This document shows, in pieces, positions 1 to 39,758 of a stretch of 39,758 nucleotides of DNA; within the stretch, counting starts at the first letter, position 1; each line of letters opens with the position of its first letter. Source of the stretch: Clostridiales bacterium (GTDB lineage Bacteria; Bacillota; Clostridia; Saccharofermentanales; Saccharofermentanaceae); assembly GCA_017511005.1 (NCBI GenBank), contig JAFWLP010000080.1:1-39758 (forward strand), written 5' to 3'. The translations under genes and the position numbers were made by a program. The notes below the pieces were generated by a model. That model saw only the letters and a program-made list of their open reading frames with translations, was not told the DNA's origin and searched no databases.

Positions 1-30
1 GGCTTTTCTCCCAACGGAAAAGCCTTTTTT
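1..30 (+). terminator. Intrinsic terminator hairpin just upstream of carA (terminator or attenuator)
   Basis: GGCTTTTC (1-8) pairs with GAAAAGCC (17-24) around an 8-nt loop, followed by six T residues (25-30). The structure is a classical Rho-independent terminator. Only 20 nt separate the T-tract from the carA start, which leaves no room for a separate -35/-10 promoter. Either transcription of carA passes through this hairpin, which would make it an attenuator, or the carA promoter overlaps it. The upstream half lies outside the window, so any competing antiterminator stem cannot be seen. Confidence 0.75.
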
Positions 31-50
31 ATAAAAGGGGGCATGATGAA

Positions 51-1130
51 ATGAAACGGTATCTGGTACTGGAAAACGGCAACGTTTACGAAGGCGAAGC
101 GATGGGAGCTTCAGGCAGTGTCATTTCCGAGATAGTATTTACTACGGCAATGACAGCTTATCTGGAGACACTGACCGATCCGAGTTATAAGGGTCAGGCA
201 GTAGTTCAGACCTTCCCCCTGATAGGCAACTACGGAATAATCACTCCTGATATGGAGAGCGATAAAGTGAATGTATCAGGATATATCGTAAGGGAAGTAT
301 GTGATCTTCCTTCAAACTTCAGATGCGAGACTGATCTCGATACATTCCTTAAGGAGCAGGGAATTCCCGGCCTTAAGGGGATCGACACGAGAGCACTTAC
401 AAAATGCCTGAGAGAATCCGGCACGATGAACGGCGCGATCTGCGACCGTCCCGACGAATTCTCATTAGATGAGATCAAGGCATATAAGATCAAAGATCCC
501 GTTGAAGAGGTAACAACTCCTGAAGAGACCATCGTATCACCTGAGGGTGAGGTTAAGTTCAAGGTCGCAATGTTCGACTTCGGCATCAAGAGCAATATCG
601 CAAGAGAGCTCGCGAAAAGATCATGCGAGGTTCATCTCCTTCCCGCAGATACTGATGCGGCAAAGGTAATGGAGCTTGCACCCGACGGAATCTTCCTCTC
701 AAACGGCCCCGGAGATCCTGAGGACAATACAAAAGCGATCGAGACAATGAAGGTATTGAAGGATTCAGGCATCCCGATCATGGGAATCTGCTTAGGCCAC
801 CAGATCCTTGCACTTGCTCACGGCTTTAAGACATCCAAGCTCAAGTACGGTCACAGAGGCGCGAACCACCCCGTAAAGAACCTTGAGACAGGTAGAGTCT
901 ATATCACATCACAGAACCACGGATATCAGGTAGAGAGCAATTCGATCGATACAAATATCGCTAAAGAATATTTCGTTAACGTAAACGACGGAACAAACGA
1001 AGGAATCAAGTATCTTGATAAGCCCGCTTACTCTGTGCAGTTCCACCCGGAAGCCTGCGGTGGTCCTAAGGATACGGAATTTCTTTTCGATAACTTTATC
1101 AGCATGATGGAAAACAAGGAGGAGAAATAA
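51..1130 (+). CDS. carA: Carbamoyl-phosphate synthase small subunit (glutaminase)
   Basis: This subunit hydrolyses glutamine and channels ammonia to CarB for carbamoyl phosphate synthesis, which feeds pyrimidine and arginine synthesis in the cytoplasm. The 359-residue length is normal. The N-terminal CarA domain begins with the typical LENGNVYEG stretch. The C-terminal class I amidotransferase domain carries the nucleophile in GICLGHQ (Cys247) and the His/Glu pair in QFHPEACGG (His332, Glu334). A G-rich Shine-Dalgarno (37-41) lies 9 nt before ATG 51. A three-codon ATG ATG AAA TGA minicistron overlaps this start but is probably incidental. The carB start follows the stop by one base, so the two are co-transcribed and probably translationally coupled. 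A terminator-like hairpin directly upstream suggests attenuation control. Confidence 0.97.
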   Translation: MKRYLVLENGNVYEGEAMGASGSVISEIVFTTAMTAYLETLTDPSYKGQAVVQTFPLIGNYGIITPDMESDKVNVSGYIVREVCDLPSNFRCETDLDTFLKEQGIPGLKGIDTRALTKCLRESGTMNGAICDRPDEFSLDEIKAYKIKDPVEEVTTPEETIVSPEGEVKFKVAMFDFGIKSNIARELAKRSCEVHLLPADTDAAKVMELAPDGIFLSNGPGDPEDNTKAIETMKVLKDSGIPIMGICLGHQILALAHGFKTSKLKYGHRGANHPVKNLETGRVYITSQNHGYQVESNSIDTNIAKEYFVNVNDGTNEGIKYLDKPAYSVQFHPEACGGPKDTEFLFDNFISMMENKEEK

Positions 1131-1131
1131 T

Positions 1132-4100
1132 ATGCCGCTTGATAAAACTATACGTAAAGTCCTTGTTATCGGATCCGGCCCGATCGTAATCGGCCAGGCA
1201 GCAGAGTTCGACTACGCAGGCACACAGGCGTGCCGCGCATTGAGAGAAGACGGCATCGAGATCGTACTCCTTAACTCCAACCCGGCTACCATCATGACAG
1301 ACAAGTCGATGGCAGATAAGATCTACATCGAGCCTTTGACGCTTACTACAGTTAAGAGGATCATCGAGACGGAAAAGCCTGACTCGATTCTCTCAGGTCT
1401 TGGCGGACAGACGGCACTCAACCTCTGCATGCAGCTTGCCAAAGAAGGATTTCTTGAATCCCACGGTGTTAAGCTCTTAGGTTCATCGCCTGAATGTATC
1501 GACAAGGCCGAAGACCGTCAGATGTTCAAAGACACGATGGAATCCATCGGTCAGCCATGCATACCGTCCAAAGTCGTAACTACAGTGGAAGATGCTTTGG
1601 ATTTTGCCGGAGAGATCGGTTACCCGGTCATCGTAAGACCTGCATTCACACTCGGAGGAACAGGCGGCGGAATCGCAAAGGACAGGGAAGAACTCCATGA
1701 GATCGCAAGAAACGGACTTGCATTATCTCCTATCACACAGGTTCTTATCGAGCGCGGAATCGCAGGCTGGAAAGAGATCGAGTTCGAAGTGATCAGAGAT
1801 AAGGACGGAAATGTCATCACCGTCTGCTCGATGGAGAACTTAGATCCTGTCGGTGTCCATACGGGTGACTCCATCGTCATCGCTCCTGCGGTAACACTCT
1901 CAGACAAAGAGTATCAGATGCTCAGAACCGCATCACTTAACATCATCGAAGCATTGGGTGTAGAAGGCGGCTGCAACTGCCAGTTTGCACTTAATCCCGA
2001 CTCCTTTGAATATGCGGTAATCGAGGTTAACCCGAGAGTTTCCAGATCATCCGCGCTTGCTTCAAAAGCAACGGGTTATCCGATCGCAAAGGTTGCCACA
2101 AAGATCGCGATTGGTTACAGACTCCATGAGATAGTAAACGCGGTAACGGGTCATACATATGCGGCTTTTGAGCCTGCATTGGATTATGTTGCTGTCAAGT
2201 ATCCGAAGTGGCCTTTTGACAAGTTCGTCTATGCAAAGAGAAATCTCGGAACACAGATGAAGGCGACAGGCGAAGTCATGGCTATCTCCGATTCATTCGA
2301 AAGTGCGCTCATGAAGGCCGTAAGAGGCGCAGAGATCTCTGCTGACACCCTTCACCTGAAGAAGATGGAGGAAGTTGCAGACGAAGACCTCATGGAGCGC
2401 TGCGTAACACCTACGGACGAGAGACTTTTCTATGTTGCAGAAGCGATCAGAAGAGGCGTTGAGATCGGGACGATCAATAAAGAGACGAAGATCGATATGT
2501 GGTTCCTCGCCAAGATCAGGAATCTGATCGTTTTTGAGAAAGAAATCACCGGCAGGGAGATCTCTTTCGACGAATACGTAAAGGCCAAGAAACTCGGTTT
2601 CACGGATAAGGCAATCGCAAGGATCACAGGTAATCCCGTGACATATGAACTCAAGCCTACGTTCAAGATGGTTGATACATGCGCCGGCGAGTTCGAGGCA
2701 CATACGCCTTATTTCTATGCAACGTTTAACAGACCGGAAGAAGGCGGCGAGAACGAAGCCGACTTCGAGAAGGCAGGAGATAAGGAAAAGCAGACTGTGA
2801 TCGTATTCGGTTCAGGCCCGATCAGGATCGGCCAGGGCATCGAGTTTGACTATGCTGCGGTTCACTGCGTGCATGCTTTAAGAGATCTCGGCTACAGGGT
2901 CGTCATAGTAAACAACAACCCTGAGACGGTATCTACTGATTTCGATACCGGTGACAGACTCTATTTCGAGCCTCTGACTCCTGAAGACGTAATGAATATC
3001 GTTCATCAGGAACAGCCTTTCGGCGTTGTTGTCGCTTTCGGCGGACAGACAGCCATCAAGCTCACGAAAACCCTTTCCGAGAATAACATCAACATCATCG
3101 GAACCTCCGCGGATTCCATCGACATGGCAGAAGACCGTGAAAGATTCGACGAGCTCCTTGAAAGACTCGGGATCGCAAGACCTAAGGGATTCTCCGTGCT
3201 TACTCTTGAAGAAGCTCTCAAGGCGGCAAACACTCTGGAATATCCGGTGCTTCTGAGACCTTCCTACGTTCTCGGCGGTCAGAACATGATCATTGCATTC
3301 AACGATGAGGATGTTAATGAGTACATGAAGATAATCCTCGCGCAGGGCATTGAGAATCCGGTGCTTATCGACAAGTACATTCAGGGTAAGGAAATCGAAG
3401 TTGATGCCATCTACGACGGTAAGGATGTTCTTATACCGGGACTCATGGAACACGTTGAGCGCGCGGGAATCCATTCCGGTGACTCCATCGCAATGTATCC
3501 TGCAAAGCATATCTACGATGATATGTACAAGAAACTCGCTGATACGACCATTGCGCTCTGCGACGGCCTTAAATCAACAGGTATCGTAAACATACAGTAC
3601 ATCGTTAAGGACAACAGGATCTATGTGATCGAGGTTAACCCGAGAGCTTCAAGAACAGTTCCTTACATGAGCAAGGTAACGGGAATCCCGATGGTGGACG
3701 TAGCCATCGAAGTAAGTCTCGGAACAAAACTTGCCGACATGGATTACGGTACGGGATTCTACAGACAGTCGCCTTATACGGCTGTAAAAGTTCCTGTGTT
3801 CTCTTTCGAGAAACTTACGGACGTTGATACACAGCTCGGACCTGAGATGAAGTCCACGGGCGAAGTCCTGGGCGTCGGCAGAAACCTTTCCGAAGCTCTG
3901 TACAAGGGCCTTGTTGCGGCAGGTTACAAGATGTACAAGCGCGGCGGTGTGTTCATCACGGTAAGGAATTCCGACAAGATGGAGATCGTCGAGATCGCAA
4001 AGAAGTTCGACATCATGGGCTTCAAGCTCTATGCCACACACGGTACGGCAGAAGCTCTGAGACAGGCAGGCATGGAAGTAACAGCCGTATCCAAGATCCA

Positions 4101-5190
4101 CGAATCTGATGAGAACAATACGATGTCCCTCATCGAGAGCGGCAAGATCAATTACATAATCTCAACATCAGCAAAGGGAAGACTCCCTGCAAGAGACTCG
4201 GTTAAGCTCAGAAGAAGAGCTGTCATGCTCGGTATCCCGTGCCTTACCGCCATCGATACGGCTGACGCTCTTGCGGACTCACTCATGAGCCACTTCTCCG
4301 AGATCAACACAGAGCTCGTTGATATAAACAACATGCGTGACAAGCGCCGTAAGATCAACTTCATAAAGATGCAGGGCGCAGGCAACGATTATATCTACAT
4401 CGACTGCATGGAGAGCATGGTATCCTCACCCGAATCGCTGTCAGTCTACATGAGTGACAGGCACTTCGGTGTCGGCGGTGACGGTATTGTTCTCATCGCG
4501 CCTTCAAAGGTTGCCGACTGCAAGATGATCATGTTCAATCTTGACGGTTCCGAAGGCATGATGTGCGGTAATGCGATCAGATGCGTTGCCAAGTACATGT
4601 ACGACGAGCGCGGACACAAGAAGAGACACATGAAGATCGAGACCAAGAGCGGGATCAAGACGCTCGAACTCATGACCTTAGGCGGAGTTGTCGCAAGAGT
4701 TAAGGTCGACATGGGCAAGGCTGAACTTAATCCGCTGAAGATCCCCTGCACTCTTCCGGGTGACACTGCGATCAACGTTCCGGTAAACATAGACGGCGAT
4801 GAATATAAGATCACGGCTGTTTCAATGGGCAATCCTCACGCTGTTGTATTTACCGATCTTGTTGATGTTCTGGATCTCAACGCGATAGGACCTAAGTTTG
4901 AATACGCTACGGATATCTTCCCTGAGAGAGTCAACACCGAATTCGTCAAAGTCATCGATGAACATACGCTCAAGATGAGAGTCTGGGAGAGAGGCTCCGG
5001 CGAGACTATGGCCTGCGGAACAGGTGCATGCGCAACGGTGGTTGCAGCCTGCGAGAACGGTTTCTGCAGGAAGGGTGAAGATATAAGAGTAATCCTTAAG
5101 GGCGGAGATCTCATCATCAGGTACACGAATGATGCGGTATTCATGACCGGTAACTGTGCCAAGGTCTTCGAAGGAACAATGGAGGTCTGA
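1132..5190 (+). CDS. carB-dapF: CarB-DapF fusion: carbamoyl-phosphate synthase large subunit joined to diaminopimelate epimerase
   Basis: The gene encodes 1352 residues in one uninterrupted frame. Residues 1 to about 1067 form a complete CarB: the carboxyphosphate half opens with VLVIGSGPIVIGQAAEFDYAG, the second half starts near residue 554 (VIVFGSGPIRIGQGIEFDYA), and a C-terminal MGS-like allosteric domain spans about 934-1067. Residues 1068-1352 form a complete diaminopimelate epimerase: FIKMQGAGNDY near 1080, the first active-site cysteine in MMCGNAIRC (Cys1145) and the second in ACGTGAC (Cys1295). CarB is normally about 1070 residues and DapF about 275, so neither half is truncated. The junction has almost no linker. 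Met1068 (nt 4333) could be an internal start, but no clear Shine-Dalgarno precedes it. The gene is preceded by AGGAGG (1117-1122) and shares TGATG with the next gene. DapF converts LL- to meso-DAP; dapL lies about 9 kb away. The parts are certain; whether the product is processed is unknown. Confidence 0.96.
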   Translation: MPLDKTIRKVLVIGSGPIVIGQAAEFDYAGTQACRALREDGIEIVLLNSNPATIMTDKSMADKIYIEPLTLTTVKRIIETEKPDSILSGLGGQTALNLCMQLAKEGFLESHGVKLLGSSPECIDKAEDRQMFKDTMESIGQPCIPSKVVTTVEDALDFAGEIGYPVIVRPAFTLGGTGGGIAKDREELHEIARNGLALSPITQVLIERGIAGWKEIEFEVIRDKDGNVITVCSMENLDPVGVHTGDSIVIAPAVTLSDKEYQMLRTASLNIIEALGVEGGCNCQFALNPDSFEYAVIEVNPRVSRSSALASKATGYPIAKVATKIAIGYRLHEIVNAVTGHTYAAFEPALDYVAVKYPKWPFDKFVYAKRNLGTQMKATGEVMAISDSFESALMKAVRGAEISADTLHLKKMEEVADEDLMERCVTPTDERLFYVAEAIRRGVEIGTINKETKIDMWFLAKIRNLIVFEKEITGREISFDEYVKAKKLGFTDKAIARITGNPVTYELKPTFKMVDTCAGEFEAHTPYFYATFNRPEEGGENEADFEKAGDKEKQTVIVFGSGPIRIGQGIEFDYAAVHCVHALRDLGYRVVIVNNNPETVSTDFDTGDRLYFEPLTPEDVMNIVHQEQPFGVVVAFGGQTAIKLTKTLSENNINIIGTSADSIDMAEDRERFDELLERLGIARPKGFSVLTLEEALKAANTLEYPVLLRPSYVLGGQNMIIAFNDEDVNEYMKIILAQGIENPVLIDKYIQGKEIEVDAIYDGKDVLIPGLMEHVERAGIHSGDSIAMYPAKHIYDDMYKKLADTTIALCDGLKSTGIVNIQYIVKDNRIYVIEVNPRASRTVPYMSKVTGIPMVDVAIEVSLGTKLADMDYGTGFYRQSPYTAVKVPVFSFEKLTDVDTQLGPEMKSTGEVLGVGRNLSEALYKGLVAAGYKMYKRGGVFITVRNSDKMEIVEIAKKFDIMGFKLYATHGTAEALRQAGMEVTAVSKIHESDENNTMSLIESGKINYIISTSAKGRLPARDSVKLRRRAVMLGIPCLTAIDTADALADSLMSHFSEINTELVDINNMRDKRRKINFIKMQGAGNDYIYIDCMESMVSSPESLSVYMSDRHFGVGGDGIVLIAPSKVADCKMIMFNLDGSEGMMCGNAIRCVAKYMYDERGHKKRHMKIETKSGIKTLELMTLGGVVARVKVDMGKAELNPLKIPCTLPGDTAINVPVNIDGDEYKITAVSMGNPHAVVFTDLVDVLDLNAIGPKFEYATDIFPERVNTEFVKVIDEHTLKMRVWERGSGETMACGTGACATVVAACENGFCRKGEDIRVILKGGDLIIRYTNDAVFMTGNCAKVFEGTMEV

Positions 5191-5852
5191 TGACTGCGGG
5201 AAACAGAAGCTTCAGAGCCGCTGTATTTGACATGGACGGACTTATCCTTGATTCTGAGAGGACAGTCCTGAAGTGCTGGGAAAAGATAGGCGCCAAATAC
5301 GGATTTGCAGATATAACTACTTACGGCATAAGCGTCATCGGAAAGAATAAGAAGGCGACCGTTGACGAATTCCGTAAGGTTTACGGGGTCCCGGGCGAGC
5401 CTTACGAACGTGAGCTCAGAGAGATCTATAACGATATGGCGGCCAGGGGCGAGGTGCCTCTGAAGCCCCATACGCTTGAACTTTTGAGCTCAATGAAAAT
5501 TGCCGGAATGAAGATCGCGATCGCTTCTTCCTCGACAAGAGAAGAAGTCACTTCGCAGATGGATATGCTGGGCGCATTGCCGTATTTCGATACCTGTGTC
5601 TGCGGCGATCAGGTAACCAGATCCAAACCTGATCCTGAGATATTCCTTTTGGCTTGTGAAGCTTTGAACGTCAAGCCGGAGGAAGCCGTCGGACTTGAGG
5701 ATTCATATAACGGCGTAAGGGCATGCAAGGCTTCAGGTCTTTACACGATCATGGTGCCGGACATTCAGCAGCCCGATGACGAGATGACCGGTCTTGCCGA
5801 TATCATCCTTCTGTCTCTTAAGGATGTTCAGGATTTCTTAAACTTAAGGTGA
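5190..5852 (+). CDS. HAD superfamily hydrolase, beta-phosphoglucomutase/phosphatase-like
   Basis: A 220-residue haloacid dehalogenase family protein. Motif I is FDMDGLILDSE, with the nucleophile and acid/base aspartates Asp14 and Asp16. Motif II is the serine run in IASSST, motif III is the lysine in RSKPDPEIF, and motif IV is GLEDSYNGV. A helical cap lies between motifs I and II, as in subfamily IA enzymes (beta-phosphoglucomutase, phosphoglycolate phosphatase, GPP/YcjU types). The substrate cannot be read from the sequence. The ATG overlaps the carB-dapF stop (TGATG), so it is the third gene of the car operon. Its last 25 bp overlap the convergent EamA gene. A nucleotide or sugar phosphate substrate is possible but is inference. 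Confidence 0.88.
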   Translation: MTAGNRSFRAAVFDMDGLILDSERTVLKCWEKIGAKYGFADITTYGISVIGKNKKATVDEFRKVYGVPGEPYERELREIYNDMAARGEVPLKPHTLELLSSMKIAGMKIAIASSSTREEVTSQMDMLGALPYFDTCVCGDQVTRSKPDPEIFLLACEALNVKPEEAVGLEDSYNGVRACKASGLYTIMVPDIQQPDDEMTGLADIILLSLKDVQDFLNLR

Positions 5853-6745
5853 TTGTTGTTATAAAGATAATTCATCACTGATGCGCCGATGATTATGGCG
5901 TATCCGGCAATGCTGATCCAGTCGGGGAATTCACCTAAGACCAGAAGTCCAAGCAGAGCCGTAAAGATAACGGTCGAATAGTCGTAGATGGATATTTCTT
6001 TTGCGGGACATGCTGCATAAGCCGAAGTAATGAAGATCTGCCCGAAGCAGGCTGAGACACCGGTCATGCAGCAGTAAAAGAACTGGATAAGCGTTATCGG
6101 CTGATAAGTGAATATGATAAACGGTACGAGCGCAAGACATGAGAAGGTTGAGAAGAATGCCACGACAACTATCCCGCGTTCGCCCTTAAGCGTTACCTTG
6201 CGGAGAAAAGTGTAGGCGATCCCTGCGCAGATACCGCCGATAAGTGCCACCGCCAGAGGAAAAACATCATCATTCGTAACGCCCATTGCGCCAAAGATAA
6301 AAGCAGGCTTTACCACTAAGACCGCGCCTGAGATGGCGACGAGTATCGCTGCCCACTGGAATCCGTCAGCGGCTTCTTTCAGAACGATTATCGATGTGAG
6401 CATGGCGAAAAAAGGCGAGAGTTTGTTGAGCATCATGGCATCGGACATGTTTGTGTTCGAGATGGCATAGAAATTGGCTATGACGCCTATCGTACCGAAT
6501 CCCGCGCGCATGAGAAGTCCGGGCATGGAGCCTTTCTTGATCTTGAATTTTTCCGGAGATCGGGCGAGCATTATGTAAGACATTACTATCGCAACGAGAT
6601 TCCTGAAGAAAGCTTTCATAAAGACAGGCATGTCGCCGGCAAGATTGATGAATAGAGCCATGCACGCAAAAGAGAACGATGACAGCAGGAGGTAAACGAT
6701 ACCCCTCTTCTTCGGTGATAACCTGTCCAGCAGCTTTATTGTCAT
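5828..6745 (-). CDS. EamA/DMT-family transporter
   Basis: A 305-residue polytopic membrane protein with about ten hydrophobic segments arranged as two EamA repeats, as in the drug/metabolite transporter superfamily (RhaT/YdcZ/SAM-transporter relatives). It begins with KRGIVYLLLSSFSFACMALF, typical of first-helix EamA sequences, and later contains ISGAVLVVKPAF, a common end-of-repeat motif. The second repeat ends in GYAIIIGASVMNYLY. The ATG at 6745 has an AGGAAG Shine-Dalgarno. The substrate is unknown. The gene is convergent with the HAD gene and its 3' end overlaps it by 25 bp, so no terminator can sit between them. It is divergent from the oxidoreductase at 6901. Confidence 0.88.
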   Translation of the reverse strand: MTIKLLDRLSPKKRGIVYLLLSSFSFACMALFINLAGDMPVFMKAFFRNLVAIVMSYIMLARSPEKFKIKKGSMPGLLMRAGFGTIGVIANFYAISNTNMSDAMMLNKLSPFFAMLTSIIVLKEAADGFQWAAILVAISGAVLVVKPAFIFGAMGVTNDDVFPLAVALIGGICAGIAYTFLRKVTLKGERGIVVVAFFSTFSCLALVPFIIFTYQPITLIQFFYCCMTGVSACFGQIFITSAYAACPAKEISIYDYSTVIFTALLGLLVLGEFPDWISIAGYAIIIGASVMNYLYNNNHLKFKKS

Positions 6746-6833
6746 TTATCTTCCTTTGCCTTCAGTTTCCGCATTAAAAATATAGTAATGAGGGCGGGTT
6801 GTCTATAATAACAGGGTTGTTCAAAACATAGAT

Positions 6834-6861
6834 TGACACAAAGAACGGTGCTAAATACAAT
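6834..6861 (+). promoter_or_regulatory. Sigma-A-type promoter for the 6901-9990 operon
   Basis: A consensus TTGACA at 6834-6839 is followed after 16 bp by TACAAT at 6856-6861. The transcript would start near 6868, about 33 nt before the ATG at 6901. A Shine-Dalgarno (AAGGGG) lies within that leader. Confidence 0.72.
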
Positions 6862-6900
6862 TAGAGGGTTATAAATATTAATATTATAAGGGGTTCATAT

Positions 6901-7860
6901 ATGCTCAGAGTCGGTATTCTCGGCTGCGGAACTATAGCGGCAAAAGTTGCGGACAGTCTGAAAGGCAACAAAAACGTTGTCATTGAAGGTGTTGCTTCCA
7001 GAGAAAGGAATAAGGCCAAGAAATTTGCGGCAGCTCATTGTCCGGATGCCAAAGTGTTTACGGGTTATGAGAAACTTGCGGCATCAGAGGATATTGATCT
7101 GATCTATATAGCAACACCGAACACTTATCACTATGAACATGCGATCATGTGCATAAAAGAGTATAAGAACGTTCTTGTCGAGAAACCCTTTGCCATGAGC
7201 AAGGCTGAGGTTGACAGTATTTTCTTCGAGGCCAAGAACAGAGGAGTCTTTGTCGCTGAGGCTATGTGGCCCTCATACCAGCCTCTTCACATGAAGGCTC
7301 TTGAGTGGATCGAGAAGGGAAGGATTGGAGCCGTAAAGTACGTTACGGCGAACCTCGGATATGACATAGCCTCGGTTCCCAGACTTAACAGCCCCGTGTT
7401 AGGCGGCGGAAGCTATCTCGACCTCGGAGTCTATACGACAAACTTTGCGCTTTCCTTCATGGGTGACGATATCAGGGTATCGAGAGTGTTTGCGAGAAAG
7501 CTTTCTTCCGGGATCGACAGGGATACAACTTATTCGATGGAATCCGAGGACGGAAGCATCCTTGGCAATTTCTATGTTACGATGTGTGCCGATACCGACA
7601 GGGACGGAGTCGTCGTTGGAGAAAGAGGAAAGATCAGATTCACAAACATCAACAATTACCGCAAGATCTCACTTTATTCCCCTGATGACACTCTGCTTGA
7701 CGAGGAAGAGGCTAAGGGAAGTTTTATACACGGATATGTTTATGAGTTTGAGAGCTGCGCAAAAGCGATAGCAAAGGGTTATATCCAGGCTCCGGAGATG
7801 CCATGGGCACGGACCGTCAGGATCGCCCAGATAAATGATACCATCCGTTCTATGATGTGA
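6901..7860 (+). CDS. Gfo/Idh/MocA family NAD(P)-dependent oxidoreductase
   Basis: A 319-residue protein opening with a Rossmann nucleotide-binding motif (GILGCGTIAAKVADSL). It carries the family's VEKPFAM motif (EKP) near residue 100. The C-terminal half has the expected Gfo/Idh/MocA alpha/beta domain with GGGSYLDLGVY. Members oxidise or reduce sugars, inositols, bile pigments or diols with NAD(P). The substrate here is not evident; the short form resembles dihydrodiol dehydrogenase-like members. It is the first gene behind a strong promoter and overlaps the QueT-like gene start (GTG at 7857), which indicates an operon. There is no signal peptide, so the enzyme is cytoplasmic. Confidence 0.9.
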   Translation: MLRVGILGCGTIAAKVADSLKGNKNVVIEGVASRERNKAKKFAAAHCPDAKVFTGYEKLAASEDIDLIYIATPNTYHYEHAIMCIKEYKNVLVEKPFAMSKAEVDSIFFEAKNRGVFVAEAMWPSYQPLHMKALEWIEKGRIGAVKYVTANLGYDIASVPRLNSPVLGGGSYLDLGVYTTNFALSFMGDDIRVSRVFARKLSSGIDRDTTYSMESEDGSILGNFYVTMCADTDRDGVVVGERGKIRFTNINNYRKISLYSPDDTLLDEEEAKGSFIHGYVYEFESCAKAIAKGYIQAPEMPWARTVRIAQINDTIRSMM

Positions 7861-8399
7861 TTATGACAGATACGGTCTCAAAACTGGCAAAGAACAGGGA
7901 AAATATAAAGTTCATCGTATTCAACGGAATCGTTGCGGCTTTGTATGTCGTATTCACGGCGCCGTTCGCAAACATCGCATACGGTCCGATACAGGTCAGG
8001 ATCGCGGAGGTCATGACGGTATTTCCCATCTTCTCAGGCGGGATGATACTGGGCGTGACACTGGGATGCTTTATTGCCAATCTGATCAATCCGGGCAATC
8101 TCGGACCTGTAGACATCATCGGAGGATCACTGGCCACGCTTATTGCCGGGATCCTGTCATACATAATCGGAAAAAAGAATAAATGGCTCGGACTTATACC
8201 GCCGATAGTTGTCAACGGTATTATCGTAGGGGGATATCTGCCTTTCCTTCTGGTGGATCCCGGGAGCACGGTCACTTTTGAGGCTGTAATAATCAGCATG
8301 CTCTCCGTGGCAGGAAGCGAAGCTGTTCTGCTGCTGGTCTTGGGCATTCCTCTCATTCTGGCCATTGAAAAGACAGGACTTAAGAACAGATTGCCATGA
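7857..8399 (+). CDS. queT: QueT-like ECF transporter substrate-binding (S) component
   Basis: A 180-residue membrane protein with about five to six hydrophobic helices. The stretch APFANIAYGPIQVRIAE matches the QueT family signature (P...YGPIQVRisE). LGVTLGCFIANL and GPVDIIGGSLATLIAG are also typical of that family. QueT proteins are S components that pair with the shared ECF module to import queuosine precursors such as preQ1 or queuine. The first possible codon is GTG 7857, overlapping the previous stop; ATG 7863 is an alternative start. No preQ1 riboswitch is visible, because the gene sits inside an operon with no leader of its own. The family call is good; the exact substrate is inferred. 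Confidence 0.82.
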   Translation: MIMTDTVSKLAKNRENIKFIVFNGIVAALYVVFTAPFANIAYGPIQVRIAEVMTVFPIFSGGMILGVTLGCFIANLINPGNLGPVDIIGGSLATLIAGILSYIIGKKNKWLGLIPPIVVNGIIVGGYLPFLLVDPGSTVTFEAVIISMLSVAGSEAVLLLVLGIPLILAIEKTGLKNRLP

Positions 8400-9007
8400 C
8401 ACAGTATTTTGATCCCAACCCTACAACTCCTTCAGACCGCAAGGTGATTCCGTACAGAATGAACGGGATCAACTTTGAGTTCTTTACGGATACGTCCGTT
8501 TTCTCAAGGAATAACGTTGATTTCGGAACGGATCTTCTGATATCGGCGCTCGTGAAGGACATTAAAGAGAGAGGTCCCAGAATGGAACGTTTTGCGGATC
8601 TCGGATGCGGTGTAGGTATTGTGGGCATAGTTATCAAGTCATGTTTCATGGCATTTGATGTTACGGGTGTGGATATCAATTCCAGGGCTGTCGCGCTCGC
8701 AAGGGAGAATGCCGTACATAACGGCCTTAACTGCAGGTTTATTTCGAGCGATATCCTGTTTGCGGTAAGAGACGAACGGTTTGACATCATTGCCACCAAT
8801 CCGCCCGTGAGGGCAGGTAAGAAGACCGTTTTCGGATTCTACGAGCAGTCATATGATGTGCTTAACCCGGGCGGTTATCTTTATGTGGTGCTCCAGCGCA
8901 AGCAGGGAGCTCCTTCCACGATGGAAAAACTGAAGGAACTGTTCGGAAATTGCGAGACGCTTTCGATCGACGGCGGTTACCGAGTAATGAGGTCAAGAAA
9001 AGAATGA
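8396..9007 (+). CDS. RsmC/YbxB-like class I SAM-dependent methyltransferase
   Basis: A 203-residue methyltransferase. The N-terminal YFDPNP opening, FTDTSVFSRNNVDFGTDLLI and the SAM-binding loop ADLGCGVGIVGI follow the COG2813 pattern (RsmC small form, B. subtilis YbxB). The catalytic-type NPPVRAGK motif (NPP) marks N-methylation of a base, in RsmC guanine N2 of 16S rRNA. The family's position of this motif, about 35 residues after the acidic SAM-ribose binder (VDINSRA), is respected. The start overlaps the queT-like stop (ATGA) and the end overlaps the next gene in the same way, so translation is likely coupled. An rRNA target is inference from the family. Confidence 0.85.
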   Translation: MTQYFDPNPTTPSDRKVIPYRMNGINFEFFTDTSVFSRNNVDFGTDLLISALVKDIKERGPRMERFADLGCGVGIVGIVIKSCFMAFDVTGVDINSRAVALARENAVHNGLNCRFISSDILFAVRDERFDIIATNPPVRAGKKTVFGFYEQSYDVLNPGGYLYVVLQRKQGAPSTMEKLKELFGNCETLSIDGGYRVMRSRKE

Positions 9008-9990
9008 GTTTACCGCATATTATTTTACCGTATCCTTTTGTGGATTCGTATCTGATGTTCTTTATATACAGCTTTGTTGGATGGGTCGTTGAAGTAATTT
9101 ATTACGGTATTACCGAAGGCAAGTTCATCAACAGAGGATTCCTTGCAGGTCCACTTTGTCCCGTATATGGTCTCGGCTTCTATGCGGCCATCTGGATCTT
9201 TGAACCGTTCAAGGATAATTTTCCCGTGCTGTTTCTGGGAATGGCTGCCGCATGTACTGTGGTTGAGCTTATAGCGGGGATCATCCTGTACCATATCTTC
9301 CATATGCGCTGGTGGGATTATTCCGGTTATAAACTCAATTTCGGAGGCTACATTTGTCTCAGATTTTTTATCTACTGGGGTATTGCCGCGTCACTCGGAA
9401 TGTATGTCCTCCATCCGGCGGTAAAGTGGCTTATATCGCACATCTCTTTCCCTTTCAGGGTTGGCATACTGATATTCTTTACGCTGATACTTGTTGCCGA
9501 TCTTGTTACGACGATAATAACCATCATCGGGTTCAAGAAGAAGTTTGAAGCGATGGAGAAGGTGGTCTCGGGAACAAAAGCCGTTTCCGATCTGATCGGA
9601 TCCCAGATATACGGTGCTGTAGATACGATCGTTACGGTAAGCGAGCCTACAAGGAATCATTACGATCAATACAGAAAACTGCTGGCTGATAACCGCCGGC
9701 AGGAAAAAGAGCTTGCCGCACAGCACCGGGCGGAGGAGAAAGCCTTTGCTAATCAGTTTACGGAAGTTGAGAAGGAGAGTCTCAGGCTTGCCAAGGAACA
9801 GGCCACGTCGGCTCTGGGTGCTTTCGTAACCACGTTTAAGAAAAATGAGCGGCGTCTTGTAAAAGTCGTATGGGTCAGATCGACTGACGCGGGAGCTGCC
9901 GTAATGAGATTCATAAAGGGTAAGACCGAGAACGGAAATGACGAGATCTTCAATATCGGAGATGAATCTTCCGATCCGTCAGACATCTGA
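9004..9990 (+). CDS. CmpB-type putative ABC transporter permease (PF06541-like) membrane protein
   Basis: A 328-residue protein. Its first about 180 residues contain five hydrophobic segments with features of the ABC_trans_CmpB/DUF1113 family: FIYSFVGWVVEVIYY, FINRGFLAGPLCPVYGLG and MRWWDYSGYKLNFGGYICLRF. The remaining about 150 residues are charged and predicted helical, possibly coiled coil (KQATSALGAFVTT region), and probably cytoplasmic. The ATG at 9004 overlaps the preceding TGA and is preceded by GAGGT; an upstream in-frame TTG at 8950 is less likely. The family name is historical, and a transport role is not demonstrated. It is the last gene of the operon that starts at 6901. Confidence 0.85.
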   Translation: MSLPHIILPYPFVDSYLMFFIYSFVGWVVEVIYYGITEGKFINRGFLAGPLCPVYGLGFYAAIWIFEPFKDNFPVLFLGMAAACTVVELIAGIILYHIFHMRWWDYSGYKLNFGGYICLRFFIYWGIAASLGMYVLHPAVKWLISHISFPFRVGILIFFTLILVADLVTTIITIIGFKKKFEAMEKVVSGTKAVSDLIGSQIYGAVDTIVTVSEPTRNHYDQYRKLLADNRRQEKELAAQHRAEEKAFANQFTEVEKESLRLAKEQATSALGAFVTTFKKNERRLVKVVWVRSTDAGAAVMRFIKGKTENGNDEIFNIGDESSDPSDI

Positions 9991-9997
9991 CGCGAAA

Positions 9998-10026
9998 TTG
10001 AAAATGAACAGGGCATTTCATATAAT
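9998..10026 (+). promoter_or_regulatory. Promoter for the mrp-lipoprotein-ispF operon
   Basis: TTGAAA (9998-10003) and TATAAT (10021-10026) are separated by exactly 17 bp, a near-consensus sigma-A promoter. The predicted start is near 10033, giving a leader of about 26 nt that holds the AGGAGG Shine-Dalgarno at 10047-10052. Confidence 0.8.
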
Positions 10027-10058
10027 ATTCAGGTTATTTGTTTAATAGGAGGCTTTAT

Positions 10059-10901
10059 ATGTCATCAGCATGTGATTCATGCCCTTCGAAAGAAGGATGC
10101 ACATCCCAGGCAACATGTCCGTCTGCCATAGGTAAAGATCCTCTTGCAAACGGTTCATCCATAAAGACCGTAATAGGTGTTGCAAGCGGAAAGGGCGGGG
10201 TAGGCAAATCGTTCGTAACTTCAGTCCTTGCGGTTCAGCTCGCGCGGAAAGGCTATAAAGTCGGAATAATGGATGCTGACGTAACGGGCCCTTCCATTCC
10301 ACAGTCATTTGGACTTAATGAGAATCTGAGGGCAAATGAGGATCAGCTTATTGAGCCCGCGCTTACTTCCACGGGCATCAAGGCGGTAAGTGTCAATCTC
10401 GTGCTTGAAGACAAAGAAGCTCCAGTTATCTGGAGAGGTCCCGTTCTGAATTCGCTGATCAAGCAGTTCTGGGGTCAGGTCAACTGGGAGACATTGGACG
10501 TTCTTTTGATAGACATGCCTCCTGGAACCGGCGACGTGCCCCTTACGGTATTCCAGTCAATTCCGATCGACGGCATCGTTCTTGTTGCCACAAGCCAGGA
10601 TCTTGTATCGATGATCGTAAACAAGGCCCGCAATATGGCATCTATGATGAAGGTCCCGGTTCTCGGAATGGTCGAGAATATGAGTTTTATCAGATGCCCT
10701 CACTGCGGGGACGAGATCAGGCTTTATGGTGATGGATCCTCCATCGAGAAGTCAGCTTCCGAGATTGGTTCCAAAGTGACCGACAAGATTCCGCTCGATC
10801 CCGAAGTAACAAAGCTTGTTGATTCCGGCAAAGCCGAGCAGGTGAGTGAAGAGCTTCTTTCGGGCACCGCCGGGATGGTCATCGAGCTGATAAAAAAGTG
10901 A
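10059..10901 (+). CDS. mrp: Mrp/Nbp35-family Fe-S cluster carrier ATPase
   Basis: A 280-residue P-loop ATPase that in this family assembles and delivers [4Fe-4S] clusters to apoproteins. The deviant Walker A GKGGVGKS lies at residues 44-51, followed by GIMDADVTGPSIPQ and DMPPGTGD. The C-terminal cluster-bridging pair is in RCPHCGDEI. The first 20 residues carry four cysteines (positions 5, 8, 14, 20), an Nbp35-like cysteine-rich N-terminus that many bacterial ApbC proteins lack. ATG 10059 follows AGGAGG with 6-nt spacing; an in-frame TTG at 10038 is rejected. The gene has its own promoter and overlaps the downstream lipoprotein gene (GTGA). IspF is two genes downstream; the MEP enzymes IspG and IspH are Fe-S proteins, so a functional link is conceivable. 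Confidence 0.93.
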   Translation: MSSACDSCPSKEGCTSQATCPSAIGKDPLANGSSIKTVIGVASGKGGVGKSFVTSVLAVQLARKGYKVGIMDADVTGPSIPQSFGLNENLRANEDQLIEPALTSTGIKAVSVNLVLEDKEAPVIWRGPVLNSLIKQFWGQVNWETLDVLLIDMPPGTGDVPLTVFQSIPIDGIVLVATSQDLVSMIVNKARNMASMMKVPVLGMVENMSFIRCPHCGDEIRLYGDGSSIEKSASEIGSKVTDKIPLDPEVTKLVDSGKAEQVSEELLSGTAGMVIELIKK

Positions 10902-11425
10902 AATATAGATATCTGTCGATATTACTCGCCACGGTGCTTTGTCTGGTGTTTCTGGGTTCCTGTTCCAAGGCGCAGAATACGGACAGGACCCTTGACGGAT
11001 ACATCGGAGATTACTCATACAGCGATCCTGCCGTATGCATGGTCTATGAACCTGTCGAAGATGAGTTCGATGATAACGGCAATCCGTTCTACGGTATTCA
11101 GTACCGTAAGGTAACGGATCTGGACGGATTACTGGTCTCCGGCAATACTCTCCTGTTGTATTTTTACAGCTCAATGGACAGCAGGAGCGGGGCAATAACG
11201 GCTGCGGTTGAGGATATTGCCCAGCTCTATAACGGGAAAATGCATGTCATCATGCTTGACGGAATGGAATACCGTGAACTGCTCGAAAAATATGACATAA
11301 AAGCCGTTCCCGAATTTGTCCTGATCAGACCCGGCAAGGCAGACAGTGTGTTTGACAGCGTTTCATACGGGTACTGGACGGTCAATGATGTGATAATATG
11401 GCTTCAGGACAATGGAATAGCTTAA
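10898..11425 (+). CDS. Lipoprotein with thioredoxin-like fold, no CxxC
   Basis: A 175-residue secreted lipoprotein. The signal peptide ends in the lipobox LGSC (residues 19-22), so Cys22 would be lipidated. The C-terminal about 100 residues resemble a thioredoxin fold: NTLLLYFYSS (strand, then active-site position), an amphipathic helix, MHVIMLDGM, and the cis-proline-like AVPEFVLIRPG. The place where CxxC would sit reads SSMDSRSG, so redox activity is not expected. The GTG start at 10898 overlaps the mrp stop. The function is unknown; a binding or chaperone role is only a guess. The thioredoxin-like call is moderate, the lipoprotein call strong. Confidence 0.75.
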   Translation: MKYRYLSILLATVLCLVFLGSCSKAQNTDRTLDGYIGDYSYSDPAVCMVYEPVEDEFDDNGNPFYGIQYRKVTDLDGLLVSGNTLLLYFYSSMDSRSGAITAAVEDIAQLYNGKMHVIMLDGMEYRELLEKYDIKAVPEFVLIRPGKADSVFDSVSYGYWTVNDVIIWLQDNGIA

Positions 11426-11437
11426 AGGCGGGAAGAT

Positions 11438-11932
11438 ATGGGCAATATTGTATCAGTAAGCACAATCGGACAGGACAGCCACAGATTCGGTGAGATCTGC
11501 GGTGATACGATGATCAGGCTTGGCGGAACTGATATCCCTTTTGACAGACCGCTCGTTGCCAACAGTGACGGGGACGTTGTTTTACATGCGATCACAAATG
11601 CTGTCTCCGGATATACCGGTATCAACATTCTCGGCGGTGAGGCGGATAAGATATGCCTGGAGGAAGGCATAAAAGACAGCTCCATGTATCTAAAAAAGGC
11701 GCTTGAATACGTGAAGGACGGAAAGATAATTCACTGTTCCGTTACGATAGAGTGTCTTTTGCCGAAGCTCAAGCCGTATATTCCCGGAATGAAGGAATCG
11801 ATCTGTAGCATTCTCGGCATTCCGGCTTCTTCTGTGGGCATTACCGCCACCACCGGTGAAGGACTTACCGGATTCGGACGCGGCGAGGGAATACAGGTCT
11901 TCGCGATCCTGTCCTTTATCAAAGAGATATGA
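11438..11932 (+). CDS. ispF: IspF-like 2-C-methyl-D-erythritol 2,4-cyclodiphosphate synthase, divergent
   Basis: A 164-residue protein of the IspF fold (MEP pathway: CDP-ME-2-phosphate to MEcPP plus CMP). The metal ligands are present: Asp13 and His15 in IGQDSHRFG, and His50 in SDGDVVLHAI. TATTGEGLTGFGRGEG corresponds to the CDP-binding TTTEKLGFTGRGEG segment. Departures from the family are notable. GHSDGD is ANSDGD, the TDALLGA motif reads TNAVSGY, and the usual GDIG..FPDTD loop is replaced by INILGGEADKICLEEG. ispD lies convergently just downstream, which supports the pathway assignment. Co-transcribed with mrp and the lipoprotein. A changed activity is possible but unproven. Confidence 0.85.
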   Translation: MGNIVSVSTIGQDSHRFGEICGDTMIRLGGTDIPFDRPLVANSDGDVVLHAITNAVSGYTGINILGGEADKICLEEGIKDSSMYLKKALEYVKDGKIIHCSVTIECLLPKLKPYIPGMKESICSILGIPASSVGITATTGEGLTGFGRGEGIQVFAILSFIKEI

Positions 11933-11938
11933 ACCGTT

Positions 11939-12688
11939 TCAATCGCTGAACGGTTCGCTGTCACCTCTGGATCTTACGATCTCTGAGGCAATGGCAATAT
12001 CTTCCGGTGTGGTTATCTTAAGATTCGAATACAGTCCTTTTGTGAGATAGACATCAAGTCCGTATGCCGCCGCCAGAGCGGTGTCATCGGTTGCGGACAT
12101 TCCTTCACGGACAGCTCTCCCGTAGCACATGATGATGTCTCTGTATCTGAAACCCTGAGGAGTAAGTATCTCGTAGAATCTGGATCTGTCAGGCGTACCG
12201 GTTACCCTGACCTCTCCCGAAGGAAGCAGTTCCACCTCTTTCAATGTGTTCTTGACGGGAACGGCTGAAGCACATACGGTGTGGTCCTTCAGTCCGTCAA
12301 TGCATGCAGTGATCTCGTCTGCTGTTACGAGGCAGCGTGCACCGTCGTGGACCAGAACGAGGTCATCATTGGCAGCACCTGTTATCGCCCTGATCCCGTT
12401 GTGGACCGATTCCGTTCTTGTATCACCGCCAAGAGTGTATTCAATGTCCAGGTCAGGAAAATATTCGGAACACATTGCTTTGAGTATATTGATCAGATCA
12501 TGCGTGGTTATCAGGACCAGCCTGTAATCAAGTCCCGCGTAATTGCATCTGCACACATCGGCAACCGCGCCGAGTGTTCTCAGGATGACGGGGCATCCTT
12601 CAACATTCCTCATGAGCTTGGGCTGTCCTGCACCCATGCGCGTTCCGCTTCCGGCGGCAGGTATAAGAAAAAAACATTTGCGGTCCAT
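11939..12688 (-). CDS. ispD: 2-C-methyl-D-erythritol 4-phosphate cytidylyltransferase
   Basis: A 249-residue IspD catalysing CTP plus MEP to CDP-ME in the MEP isoprenoid pathway. It opens with LIPAAGSGTRMGAGQPK, the CTP-binding glycine-rich loop. VHDGARCLV replaces the usual DGARPLV. The typical VPVKNTLKEV, PQGFRYRDI and TDDTALAAAYG motifs follow in order. The length is slightly above the usual 230. An AGGAGGTG Shine-Dalgarno stands directly before ATG 12688. The gene starts 21 bp after the radA stop, so it is probably transcribed with radA, and it converges on ispF with a 6-bp gap. Confidence 0.95.
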   Translation of the reverse strand: MDRKCFFLIPAAGSGTRMGAGQPKLMRNVEGCPVILRTLGAVADVCRCNYAGLDYRLVLITTHDLINILKAMCSEYFPDLDIEYTLGGDTRTESVHNGIRAITGAANDDLVLVHDGARCLVTADEITACIDGLKDHTVCASAVPVKNTLKEVELLPSGEVRVTGTPDRSRFYEILTPQGFRYRDIIMCYGRAVREGMSATDDTALAAAYGLDVYLTKGLYSNLKITTPEDIAIASEIVRSRGDSEPFSD

Positions 12689-12709
12689 GTGTACACCTCC
12701 TCCGGGATC

Positions 12710-14128
12710 TTACGAGAACAGGATATCGACTGCTTCCTTAAGGTTATCCGCGTAAATGAATTCGGGAACCGATTTGCCTCCGAATGCCTCACCCGGAACA
12801 TTTGCAAGTTCCTTCTCAAGCGCATCCTTTGAACTGCCGGGAAGGACAACGGTATTTATCCCGAGTCTTGCTGCGGCAATACATCTCTTCATTATCCTGC
12901 TCACGGGTCTAATCTCACCCGAAAGTCCGACTTCGCCCAATATCAGCGTGTCTGGTCTGCAGCTTACTCCTCTGGCTGAAGATACAGTCGCGATGCAGAC
13001 TGCAAGATCAGTGGCGGGATCACTTATCTTAAGCCCGCCTATGACGTTAACGAAACAGTCCTTGGAAGTGAGACCAAGCGACAGCATCTTCTCGCATACG
13101 GCGAGCAGCATCAGCACTCTTCCGCGTTCAGGTCCTGACGTCATTCTCTGGGGATTGGGATAAACGCTCTCGGCGCACAGTGCCTGGACTTCTATGGTCA
13201 ACGCGTCATTGCCTTCAAGAGTGGAAGTGAGGACGGAACCGGGGCTGTTGAGCGGTCTTCCGGCGACAAGGAGAGCCTTGGAACTGTCCACGGGAATAAG
13301 TCCGGTCTCGCCCATCTCAAAAAAGCATATCTCGTTGCTTCTTCCGAACCTGTTCTTTGCGGATCTGATTATCCTGTATCCGCCGGTGGTGTCTCCCTCA
13401 AAGCTCAGGACTGTGTCCACCATGTGTTCTATGGTCTTGGGTCCTGCGATGGAACCGTCTTTGGCTATGTGACCTACCATTATAATGGTGATATTGTTTG
13501 TCTTCGCGATCCTGATCAGACCGGCCGCGACCTCCCTGATCTGGGTAACGCCGCCCGGAGTGCCCGCAACCTGTTCCGAGTACAGTGTCTGGATCGAATC
13601 GATTATCGCAAGGCACGGCCTGTGTGTCTTTATCTGCTCTGCAATCGATTCGAATCTCGTCTCACCGCAGACCAGGATATCCTTCTTGATCCTGAGCCTT
13701 GCGGCACGCATCCCTATCTGGGCAGGTGACTCCTCTCCGGAGACATATAAGATCTCGCCGTCAGCCTTGTAAGAATCGGCAAGCTGCATGAGGATGGTCG
13801 ATTTGCCGATCCCGGGTTCTCCTGCAACGAGTGTTACAGACCCCTCCGTCACACCGCCTCCGAACAGTATATCCAGGCTGTCTATGCCCGTGGAATGTCT
13901 TCTGTAGTTCTCCCTGCCTGCGTCACTGAGCCTAACGGTGACCGCGGAATCAGTCCATGAATACTGATTGGCCGTAAAGGCGGGGGAATCCGTCTTCGCC
14001 TTAACGGGTTCTTTTGCGGAAGGTGCCTCGACAAAGGTGTTGAACAATCCGCAGCCGGGACATTTGCCCATCCAGCCCGATGTCTCGTATCCGCATTCCT
14101 TACAGAAAAAAACAGTTTTCTTTGCCAT
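12710..14128 (-). CDS. radA: DNA repair ATPase RadA/Sms
   Basis: A 472-residue RadA, the RecA-like branch migration factor for recombination intermediates and transformation. An N-terminal C4 zinc finger (Cys9, 12, 23, 26) is followed by Walker A GEPGIGKST (about 103-111), the RadA-specific KNRFG motif (258-262), and a C-terminal Lon protease-like domain with GGLKISDPATDLAV and LGEVGLSGEIRPV. The length is close to the family norm (about 455). ATG 14128 gives MAKKTVFFCKECG, the standard N-terminus; an in-frame start 66 bp upstream is not supported. Transcribed with ispD downstream; dapL ends 134 bp upstream in the same direction. Confidence 0.96.
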   Translation of the reverse strand: MAKKTVFFCKECGYETSGWMGKCPGCGLFNTFVEAPSAKEPVKAKTDSPAFTANQYSWTDSAVTVRLSDAGRENYRRHSTGIDSLDILFGGGVTEGSVTLVAGEPGIGKSTILMQLADSYKADGEILYVSGEESPAQIGMRAARLRIKKDILVCGETRFESIAEQIKTHRPCLAIIDSIQTLYSEQVAGTPGGVTQIREVAAGLIRIAKTNNITIIMVGHIAKDGSIAGPKTIEHMVDTVLSFEGDTTGGYRIIRSAKNRFGRSNEICFFEMGETGLIPVDSSKALLVAGRPLNSPGSVLTSTLEGNDALTIEVQALCAESVYPNPQRMTSGPERGRVLMLLAVCEKMLSLGLTSKDCFVNVIGGLKISDPATDLAVCIATVSSARGVSCRPDTLILGEVGLSGEIRPVSRIMKRCIAAARLGINTVVLPGSSKDALEKELANVPGEAFGGKSVPEFIYADNLKEAVDILFS

Positions 14129-14187
14129 GATCTTATCCGTCCGATTCTTTGTTATCTGAATGATAACACAGGAGATCATAAGATAAT

Positions 14188-14209
14188 GGGACAAAATAAG
14201 GACTGTCCC
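14188..14209. repeat. Short inverted repeat GGGACA/TGTCCC upstream of radA
   Basis: GGGACA (14188-14193) and TGTCCC (14204-14209) form a perfect 6-bp inverted repeat with a 10-bp spacer in the 134-bp gap between dapL and radA. It is not a LexA box of the Bacillus type (GAAC-N4-GTTC). It could be an operator, or chance. Confidence 0.3.
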
Positions 14210-14262
14210 TCAGATGAACTGCAGTTATGGGAGGAAAGCTATAGACTTACTTCTGAGGCAGG

Positions 14263-15447
14263 TTAAAGAGCCTTAAAGAAACCGCAGGCTTTGACCGTAT
14301 TCTCGTAAGAACCGAATGCCGTGAGGCGGAAGTAGCCTGCACCGTTCTCACCGAATCCTTCACCCGGAGTTCCTACGACGCCGAACCTGTTAAGGATGGA
14401 ATCGAAGAATTCCCAGCCGCTCATGTTGTCAGGACACTTGAGCCAGATGTAGGGTGAGTTGATACCGCCGGTGAAGTAAATTCCTTTTGCTGAGAATACT
14501 TCCGCAAGAGCGGCCGCATTGCGCTTGTAATATGCAATGTTTGCCTTGCAGTCCTCGAGGCCGCTGCCGGAAAGTGATGCTTCGGCACCTCTCTGGGTTA
14601 CATAGGAAACTCCGTTGAACTTCGTTGCCTGGCGTCTTGCCCAGAATTTGGAGAGCTTTACGCCGTTGACTTCGAGACTGTCGGGAACAACTGTCCATCC
14701 GCATCTTACGCCCGTGAAACCTGCAAACTTGGAGAATGAGGACACTTCAATCGCGCATGCCTCCGCTCCGGGGATCTCATAGATGGTGTGCGGCTTATCT
14801 TCTGAGATGAATGCTTCATAAGCTGCGTCGAAAATGATCAGGGATCCGGTCTTAAGTGCGAAGTTGACCCAGGCTGTGAGACCTTCGTAGCTGTATACCG
14901 CACCCGTGGGATTGTTGGGTGAACAGATGTAGATGACGGATGGCTCGATATCTGTTCCGGAGGGAGGAAGCGGAAGAAATCCGTTCTCACTGGAACCGGC
15001 CACGAATGATACCTTTCTGCCGTTCATGAGATTTGAATCCACATAAACGGGATATACGGGATCGGGGATGATCACCGGATTGTCGCCAAGGATGTCAGGA
15101 AGGTTTCCGAGATCGCTCTTGGCGCCGTCAGATACATAAATGATGCCGGAGGTAACGGCAGGTGCGCCTATTTCCCTGTAATGTGCAGCGATGGCGTCTC
15201 TCAGGAAATCATAGCCGTATTCCGGCGGATAACCGTGGAAAGTTTCCCTGTCCGACATCTCCGTGACGGCCTTTTCCATTGCCGAGGTTATCGATCCGGG
15301 AAGAGGAAGCGTAACATCGCCGATACCCATCCGGATTATCTCCCTGTCAGGGTTTTCCTCCTGAAATCTCTTCACGCGCTTTGCGATGTCTGAGAAAAGA
15401 TAGGTTTCTTTCACGTCAAGGAAATGGTCGTTCAGTTTGATGTTCAT
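14263..15447 (-). CDS. dapL: LL-diaminopimelate aminotransferase
   Basis: A 394-residue class I/II PLP aminotransferase of the DapL family. It converts tetrahydrodipicolinate plus glutamate directly to LL-DAP, bypassing the acylated DapD/C/E steps. Family signatures: LFSDIAKRVKRF and IRMGIGDVTLPLP at the N-terminus, HGYPPEYGYDFLRDAI, ICSPNNPTGA, and the PLP lysine in SSFSKFAGFTGVRCGW (Lys240). The next enzyme, DapF, which epimerises LL-DAP to meso-DAP, is encoded as the C-terminal domain of the CarB fusion at 4333-5190. An AGAGGT Shine-Dalgarno lies 9 nt before the ATG. radA and ispD follow in the same direction. Confidence 0.95.
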   Translation of the reverse strand: MNIKLNDHFLDVKETYLFSDIAKRVKRFQEENPDREIIRMGIGDVTLPLPGSITSAMEKAVTEMSDRETFHGYPPEYGYDFLRDAIAAHYREIGAPAVTSGIIYVSDGAKSDLGNLPDILGDNPVIIPDPVYPVYVDSNLMNGRKVSFVAGSSENGFLPLPPSGTDIEPSVIYICSPNNPTGAVYSYEGLTAWVNFALKTGSLIIFDAAYEAFISEDKPHTIYEIPGAEACAIEVSSFSKFAGFTGVRCGWTVVPDSLEVNGVKLSKFWARRQATKFNGVSYVTQRGAEASLSGSGLEDCKANIAYYKRNAAALAEVFSAKGIYFTGGINSPYIWLKCPDNMSGWEFFDSILNRFGVVGTPGEGFGENGAGYFRLTAFGSYENTVKACGFFKAL

Positions 15448-15483
15448 GGTATGGTACCTCTGACAGTTATTAATTTTCCGAAC

Positions 15484-15492
15484 ATTTTAACA
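15484..15492 (-). promoter_or_regulatory. Possible extended -10 promoter for dapL
   Basis: Reading the minus strand, TGTTAAAAT combines an extended -10 TG with TAAAAT (five of six consensus bases), about 40 nt upstream of the dapL ATG. No good -35 hexamer is seen at 16-18 bp. Confidence 0.35.
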
Positions 15493-15576
15493 CGCAGAAA
15501 TAAAAGCTAAGATAAAAAGTTGTCGTACACTTGCACAAAAGATTGTCTGATAAACCCGGTCTGATGTAAAAAGTTT

Positions 15577-15602
15577 TTGATATACGCGCAACGGTGTATA
15601 AT
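15577..15602 (+). promoter_or_regulatory. Probable promoter for the adenylate-forming-like gene
   Basis: A perfect TATAAT lies at 15597-15602, about 50 nt before the TTG start. TTGATA at 15577-15582 is a candidate -35, but the spacer is only 14 bp. A 10-bp palindrome ATAGATCTAT (15620-15629) lies in the predicted leader. Confidence 0.45.
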
Positions 15603-15653
15603 AGACGCATCCTCAGCAGATAGATCTATTTCATGAATTAATGGAGAACAGTA

Positions 15654-17435
15654 TTGGAAAGTCTTTGGAGTGTCTTTTATCCCAAGAAATATTCTGATCC
15701 GGAGACAGACCCGAAGGATACGCTGTACATGCGCATCAGGAGGGTAAGTTCCAAGTATCCTGCCAGGACGGCACTTGAATACGGATACAGGAAATTCACC
15801 TATGCCGAATTCATGGACAGGATCGACGAGGCAGCCCGTGCATGGAAGAAACTCGGAGTGGAGCCGGGGGACAGGGTTATCCTTGCAATGGGACATAATC
15901 CAATGAACATCATAAGCGTCTATGCTTTGGATAAGATCGGCGCAGCAGCGGCTCTGGCTGTTCCCAACCTTGCCACCGAGCATTTCGAACATTTTGCGAA
16001 TGAAGTGAATGCGAAATACTGCGTAATGAGCTGCAACCAGTACCTGAACTATTTGCCGGTCCTAAAGAACACAAAGATAAGCACTGTCATCATCGGAAAA
16101 TACAGATCGATGATATCCCAAAGAGACATGATCCCGTTCATGTTCTATCCGCTCTCGGGATATGACAAGCCGAAGCCCAGATCCGTGCCGGAAGGGATCA
16201 GGCTGATGTACTGGAAAGACGTTCTGGAATTGCCTGAGCCGTCTCATGATACTCGTGATGATGTTTTTGACAAAGACATCCACAGGCCGTCACTTTTCCT
16301 TTTTCCGAGCGCCGCGGACGGGGAGTTCTCGGCTTCGGTGTTTAATTCAAAAAGCATAAATCTCTCGGCGAACCTGACCGAGATGGTCTTTAAGGCAAAT
16401 GAGGATCTGACGGGAAAACCCGCCCGGATACTGTGCCTTAACGAGTGTTGCTTTGCCTTCGGGTTTGTTATGGGGATCCATAACGCGTTCTCGAGCGGAC
16501 AGACCGTTTTGCTGTTCACGTGGTATGACACGGACAAGATATTCTTTGCGATAAAGCGTTATAAACCTGATGTGCTGATAGGATATAACAGCACGGTTGC
16601 CTCGATAAACAAAGCCGGTCCGCGTTCCGAGATACTCAGGTCGGTCGACCGCATCATTGTCGGAGGCGGTCTGCTTACGAGCAGCCAGAAGGCAAAACTC
16701 TTTGAAATCGCTCGGACTTCCGGAAGAAAGCTGTCAGTCTGTTCCATCACCGGGTGCGATGAACTCCTGACATATGCATACGGTCCGTCTGATCTGCAAA
16801 GTGACAGGCTTTTGGGATTCCCGCTTCCGGGAGTGATCATGAAAGTGGCTGACAGTGCGACCGGACTTGATTCGCCTGAGGGCGCGGAAGGCGAGATCGC
16901 GGTCTGTTCCCCGGTCTCGGCCTGCCTTGGTGAAGGCGAGAGCAATATAGGAAAGAAAAACTACAGGAAGCTTCCTGACGGAAGGATATGGTATTTTACC
17001 GGAAATATCGGCAAACAGGACGGAAACAAGATGTTTTACCTTGTCGGAAGCAAATCAAGAGAGGCAAGGATCAACAGCTATCCCGTATATCCTGACAAGG
17101 TAGATAAAGCGGTGCAGATGACGGAAGGTGTGGTTGAATCCTGTTCCATCATAGTCGAGAAACTTGAAGGCCCGGTCCTTATTTCGGCTGTGGTCCCGGA
17201 AGAGGAATACTTTTACGACAATTCCATGATGGAGAGTTTAAGGGACAGGATAAAGTCCGAATGTGAAATGACACTTCATGAGGCTATGAGACCTTCCGAA
17301 GTGACTTTCCTTGTATCGCTTCCGAGGGATTCCAGGGGGATAATCGACTACGAAGCGGTGAAGGACAAGATAGAGATGATACAGAATGATGAGCTGTCGG
17401 ATGATGCAGCGGCTGAACCATTAACTACTGAGTGA
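15654..17435 (+). CDS. Degenerate adenylate-forming (AMP-binding/ANL) enzyme-like protein
   Basis: A 593-residue protein with ANL architecture (acyl-CoA synthetase fold): RTALEYGYRKFTYAEFMDRI and GVEPGDRVILAMGHNPMN in the N-terminal subdomain, then LLGFPLPGVIMKV and a C-terminal lid. Key motifs are missing. The Ser/Thr-Gly-rich P-loop (A3) reads FPSAADGE (217-224). The catalytic TGD reads TGN (Asn451). The motif after it reads SREARINSYPVYPDKVD, and the A10 lysine of PRxxxGK is replaced by Ile563 (PRDSRGIID). Adenylation therefore looks impaired. The start is TTG with GGAGAA 5 nt upstream; no in-frame ATG fits better. The fold assignment is solid, the function unknown. It stands alone between the dapL divergent region and the DUF885 gene. 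Confidence 0.82.
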   Translation: MESLWSVFYPKKYSDPETDPKDTLYMRIRRVSSKYPARTALEYGYRKFTYAEFMDRIDEAARAWKKLGVEPGDRVILAMGHNPMNIISVYALDKIGAAAALAVPNLATEHFEHFANEVNAKYCVMSCNQYLNYLPVLKNTKISTVIIGKYRSMISQRDMIPFMFYPLSGYDKPKPRSVPEGIRLMYWKDVLELPEPSHDTRDDVFDKDIHRPSLFLFPSAADGEFSASVFNSKSINLSANLTEMVFKANEDLTGKPARILCLNECCFAFGFVMGIHNAFSSGQTVLLFTWYDTDKIFFAIKRYKPDVLIGYNSTVASINKAGPRSEILRSVDRIIVGGGLLTSSQKAKLFEIARTSGRKLSVCSITGCDELLTYAYGPSDLQSDRLLGFPLPGVIMKVADSATGLDSPEGAEGEIAVCSPVSACLGEGESNIGKKNYRKLPDGRIWYFTGNIGKQDGNKMFYLVGSKSREARINSYPVYPDKVDKAVQMTEGVVESCSIIVEKLEGPVLISAVVPEEEYFYDNSMMESLRDRIKSECEMTLHEAMRPSEVTFLVSLPRDSRGIIDYEAVKDKIEMIQNDELSDDAAAEPLTTE

Positions 17436-17468
17436 GATTTTTGCCGGGTTTAGTGGTATCATCTTTTA

Positions 17469-17495
17469 GCATCCGCATGTCAGTATGCCGGATGC
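17469..17495. repeat. Inverted repeat between the ANL-like gene and the DUF885 gene
   Basis: GCATCCGCAT (17469-17478) and ATGCCGGATGC (17485-17495) are complementary apart from one bulged C, with a 6-nt loop. No T-tract follows, so it is not a plain terminator. An extended -10-like TGGTATCAT sits just upstream at 17454-17462, which places the repeat at the predicted transcript start. Confidence 0.5.
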
Positions 17496-17527
17496 ATATG
17501 GATTAAGGATTAGGAGTTAGTTTGTTT

Positions 17528-19495
17528 ATGAAAAAGCTTTCATTGAAAGTGATTGCTCTCGTTTGCTGTTCGGCTTTATTGCTGTCTTTGGCCGGCTGCA
17601 CCACAACAGAAACCGGAAATCATTCCGGAGGAAGACAGCGCGGAAGCGGCACAAAGCAGGAAGAAGGGCACGGTACGGATCCGACTGCGGCATCTTCTTC
17701 AGATCCGACGGGAGCACCGCCGGCCGGTCAGGGTGATTACATCCCGACATCGGATACGCTCACTTACCCGGATCATGTGGCTTCTGCCGAAGAGATCCAT
17801 CCGGCACATGCACCCGGCAGTGTCAAAGGCAGTCAGGCCGCATCTCTCCTCTCGGACGTGGAGATGGATATCCTTCACCACAACATCAACTGTTATGCAG
17901 ATGTGGAGATCCTTTTCGAAAACCCGGAAAAATACGGATTTGATACCAGTGATGTGTCTTGGGGCGATTACATCACCATCGACGAATATGATGAGGAAAA
18001 AGCCTATTATCAGGAGCAGCTCGACAGACTGCTCACGATCGATTACAACTCCCTTTCGGACGGTGACAGACTCTGTTACGAGAAGCTCGTATATGACTGT
18101 GAGGAGAGCATATATGCATACTCCTACACGGCTTTCGAATACTACTGCATGATCTTCAATTTCCTTGTCGGTCCCCAGTCTGAGATCCTGTTCATCCTTG
18201 ATGTATATACGTTTGATACCGTTAAGGATGCCGAGAATTACATCCTGCTCGTAAAGGATCTGGACAGGTATTTTGACATGATGTGCGAGTACGAGGAGAC
18301 AAGAGCTTCGCTTGGTTTCGCTTCCTCGGACAACAGCTATGAGGAAGCGGCCGTATCTTTTGACAACCTGATTGTCCAGAAAGATGACTGCTTTCTTTAT
18401 GAATCATTTGAGGAGAGACTGGACAGGATCAACGGATTATCCGCCTCTGACAGAAGCAGGCTTATAGAGGAAAATGAGAAGGCGATGAAGGAAGTCGCAT
18501 TCCCGGAATTCGAGGAATGCGCCCGCCGCATGAGAGCACTCAAGGGTTCAGGCGGAACGGACGCCGGTCTATGCAGTTACAGGGGCGGAGACGCATATTA
18601 TGCAATGATCACCAGAGGCATGACGAACAACACCGCCAGTGTCGATGCCAGCATAAGGGCGCTTGATACGAAGATCGATGATGTCTATAAAGAATTTGAG
18701 GATGTGATCGCTTCCGGTTTTGACTGGTATGGCGAGTACATGAATCACTCTTATTCCAAGGGCGGTATCACGGACAATCTTGACTATCTTTACGATGCGG
18801 TCAAGCCGGATTTCCCCGATATCCCCGCTCATGAGTATTACCTGATGGATGTTCCGGAAGTGTTCGAGGAGAATTTCTCACCGGCTGCTTATATCGGATA
18901 TCATCTGGACAACAACAATGCCAACATGATAATCGTTAACAACAGCAGTATTGACGAGGACTTCGGGATCACCGTTGCCCACGAGGGATATCCGGGACAC
19001 ATGTTTCAGTCGTTATATACACGTTCCCACAGCGAGCATCCCTATATGTACCTGTCGACATCCATCGGCTACAATGAAGGCTGGGCCGTATATACCGAGA
19101 ACTACTCGATGAAGTATTTTGCTGACGGCGGCAAACCGACAAAAGCCATGGTGCTGGTCCGGGATGAATCGGTCCTCGGTCTTCTCGTGAGCACAAGAGC
19201 AGATTACGGGATCCATGCGGAAAACTGGACTCTTCAGGATTGTCTCGATTACTTCAAAAAATGGGGATTCGAGGTTAAAGAAGAGGACTTCTCGAAGTTG
19301 TACACGCTCATCGTTACCGATCCGGGTTACTATGCGAAATACGGGATGGGGTATCTCTGGACACAAAAGACCATGGACGATATGCACGCCAAATACCCTG
19401 ACGCGACCGACAAAGAGATACACACGGCCTATCTCGATTCGCTCACCGGAACCTTCGAAATGATCAATAAAAACATGGACGCTCTGCTGGGCTGA
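17528..19495 (+). CDS. DUF885-family lipoprotein, putative zinc metallopeptidase
   Basis: A 655-residue exported lipoprotein. The signal peptide ends in LAGC (Cys24), followed by a low-complexity Ser/Thr/Gly/Pro linker to about residue 100. The DUF885 domain occupies the rest. The active-site signature HEGYPGH (His485, Glu486, His491) and the downstream NEGWAVYTE (Glu517) fit the HExxxxH...E zinc arrangement of this gluzincin-like family, which is related to M3/M32 peptidases. The substrate is not known; extracellular peptide degradation is likely. AGGAG (17512-17516) precedes either TTG 17522 or ATG 17528. ATG gives a normal MKKLSLK lipoprotein start and is preferred. A strong terminator follows directly, so it is probably monocistronic. 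Confidence 0.92.
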   Translation: MKKLSLKVIALVCCSALLLSLAGCTTTETGNHSGGRQRGSGTKQEEGHGTDPTAASSSDPTGAPPAGQGDYIPTSDTLTYPDHVASAEEIHPAHAPGSVKGSQAASLLSDVEMDILHHNINCYADVEILFENPEKYGFDTSDVSWGDYITIDEYDEEKAYYQEQLDRLLTIDYNSLSDGDRLCYEKLVYDCEESIYAYSYTAFEYYCMIFNFLVGPQSEILFILDVYTFDTVKDAENYILLVKDLDRYFDMMCEYEETRASLGFASSDNSYEEAAVSFDNLIVQKDDCFLYESFEERLDRINGLSASDRSRLIEENEKAMKEVAFPEFEECARRMRALKGSGGTDAGLCSYRGGDAYYAMITRGMTNNTASVDASIRALDTKIDDVYKEFEDVIASGFDWYGEYMNHSYSKGGITDNLDYLYDAVKPDFPDIPAHEYYLMDVPEVFEENFSPAAYIGYHLDNNNANMIIVNNSSIDEDFGITVAHEGYPGHMFQSLYTRSHSEHPYMYLSTSIGYNEGWAVYTENYSMKYFADGGKPTKAMVLVRDESVLGLLVSTRADYGIHAENWTLQDCLDYFKKWGFEVKEEDFSKLYTLIVTDPGYYAKYGMGYLWTQKTMDDMHAKYPDATDKEIHTAYLDSLTGTFEMINKNMDALLG

Positions 19496-19501
19496 TCCTT
19501 T

Positions 19502-19567
19502 GCCGCAAAATTACACCAGGCCCGTCTCCGTGTGATTTCACGGAGATGCCTTGTTTGCGGCCTTTTT
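19502..19567 (+). terminator. Long composite intrinsic terminator after the DUF885 gene
   Basis: GCCGCAAA (19502-19509) pairs with TTTGCGGC (19554-19561), enclosing a second stem AGGC..TCTCCGTG / CACGGAGA..GCCT with a 6-nt loop. A T-run follows at 19563-19567. The two stacked stems and T-tract make this a confident terminator 6 bp after the stop codon. Confidence 0.9.
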
Positions 19568-19579
19568 CCAAAAATTTCT

Positions 19580-19603
19580 ATTTAATTAAATTTTATATAA
19601 AAT
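19580..19603. repeat. Overlapping AT-only perfect palindromes upstream of the 19665 gene
   Basis: ATTTAATTAAAT (19580-19591, 12 bp) and ATTTTATATAAAAT (19590-19603, 14 bp) are both perfect palindromes and overlap by two bases. They lie just upstream of the -35 region. They may act as an UP-element-like tract or a binding site; AT-richness makes chance plausible. Confidence 0.4.
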
Positions 19604-19605
19604 CA

Positions 19606-19632
19606 TTGAGAAAAAAATCCTTGTGATATAAT
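19606..19632 (+). promoter_or_regulatory. Promoter for the pseudo-PP2C/LysM-like gene
   Basis: TATAAT at 19627-19632 has an extended -10 (TGA directly before it). TTGAGA at 19606-19611 is a -35 candidate with a 15-bp spacer. The leader of about 27 nt contains GGAGG (19651-19655), 9 nt before ATG 19665. Confidence 0.68.
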
Positions 19633-19664
19633 TAGCGTGAATAATTATACGGAGGACGGGCTTA

Positions 19665-22600
19665 ATGGCTACCTTAACAAGGCTTGCTAGCACGATGACG
19701 GCGCGCTATTTTCCTTCCGGCACGCTTACGGACGCTTTCTATCTTGACGGAAGACTTTGCGGAAAGAGAGAAACAAGACAGGCCGATATTACAATCGACA
19801 AAGATGAGAGAGGATTTTTCTTCTCGCTTTTTACCCATCCCGCTATAGAAGGATTTGAACCCGGCACCATCCCGCCATTTGAGCCACAGCTTCGCGGTCT
19901 TTGCAATGAAGTGAAGAACGGACACAAAGAGATCGATTCCATGATCGAGAAGTTCCTGTCCACCGCGGTTGAGGTTGCGGGAACGACCAAGCTTCTGGAT
20001 AACGAGAACAGGGACCCGTATTTTACCGGTGTCATCGTAAGAGATTCCGAGGCTTTCGCGGTTACCATCGGCGGCGGTCTCGCATTCCTTTACAGGGACG
20101 ATACGCTTTTCCCGCTGACAGATGCCGGCATACCCATGGAACCCATAGACGCTTACGGCAACAGAGTCGGTGATTTCCAGTATTACTGCTCTTCCAAGAC
20201 TGCAAATGCGCTCTGGTCCAATTTCTTTACGCTTACTCCCGATGACTGCATCATCCTTTGCAACAAGTCCATATACGATGCCTTAGGCCAGAGAGAGATA
20301 CTCAGGATCCTGACAGACGCTGAAGATCAGTGTGACGCTGCAGGTCTCATCCTCACACAGGCCTCTGCAAGAATGCCCAATACGCCCATGCAGATCTCCA
20401 TCTCATTTGTTGAGAGCGTTACCAAGGAAGAGAAGCGCGGTCTGTTCGGCAAGAAGAAAAAGAACAAGGATTTTGAGAGTGAAGGACACGAGCTCCTGGA
20501 GTCCACCGTTGAAGGCGGAGAACTCGGAGCAGCGGCTAAGGCAATTGCCGATGCCGGTTTTGTAAGTCTCACTCCCGAACAGCCCATTCCGGCCCCTGTC
20601 GTTGAGAACAGCGCACCTTCAGACGGAAGCATTCAGTTCGGTGATATGGCGGGTCAGCCTGATGCCCAAAAGGTTGCAGGTGATTCGCTTGAATTCCCTG
20701 ACAGGATAGATGAACCTCAGGAGGTATCGGCTGAAGAAGCAATGAAGAGGATCTTCGGCGAGATGAAGGAATCATCAAAGAATGAATCCGAAGCGGTGGC
20801 TAAGGCAGAGGAAGCTGCAGTTTCCGACTCACCTTTCGTATTCAATATCGACGGAGCACCTCCCAAGGAAGAACCCAAGCCTGCAGAGGATTTTGAGATC
20901 CCTGCGATGGAGACGATCTCCACCACGGAGTTTGCCCCCGATATTACTGATGATTCTCCCACAAAGCCCGTTACGGATATCAATTCCCTCTTCTTCGGTG
21001 CCGGCGACGGATCATTAGCCCAGGCAATGGCAGACGCTAAGAAACAGGAGACCGCGAAGGAGACTTCCATCTCGGATCTCAAGGAAGAGGCTGTTATTCC
21101 CGATATCACTCTTGATGAGGAACCGGTTGTTCCGGCTGTTCCGGCCGCTCCCGAGATCACACTGGCTCCCGCAGAACCTGCGGAACCGGTAATTCCCGTT
21201 ATTCCGGTCATTCCTTTTACAAGTGAAACGCCCGTATCAGTATCAGTGCCTCCCGCACCGGCAGTTGTCAACAAGCCGGAGGAGATAGTCTTCGCGCCGG
21301 GAGAAGTTACCGCTGATTCAGGCGAGAAGGACGTGGCTGCGGATGTTGAGGATACATTCGATCCTTATGGCAATTTAAGTGCCCAGGAACTCAAGAATAC
21401 TCCTCCGCTCGTTTTCGGTGATGACGCTCTTGCGCCAAAGACTGAACCCGTTCCTTCTGAAGAGGTATCTTCGATCCCTGTTCCCGAATATGAGATCAAT
21501 GAGGAAAAGCCTGAACTGAAAGACGAAGATAAGCTTAACGTTGATTTCCCGGAGACTGACAAGCAGGATGAGGATGAGATCCAGGAAGTCACTGCAGTTG
21601 ATGAGGTTGTTCCCCAGGAGGTTAAGTCAACGCCTTCACAGGATGACATAGTCCTTCCTTTCGGAAGTTCCGTTTTTGTTGAGGAGGAAGACGTTCCGCA
21701 GGCGAAAGCCGATGATATCCCTCAGATGCCGCTCTATGATTCGGATAATTACAATAATCCCGTAAATGCCGTCGGCTCTGAACAGAATGTCTCACAGCTT
21801 TTTGATAACGCATCTGTTTACGGTGATTATGCCGGAACCGAAGTACAGGGCAATGATGAGGTTCCGCCTTATCAGCCTTATGGTTCGGAGGCTTTTTCGA
21901 CTGCCGATCAGAGCAGTTTTGGTACTTATGGCGATCAGACCGTAGATATGCAGGGAGGTGTACCTATGGACAATAACGGATATTCCGGTTTCGGCGGCAA
22001 TGACAACGGGTATGTTCCCGGCTATGAGCAGGATCCGCAGGGCAGTTTCGGCGGTGATTATTCCGCTGCCGGATATCAGGCACCTGCCGCACAGGGTTAT
22101 CAGCAGGATATGTCCCGTGAAAGCTATACTGATTTCTCTGCTCAGGCTCAGGGCGGATACGGCGACGATTATTCGCAGCCTCAGGGTGGATATGGCGATG
22201 ATTATTCACAGCCTCAGGCTTCCGCTTCTTCTTCGGCTTCGCTCGATGACGAATGGTTCAATAACATCCTCGGTGTGGACGACAGCGGCCAGACATACGG
22301 CGGTGATCAGAATTACGGCTTCAGTCCTGCCGCAGATGATGCTCCGGCTTCCACGCCGAATGTCCAGCAGCAGGCTCAGTATTCGAATCCCGGACAGACA
22401 TCTTACAGACCATCCGGTTCAGGTCCGAATAATAACGGAAGACCGACCGGAAGCAGTCCCAGAACGAGCGCTTCAGGCGGAAGAAGCGGCAATGGCGGCG
22501 GAAAGAAGGTTAAGCTTAACCGTAACGGTTATATGTTCATTGCTTTCCTTGCGATCTTACTGATCTGCATCATCATTGTCGTTGCGCTGATAGCAAGAGG

Positions 22601-23021
22601 CTGCAGCAAGAAGACAAAGCCCACTGAGACCGTTCCTTCACTTTCCGAGACGGAGATCACGACGGAGTCAACGGCACCTTCAACACAGGCTACTCTGCCC
22701 GATGCATCAGCTCCTATCGGATACTTTATATTCTCAGACTATATCGGATTCAGAACATGGTGGGATGTATTCCATTACGTTTATGACATCGATATCGAGA
22801 ACAACAGTGACCCGAGGATCGCGACGATCATCACCTACAACAAGCTCGATCCTGCAACCTATACCGGTCCTAACAGCGGAGATCATCTCCTCCTGCCGCC
22901 AAGAGGTGTCTTGACCGGTGAGATCCCGATCACGTTCAATGCGGGAGGCTCATCGACCGGCGAGACTTCGGCTGCCGAGACTACCCAGGGTGAGATAACG
23001 AGTTCCATCCACATCACATGA
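19665..23021 (+). CDS. Membrane protein: PP2C-like pseudo-phosphatase domain, disordered linker, one TM helix, extracellular LysM-like domain
   Basis: A 1118-residue protein without a signal peptide. Residues 1 to about 250 resemble a PP2C/SpoIIE-type phosphatase: FTGVIVRDSEAFAVTIGG, FLYRDDTLFPLTDAG and LTPDDCIILCNKSIYDALGQREI follow the PP2C strand order. The metal-binding aspartates seen in GDSR, SDG and DN positions read GGG, NKS and NT, so catalysis is doubtful. About 260-940 is low-complexity, rich in Glu/Pro/Ala, then Gly/Tyr/Gln, with a tandem GGYGDDYSQPQ repeat. A single transmembrane helix lies near 956-978 (IAFLAILLICIIIVVALIA). The outside part has a Thr/Ser-rich spacer and a LysM-like domain (WWDVFHYVYDI...DPRIATIITYNKL...GDHLLLPP). 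The topology is inside-N, outside-C. A role in sensing the cell wall is inferred. Its own promoter and flanking terminators make it monocistronic. Confidence 0.78.
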   Translation: MATLTRLASTMTARYFPSGTLTDAFYLDGRLCGKRETRQADITIDKDERGFFFSLFTHPAIEGFEPGTIPPFEPQLRGLCNEVKNGHKEIDSMIEKFLSTAVEVAGTTKLLDNENRDPYFTGVIVRDSEAFAVTIGGGLAFLYRDDTLFPLTDAGIPMEPIDAYGNRVGDFQYYCSSKTANALWSNFFTLTPDDCIILCNKSIYDALGQREILRILTDAEDQCDAAGLILTQASARMPNTPMQISISFVESVTKEEKRGLFGKKKKNKDFESEGHELLESTVEGGELGAAAKAIADAGFVSLTPEQPIPAPVVENSAPSDGSIQFGDMAGQPDAQKVAGDSLEFPDRIDEPQEVSAEEAMKRIFGEMKESSKNESEAVAKAEEAAVSDSPFVFNIDGAPPKEEPKPAEDFEIPAMETISTTEFAPDITDDSPTKPVTDINSLFFGAGDGSLAQAMADAKKQETAKETSISDLKEEAVIPDITLDEEPVVPAVPAAPEITLAPAEPAEPVIPVIPVIPFTSETPVSVSVPPAPAVVNKPEEIVFAPGEVTADSGEKDVAADVEDTFDPYGNLSAQELKNTPPLVFGDDALAPKTEPVPSEEVSSIPVPEYEINEEKPELKDEDKLNVDFPETDKQDEDEIQEVTAVDEVVPQEVKSTPSQDDIVLPFGSSVFVEEEDVPQAKADDIPQMPLYDSDNYNNPVNAVGSEQNVSQLFDNASVYGDYAGTEVQGNDEVPPYQPYGSEAFSTADQSSFGTYGDQTVDMQGGVPMDNNGYSGFGGNDNGYVPGYEQDPQGSFGGDYSAAGYQAPAAQGYQQDMSRESYTDFSAQAQGGYGDDYSQPQGGYGDDYSQPQASASSSASLDDEWFNNILGVDDSGQTYGGDQNYGFSPAADDAPASTPNVQQQAQYSNPGQTSYRPSGSGPNNNGRPTGSSPRTSASGGRSGNGGGKKVKLNRNGYMFIAFLAILLICIIIVVALIARGCSKKTKPTETVPSLSETEITTESTAPSTQATLPDASAPIGYFIFSDYIGFRTWWDVFHYVYDIDIENNSDPRIATIITYNKLDPATYTGPNSGDHLLLPPRGVLTGEIPITFNAGGSSTGETSAAETTQGEITSSIHIT
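22149..22214 (+). repeat. Two tandem 33-bp coding repeats
   Basis: Two adjacent 33-bp units (22149-22181, 22182-22214) each encode QGGYGDDYSQP. They differ mainly at third codon positions, so the repeat is being maintained at the protein level. They lie in the disordered linker of the pseudo-PP2C/LysM-like protein. Confidence 0.9.
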
Positions 23022-23050
23022 TTCCAAAAACAGACATTGGATGATTATAG

Positions 23051-23091
23051 GACCGCCTGCTGTGTATTTGACGGCAGGCGGTCTGTTTTTT
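23051..23091 (+). terminator. Intrinsic terminator after the pseudo-PP2C/LysM-like gene
   Basis: GACCGCCTGC (23051-23060) pairs perfectly with GCAGGCGGTC (23074-23083). The loop is 13 nt and TGTTTTTT follows (23084-23091). It lies 29 bp after the stop codon. Confidence 0.92.
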
Positions 23092-23113
23092 GGCTATTTA
23101 GTCAAAGCAGTTT

Positions 23114-23160
23114 TTTACAAAAAAATCTCTTTCAAGTATATAATGCTATTGCTCTATAAT
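23114..23160 (+). promoter_or_regulatory. Promoter region of the serine biosynthesis genes (two candidate -10 boxes)
   Basis: TATAAT occurs at 23139-23144 and again at 23155-23160. TTTACA (23114-23119) is a -35 candidate for the first with a 19-bp spacer. For the second, TTCAAG (23131-23136) at 18 bp is weaker. The downstream box abuts a perfect GC palindrome. Confidence 0.6.
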
Positions 23161-23173
23161 TTCGCGCGCGAAA
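23160..23173. promoter_or_regulatory. Perfect 14-bp palindrome, candidate operator
   Basis: TTTCGCGCGCGAAA is a perfect palindrome that starts at the last base of the -10 box TATAAT and ends one base before the AGAGGT Shine-Dalgarno (23174-23179). That is where a repressor would block transcription start. Its alternating CG core is unusual for this moderate-GC DNA. Confidence 0.5.
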
Positions 23174-23187
23174 AGAGGTAATAAACC

Positions 23188-24273
23188 ATGCATAAGAAAC
23201 TGTTTATCCCCGGTCCGATTGAGGTATCACAGGATGTCCTCGAGAAGATGTCCACTCCCATGATCGGACACAGGACCAAGGATGCTTCCGCTCTTCAGCA
23301 GAGCATATCTGAAAAGCTCCAGAAGGTTATGATGACAAATAACACTATCGTTCTTTCCACGTCATCAGGCAGTGGTCTTATGGAAGGTGCAGTAAGAAGC
23401 TTTACAAAAACCAGAGCAGCTGTTTTCTCGATCGGTGCATTCGGTAAGAGATGGCACAAGATGTGTACATCCAACGGCATCGCCGCAGACCTTTTCGAGT
23501 CTGAGCTCGGCCAGCCGACTACCCCCGAAATGATCGAGGCAGCTCTTTCAACCGGCAAATACGATCTTATTACCATCACTCAGAACGAGACATCCACAGG
23601 CATTCATAATCCCATGGATAAGCTTGCCGAGGTCTATAAGAAATATCCCGATGTCATCGTATGCGTTGACGCGGTTTCATCAATGGCAGGCGATTATATC
23701 CCCGTAGATGAGCTCGGGATCGACGTCTGCATCACGTCAACACAGAAGTGCTTAGGCCTGCCTCCGGGAATGGCTATCGCTTCAGTATCCGAGAAGGCTA
23801 TCAAGAAGGCTGAGACAGTTGAGAACAGAGGACTTTATTTCGACTATCTCGAACTTGTTAAGTTCGTTAAGGAGAAGCCTTTTCAGTATCCTTCAACACC
23901 TTCAGAGTCACACATGTTCGCTCTTGATTATCAGCTCGACAAGATCCTTGAAGAAGGTATTGAGAACAGATATCAGAAGCACTGCAGGCTTGCAAAGATC
24001 GCTCAGGACTGGGCAAGAGAGAATTGTGCTCTTTACTCCAATCCGGAGAATCTCTCTGTAACGGTTACCTGTGTAACAAACACGACAGGCATCGCCACAT
24101 CTGACCTTATCAAGGCCATGGGAGAGAAGGGCTACCTTATGAGCAACGGTTACGGTCCGCTCAAGGATAAGACCTTCAGGATCGCTCACATGGGTGATCT
24201 TACAGAAGATGAGCTTAAGACATATCTTAGTGACCTTAAGGCCACGATTGATGAGCTTAAGGCAAAAGCCTGA
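23188..24273 (+). CDS. Class V aminotransferase, probable phosphoserine transaminase (AGXT type)
   Basis: A 361-residue PLP enzyme of the alanine-glyoxylate/serine-pyruvate aminotransferase group. It begins FIPGPIEVSQDVLEKM, a typical opening (PGP). It holds the PLP lysine in TSTQKCLGLPPG (Lys187) and the aspartate in VCVDAVSSMAGD. The neighbour is serA, 39 bp downstream. In Clostridia and archaea such AGXT-type enzymes paired with serA take the role of SerC, converting 3-phosphohydroxypyruvate to phosphoserine. That role is inferred from context, and a serine-glyoxylate activity is the alternative. ATG 23188 is preceded by AGAGGTAA. It is the first gene of the transcript leading to the RluA-like gene. 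Confidence 0.9.
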   Translation: MHKKLFIPGPIEVSQDVLEKMSTPMIGHRTKDASALQQSISEKLQKVMMTNNTIVLSTSSGSGLMEGAVRSFTKTRAAVFSIGAFGKRWHKMCTSNGIAADLFESELGQPTTPEMIEAALSTGKYDLITITQNETSTGIHNPMDKLAEVYKKYPDVIVCVDAVSSMAGDYIPVDELGIDVCITSTQKCLGLPPGMAIASVSEKAIKKAETVENRGLYFDYLELVKFVKEKPFQYPSTPSESHMFALDYQLDKILEEGIENRYQKHCRLAKIAQDWARENCALYSNPENLSVTVTCVTNTTGIATSDLIKAMGEKGYLMSNGYGPLKDKTFRIAHMGDLTEDELKTYLSDLKATIDELKAKA

Positions 24274-24312
24274 TATTAAATACGCAATCATATATTACGG
24301 GGGGAACCAAAA

Positions 24313-25938
24313 ATGAAGATCCTTATCACAGAGAGCATTGCCGAAGAGAGCGTTCAGTATCTAAGGGACAGAGGCTATGAAGTAGAAGAATACTTAGGTC
24401 ATTCCCAGGAGGAGATCGAACAGTATATCAAGGGCTTTGATGCGATCATCGTAAGATCGGCAACCAAGATCAACGAGACTCTTCTCAATAATGCGGATTG
24501 TCTCAAAGCGGTCGGAAGAGCCGGTACCGGAATCGACAATATCGACGTAAAGGCTTGCACAGAGCACGGTGTTATCGCGCTTAATACACCTACAGCAAAC
24601 AACATGGCAGCAGGTGAGCTCGCCGTAGGTCACGCATTCTCTATCTTCCGTAATCTCTGCACTGCTAATGAAGGCGTTCATAACGGCGACTTCAGACGCG
24701 GCAACTGGGTAGGTATCGAACTTGAGGGCAAGACGGCAGGTATCATCGGACTGGGCCGTATCGGTTCAATCGTGTCCAGAAAGCTCAAGGGTGTAGGCAT
24801 GAACGTGATCGCTTACGATCCTTATGTGCCGCAGGAGAAGTTCGACAAGCTCGGAGTAACAAGATGCAAGACTCTTGATGAACTCCTTCCCCAGTGCGAC
24901 CTTATCACGCTTCATACACCTAAGACAAAGGAAACATATGGAATCCTCTCCAAGGAACAGCTCTATAAGTGCAAGAGAGGCGTCAGGATCGTTAATGCCG
25001 CAAGAGGCGGTTTGGTCAACGAGCAGGATCTCGCTGACGCATTGGCTGAAGGCCAGGTTGCAGCAGCCGCAATCGACGTATTCGACAAGGAACCTTCCTA
25101 CAACAAGGCACCCGGCGAGCAGGAGTACGATAATGTTCTTCTCCATGCACCTCACTGCTACATCACACCTCACCTCGGAGCTTCCACTGTTGAGGCTACC
25201 GCAAAGGTCGGTCAGGGAATAGTTGAGCTCATAGACGGTGCTCTGAAGGGTGAACTCGTTGCAGCCATCAACATGCCGCAGTTCTCCGGCAGCATTGAAG
25301 ACATCAAGCCTTACTGCTCACTCGCTGAGAAGATCGGCCGCATGTACTTCCAGGCTGAAGCCACACCCATCACAAAGGTTGAAGTAAGATACAGAGGCGA
25401 ACTTGCTGAGAGCTCCGGCACAGGCATCATCACGCTCTCACTCATGATGGGTCTTTTGAAGGGCATGGGCAACGATCACGTATCTTACGTAAATGCACAG
25501 GAGTGCATGGATGACAGCGGGATCGAAGTTGTTGAGACAAAGACGGAATCCATCCAGAAGTACAACAATCTCATCAACGTTAAGTTCGTTACAGAGGACG
25601 GAAGGGAACTCAAGATCAACGGTACTGTATTCGGACCTGATACGGAGGTTATCGTATCTTTCTTCGGTTACGAGATGAACTGCCCTCTTTCCAATACGGT
25701 TCTTGCGCTTAAGAACAATGATGTTCCCGGTGTTATCGGAAGGATCGCGACCATACTCGGAAGCCATAACATTAACATCGCTTCGATGCACTGGGGAAGA
25801 AAGAACCAGGACGGTTCCGATAACCCGCACGCACAGGCTTTCGTTGCCATCGATCAGCCCGTATCACAGGACATCATCGATGAACTTTCAAAAGCTGAGG
25901 GTGTACTCCGCGTATCACTCCTGGAACTTGGCGACTGA
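24313..25938 (+). CDS. serA: D-3-phosphoglycerate dehydrogenase with C-terminal ACT domain
   Basis: A 541-residue long-form SerA that catalyses the first step of serine synthesis. The N-terminal catalytic and NAD domains show VGRAGTGIDNIDV, the dinucleotide motif GIIGLGRIGSIV, the arginine-bearing NAARGGLVNEQDLADAL, and the catalytic His in PHLGAST. An intervening ASB-type domain follows, then an ACT domain at about 465-541 (DVPGVIGRIATILGSHNINIASMHWGR region) for serine feedback. A G-run Shine-Dalgarno precedes ATG 24313. It is adjacent to the aminotransferase, forming a serA plus serC-like pair. No phosphoserine phosphatase is recognisable nearby, apart from the unrelated-looking HAD gene at 5190. 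Confidence 0.96.
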   Translation: MKILITESIAEESVQYLRDRGYEVEEYLGHSQEEIEQYIKGFDAIIVRSATKINETLLNNADCLKAVGRAGTGIDNIDVKACTEHGVIALNTPTANNMAAGELAVGHAFSIFRNLCTANEGVHNGDFRRGNWVGIELEGKTAGIIGLGRIGSIVSRKLKGVGMNVIAYDPYVPQEKFDKLGVTRCKTLDELLPQCDLITLHTPKTKETYGILSKEQLYKCKRGVRIVNAARGGLVNEQDLADALAEGQVAAAAIDVFDKEPSYNKAPGEQEYDNVLLHAPHCYITPHLGASTVEATAKVGQGIVELIDGALKGELVAAINMPQFSGSIEDIKPYCSLAEKIGRMYFQAEATPITKVEVRYRGELAESSGTGIITLSLMMGLLKGMGNDHVSYVNAQECMDDSGIEVVETKTESIQKYNNLINVKFVTEDGRELKINGTVFGPDTEVIVSFFGYEMNCPLSNTVLALKNNDVPGVIGRIATILGSHNINIASMHWGRKNQDGSDNPHAQAFVAIDQPVSQDIIDELSKAEGVLRVSLLELGD

Positions 25939-25983
25939 CAGATAATTACAACATAAGAATTTAAGACCGCAGAGGTAAGACCG

Positions 25984-27033
25984 GTGAAATACCATTTTTC
26001 AAGAAAAGAAGGTTGGCTGGGAAATCCCTGCGGTCTTGTTTATTTCAAGGGAAGATATCATCTTTTCTTTCAGGTGAATCCGGATCTTCCGAGGTATGGA
26101 AGGATTCACTGGGGACATGCCGTGTCCGGTGACCTTATATCCTGGGAGGAGCTCCCGCCGGCCATAAGTCCCGGGGAGGAGCTCAGCTGCAATTCAGGTT
26201 CCGCTTTCGTTCATGACGGGAAGATTTGGCTGTTCTATACGTCTTTGTCATACGATTACAGAGAGAAGATCTGCATTGCGTATTCTGATGACGGCGTAAG
26301 ATTTGATAAGACTGACAATGGTCACGCTGAGGTATTGCCGCCCGGAGACGGTTACAAATTCAGAGATCCCTTTGTCATGAGATTCGGAAAAAGCTTCCGT
26401 ATGTTTGTGGGTGCCGGTCAGTATGGCATAGCAAAAGTCCTTCAGTATGAATCAGACGATCTGATCAATTGGAGATATATGGGAGAACTCTTATCCGACG
26501 GAAGATTCGGGAGCGTGATAGAAGCTCCTAATATCATTGAGATCGACGGGAAATGGATCTTCATTATACAAAGCGAACAGCACCTCCCGGTAAAGGTGCT
26601 GTTCGCTACGGGTGAGTATGACGGTGAGCGGTTTGTTTTCGATGATGCCGCAGAACCGTTCAGACCTGTTGATTCCGGAAACGATTTTTATGATCCGGTC
26701 ACCTGTACTGATGAGAAAGGCAGAATGGTTCTGATGGCCTGGATGTTCTCCATGGGGATGAATTCATCTGCCGTCAGCTGCCCGAGAGAAGTCGTGATCT
26801 CCAGGACCGGTGAAGTATGCATGATCCCGTACGGGCAGTTAAGGGAAAAGCTTGTAAGGGAGAGCAGTTTCGTCAGTTACGGGGCAGGAAGACTAAGGAT
26901 ACAATTCGAAGGCAGGACCTTATTTGATAAGGCATACAGGGAATGCCCCGAAATAAGGGTCCTGGAGGATGTCGGTTCTGTCGAGGTTTTTCTTGACGGC
27001 GGCCGAGAGACAATAACGAGGTTTATCTGCTGA
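25984..27033 (+). CDS. GH32-like beta-fructosidase homologue with replaced nucleophile
   Basis: A 349-residue cytoplasmic protein (no signal peptide) with the five-bladed GH32 motif series. The WMNDPNG block reads WLGNPCG (11-17), so the nucleophilic Asp is Asn14. RYHLFFQVNP and IHWGHAVSGDLISW are canonical. SCNSGSAF, the FRDP block (Asp128) and the acid/base Glu in IEAPN (Glu180) are present. The C-terminal beta-sandwich is short. GH32 enzymes hydrolyse sucrose, sucrose-6-phosphate or fructans. Without the Asp nucleophile ordinary hydrolysis is doubtful, so it may be a binding protein or have changed chemistry. The start is GTG with AGAGGTAA 5 nt upstream. It follows serA by 45 bp and is 4 bp from the RluA-like gene. 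Confidence 0.85.
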   Translation: MKYHFSRKEGWLGNPCGLVYFKGRYHLFFQVNPDLPRYGRIHWGHAVSGDLISWEELPPAISPGEELSCNSGSAFVHDGKIWLFYTSLSYDYREKICIAYSDDGVRFDKTDNGHAEVLPPGDGYKFRDPFVMRFGKSFRMFVGAGQYGIAKVLQYESDDLINWRYMGELLSDGRFGSVIEAPNIIEIDGKWIFIIQSEQHLPVKVLFATGEYDGERFVFDDAAEPFRPVDSGNDFYDPVTCTDEKGRMVLMAWMFSMGMNSSAVSCPREVVISRTGEVCMIPYGQLREKLVRESSFVSYGAGRLRIQFEGRTLFDKAYRECPEIRVLEDVGSVEVFLDGGRETITRFIC

Positions 27034-27037
27034 ACAT

Positions 27038-27601
27038 ATGGCTAAGATACTTGCACAGGGTGAAGGATACCGGATCATATACAAGGAACGCGGAGAGGAC
27101 AGTGAGAAGATAGCTCCTCCCGGAACATCCGTCCTGTCGAGACTGGATGTTCCTGTGCCGGGAATAATCGCTGCGGCTGATTCCGGCAGGAGGATACGTG
27201 TGACGGGGAAGAAGTACTATCTTGTCTGTCAGGGCCGGTTCGCGGAACCGGAAGGGATAATGGAGGACCTTCTCTTCCATGATTCACGAAGCAACCGTAC
27301 CTTCCCCGTAAAGAGGATGAGAAAAGGCGTTAAGGAAGCAAGGCTGAGCTATAAGGTCATATCTTACGATGCCGGAAAAGACCTGTCGTATGTTTCCGTG
27401 GTCCTGGATACGGGACGCACTCATCAGATAAGGACGCAGTTTGCCTCAAGAAAGCATCCGCTGGCAGGTGACGGCAAATACGGGAGCAGGATCAAATGTC
27501 CGGTTGCGCTTGTCTGTGCCGAACTGACTTACGATGAAGGTGAGGGAACAGAGTCCGTTACCGTAAAGACCGATCCGATGGATGAATTAAGCGGTATCTG
27601 A
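27038..27601 (+). CDS. Compact RluA-family pseudouridine synthase
   Basis: A 187-residue RluA-like protein. The catalytic Asp is in SRLDVPVPG (Asp37), matching HRLDxxTSG, and the RluA C-terminal signature GRTHQIRTQFAS...HPLAGDGKYGS is intact. The family is usually 220-320 residues. Here the N-terminal S4-like domain and the usual NKPxG motif are missing, so the catalytic Asp comes unusually early. A tRNA or rRNA uridine is the likely substrate. ATG 27038 is 4 bp after the GH32-like stop. The gene converges on DUF2298 with a 10-bp gap. Confidence 0.85.
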   Translation: MAKILAQGEGYRIIYKERGEDSEKIAPPGTSVLSRLDVPVPGIIAAADSGRRIRVTGKKYYLVCQGRFAEPEGIMEDLLFHDSRSNRTFPVKRMRKGVKEARLSYKVISYDAGKDLSYVSVVLDTGRTHQIRTQFASRKHPLAGDGKYGSRIKCPVALVCAELTYDEGEGTESVTVKTDPMDELSGI

Positions 27602-27611
27602 CCGGACTTTT

Positions 27612-30260
27612 TTATGAGGGTGTAACCTTATAGACCCTAAGATCCTCATATTGGAAAACGACAGGTCCAAGCTCTGAGAAGACTCCCGAATTGTCACGGC
27701 CGTATTTATACCGTTCAAGATCGCCCATGATTATGTATTCGATCTGATACTTATCGATCACAGACTGGACTTCAGACGGATAATCGTTCCAATAGATAGT
27801 ATCGACGTCTGCGTGTCTGGGCGTGATGTAGAGTTTCCATACGTCACGGTCGGGATCTGATTCCAGAGTATCGGTCTCTTTGTTGACGATCCCGTGGAAA
27901 CGCCATAGCCACTCATGCGTCTGCCAGCCGAACACCGTGGGAAGACCGGTATATGCGGAGATAAAACAGTTGTCGGTATAGCTGTCACCATACGCCTCAC
28001 ATATTACCGGACTGCCTTTTACATTCTCATTGAACCATTCCGCACATGCCAGATAAGGTTTGAGGTTGCCCGAATACTGATCGTTGATATAAGGGCTTGT
28101 ATAAGTCTCGACATAAGCCGTACCGTCTAAAGTCCTGTAGTTCTCACGCTTAAGAACTCCGCAACGCTGTTTTAACGACGCCATGGTGTAGTGCGCGGGA
28201 ACGAAGAGACATATCGCGAACCCGATCGCTATGGCAAAGAGCAGCAGGGAATACTGGCCTTTCCTGTTTACAAACCAGAAGAGCCTTATTACTGAATAGA
28301 TCATAGTGACCGACAGTATGATCAATGCTGCAAACGCGAACTTGAACATCGTGTTCGAACGCAGATATCCGCCGGTATATATATCCCTTACATAGAAGAT
28401 CTCGGGTGCGGTGAGGAGCATGAGTCCGACGATGGTCATTCCGCAGCAGAAGATATCGATAAGGTTGCGCTTCGCGAAGAATGCCTGTACGGGATTGTTA
28501 TATGCGTACTGCCCGTCGAACAGTTCTGCCTTGCCGCTTGCTGTTCCTGCCTTCTTTTTTGCCTTTGATATCGAAGTGTATCTGTAGTTTTTTGTTGCGA
28601 AAACAAGAACCATGAAGAAGACACTTATGATCACATGTGTTCCGTATAAGATAAACAGCTGGTAAAAAGATGAACGGTTCTTAACTGCACCGAGGGAATT
28701 GGAGATCATGTCAAAGTTGATGTTAAACGGAAGGGCAGTCAGAGTTGCAACGGTGAACAGAAAGCTCATCTGGAAAGAAGTTCTCGGAAGTGCAGTGGGA
28801 CTTACGACACAGAACAGGAATGAAGCGATCATGAGGATCAGTTCGAGCGCGAAGAGCATCGGGGGATTGTCACCCTTGGCAAGATAGATCAGAAGGATGC
28901 CGCCGACATTGATCACGAATACGATCGCGCCCGGAATGTTAACGAACTTGGGTGATCTTATGGTGTTTACGATAAGGACGCCCATCGAACAGAATACAAA
29001 ATAGATCAGGAAGTCCCAGTAATTGGTCATCTGGGCACAGCCGAGAAGAACGGCGCAAAGGACCAGATGAAGTGTTACTGTCGATTCAAGCTCTGGAAGG
29101 ATGCGGTTGGTTTCACCGCTCAGGTTATCGAGACTGTGGAAAACATCTATCTCTTCTCCGGACGGCAGTTTTACCAGACATATAAGCGACAGTATTACCG
29201 CCATTATCAGAAGGACGATGATCATGGAGATCACGTGTGCGTGAAGGTCTCCCACCAGGAAGGAATAGAAAGGAAATTCCTCTATGGTGTAATCTGTCTT
29301 GAGATCCGGGTTCCATCCGATGTATCTGGTACTGTCGGGGTAGAAGAAATTATCAGTCCTTCCGACATCTATTCCCCAGCTCTTGAATATATCCAGGAAC
29401 TTATTGCCGATGCTCTCCTCATCATAGAAATAGGAGTGGGAATTGCCCCAAAGAGAGACAGCGCAGCCTGTAAAGAAACCTGCGACGTATTTAATGATCC
29501 TGTTCTCTTTGAAGCCTCTTGCCGATGCAGCCTCTATGAGATATTTACCGATCGAGAAACTCATCGCAAACGGGATCGCGGTGGCGGAACACATTGCGAG
29601 ATTATAGCCGACTCCCGTCGGCACACAGGTTGCCTTGATCACTACGGACCATATGAACTGACCGAAATAATAATAGTTTATTGAATAACCTGAAAGCCAC
29701 ATGTCGTTTGCCGGAAGGGAATCCCCTCTTTGCATGGACATAATGAAGCCGTAATCCATGAACTTTTCCTGACCGTTGATGTCAGGAAGGAAACCCTTGA
29801 AGAAGCACATCAGGAAGAAGATGACAAGGAATACTGTCTCTTCCACGGCAATTGCCTCGACAAATCCTTTGCTGCACATCTTTTTGACAAGACAATCCCT
29901 GTTTGACTTGGGAATATAGCAGCAGGCTGCAACTATCAATGCCGATATGACGATGCATAGTATGTTGAGACGGCATATCTTAAGATGCGTCAAAGTCCAT
30001 AATACGAGACAGGTTAATACGAGCCCCAGAGGCTGCGAAAGGAAAAAACCTCCTGAAGAGAATTTCTCCCATATCCTTGCAGCAAGCGGAAGTGTGACAA
30101 ATCCGGTGAGCAGGAGAAATACAGCCCACCACAGACACATCGAGGTATCACCTGCTCCCATGGTGCATATTCCAAGTACTGTGGCTATTGCGAACGGTAT
30201 CAGAAGAAACAGATAGCGGAGAGGAGATGTCTCTGTAAGCGAAACGGAATTCCTGCTCAT
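27612..30260 (-). CDS. DUF2298 polytopic membrane protein (YYY family)
   Basis: An 882-residue protein with well over a dozen hydrophobic helices. Its signature segments match the DUF2298/Chlor_Arch_YYY family: MWLSGYSINYYYFGQ (about 190), FYSFLVGDLHAHV and the C-terminal FGWQTHEWLWR with YQIEYIIMGDLERYKYG. Members are GT-C-like integral membrane proteins, presumed to transfer sugars from lipid-linked donors, but no activity is established. The family is best known in archaea and Chloroflexota. The ATG at 30260 overlaps the preceding FAD oxidoreductase stop by 4 bp, so both are translated from one mRNA together with DUF1015. The enzyme class is inferred; the family assignment is good. Confidence 0.87.
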   Translation of the reverse strand: MSRNSVSLTETSPLRYLFLLIPFAIATVLGICTMGAGDTSMCLWWAVFLLLTGFVTLPLAARIWEKFSSGGFFLSQPLGLVLTCLVLWTLTHLKICRLNILCIVISALIVAACCYIPKSNRDCLVKKMCSKGFVEAIAVEETVFLVIFFLMCFFKGFLPDINGQEKFMDYGFIMSMQRGDSLPANDMWLSGYSINYYYFGQFIWSVVIKATCVPTGVGYNLAMCSATAIPFAMSFSIGKYLIEAASARGFKENRIIKYVAGFFTGCAVSLWGNSHSYFYDEESIGNKFLDIFKSWGIDVGRTDNFFYPDSTRYIGWNPDLKTDYTIEEFPFYSFLVGDLHAHVISMIIVLLIMAVILSLICLVKLPSGEEIDVFHSLDNLSGETNRILPELESTVTLHLVLCAVLLGCAQMTNYWDFLIYFVFCSMGVLIVNTIRSPKFVNIPGAIVFVINVGGILLIYLAKGDNPPMLFALELILMIASFLFCVVSPTALPRTSFQMSFLFTVATLTALPFNINFDMISNSLGAVKNRSSFYQLFILYGTHVIISVFFMVLVFATKNYRYTSISKAKKKAGTASGKAELFDGQYAYNNPVQAFFAKRNLIDIFCCGMTIVGLMLLTAPEIFYVRDIYTGGYLRSNTMFKFAFAALIILSVTMIYSVIRLFWFVNRKGQYSLLLFAIAIGFAICLFVPAHYTMASLKQRCGVLKRENYRTLDGTAYVETYTSPYINDQYSGNLKPYLACAEWFNENVKGSPVICEAYGDSYTDNCFISAYTGLPTVFGWQTHEWLWRFHGIVNKETDTLESDPDRDVWKLYITPRHADVDTIYWNDYPSEVQSVIDKYQIEYIIMGDLERYKYGRDNSGVFSELGPVVFQYEDLRVYKVTPS

Positions 30261-31414
30261 GACAAGACTCCTTCGAGTGCGCTTTTCGACGGATTATCCT
30301 GGATATTAAGCTCGGTAACAGGCGTATGTGTCTGGCTCCTTCCGTGAGCATTCTCATAAGACCTGATGATCTCGGAGCTGATCTTTCCTGCCAGAGCAAC
30401 AACCGAATCCATGTGGTTCTCGGGTGTGTCGTCTGTGGCAAACCTGGTAAGTCCGGTAGAGCATACATACAGATTCTCACACGGATTTGTAAGATTTATC
30501 TCAGGATAATGTGATGTCAGAGCGTAACGTGTTTTCGTTAGACGCCAGGATCTGACGTCAGATTTACGGAGTGAAGGATAGAGCTTGCGGAGTCCCGCGA
30601 AATACTTGAGCATGATCTCGGCATCCGAGTCTATCCAGAGCGGATCAGTGATGGAACATGAACCTACCAGATAAACAACGGCGCCGCCGTAGCTCCGCTC
30701 ACCGAAAACGCTTGTGTGGTTGATTATTGCTTTGAACGGAAGTCCCGAATCCCTGGGCGGGACCTGATAGAACATCTGGGATATCTCATGCTTCATTACC
30801 ATCATTGCCGTGATCTTGGCACTGTATGTGACGTTCATGAGGATGTCCCTGTCATCCATTCTGATGGGAAGACCGTGACTTACGTTGACGAACGTTCTGC
30901 ACGAACCCGTGAAGATGACATAAGCACTGTCTATGACCACCCTGGTAGAGTTGGAGAGAATGCAGCTTGTGCGGTACATGCCGCTTCCGAGACGCGCGAT
31001 CTCCGCAACGGTGGTTGAATAACAGATGTGTCCTCCGTTATCGGTTATGCACTGCATGAGACTCGAGATAAGGCATGCAAAACCTCCGTCGTAATAACCG
31101 ACTTTGCGGTGCGACGCTTTGCCTGACCATGCGGAATCATACCAGTTGATCCTGTCGTCTACGCCCATCTCCTTGGAAAGTGCGAGCAGGGATTTGTCGC
31201 TCTTCCTCAGATGGTGAGGGAGGAGCTCGAGATATTCTCTGCCGATCCTGGTGTATGCAAGAAGTCCGCCGGGAGTTGTAAGCTCCTCGACCACGGTAAC
31301 CTTGAAGCCTGCCTTTGCAAGCTTCATGCCGCAGGTAAGACCGGACAGACCGGAACCGATAATGCAGACAGTTCTGCTCTCGTCTGTGAAAATCCCGTTA
31401 TCAGAGTCCATCAT
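30257..31414 (-). CDS. FAD-dependent oxidoreductase, amine oxidase/phytoene desaturase-like
   Basis: A 385-residue flavoprotein. It starts with a classic FAD Rossmann fingerprint (VCIIGSGLSGLTCGMKLAKAGFKVTVVEE) near residues 15-44, followed by GGLLAYTRIGREY, and ends with a second FAD contact near 335-355 (LYVCSTGLTRFATDDTPENHMDSVV). The layout fits the NAD(P)-binding amine oxidase/protoporphyrinogen oxidase/FAD-linked desaturase group; the substrate is not known. It overlaps both neighbours by 4 bp (DUF1015 upstream, DUF2298 downstream), indicating tight co-expression. Such flavoproteins accompany membrane glycan or lipid enzymes in some genomes, so action on a lipid-linked substrate is a guess. 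Confidence 0.85.
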   Translation of the reverse strand: MMDSDNGIFTDESRTVCIIGSGLSGLTCGMKLAKAGFKVTVVEELTTPGGLLAYTRIGREYLELLPHHLRKSDKSLLALSKEMGVDDRINWYDSAWSGKASHRKVGYYDGGFACLISSLMQCITDNGGHICYSTTVAEIARLGSGMYRTSCILSNSTRVVIDSAYVIFTGSCRTFVNVSHGLPIRMDDRDILMNVTYSAKITAMMVMKHEISQMFYQVPPRDSGLPFKAIINHTSVFGERSYGGAVVYLVGSCSITDPLWIDSDAEIMLKYFAGLRKLYPSLRKSDVRSWRLTKTRYALTSHYPEINLTNPCENLYVCSTGLTRFATDDTPENHMDSVVALAGKISSEIIRSYENAHGRSQTHTPVTELNIQDNPSKSALEGVLS

Positions 31415-32682
31415 TCGATCTTCTTTGCCTCAAGGTAGAATCTCTTCTCAAAAGCCTCTCCCATCGAGAATGTCTTTCTCGGGAAGACGCCTTCTTTCTC
31501 AACCGTGCCGAAGAATGTATCTTTCCTTATGCCGGGAACGAGGATACCCGTATTGCCGGCCGAAGCAAGCTTTCTTACGGAATCTTCCCCGTGAATGTAG
31601 TCGCATTCAAGTCCCAGACTGTCTATCATCATCTGAACCGAACCGACAGCGAGTGTATGCGGGGGATTCTCCAGAGATATCTTCACGTCTTCCTCGCCTT
31701 CCGTAACAACGGTAAAGCTCTGTCCGTCATCAGAAGCAGAATTGACCGTGATGCCGTTATCTTTAAAATATTCCTTAGCCTTATCTATGAATTCGCCTGC
31801 GCTGATGTTGAATACGACTCTGTGAATAGGCTCAAAATCCAGCCCTTTGTCATGTATGTTAACGATCTCAGCCAGTGCGTATCTGGCGGGATGTACCCTT
31901 CGCTCATCCTCAGAGAGGCTTTCTCTGATATTCTCCCAGTGTGCCTTTGCTGAAGCAAGGGAGTGGTTGCCGTCTCCGACAAGGAACAGCAGTCCGTCCG
32001 CATTGGCGGCTTTGAGCGCGGAAAGGCCGTTAATGACCGATTCCGCCACGGGTGAACCATCAGGGATGAAAGTTCCCGTGATATGTCCGGAACCGAGCAT
32101 GAGATCGGTGTCGTACAAAGGCTTGAGACCTTCGGCGGCAGCCATTTCGAACGCTCTTTCGATCGTGAGACCTTCAGGGTCATCAATGAGGATCATTATA
32201 TGCGGAAGCTCAAGAGGGGAATTTGCTCTTATCCTGACTCTCGGAGGGATCCTGCTCAACACTGTTCCCTCGGTCGCCCTGCATATGTTCTTGTTTCCGG
32301 GTTCAAAGCTGTAGCCTTCGAGATCGATGGCGGCGATCAGACCCTTTCTGGAAGGGTGAAGCTCAGTTGCCCTGTCAGTCAGGATGAAGCCCGTCCCCGG
32401 ACTCTGAAGTATCCCTTCATCAAGATATCTGCGCGCAGTATCAGCAATCGATCCGAGCTTTCCGGACTCTTTGTCCGTTCCCAGATAGACCTCCGGCAGG
32501 ACAAGATTCAGCGTGGAAGGAGCATCTCCCGTCTCCTTTGAAACGTTATCCCAGTATTCGGGTTCCGAAGTATACTGATCGCAGGCAATAACAGCCCATT
32601 TCTTAAGATCCGTTCCCTGTTGCGGAAGAAGAATATCCGGCACCGCAAAGCCGAGATCACCTATGATTCTCAAATCTAACAC
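31411..32682 (-). CDS. DUF1015 family protein (COG4198)
   Basis: A 423-residue cytoplasmic protein. The opening PQQGTDLKKWAVIACDQYTSEPEYWDNV and the central LFLVGDGNHSLASAKAHWENI are hallmarks of DUF1015. The family often neighbours serC- and serA-type genes in Clostridia, and its fold has been compared with ParB-like and serine kinase-like proteins; this is recollection, not a check. In this window the serine genes lie about 5.5 kb away on the other strand. The first codon is GTG at 32682; no strong Shine-Dalgarno is visible, and an in-frame TTG three codons on is possible. It is the first gene of the operon with the FAD enzyme and DUF2298. Confidence 0.88.
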   Translation of the reverse strand: MLDLRIIGDLGFAVPDILLPQQGTDLKKWAVIACDQYTSEPEYWDNVSKETGDAPSTLNLVLPEVYLGTDKESGKLGSIADTARRYLDEGILQSPGTGFILTDRATELHPSRKGLIAAIDLEGYSFEPGNKNICRATEGTVLSRIPPRVRIRANSPLELPHIMILIDDPEGLTIERAFEMAAAEGLKPLYDTDLMLGSGHITGTFIPDGSPVAESVINGLSALKAANADGLLFLVGDGNHSLASAKAHWENIRESLSEDERRVHPARYALAEIVNIHDKGLDFEPIHRVVFNISAGEFIDKAKEYFKDNGITVNSASDDGQSFTVVTEGEEDVKISLENPPHTLAVGSVQMMIDSLGLECDYIHGEDSVRKLASAGNTGILVPGIRKDTFFGTVEKEGVFPRKTFSMGEAFEKRFYLEAKKIE

Positions 32683-32761
32683 CCCACTATAGACAATAAA
32701 ATCGCCTTACATTCTATCACGGTCAAACGCTGTTTTGGGGATGAAATCAGGCTTTTTTGCA

Positions 32762-32781
32762 TTTTTCGGGAGTCCGAAAAA
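32762..32781. repeat. Inverted repeat in the DUF1015/WYL divergent region
   Basis: TTTTTCGG (32762-32769) and CCGAAAAA (32774-32781) form a perfect 8-bp stem around GAGT. No T-tract follows on either strand, so it is not a standard terminator. It lies midway between two divergent genes and may be an operator. Confidence 0.5.
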
Positions 32782-32815
32782 ATGTTCTTGACCATATTCC
32801 CCGAAATCAATGAAA

Positions 32816-32872
32816 TTGACAGGGACATGCTGTTTTCCGCTTAACTTAAAGTACGGTTAATGGTACTATCAT
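32816..32872 (+). promoter_or_regulatory. Candidate promoter/operator of the WYL regulator gene
   Basis: A perfect TTGACA at 32816-32821 lacks a good -10 at the normal distance. A TATCAT at 32867-32872 has a TTAACT-like -35 at 32841-32846 with a 20-bp spacer. Two nested inverted repeats lie here: TTAAC (32841-32845)/GTTAA (32856-32860) and AGTAC (32850-32854)/GTACT (32863-32867). This is suggestive of autoregulation. Confidence 0.4.
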
Positions 32873-32903
32873 TTTATGATGATCATTATGCGGAGGTGTT
32901 CTT

Positions 32904-34004
32904 ATGGCCAACAGTGAATTATCCAAACTCAAGATCTTATTCATATATGATTTTTTCAAGAATCAGATAAGTTCCTCGGGAGGAAGGGAATCGGTTTCCG
33001 TAAATGAACTGATCGCGTATCTTGAAGAGCAGACCGGAACCACGTTTGAGCGCAAGTCTATCTATGCCGACATCAGTAAGATCAATGAATATGTACGGAA
33101 ATCCGGACAGACAAAGGATGATTCATGGATATTTACCGAAGGCAAAAAATATAAAAGGACCGAACTCGGCAAAGAGATACTGATCGATGAGGCCAGGCTC
33201 ATAGTTGACGCCATAAGCACAACGACATTCGTCAATTCGGATCTCTGTGAGAAGATCATTAACATGTTTCCGACTTATTTCGAGGGCGATTACCAGAAGC
33301 GTGCTCTGTATCCTCACAATGAGAAGATGGACCGGAAGAGCATTTTGCTGCTTAATAACATAAGAAACGGAATTGAGACCAAAAATGCCCTGAAGATCAC
33401 TTACGGATATCTGCTCGGCAGCAATCTCACCGAGAAGACCGAGAAGATCGTATCACCGATGGCACTCGACTGGGAAAACAACTGTTACTATCTGATAGCC
33501 ATTGACAATGCAGAAGCCAAAGATCTTGAAAGAGACCACACATTGACATCCGCATTGAGGCGGTACAGGGTAGACCGGATAGCCAGCATCGCGGTTTTGG
33601 ACAAACAGTCTTTATTCATTGATTACAAAACCGACAGGATCAAGGACCAGGAGCTTAAGAGTTTCATTAACAATTCACTTTCCGCCTACTCGAGCAGCAG
33701 GACAATACAGCTTGGGATCACGATCAGCGGAAAGACACGCAAGGATGCGCTTAAAGCTTATGGAGCTTTCTCCTCAAAGATAAAAGGAAATGACAGAGTC
33801 AGGATAGCGGATGATACAAAGCTTGATAAGGGCATACTGATGATCAGCGTGAACACCGGACTTGCCCCGACGCTTTACACGGATCTGTTTGAACTGAGCA
33901 CGTTTGAGAATGTGGATATCAGCATCGATAACGAGGAAGTCTGCCGTGAATACGGGAAATACATTAAGAAGGCGGCATCGGCGGCAAAACTTGATTGCCT
34001 CTGA
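32904..34004 (+). CDS. WYL-domain transcriptional regulator
   Basis: A 366-residue regulator. The N-terminal about 90 residues form a winged helix-turn-helix (KLKILFIYDFFKNQIS...VSVNELIAYLEEQTGTTFERKSIYADISKINEY). The WYL-type middle domain shows LKITYGYLLG, SPMALDWENNCYYLIAID and LRRYRVDRI. A C-terminal WCX-like extension follows. WYL proteins sense nucleotides or small ligands and act as repressors or activators in many metabolic and defence loci; no defence genes are nearby. It is divergent from DUF1015, whose operon is the obvious target. GGAGG (32892-32896) lies 7 nt before ATG 32904. Confidence 0.92.
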   Translation: MANSELSKLKILFIYDFFKNQISSSGGRESVSVNELIAYLEEQTGTTFERKSIYADISKINEYVRKSGQTKDDSWIFTEGKKYKRTELGKEILIDEARLIVDAISTTTFVNSDLCEKIINMFPTYFEGDYQKRALYPHNEKMDRKSILLLNNIRNGIETKNALKITYGYLLGSNLTEKTEKIVSPMALDWENNCYYLIAIDNAEAKDLERDHTLTSALRRYRVDRIASIAVLDKQSLFIDYKTDRIKDQELKSFINNSLSAYSSSRTIQLGITISGKTRKDALKAYGAFSSKIKGNDRVRIADDTKLDKGILMISVNTGLAPTLYTDLFELSTFENVDISIDNEEVCREYGKYIKKAASAAKLDCL

Positions 34005-34033
34005 TTGCAAAGAGAAATTAAACGATTTATAAT
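34005..34033 (+). promoter_or_regulatory. Promoter of alaS-hit-trmB
   Basis: TTGCAA (34005-34010) and a perfect TATAAT (34028-34033) are 17 bp apart, immediately after the WYL regulator stop. The leader to ATG 34069 is about 30 nt, too short for a T-box, and contains AGGAG. Confidence 0.75.
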
Positions 34034-34068
34034 TTCTAAGTTTTATTTTTTATTAGGAGTATCACCGA

Positions 34069-36756
34069 ATGAGACAATTTACTTCAAAAGAACTTAGAAA
34101 GACCTGGAAGGATTTTTATATAGAGAGAGGACATGTTGACGTAGGTGCCGTTTCACTGGTATCTGACGGTTCAACAGGCGTATTATTCAATGTTGCGGGA
34201 ATGCAGCCTCTGATGCCCTATCTTCTCGGCGAGAAGCACCCTCTGGGAACAAGGCTTTGCAATGTTCAGGGTTGTGTCCGTACGAATGATATCGATTCGG
34301 TAGGTGACAGGAGCCACGTCACATTCTTCGAGATGATGGGCAGCTGGAGCCTTGGTGACTACTTCAAGGAAGAAAGATGCAAGTGGAGTTATGAACTCCT
34401 TACCGGTGTTTTCGGTTTTGACAGGGATCACCTTGCCGCTACGGTCTTTGCAGGCGATGAGAATGCTCCCAGAGACGAGGAAGGCGCACAGTTCAGGATC
34501 GCTTCCGGATTCAAGCCCGAGAATATCTACTATCTCGGCGCAGACGATAACTGGTGGGGCCTGGAGTACGGTCCCTGCGGTCCGGACAGCGAGATGTTCT
34601 ATATTGCTGACGTACCTGACTGCGGCCCTGACTGCGGTCCGGGATGCTCCTGCGGCAAGTATACGGAGATCGGCAACGATGTTTTCATGCAGTATGAGAA
34701 GCATCAGGACGGTCACCTCACACCGCTCAAGCAGAAGAACGTTGATACGGGCTGGGGCTTGGAGAGGATCCTCGCTTTCCTTAACGGCACAAAGGACGTT
34801 TATAAGACAGACCTTTTCACTGACGCAATTGCTTTTATTGAGAGCGCATCCGGTGTCAAGTACGATTCCGATGAGAAACTCACAAAGTCAATGCGAGTGC
34901 TCGCAGACCATATCCGTACGAGCGTAATGCTCATAGGAGATGCCGCAAAGCTCGTTCCTTCAAATGCAGGCGCAGGCTATGTATTAAGACGTCTCATCAG
35001 ACGCGCAGTAAGACATGCAAGAACTTTGGGCCTTTCCACAGAGCAGATCTTAGGTCTTGCAAAGATCTATATCGACAGTGTTTACGATGACAGCTACCCG
35101 CTTCTCGCGAAGAACCGTGAGTTTATCCTTAACGAGCTCGACAAGGAGATCGCAAGATTCGAGAGCACTCTCGAGAACGGTATCAAGGAATTCAAGAAGA
35201 TCCTTGATGACAAGAAGGCAGCAGGCTCTTCCGAGATCGACGGCGATTCCGCATTCTATCTTTACGATACATTCGGATTCCCGATCGAGCTCACAGTAGA
35301 GATGGCTTCCGAAGAAGGCCTTAAGGTCGATGAGGAAGGATTCAAGGCTGCAATGGAAAAGCAGAAGGAAACAGCAAGAGCAGCTACCAAGGCTAAGGGT
35401 GATCTCGCGCTTTCCGTAAATGAGATCCCTGATGAAGTTGCAAAGGATTCCAATGCTACAGAATACGACGGTTACGATAACCTCAAGTGTGATGCAAAGG
35501 TCATCTACATCCTGAAGTCTGATGAAGACGGCGTTAAGGTCGTTGACAGCGCTTCCGAAGGTGATGACATCATCGTTGTTACAGACAAGACAGTTCTCTA
35601 CGCTACGATGGGTGGTCAGATCCACGACGAAGGTAAGATCTCCACAGCAGGTTTTGAGGCTGAGGTTATTTCTGTAGATAAGGATGCTGCAGGCAAGTAT
35701 CTCCATACTCTTAAGGTTGTTAAGGGTTCTGTTTCCACAGGCGAGACAGTCAGCATCGAAGTTGATAAGAAGAACAGACTTGCGATCGCAAGGAACCATA
35801 CGGCTACACACATCCTGCTTTCAGCTCTCCAGAAGGTCTTAGGCGACCATGTTGAGCAGGCTGGTTCTTATGTTGGCAATGACCGCTTAAGATTCGACTT
35901 CAACAACTCCCAGGCAATGACAGCCGAAGAGATCGCTAAGGTTGAAGAAATGGTCAATGATGTTGTCCTTCAGGCACTTCCTGTTGAGACAAAGGTCCTT
36001 GCCATCGAGGACGCTAAGAAGCTCGGCGCTACGGCAATCTTCGGCGAGAAGTACGGAGAGGTCGTAAGAGTCGTTGCAGTTGGCGGATTTGAAGCTCCGT
36101 TCGATCTTGAGTTCTGCGGTGGTACACACCTTACAAACAGCGCTCAGATCGGCCAGTTCAGGATCGTTTCCGAGTCCGGTATCGCAGCAGGTATCAGAAG
36201 GATCGAAGCTGTTACAGGCGAGAGATGTTATGAGATGAATAAGGCAGACAGGAACCTCATCGATGAGGCAGCCGCTGCACTTAAGACCCCTAAGGATAAG
36301 ATCGTGGAGAGGATCGATGCTCTCCACGCAGAAGTTAAATCTCTCGAGAAGGAACTCGCTGAGATCGAGAAGGCCAAGGCAGGTTCATTCGCTGACAGCG
36401 CAGTATCAGGCGCTAAGGATATCGGCGGCGTTAAGGCAGTCATCGCAGCATGTGATGCAGCTGACGCAGCAGCTTTGAGAGATACAGCAGATAAGATCAG
36501 AGATAAGCTCGAGTGCGGTGTTGTATTCCTCGCAGCAAACGGCGGCGACAAGCTCCTTTTCACGGCTATGGCTACAAAGTCAGCCAACGAGAAGGGCGCT
36601 CACTGCGGAAACATCATCAAGGAAGCAGCTAAGGTTGCTGGCGGTGGCGGCGGCGGACGTCCCGACATGGCTCAGGCAGGCGGTAAGGATGTAAGCAAGC
36701 TTGCTGATGCTCTCGCTAAGGCAGAGGAAGTTCTGGCTTCACAGGTTAACGCATAA
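34069..36756 (+). CDS. alaS: Alanyl-tRNA synthetase, cysteine-rich insertion variant
   Basis: An 895-residue full-length AlaS: class II catalytic core, editing domain and C-Ala. Motif 1/2 regions read VLFNVAGMQPLMPYLLGEKHPLG and RSHVTFFEMMGSWSLGDYFK. The pattern GMQPLMPYLLG/VQGCVRTNDID differs from the common GMNQFK/QKCIRAGGKHNDL type and recalls the variant AlaS of several uncultured lineages. An insertion of PDCGPDCGPGCSCG near 185-200 could bind a metal. Editing motifs HTATHILLSAL and CGGTHLTNS are present, and the C-terminus ends with GGGGGGRPDMAQAGG. AGGAG precedes ATG 34069. It is the first gene of the operon with HIT and trmB. Confidence 0.96.
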   Translation: MRQFTSKELRKTWKDFYIERGHVDVGAVSLVSDGSTGVLFNVAGMQPLMPYLLGEKHPLGTRLCNVQGCVRTNDIDSVGDRSHVTFFEMMGSWSLGDYFKEERCKWSYELLTGVFGFDRDHLAATVFAGDENAPRDEEGAQFRIASGFKPENIYYLGADDNWWGLEYGPCGPDSEMFYIADVPDCGPDCGPGCSCGKYTEIGNDVFMQYEKHQDGHLTPLKQKNVDTGWGLERILAFLNGTKDVYKTDLFTDAIAFIESASGVKYDSDEKLTKSMRVLADHIRTSVMLIGDAAKLVPSNAGAGYVLRRLIRRAVRHARTLGLSTEQILGLAKIYIDSVYDDSYPLLAKNREFILNELDKEIARFESTLENGIKEFKKILDDKKAAGSSEIDGDSAFYLYDTFGFPIELTVEMASEEGLKVDEEGFKAAMEKQKETARAATKAKGDLALSVNEIPDEVAKDSNATEYDGYDNLKCDAKVIYILKSDEDGVKVVDSASEGDDIIVVTDKTVLYATMGGQIHDEGKISTAGFEAEVISVDKDAAGKYLHTLKVVKGSVSTGETVSIEVDKKNRLAIARNHTATHILLSALQKVLGDHVEQAGSYVGNDRLRFDFNNSQAMTAEEIAKVEEMVNDVVLQALPVETKVLAIEDAKKLGATAIFGEKYGEVVRVVAVGGFEAPFDLEFCGGTHLTNSAQIGQFRIVSESGIAAGIRRIEAVTGERCYEMNKADRNLIDEAAAALKTPKDKIVERIDALHAEVKSLEKELAEIEKAKAGSFADSAVSGAKDIGGVKAVIAACDAADAAALRDTADKIRDKLECGVVFLAANGGDKLLFTAMATKSANEKGAHCGNIIKEAAKVAGGGGGGRPDMAQAGGKDVSKLADALAKAEEVLASQVNA

Positions 36757-36768
36757 AGGAGAAAGACC

Positions 36769-37110
36769 ATGTGCATTTTTTGCGATATAGTTGAGGGCAA
36801 GATCCCTTCAAAGAAAGTATATGAGAACGATTATGTTTTTTGCTTCGACGATATTAATCCCGTTGCACCTGTTCATGTTCTTGTTGTTCCCAAAAAGCAT
36901 TTCGACAACATCAACGAACTTGCAAACAGTCCTGAGGGCGCGCTCTATTCAGCCGAGATCACAAAGGCTGTTGCTGAAGTAGCAAAGATCAAGGGCGTAA
37001 ACGGCGCTTTCAGAACGATCAATAACTGCGGTGAAGGTGCAGGCCAGACCGTTATGCACGTTCACTTCCACGTTATTGCCGGTGCAGATCTTACGGAGAA
37101 GCTTATCTGA
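36769..37110 (+). CDS. HIT-family (HinT-like) nucleotide-binding protein
   Basis: A 113-residue histidine triad protein, probably a purine nucleoside phosphoramidase. The N-terminus MCIFCDIVEGKIPSKKVYE with Cys2/Cys5 is typical of bacterial HinT. The triad lies in MHVHFHVIAG (His97, His99, His101). HinT proteins hydrolyse aminoacyl-adenylates released by tRNA synthetases, which fits the location 12 bp after alaS. AGGAGA stands before ATG 36769. The downstream trmB start is 4 bp after its stop. Confidence 0.95.
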   Translation: MCIFCDIVEGKIPSKKVYENDYVFCFDDINPVAPVHVLVVPKKHFDNINELANSPEGALYSAEITKAVAEVAKIKGVNGAFRTINNCGEGAGQTVMHVHFHVIAGADLTEKLI

Positions 37111-37114
37111 TCCT

Positions 37115-37768
37115 ATGGCTAGAATGAGAACCAAGCGCAATATCCCTGCGCGCATGGAAAAATGCCATGAGCGCTGGTTTGATGCGCCCATGCTAAACCG
37201 CGGAAGGTGGAGAGAAGCCTGCGGTTTTGATGAGGATATCCCTTTATGGCTCGAGATTGGCTGCGGCAAGGGCAAGTTCTGCACCGAGATGGCATTAAGA
37301 CATCCGGAAGTTCTCTACATAGCGATGGAAAGAGATGCTTCCGTCACTCTGGCGGCGATCGAGAAGGCTCATGAACTTGAGATCCCGAACCTGTTTTTTA
37401 TCAGAGGCGATGCGGGTATCATTGAGAATTATTTCGCGGAAGATGAGGTCAACAGGATATTTCTGAATTTCTCGGATCCGTGGACCAGGCAGAACAAACC
37501 GAAAAGACGTCTTACGTACAGGGATTTCCTTGCAAAGTACAAGGTCATGATGAGAGACGGCGGAGCCATCGAATTCAAGACGGATAATGATGACCTTTTC
37601 GACTTTTCGCTAGGAGAATTTAAGGAGACGGGATTCACTCTTACGGATGAGACAAGAGATCTTCATAACAGTGAGTGGGACAAAGATAATATCCGTACGG
37701 AATTCGAGCAGAAGTTTGCCGATCAGGGCATCACGATAAAAAGAGTGGTAGCGGTAATGAATCCATAA
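37115..37768 (+). CDS. trmB: tRNA (guanine-N7-)-methyltransferase
   Basis: A 217-residue class I SAM methyltransferase that makes m7G46 in tRNA. The SAM loop is LEIGCGKGKFCTEMA, and the TrmB signature NFSDPWTRQNKPKRRLTYRDFL (usually FPDPWPKkrHxKRRL) is recognisable though slightly varied. FKTDNDDLF is the usual C-terminal substrate motif. Start options are ATG 37115, which makes a normal MARMRTKRNIPARM N-terminus, and ATG 37124; an upstream in-frame extension over the HIT gene is rejected. Co-transcribed with alaS and HIT, and ends in a terminator. Confidence 0.95.
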   Translation: MARMRTKRNIPARMEKCHERWFDAPMLNRGRWREACGFDEDIPLWLEIGCGKGKFCTEMALRHPEVLYIAMERDASVTLAAIEKAHELEIPNLFFIRGDAGIIENYFAEDEVNRIFLNFSDPWTRQNKPKRRLTYRDFLAKYKVMMRDGGAIEFKTDNDDLFDFSLGEFKETGFTLTDETRDLHNSEWDKDNIRTEFEQKFADQGITIKRVVAVMNP

Positions 37769-37795
37769 AAAAGCTGATCGGAAGATCAGCTTTTT
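37768..37795. terminator. Bidirectional intrinsic terminator between trmB and the GT-C-like gene
   Basis: AAAAAGCTGATC (37768-37779) and GATCAGCTTTTT (37784-37795) form a perfect 12-bp stem with a GGAA loop. Both strands have a T-tract, so it can stop trmB transcription and transcription from the convergent gene (its stop is at 37822). Confidence 0.93.
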
Positions 37796-37821
37796 CGCTT
37801 TTTTATGCAGTGTTTTGAAGT

Positions 37822-39333
37822 TTATTTCCTCACAAAGAGCATGATGTCATCTGTGTCGTAAACTGCCTCGAAGTCGTCATCGTGCATGAGCGATGAGCAA
37901 AGATAAGTATCAAGAGACTTGGAAACGACCAGATAGTTGAATTGATATTTGTCTACGAAATTCCTGTAATAGTATCCACCGTTAAGCATCAGCAGATATT
38001 CATTGAAATAGTCGTATTCTTTGTTGTTGCTTTCCAGGAACAGTTCTGCTCTTCCGTCAATATACGGATGGTAACCGAAGAACTCGAAATACTGGCCGTC
38101 GTTGAAATTGGCATAGAGGTACACGGGTTCTTCGGATTCGTTCAGTATGCCGACGATATCATACAATTTTGAATAATGAGCCGTGTTCTTCATCTTGATG
38201 TCGCTTGTTGTCAGGAATCTTCCCTCACACATCAGTACCACGGCGCAGCAGAGAAAGATGATGATCAATACTTTTATGCGCTTTGTGATTATCTTTTTCA
38301 GTTTCTCAAGGATCACTGTATTATCAAAGTCTTTTATCAGATAAGTAAAAGCCGGTACGCCGAAGAGCATGCCGTAAGGGATTCCTTTTATCTGCATCAT
38401 TCCGAGCAGTACCGTTCCTGTGAAGAGCAGAAAGTAACGTACGGCAAAAGCTTTTTTCCTGATGAAGAATATGATGAGGAATACAACAGCCAGCACGGCG
38501 AAAAAGGTCTTTCCCTCTGCTACTCCGATATTTGTCGGTTTCATCTCCGCGATAACGTTGAAATTGTCCTTGCCGTATGATTTGGTCAGATAGATCATGT
38601 TGTCGAACCCATATGGATTAAGCAGACCCACAACGATGCAGACGATAAAAATGGCCAGTATCATTATGAGATCTCCGGTGGCATCGTGATTGACCGATTT
38701 TGTGTGAAGCGGAACCGCCGAGATGATATACGGCAGCATAATCACGAGGAGCATCGGCCACATGGCGGCATGAAGATTGATCAGCAGCAGGGAGAGTGCG
38801 GGAATTCCGATGAGATATTTGACCTTGTTGGTCTGAACGTATTTCTCGAGCATGCAGACCTCGGCCAGCAGGATCACGTATGTGAATATCTGCGGTCTGG
38901 TAACCATGAACGGATCAAATATCAATATATTGATCAGAGCCGCGAACGAGGCGGATATTATCTCGTTTTTGGTTATCAATGAGATCAGGCGGTATGTCAG
39001 GAACAGCATGAGCACATTTATCGCGTATAGAATGATCAGCGGTCCGAATTCCCTTAGGAAATTATAGCTGGAATAGAAGATCACGGAACTGAGCCACTGC
39101 TGGGCAACGATCTTCATCGATGAGTGCATTGACAGCATGTCGGTATAGGGAAAACCGTGCTTGACTATATAATCGCCCGTAGAATACAGAAAGAAAAAGT
39201 CGTTATCCAGTGAACGGACCTGAAAGATCGAGATGACGACAGGCAGCGCGAGGATAAGGAACTTACACCATTTGGGCATTTTTTTTGAATTGAGCGGTTT
39301 ACTGCTTTGATTAATGCTTTGAGACTCTGTCAT
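37822..39333 (-). CDS. GT-C-like polytopic membrane protein
   Basis: A 503-residue protein with about ten transmembrane helices and a C-terminal soluble tail. The first external loop, with DNDFFFLYSTGDYIVKHGFPYTD and AQQWLSSVIFY, follows the pattern of GT-C glycosyltransferase-like families (acidic residues, then D...W before helix 2). The C-terminus has YIDGRAELFL and FDKYQFNYLVVSKSL. The sugar and acceptor are unknown. ATG 39333 is preceded by GGAG at 8 nt; an in-frame TTG 6 bp upstream leaves too little spacing. It lies next to the gap gene but on the other strand. The GT-C call is moderate. Confidence 0.75.
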   Translation of the reverse strand: MTESQSINQSSKPLNSKKMPKWCKFLILALPVVISIFQVRSLDNDFFFLYSTGDYIVKHGFPYTDMLSMHSSMKIVAQQWLSSVIFYSSYNFLREFGPLIILYAINVLMLFLTYRLISLITKNEIISASFAALINILIFDPFMVTRPQIFTYVILLAEVCMLEKYVQTNKVKYLIGIPALSLLLINLHAAMWPMLLVIMLPYIISAVPLHTKSVNHDATGDLIMILAIFIVCIVVGLLNPYGFDNMIYLTKSYGKDNFNVIAEMKPTNIGVAEGKTFFAVLAVVFLIIFFIRKKAFAVRYFLLFTGTVLLGMMQIKGIPYGMLFGVPAFTYLIKDFDNTVILEKLKKIITKRIKVLIIIFLCCAVVLMCEGRFLTTSDIKMKNTAHYSKLYDIVGILNESEEPVYLYANFNDGQYFEFFGYHPYIDGRAELFLESNNKEYDYFNEYLLMLNGGYYYRNFVDKYQFNYLVVSKSLDTYLCSSLMHDDDFEAVYDTDDIMLFVRK

Positions 39334-39362
39334 GATCAATGCTCCATTCGATTGATTAGATA

Positions 39363-39371
39363 ATTATAACA
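39363..39371 (-). promoter_or_regulatory. Extended -10 promoter for the GT-C-like gene
   Basis: On the minus strand TGTTATAAT (TG, one base, TATAAT) lies about 30 nt before the ATG at 39333. The -35 region is poor, as expected with an extended -10. Confidence 0.55.
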
Positions 39372-39522
39372 TGTATCGTATATGTTTAATGATCTTTGAC
39401 CTGATCCCGGACGGAAGAAAAGGCGGGGTGCCGGTGTAAATCTGTCTGCCGGAAACGAAGCAAAAATCGTTTGAGGAAAAAAAGGGGCAATCTGCCTTCT
39501 TTTTATTAAAATTTACAATATT

Positions 39523-39552
39523 ATGACAATTATTCTGTGGAAAACATATTAT
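39523..39552 (+). promoter_or_regulatory. Promoter of gap
   Basis: ATGACA (39523-39528) and TATTAT (39547-39552) are separated by 18 bp, giving a leader of about 80 nt before ATG 39641. No operator palindrome such as a CggR site was recognised. Confidence 0.6.
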
Positions 39553-39628
39553 CAGTGGAGTAGAATTCTTACGGTGCAGATCAAAGAGCACTGTTTTAAG
39601 TTTAATAATCCCGGTCAAGGGAATTTAG

Positions 39629-39758
<130 letters not shown>

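Follow-up and report, generated by a model that had tools for sequence, protein, structure and literature searches.

This locus raises the question of why the large subunit of carbamoyl-phosphate synthase (CarB) should be joined in one frame to a diaminopimelate epimerase (DapF), and of what the second domain does there. The window, by which is meant the whole stretch of 39,758 nucleotides that was analysed, was compared with its relatives.

The carB::dapF gene

The carB::dapF gene is a single open frame of 1352 amino acids at positions 1132 to 5190 of the forward strand, free of internal stops, with AAGGAGGAG before its ATG. Directly 5' of it lies carA (51 to 1130, forward strand), encoding the small subunit of 359 amino acids (PRK12838, 487 bits; TIGR01368, 450 bits). 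The CarB portion, residues 1 to 1067 (1132 to 4332, forward strand), comprises two ATP-grasp halves, an oligomerisation domain and an MGS domain (Pfam CPSase_L_D1/D2/D3 and MGS). It matched the NCBIfam models PRK05294 with 1469.5 bits over residues 1 to 1053 and TIGR01369 with 1446.3 bits, both above cut-off, and residues 1 to 1050 aligned with chain 1bxr_A, which we take to be the Escherichia coli CarB enzyme, at 1007 bits. These domains and the adjoining carA together identify the portion as CarB, for which carbamoyl-phosphate synthase activity is predicted. The MGS-like allosteric domain (residues 951 to 1039; 3982 to 4248, forward strand; PF02142) carries the motif KIHE..STSAKGR, presumably the phosphate site by analogy with E. 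coli CarB. In the window this motif is known from sequence alone, and regulation by UMP or ornithine is putative.

The DapF portion, residues 1075 to 1350 (4354 to 5181, forward strand), was recovered in a profile search of the window's own genome (C59:4354-5181) and matched TIGR00652 with 271.7 bits against a cut-off of 114.65, over profile positions 1 to 268 of 270, with both halves there. The catalytic residues of DapF 1BWZ are given as Cys73, His159, Glu208 and Cys217 (PMC3581254), and by alignment with these the equivalents of all four are kept in the window. Cys1145 (codon 4564 to 4566, forward strand) corresponds to Cys73 and lies within a CGN motif, and Cys1295 (5014 to 5016, forward strand) corresponds to Cys217 and lies within a CGTG motif. 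The frame and the profile matches bear out the initial annotation, which had described a complete CarB, MGS domain included, fused in frame to a complete DapF, and the two motifs confirm its choice of catalytic pair. At the junction (4300 to 4353, forward strand) the CarB tail NTELVDINNMR runs into the first DapF strand with almost no linker (..NTELVDINNMRDKRRKINFIKMQGAGNDY..).

A gene for a HAD-family hydrolase (5190 to 5852, forward strand; PF13419, 119 bits) starts in overlap with the stop codon of the fusion. Its beta-phosphoglucomutase-like match fell under the cut-off of that model. It is probably co-transcribed with carB::dapF and lies outside the fusion proper.

Distribution of the fusion

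Sharing of the fusion among relatives, a check proposed at the outset, proved extensive. The in-frame junction was found in 66 of 85 genomes of the window's genus, in 57 of 391 genomes of its class and in 17 genomes from other classes among 398 sampled across the phylum, and the joined protein is present in dozens of related bacterial families. The expected absence of a stand-alone dapF also held within the genus: none of the 66 fusion-bearing congeners had a second TIGR00652 gene, and no other dapF was found in the window's own genome, a metagenome-assembled genome (MAG) that is 76% complete. The fused domain is thus the sole classical DapF seen in the fusion-carrying genomes of this genus. 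A meso-DAP dehydrogenase (Ddh) was present in all eight congeners tested, the window's own genome included, so that epimerase activity would not be strictly needed in the genus and DapF is perhaps not the sole route to meso-DAP.

Loss of catalytic cysteines

Both catalytic cysteines were present in all 52 rows of stand-alone DapF that were read, whereas the first, equivalent to Cys73, was gone from 52 of 89 fused rows. It was replaced by alanine in 31, glycine in 14 and serine in seven, and on the CarB tree the loss implies no fewer than 12 changes. Fusions that keep both cysteines are here termed CC, and those missing one or both, not-CC. The latter made up 53 of the 89 fused rows; lacking the cysteine pair, their domains should not be given the name epimerase. 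A 'DapF' call in CarB fusions is therefore to be treated with caution in annotation, as it often denotes a domain incapable of two-cysteine chemistry.

The rest of the active site was largely spared. Among the 53 not-CC rows the cysteine at the Cys1145 position was kept in one and Cys217 in 44, being lost in nine; H159 and N75 were kept in all 53, N64 in 52, N157 and E208 in 51 each, and N190 and R209 in 49 each. Ligand-contact residues were 81-100% kept, so that nearly the whole pocket is retained, and a mean of 91% was retained of the 54 positions conserved at 95% or more in stand-alone DapF. N11 was changed to D or S in ten of the 53 rows and Gly1082 was kept in only 13, on account of which the ligand may differ in some of them. 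Across 15 not-CC pairs the dN/dS of the DapF part was 0.02-0.26, indicating purifying selection. This was 0.7 to 3.4 times the value for the CarB part and exceeded it in 13 of the 15 pairs, which makes some relaxation likely; dN was the higher in DapF in 14 of the 15. The not-CC fusions thus fit the definition of a pseudoenzyme, in which a catalytic residue is lost and pocket and fold remain under purifying selection; the window is not among them. Intact, half-altered and heavily altered DapF domains all occur at the same site within the family.

Gene neighbours and other routes to meso-DAP

CC and not-CC fusions differ in their surroundings. A dapL gene lay downstream of 14 of 27 CC fusions and of none of 53 not-CC fusions, and argF lay upstream of none of the former and 17 of the latter; argD was a neighbour in 14 of the 53 not-CC fusions. 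Stand-alone dapF was found in 28 of 40 not-CC genomes, and either stand-alone dapF or Ddh in 36 of the 40. Six CC genomes (G191, G219, G311, G359, G502 and G764; 76-97% complete) had neither a further TIGR00652 gene nor Ddh, from which it follows that the fused DapF probably works in these. One genome with a heavily changed domain (G529, 99% complete) was likewise without either alternative route. Possession of an extra dapF was associated with cysteine loss in Fisher tests that ignore kinship (p = 0.006 for 48 genomes, p = 0.002 for 65 genomes); a phylogenetically paired comparison was not significant, with 3 versus 0 independent pairs. An Rfam scan of 38 sources for riboswitch or T-box control yielded nothing over the gathering score except tRNA and rRNA.

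Origin of the fusion

Unfused carA-carB-dapF-dapL operons occur at three loci (L162, where dapF and dapL were identified by profile, L183 and L186), and a fourth (L163), at a contig end, has unfused carB-dapF-dapL. In the unfused L202, the TGA of carB is followed by approximately 50 nucleotides containing AAGGAGG and then the ATG of dapF. Given these operons and the frequent adjacency of dapL to intact fusions, the fusion joins operon neighbours, and the initial annotation, which saw no obvious pathway fusion in CarB and DapF, is not quite right on this point, as the two are not unrelated.

In a careful CarB tree with 22 fused rows, the fused CarBs and the unfused L202 formed one clade with support of 100/100, a result that could weaken with more unfused rows, since only 28 were included, mainly from the window's family and fusion-carrying genomes and not systematically sampled. 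A larger CarB tree placed all 87 fused-labelled rows to one side of a branch with an SH-aLRT of only 80. In the careful tree the fused L250 fell outside L202, with weak support (86/64), and the fused rows made up one side of a branch in just 8% of bootstrap trees; L202 could for these reasons represent either the state before fusion or a subsequent separation. The DapF tree held eight changes of label between fused and stand-alone, five of them forced by starred branches, and some stand-alone DapFs were nested among fused domains. One of these (G448, locus L194) has apparently come free of the fusion and still bears a remnant of the CarB tail, an indication of a split; the remainder may be splits, transfers or the product of weak resolution. 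Independent fusions in different families were considered and find no support in the CarB trees. A carA-carB-dapF-dapL operon is the likely source, within which the fusion would have arisen once, or nearly so, through loss of the stop and spacer between neighbours.

Proposed role of the DapF domain

The reading favoured here, with modest confidence, is that the window protein is bifunctional and that its DapF counterpart in sister lineages has probably become a ligand sensor within CarB. In the window the CarB part, with CarA, would make carbamoyl phosphate, a precursor of UTP, of the wall's UDP-sugars and of arginine, and the DapF part, with both catalytic cysteines, would epimerise LL-DAP to meso-DAP. 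As the epimerase hangs directly on the allosteric MGS domain, occupancy of its pocket by DAP probably reports the supply of lysine and cell-wall precursors and modulates carbamoyl-phosphate synthesis. In sister lineages, where Cys73 was repeatedly lost and the pocket kept, the domain would bind a ligand and thereby regulate CarB. Persistence of domain and pocket after the catalytic cysteine has gone suggests an enzyme turned into a built-in sensor, and on this ground the comparison favours a domain that senses its own ligand over the putative coupling through UMP or ornithine proposed initially. More tentatively, the DapF domain may many times have become a metabolite sensor of CarB, for DAP or a related diamino acid: enzyme and sensor in lineages of the window's type, pure sensor where Cys73 was lost, and in the arginine-operon branch also accompanied by absence of the usual MGS phosphate-site motif.

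The alternative that survives best, although unlikely, is a plain bifunctional enzyme in which operon neighbours were fused, fixing their ratio, and the two activities proceed without cross-talk. The separate operons, the dapL beside intact fusions and the six CC genomes with no other route agree with it. It leaves unexplained, however, why domain and pocket are retained under purifying selection after loss of Cys73, mostly where another dapF or Ddh exists. Less probable again is a passive scaffold, on which CarB would rely for folding or oligomer assembly, catalysis having decayed in the presence of another dapF or Ddh. The excess of dN and dN/dS in the DapF part accords with such a role, as does the fact that within the fused clade of the CarB trees L202 alone is unfused, although the rows of these trees carry a bias, having been gathered mostly by searches that require a DapF part. 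A scaffold does not require a retained pocket, however, and the losses focus on Cys1145 and Gly1082 while the ligand contacts and H159 persist; the DapF of G448, moreover, has apparently left the fusion. That the domains lacking Cys73 have acquired new chemistry, as a one-base isomerase or lyase acting on another amino acid, for example of the arginine branch, is decidedly improbable. The retained pocket, H159, E208 and, in most rows, Cys217, the argF and argD neighbours, and changes at N11 and Gly1082 that could shift specificity would suit such an enzyme, but the varied replacements of Cys73 and the loss of Cys217 from some rows would not, and the proposal is inapplicable to the window.

Very little credence is given to a fusion that is nominal only, DapF being produced on its own from an internal start or through cleavage. 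Several intact fusions retain a relic DapF start (MKLxFTKM), which in L122, L126 and L128 follows a Shine-Dalgarno-like sequence, and the stand-alone DapF of G448 bears its relic CarB tail. The window, however, lacks the methionine of the relic start. Over the 45 codons that precede its GNDY motif, start codons occur only as ATGs at residues 1052, 1068 and 1080, and none of the three is preceded by a Shine-Dalgarno-like sequence. In L156 and L244 the sole start codon within the same distance of the GND motif is the ATG that belongs to the KM motif. With no plausible internal start, a separate DapF is not evident in the window, as the initial annotation had judged; lineages that keep the MKL relic may make one. 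An assembly or sequencing artefact concealing a stop, raised initially as a possible refutation and conceivable for a MAG contig, is rejected with near certainty, as many separate assemblies show the frame just as intact. Among them are two records that carry no MAG label (L038, JHXJ01000032 AB4001; L058, FNPA01000003 YAD3003) and three genomes from other families that each consist of a single contig (G375, G739 and G763).

If the DapF domain does regulate CarB, as favoured above, the supply of pyrimidines and arginine and that of wall precursors would be linked through a single protein in many Clostridia and related bacteria. No such link in one protein was found in the searchable literature, nor was any report of DapF as an allosteric or regulatory domain found in the literature searched. 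The series from intact to altered domains, with the unfused L202 and an apparent re-separation, would then offer a natural series from enzyme to allosteric sensor.

Comparison with known systems

The window protein resembles bacterial CarB (1bxr) in its match over residues 1 to 1053, MGS domain and upstream carA, and differs in the 280-residue DapF domain added after the MGS domain and in belonging to its own CarB clade. It shares with DapF (TIGR00652; 1bwz, 2otn) a full-length domain with equivalents of both cysteines, His159 and Glu208; unlike DapF, the domain is fused behind CarB, and stand-alone rows show none of the loss of the first cysteine seen in its fused relatives. The CAD-type multienzymes of animals (CPSase-ATCase-DHOase), the fungal counterpart of which contains a dead DHOase part, likewise join CPSase to a further enzyme, but here the partner, which follows CarB at its C-terminal end, comes from the DAP/lysine pathway instead of that for pyrimidines. 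HisZ of the HisG complex is an example of an enzyme-derived allosteric domain, or pseudoenzyme regulator, in which an enzyme fold is kept for ligand binding or regulation once catalysis is gone; the altered DapF domains would be comparable, with the difference that intact and altered forms coexist within one CarB-DapF fusion family.

The fusion gene

The carB::dapF fusion occupies a single forward-strand open reading frame (1132-5190) of 1352 codons with no internal stops. The CarB equivalog model scored 1469.5 bits over residues 1-1053, and the DapF profile 271.7 bits over residues 1075-1350. The MGS domain lies at residues 951-1039 and, as judged from the junction sequences, is joined to DapF with almost no linker. 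The gene is flanked directly 5' by carA and directly 3' by a HAD hydrolase gene. PMC3581254 gives the catalytic residues of DapF 1BWZ as Cys73, His159, Glu208 and Cys217. All four have aligned equivalents in the window DapF, with Cys1145 and Cys1295 located in the two catalytic motifs. The in-frame CarB-DapF coding sequence with both catalytic cysteines, as described in the initial annotation, is established. Elsewhere in the window, open reading frames of 1118 (19665-23018, forward), 366 (32904-34001, forward) and 505 amino acids (37825-39339, reverse) yielded no Pfam match at 1e-5.

Distribution of the fusion

The window is one contig of a MAG of 1.84 Mb, 76% complete, whose genus matches named Saccharofermentans contigs at 91-96%. 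An in-frame junction was present in 66 of 85 genomes of this genus, comprising 58 complete fusions, two with the CarB start cut by a contig end, five contig-end pieces spanning the junction, and G079, whose frame is interrupted before the MGS domain is reached; G083 was left out, as its piece stops before the junction. The break in G079 (L164/L059) falls just before the MGS domain and could be an assembly error, as could that in L125 (G311), where the CarB frame is interrupted near residue 742, ahead of the DapF part. Of the other 19 congeners, 12 carried stand-alone dapF only and neither form was seen in seven. None of the 66 fusion-bearing genomes of the genus yielded a second, stand-alone TIGR00652 gene.

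The initial annotation had left it to database searches how many other genomes share the fusion. MGS and DapF were found in one frame in at least 57 of 391 genomes sampled across the class, ten of them congeners, and the order search added one genome outside the family (G180). In the phylum sample at least 19 of 398 genomes passed E 1e-140, namely the window's own genome, one already in the class count (G276) and 17 from other classes. Family codes from the order, class and phylum searches place the fusion in at least 36 families. All of these counts, obtained at strict thresholds, are lower bounds. The named records AB4001 and YAD3003, neither marked as a MAG, also carry the fusion, which is real and widespread.

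Origin of the fusion and apparent re-separation

In CarB trees, for which the unfused rows were a non-systematic sample, 68 fused-labelled rows grouped with L066 (truncated at a contig end) and L125 (split CarB frame), with the unfused L202 basal. In a tree of 115 rows all 87 fused-labelled rows lay to one side of a single branch (SH-aLRT 80). A careful tree of 36 rows recovered 22 fused rows plus L202 as a 100/100 clade; the position of L202 was weakly resolved, the fused L250 lying outside it (86/64). The fused proteins are shown to descend within one clade. The DapF-only tree was less clean, with eight label changes, five of them forced by starred branches.

At L202, carB ends in ..SLVDINTL-TGA and is followed by approximately 50 nt including AAGGAGG and then the dapF ATG, a layout that, on its sequence, is what the pre-fusion state should look like. 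Several intact fusions retain the old DapF start as internal MKLxFTKM residues. Separate carA-carB-dapF-dapL genes occur consecutively at L162, L183 and L186, and carB-dapF-dapL at a contig end at L163; dapF and dapL of L162 were confirmed by profile, whereas dapL of the other three was read by eye. At L162 purF lies ahead of carA. Two genomes (G233 and G503) each carry one fusion plus one separate carB-dapF-dapL set, the unfused carB of which is only 51-52% identical to that of the window; dapF is thus tied to two separate CarB lineages. A second dapF-dapL pair was seen in G196 (L177, 1321-6629) behind guaA and pyrG, with guaA, pyrG and dapL read by eye. Re-separation seems to occur too: the stand-alone DapF of G448 (L194, 3313-4194) nests among fused DapFs, and its N-terminus, ..LKNMREARMKLEFTKM, looks like a relic of a CarB tail.

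Loss of catalytic cysteines and retention of the pocket

Active-site columns were read in 141 rows, 89 fused and 52 stand-alone, the latter a subset of the stand-alone DapFs found and including two identical pairs. Left out were 60 loci taken to be repeats of genomes already included (both cysteines in 56, Ala in four), another 25 loci from the window's genus, each with both cysteines, and the fragment L069. Both cysteines were present in 52 of 52 stand-alone rows and in 36 of 89 fused rows. Among the remaining 53, Cys73 was replaced by Ala (31), Gly (14) or Ser (7), and Cys217 was kept in 44; the 53rd row, L161 (G529), retains Cys73; Cys217 is lost there, as are other residues. The CarB tree, with 86 fused rows, requires a minimum of 12 changes of Cys73 state. 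Loss of one catalytic cysteine is therefore repeated and was seen only in fusions. L161 is the most altered fused domain, with changes at N64, N157, N190 and the Cys217 region.

The pocket was assessed with His159, Glu208 and additional residues that contact the ligand in DapF structures (Asn11, 64, 75, 157 and 190, and Arg209). The 53 rows lacking the cysteine pair kept H159 and N75 throughout, N64 in 52, N157 and E208 in 51, N190 and R209 in 49 and N11 in 43. Altered domains with kept pockets are established in sister lineages. Of the 54 positions whose conservation among stand-alone DapFs reaches 95% or more, these 53 rows kept a mean of 91%. Gly1082 was kept in 13 of 53 and Cys1145 in one of 53, a figure that is low partly by definition, since cysteine loss defines the group; retention elsewhere is no matter of definition. 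In hand-picked pairs, some sharing rows, NG86 dN/dS of the DapF part was 0.02-0.26 for 15 pairs without the cysteine pair (CarB part 0.016-0.17) and 0.019-0.037 for intact pairs (seven of eight yielding a value). Selection on the altered DapF part is somewhat relaxed, yet purifying. The kept pocket and low dN/dS suggest that the altered domain is retained as a folded, ligand-binding unit lacking the two-cysteine chemistry.

Other routes to meso-DAP

Among 65 fusion genomes outside the genus, stand-alone dapF occurred in 28 of 40 not-intact versus 7 of 25 intact (Fisher p=0.002, kinship ignored); independent pairs in a 48-genome set gave 3 versus 0, which is not significant. When Ddh is counted as well as stand-alone dapF, 36 of the 40 not-intact genomes and 19 of the 25 intact ones have at least one of the two. 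In the not-intact group neither was seen in four genomes: two MAGs 65% complete, one 88% complete, and G529, 99% complete, which yielded neither another TIGR00652 match nor a Ddh match. Six intact genomes, 76-97% complete (G191, G219, G311, with its split CarB frame, G359, G502 and G764), yielded no stand-alone dapF and no Ddh. The fused DapF is probably a working epimerase in these six, judged against TIGR00652-type dapF and Ddh only; PMC9026213 describes a further kind, the PLP-type DapF2. Ddh is encoded in the window's genome and in all seven other congeners tested, so the epimerase of this genus, although probably active, is perhaps not essential.

Gene context and proposed role

Gene context separates intact from not-intact fusions at 80 fused loci outside the window's genus, many cut by contig ends and counted with kinship ignored. 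Downstream dapL (14/27) and, upstream, an ANTAR-type regulator (9/27) and glnA (6/27) accompanied intact loci and none of 53 not-intact ones, while upstream argF (17/53) and argD (14/53) accompanied not-intact loci and none of the 27 intact. One representative of each neighbour was identified by profile (DapL 536 bits, ArgF 427, ArgD 425, Gln-synt_C 343, ANTAR 52); the glnA frame checked was a fragment under the GlnA equivalog cut-off. At the not-intact L157 (G492) dapL lies upstream of carA, and most loci of the window's genus whose flank is covered have thrC or gltD ahead of carA. The MGS-domain motif KIHE..STSxKGR, which marks the phosphate site in E. coli CarB, has been lost from 17 of 17 argF-linked rows and is kept in the window and most non-argF fusions.

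The ANTAR-type regulator was seen upstream of carA at L118, L119, L121, L126, L128, L129, L131, L236 and L237, identified by profile in L129 only, and six of the nine loci have glutamine synthetase upstream as well. Since transcript terminators are the usual target of ANTAR proteins, nitrogen antitermination control of these operons is possible.

The DapF pocket, joined so closely to the MGS domain, would influence CarB. Peptidoglycan has two precursor streams, DAP and UDP-sugars, and both UTP and arginine draw on carbamoyl phosphate; in general pathway terms it would therefore make sense for CarB to receive a signal from DAP. The fusion appeared in no title or listed abstract found by searches aimed at it in PubMed Central open-licence full text, and its architecture may well be recorded in domain databases; the excerpts of PMC9026213 and PMC3478167 do not mention it. 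A link between dapF and nitrogen is seen elsewhere, in C. thermocellum: according to PMC3478167, dapF goes up along with glutamine synthetase when the cells are under ethanol stress, and the proteomic table includes dapF and its neighbouring aminotransferase.
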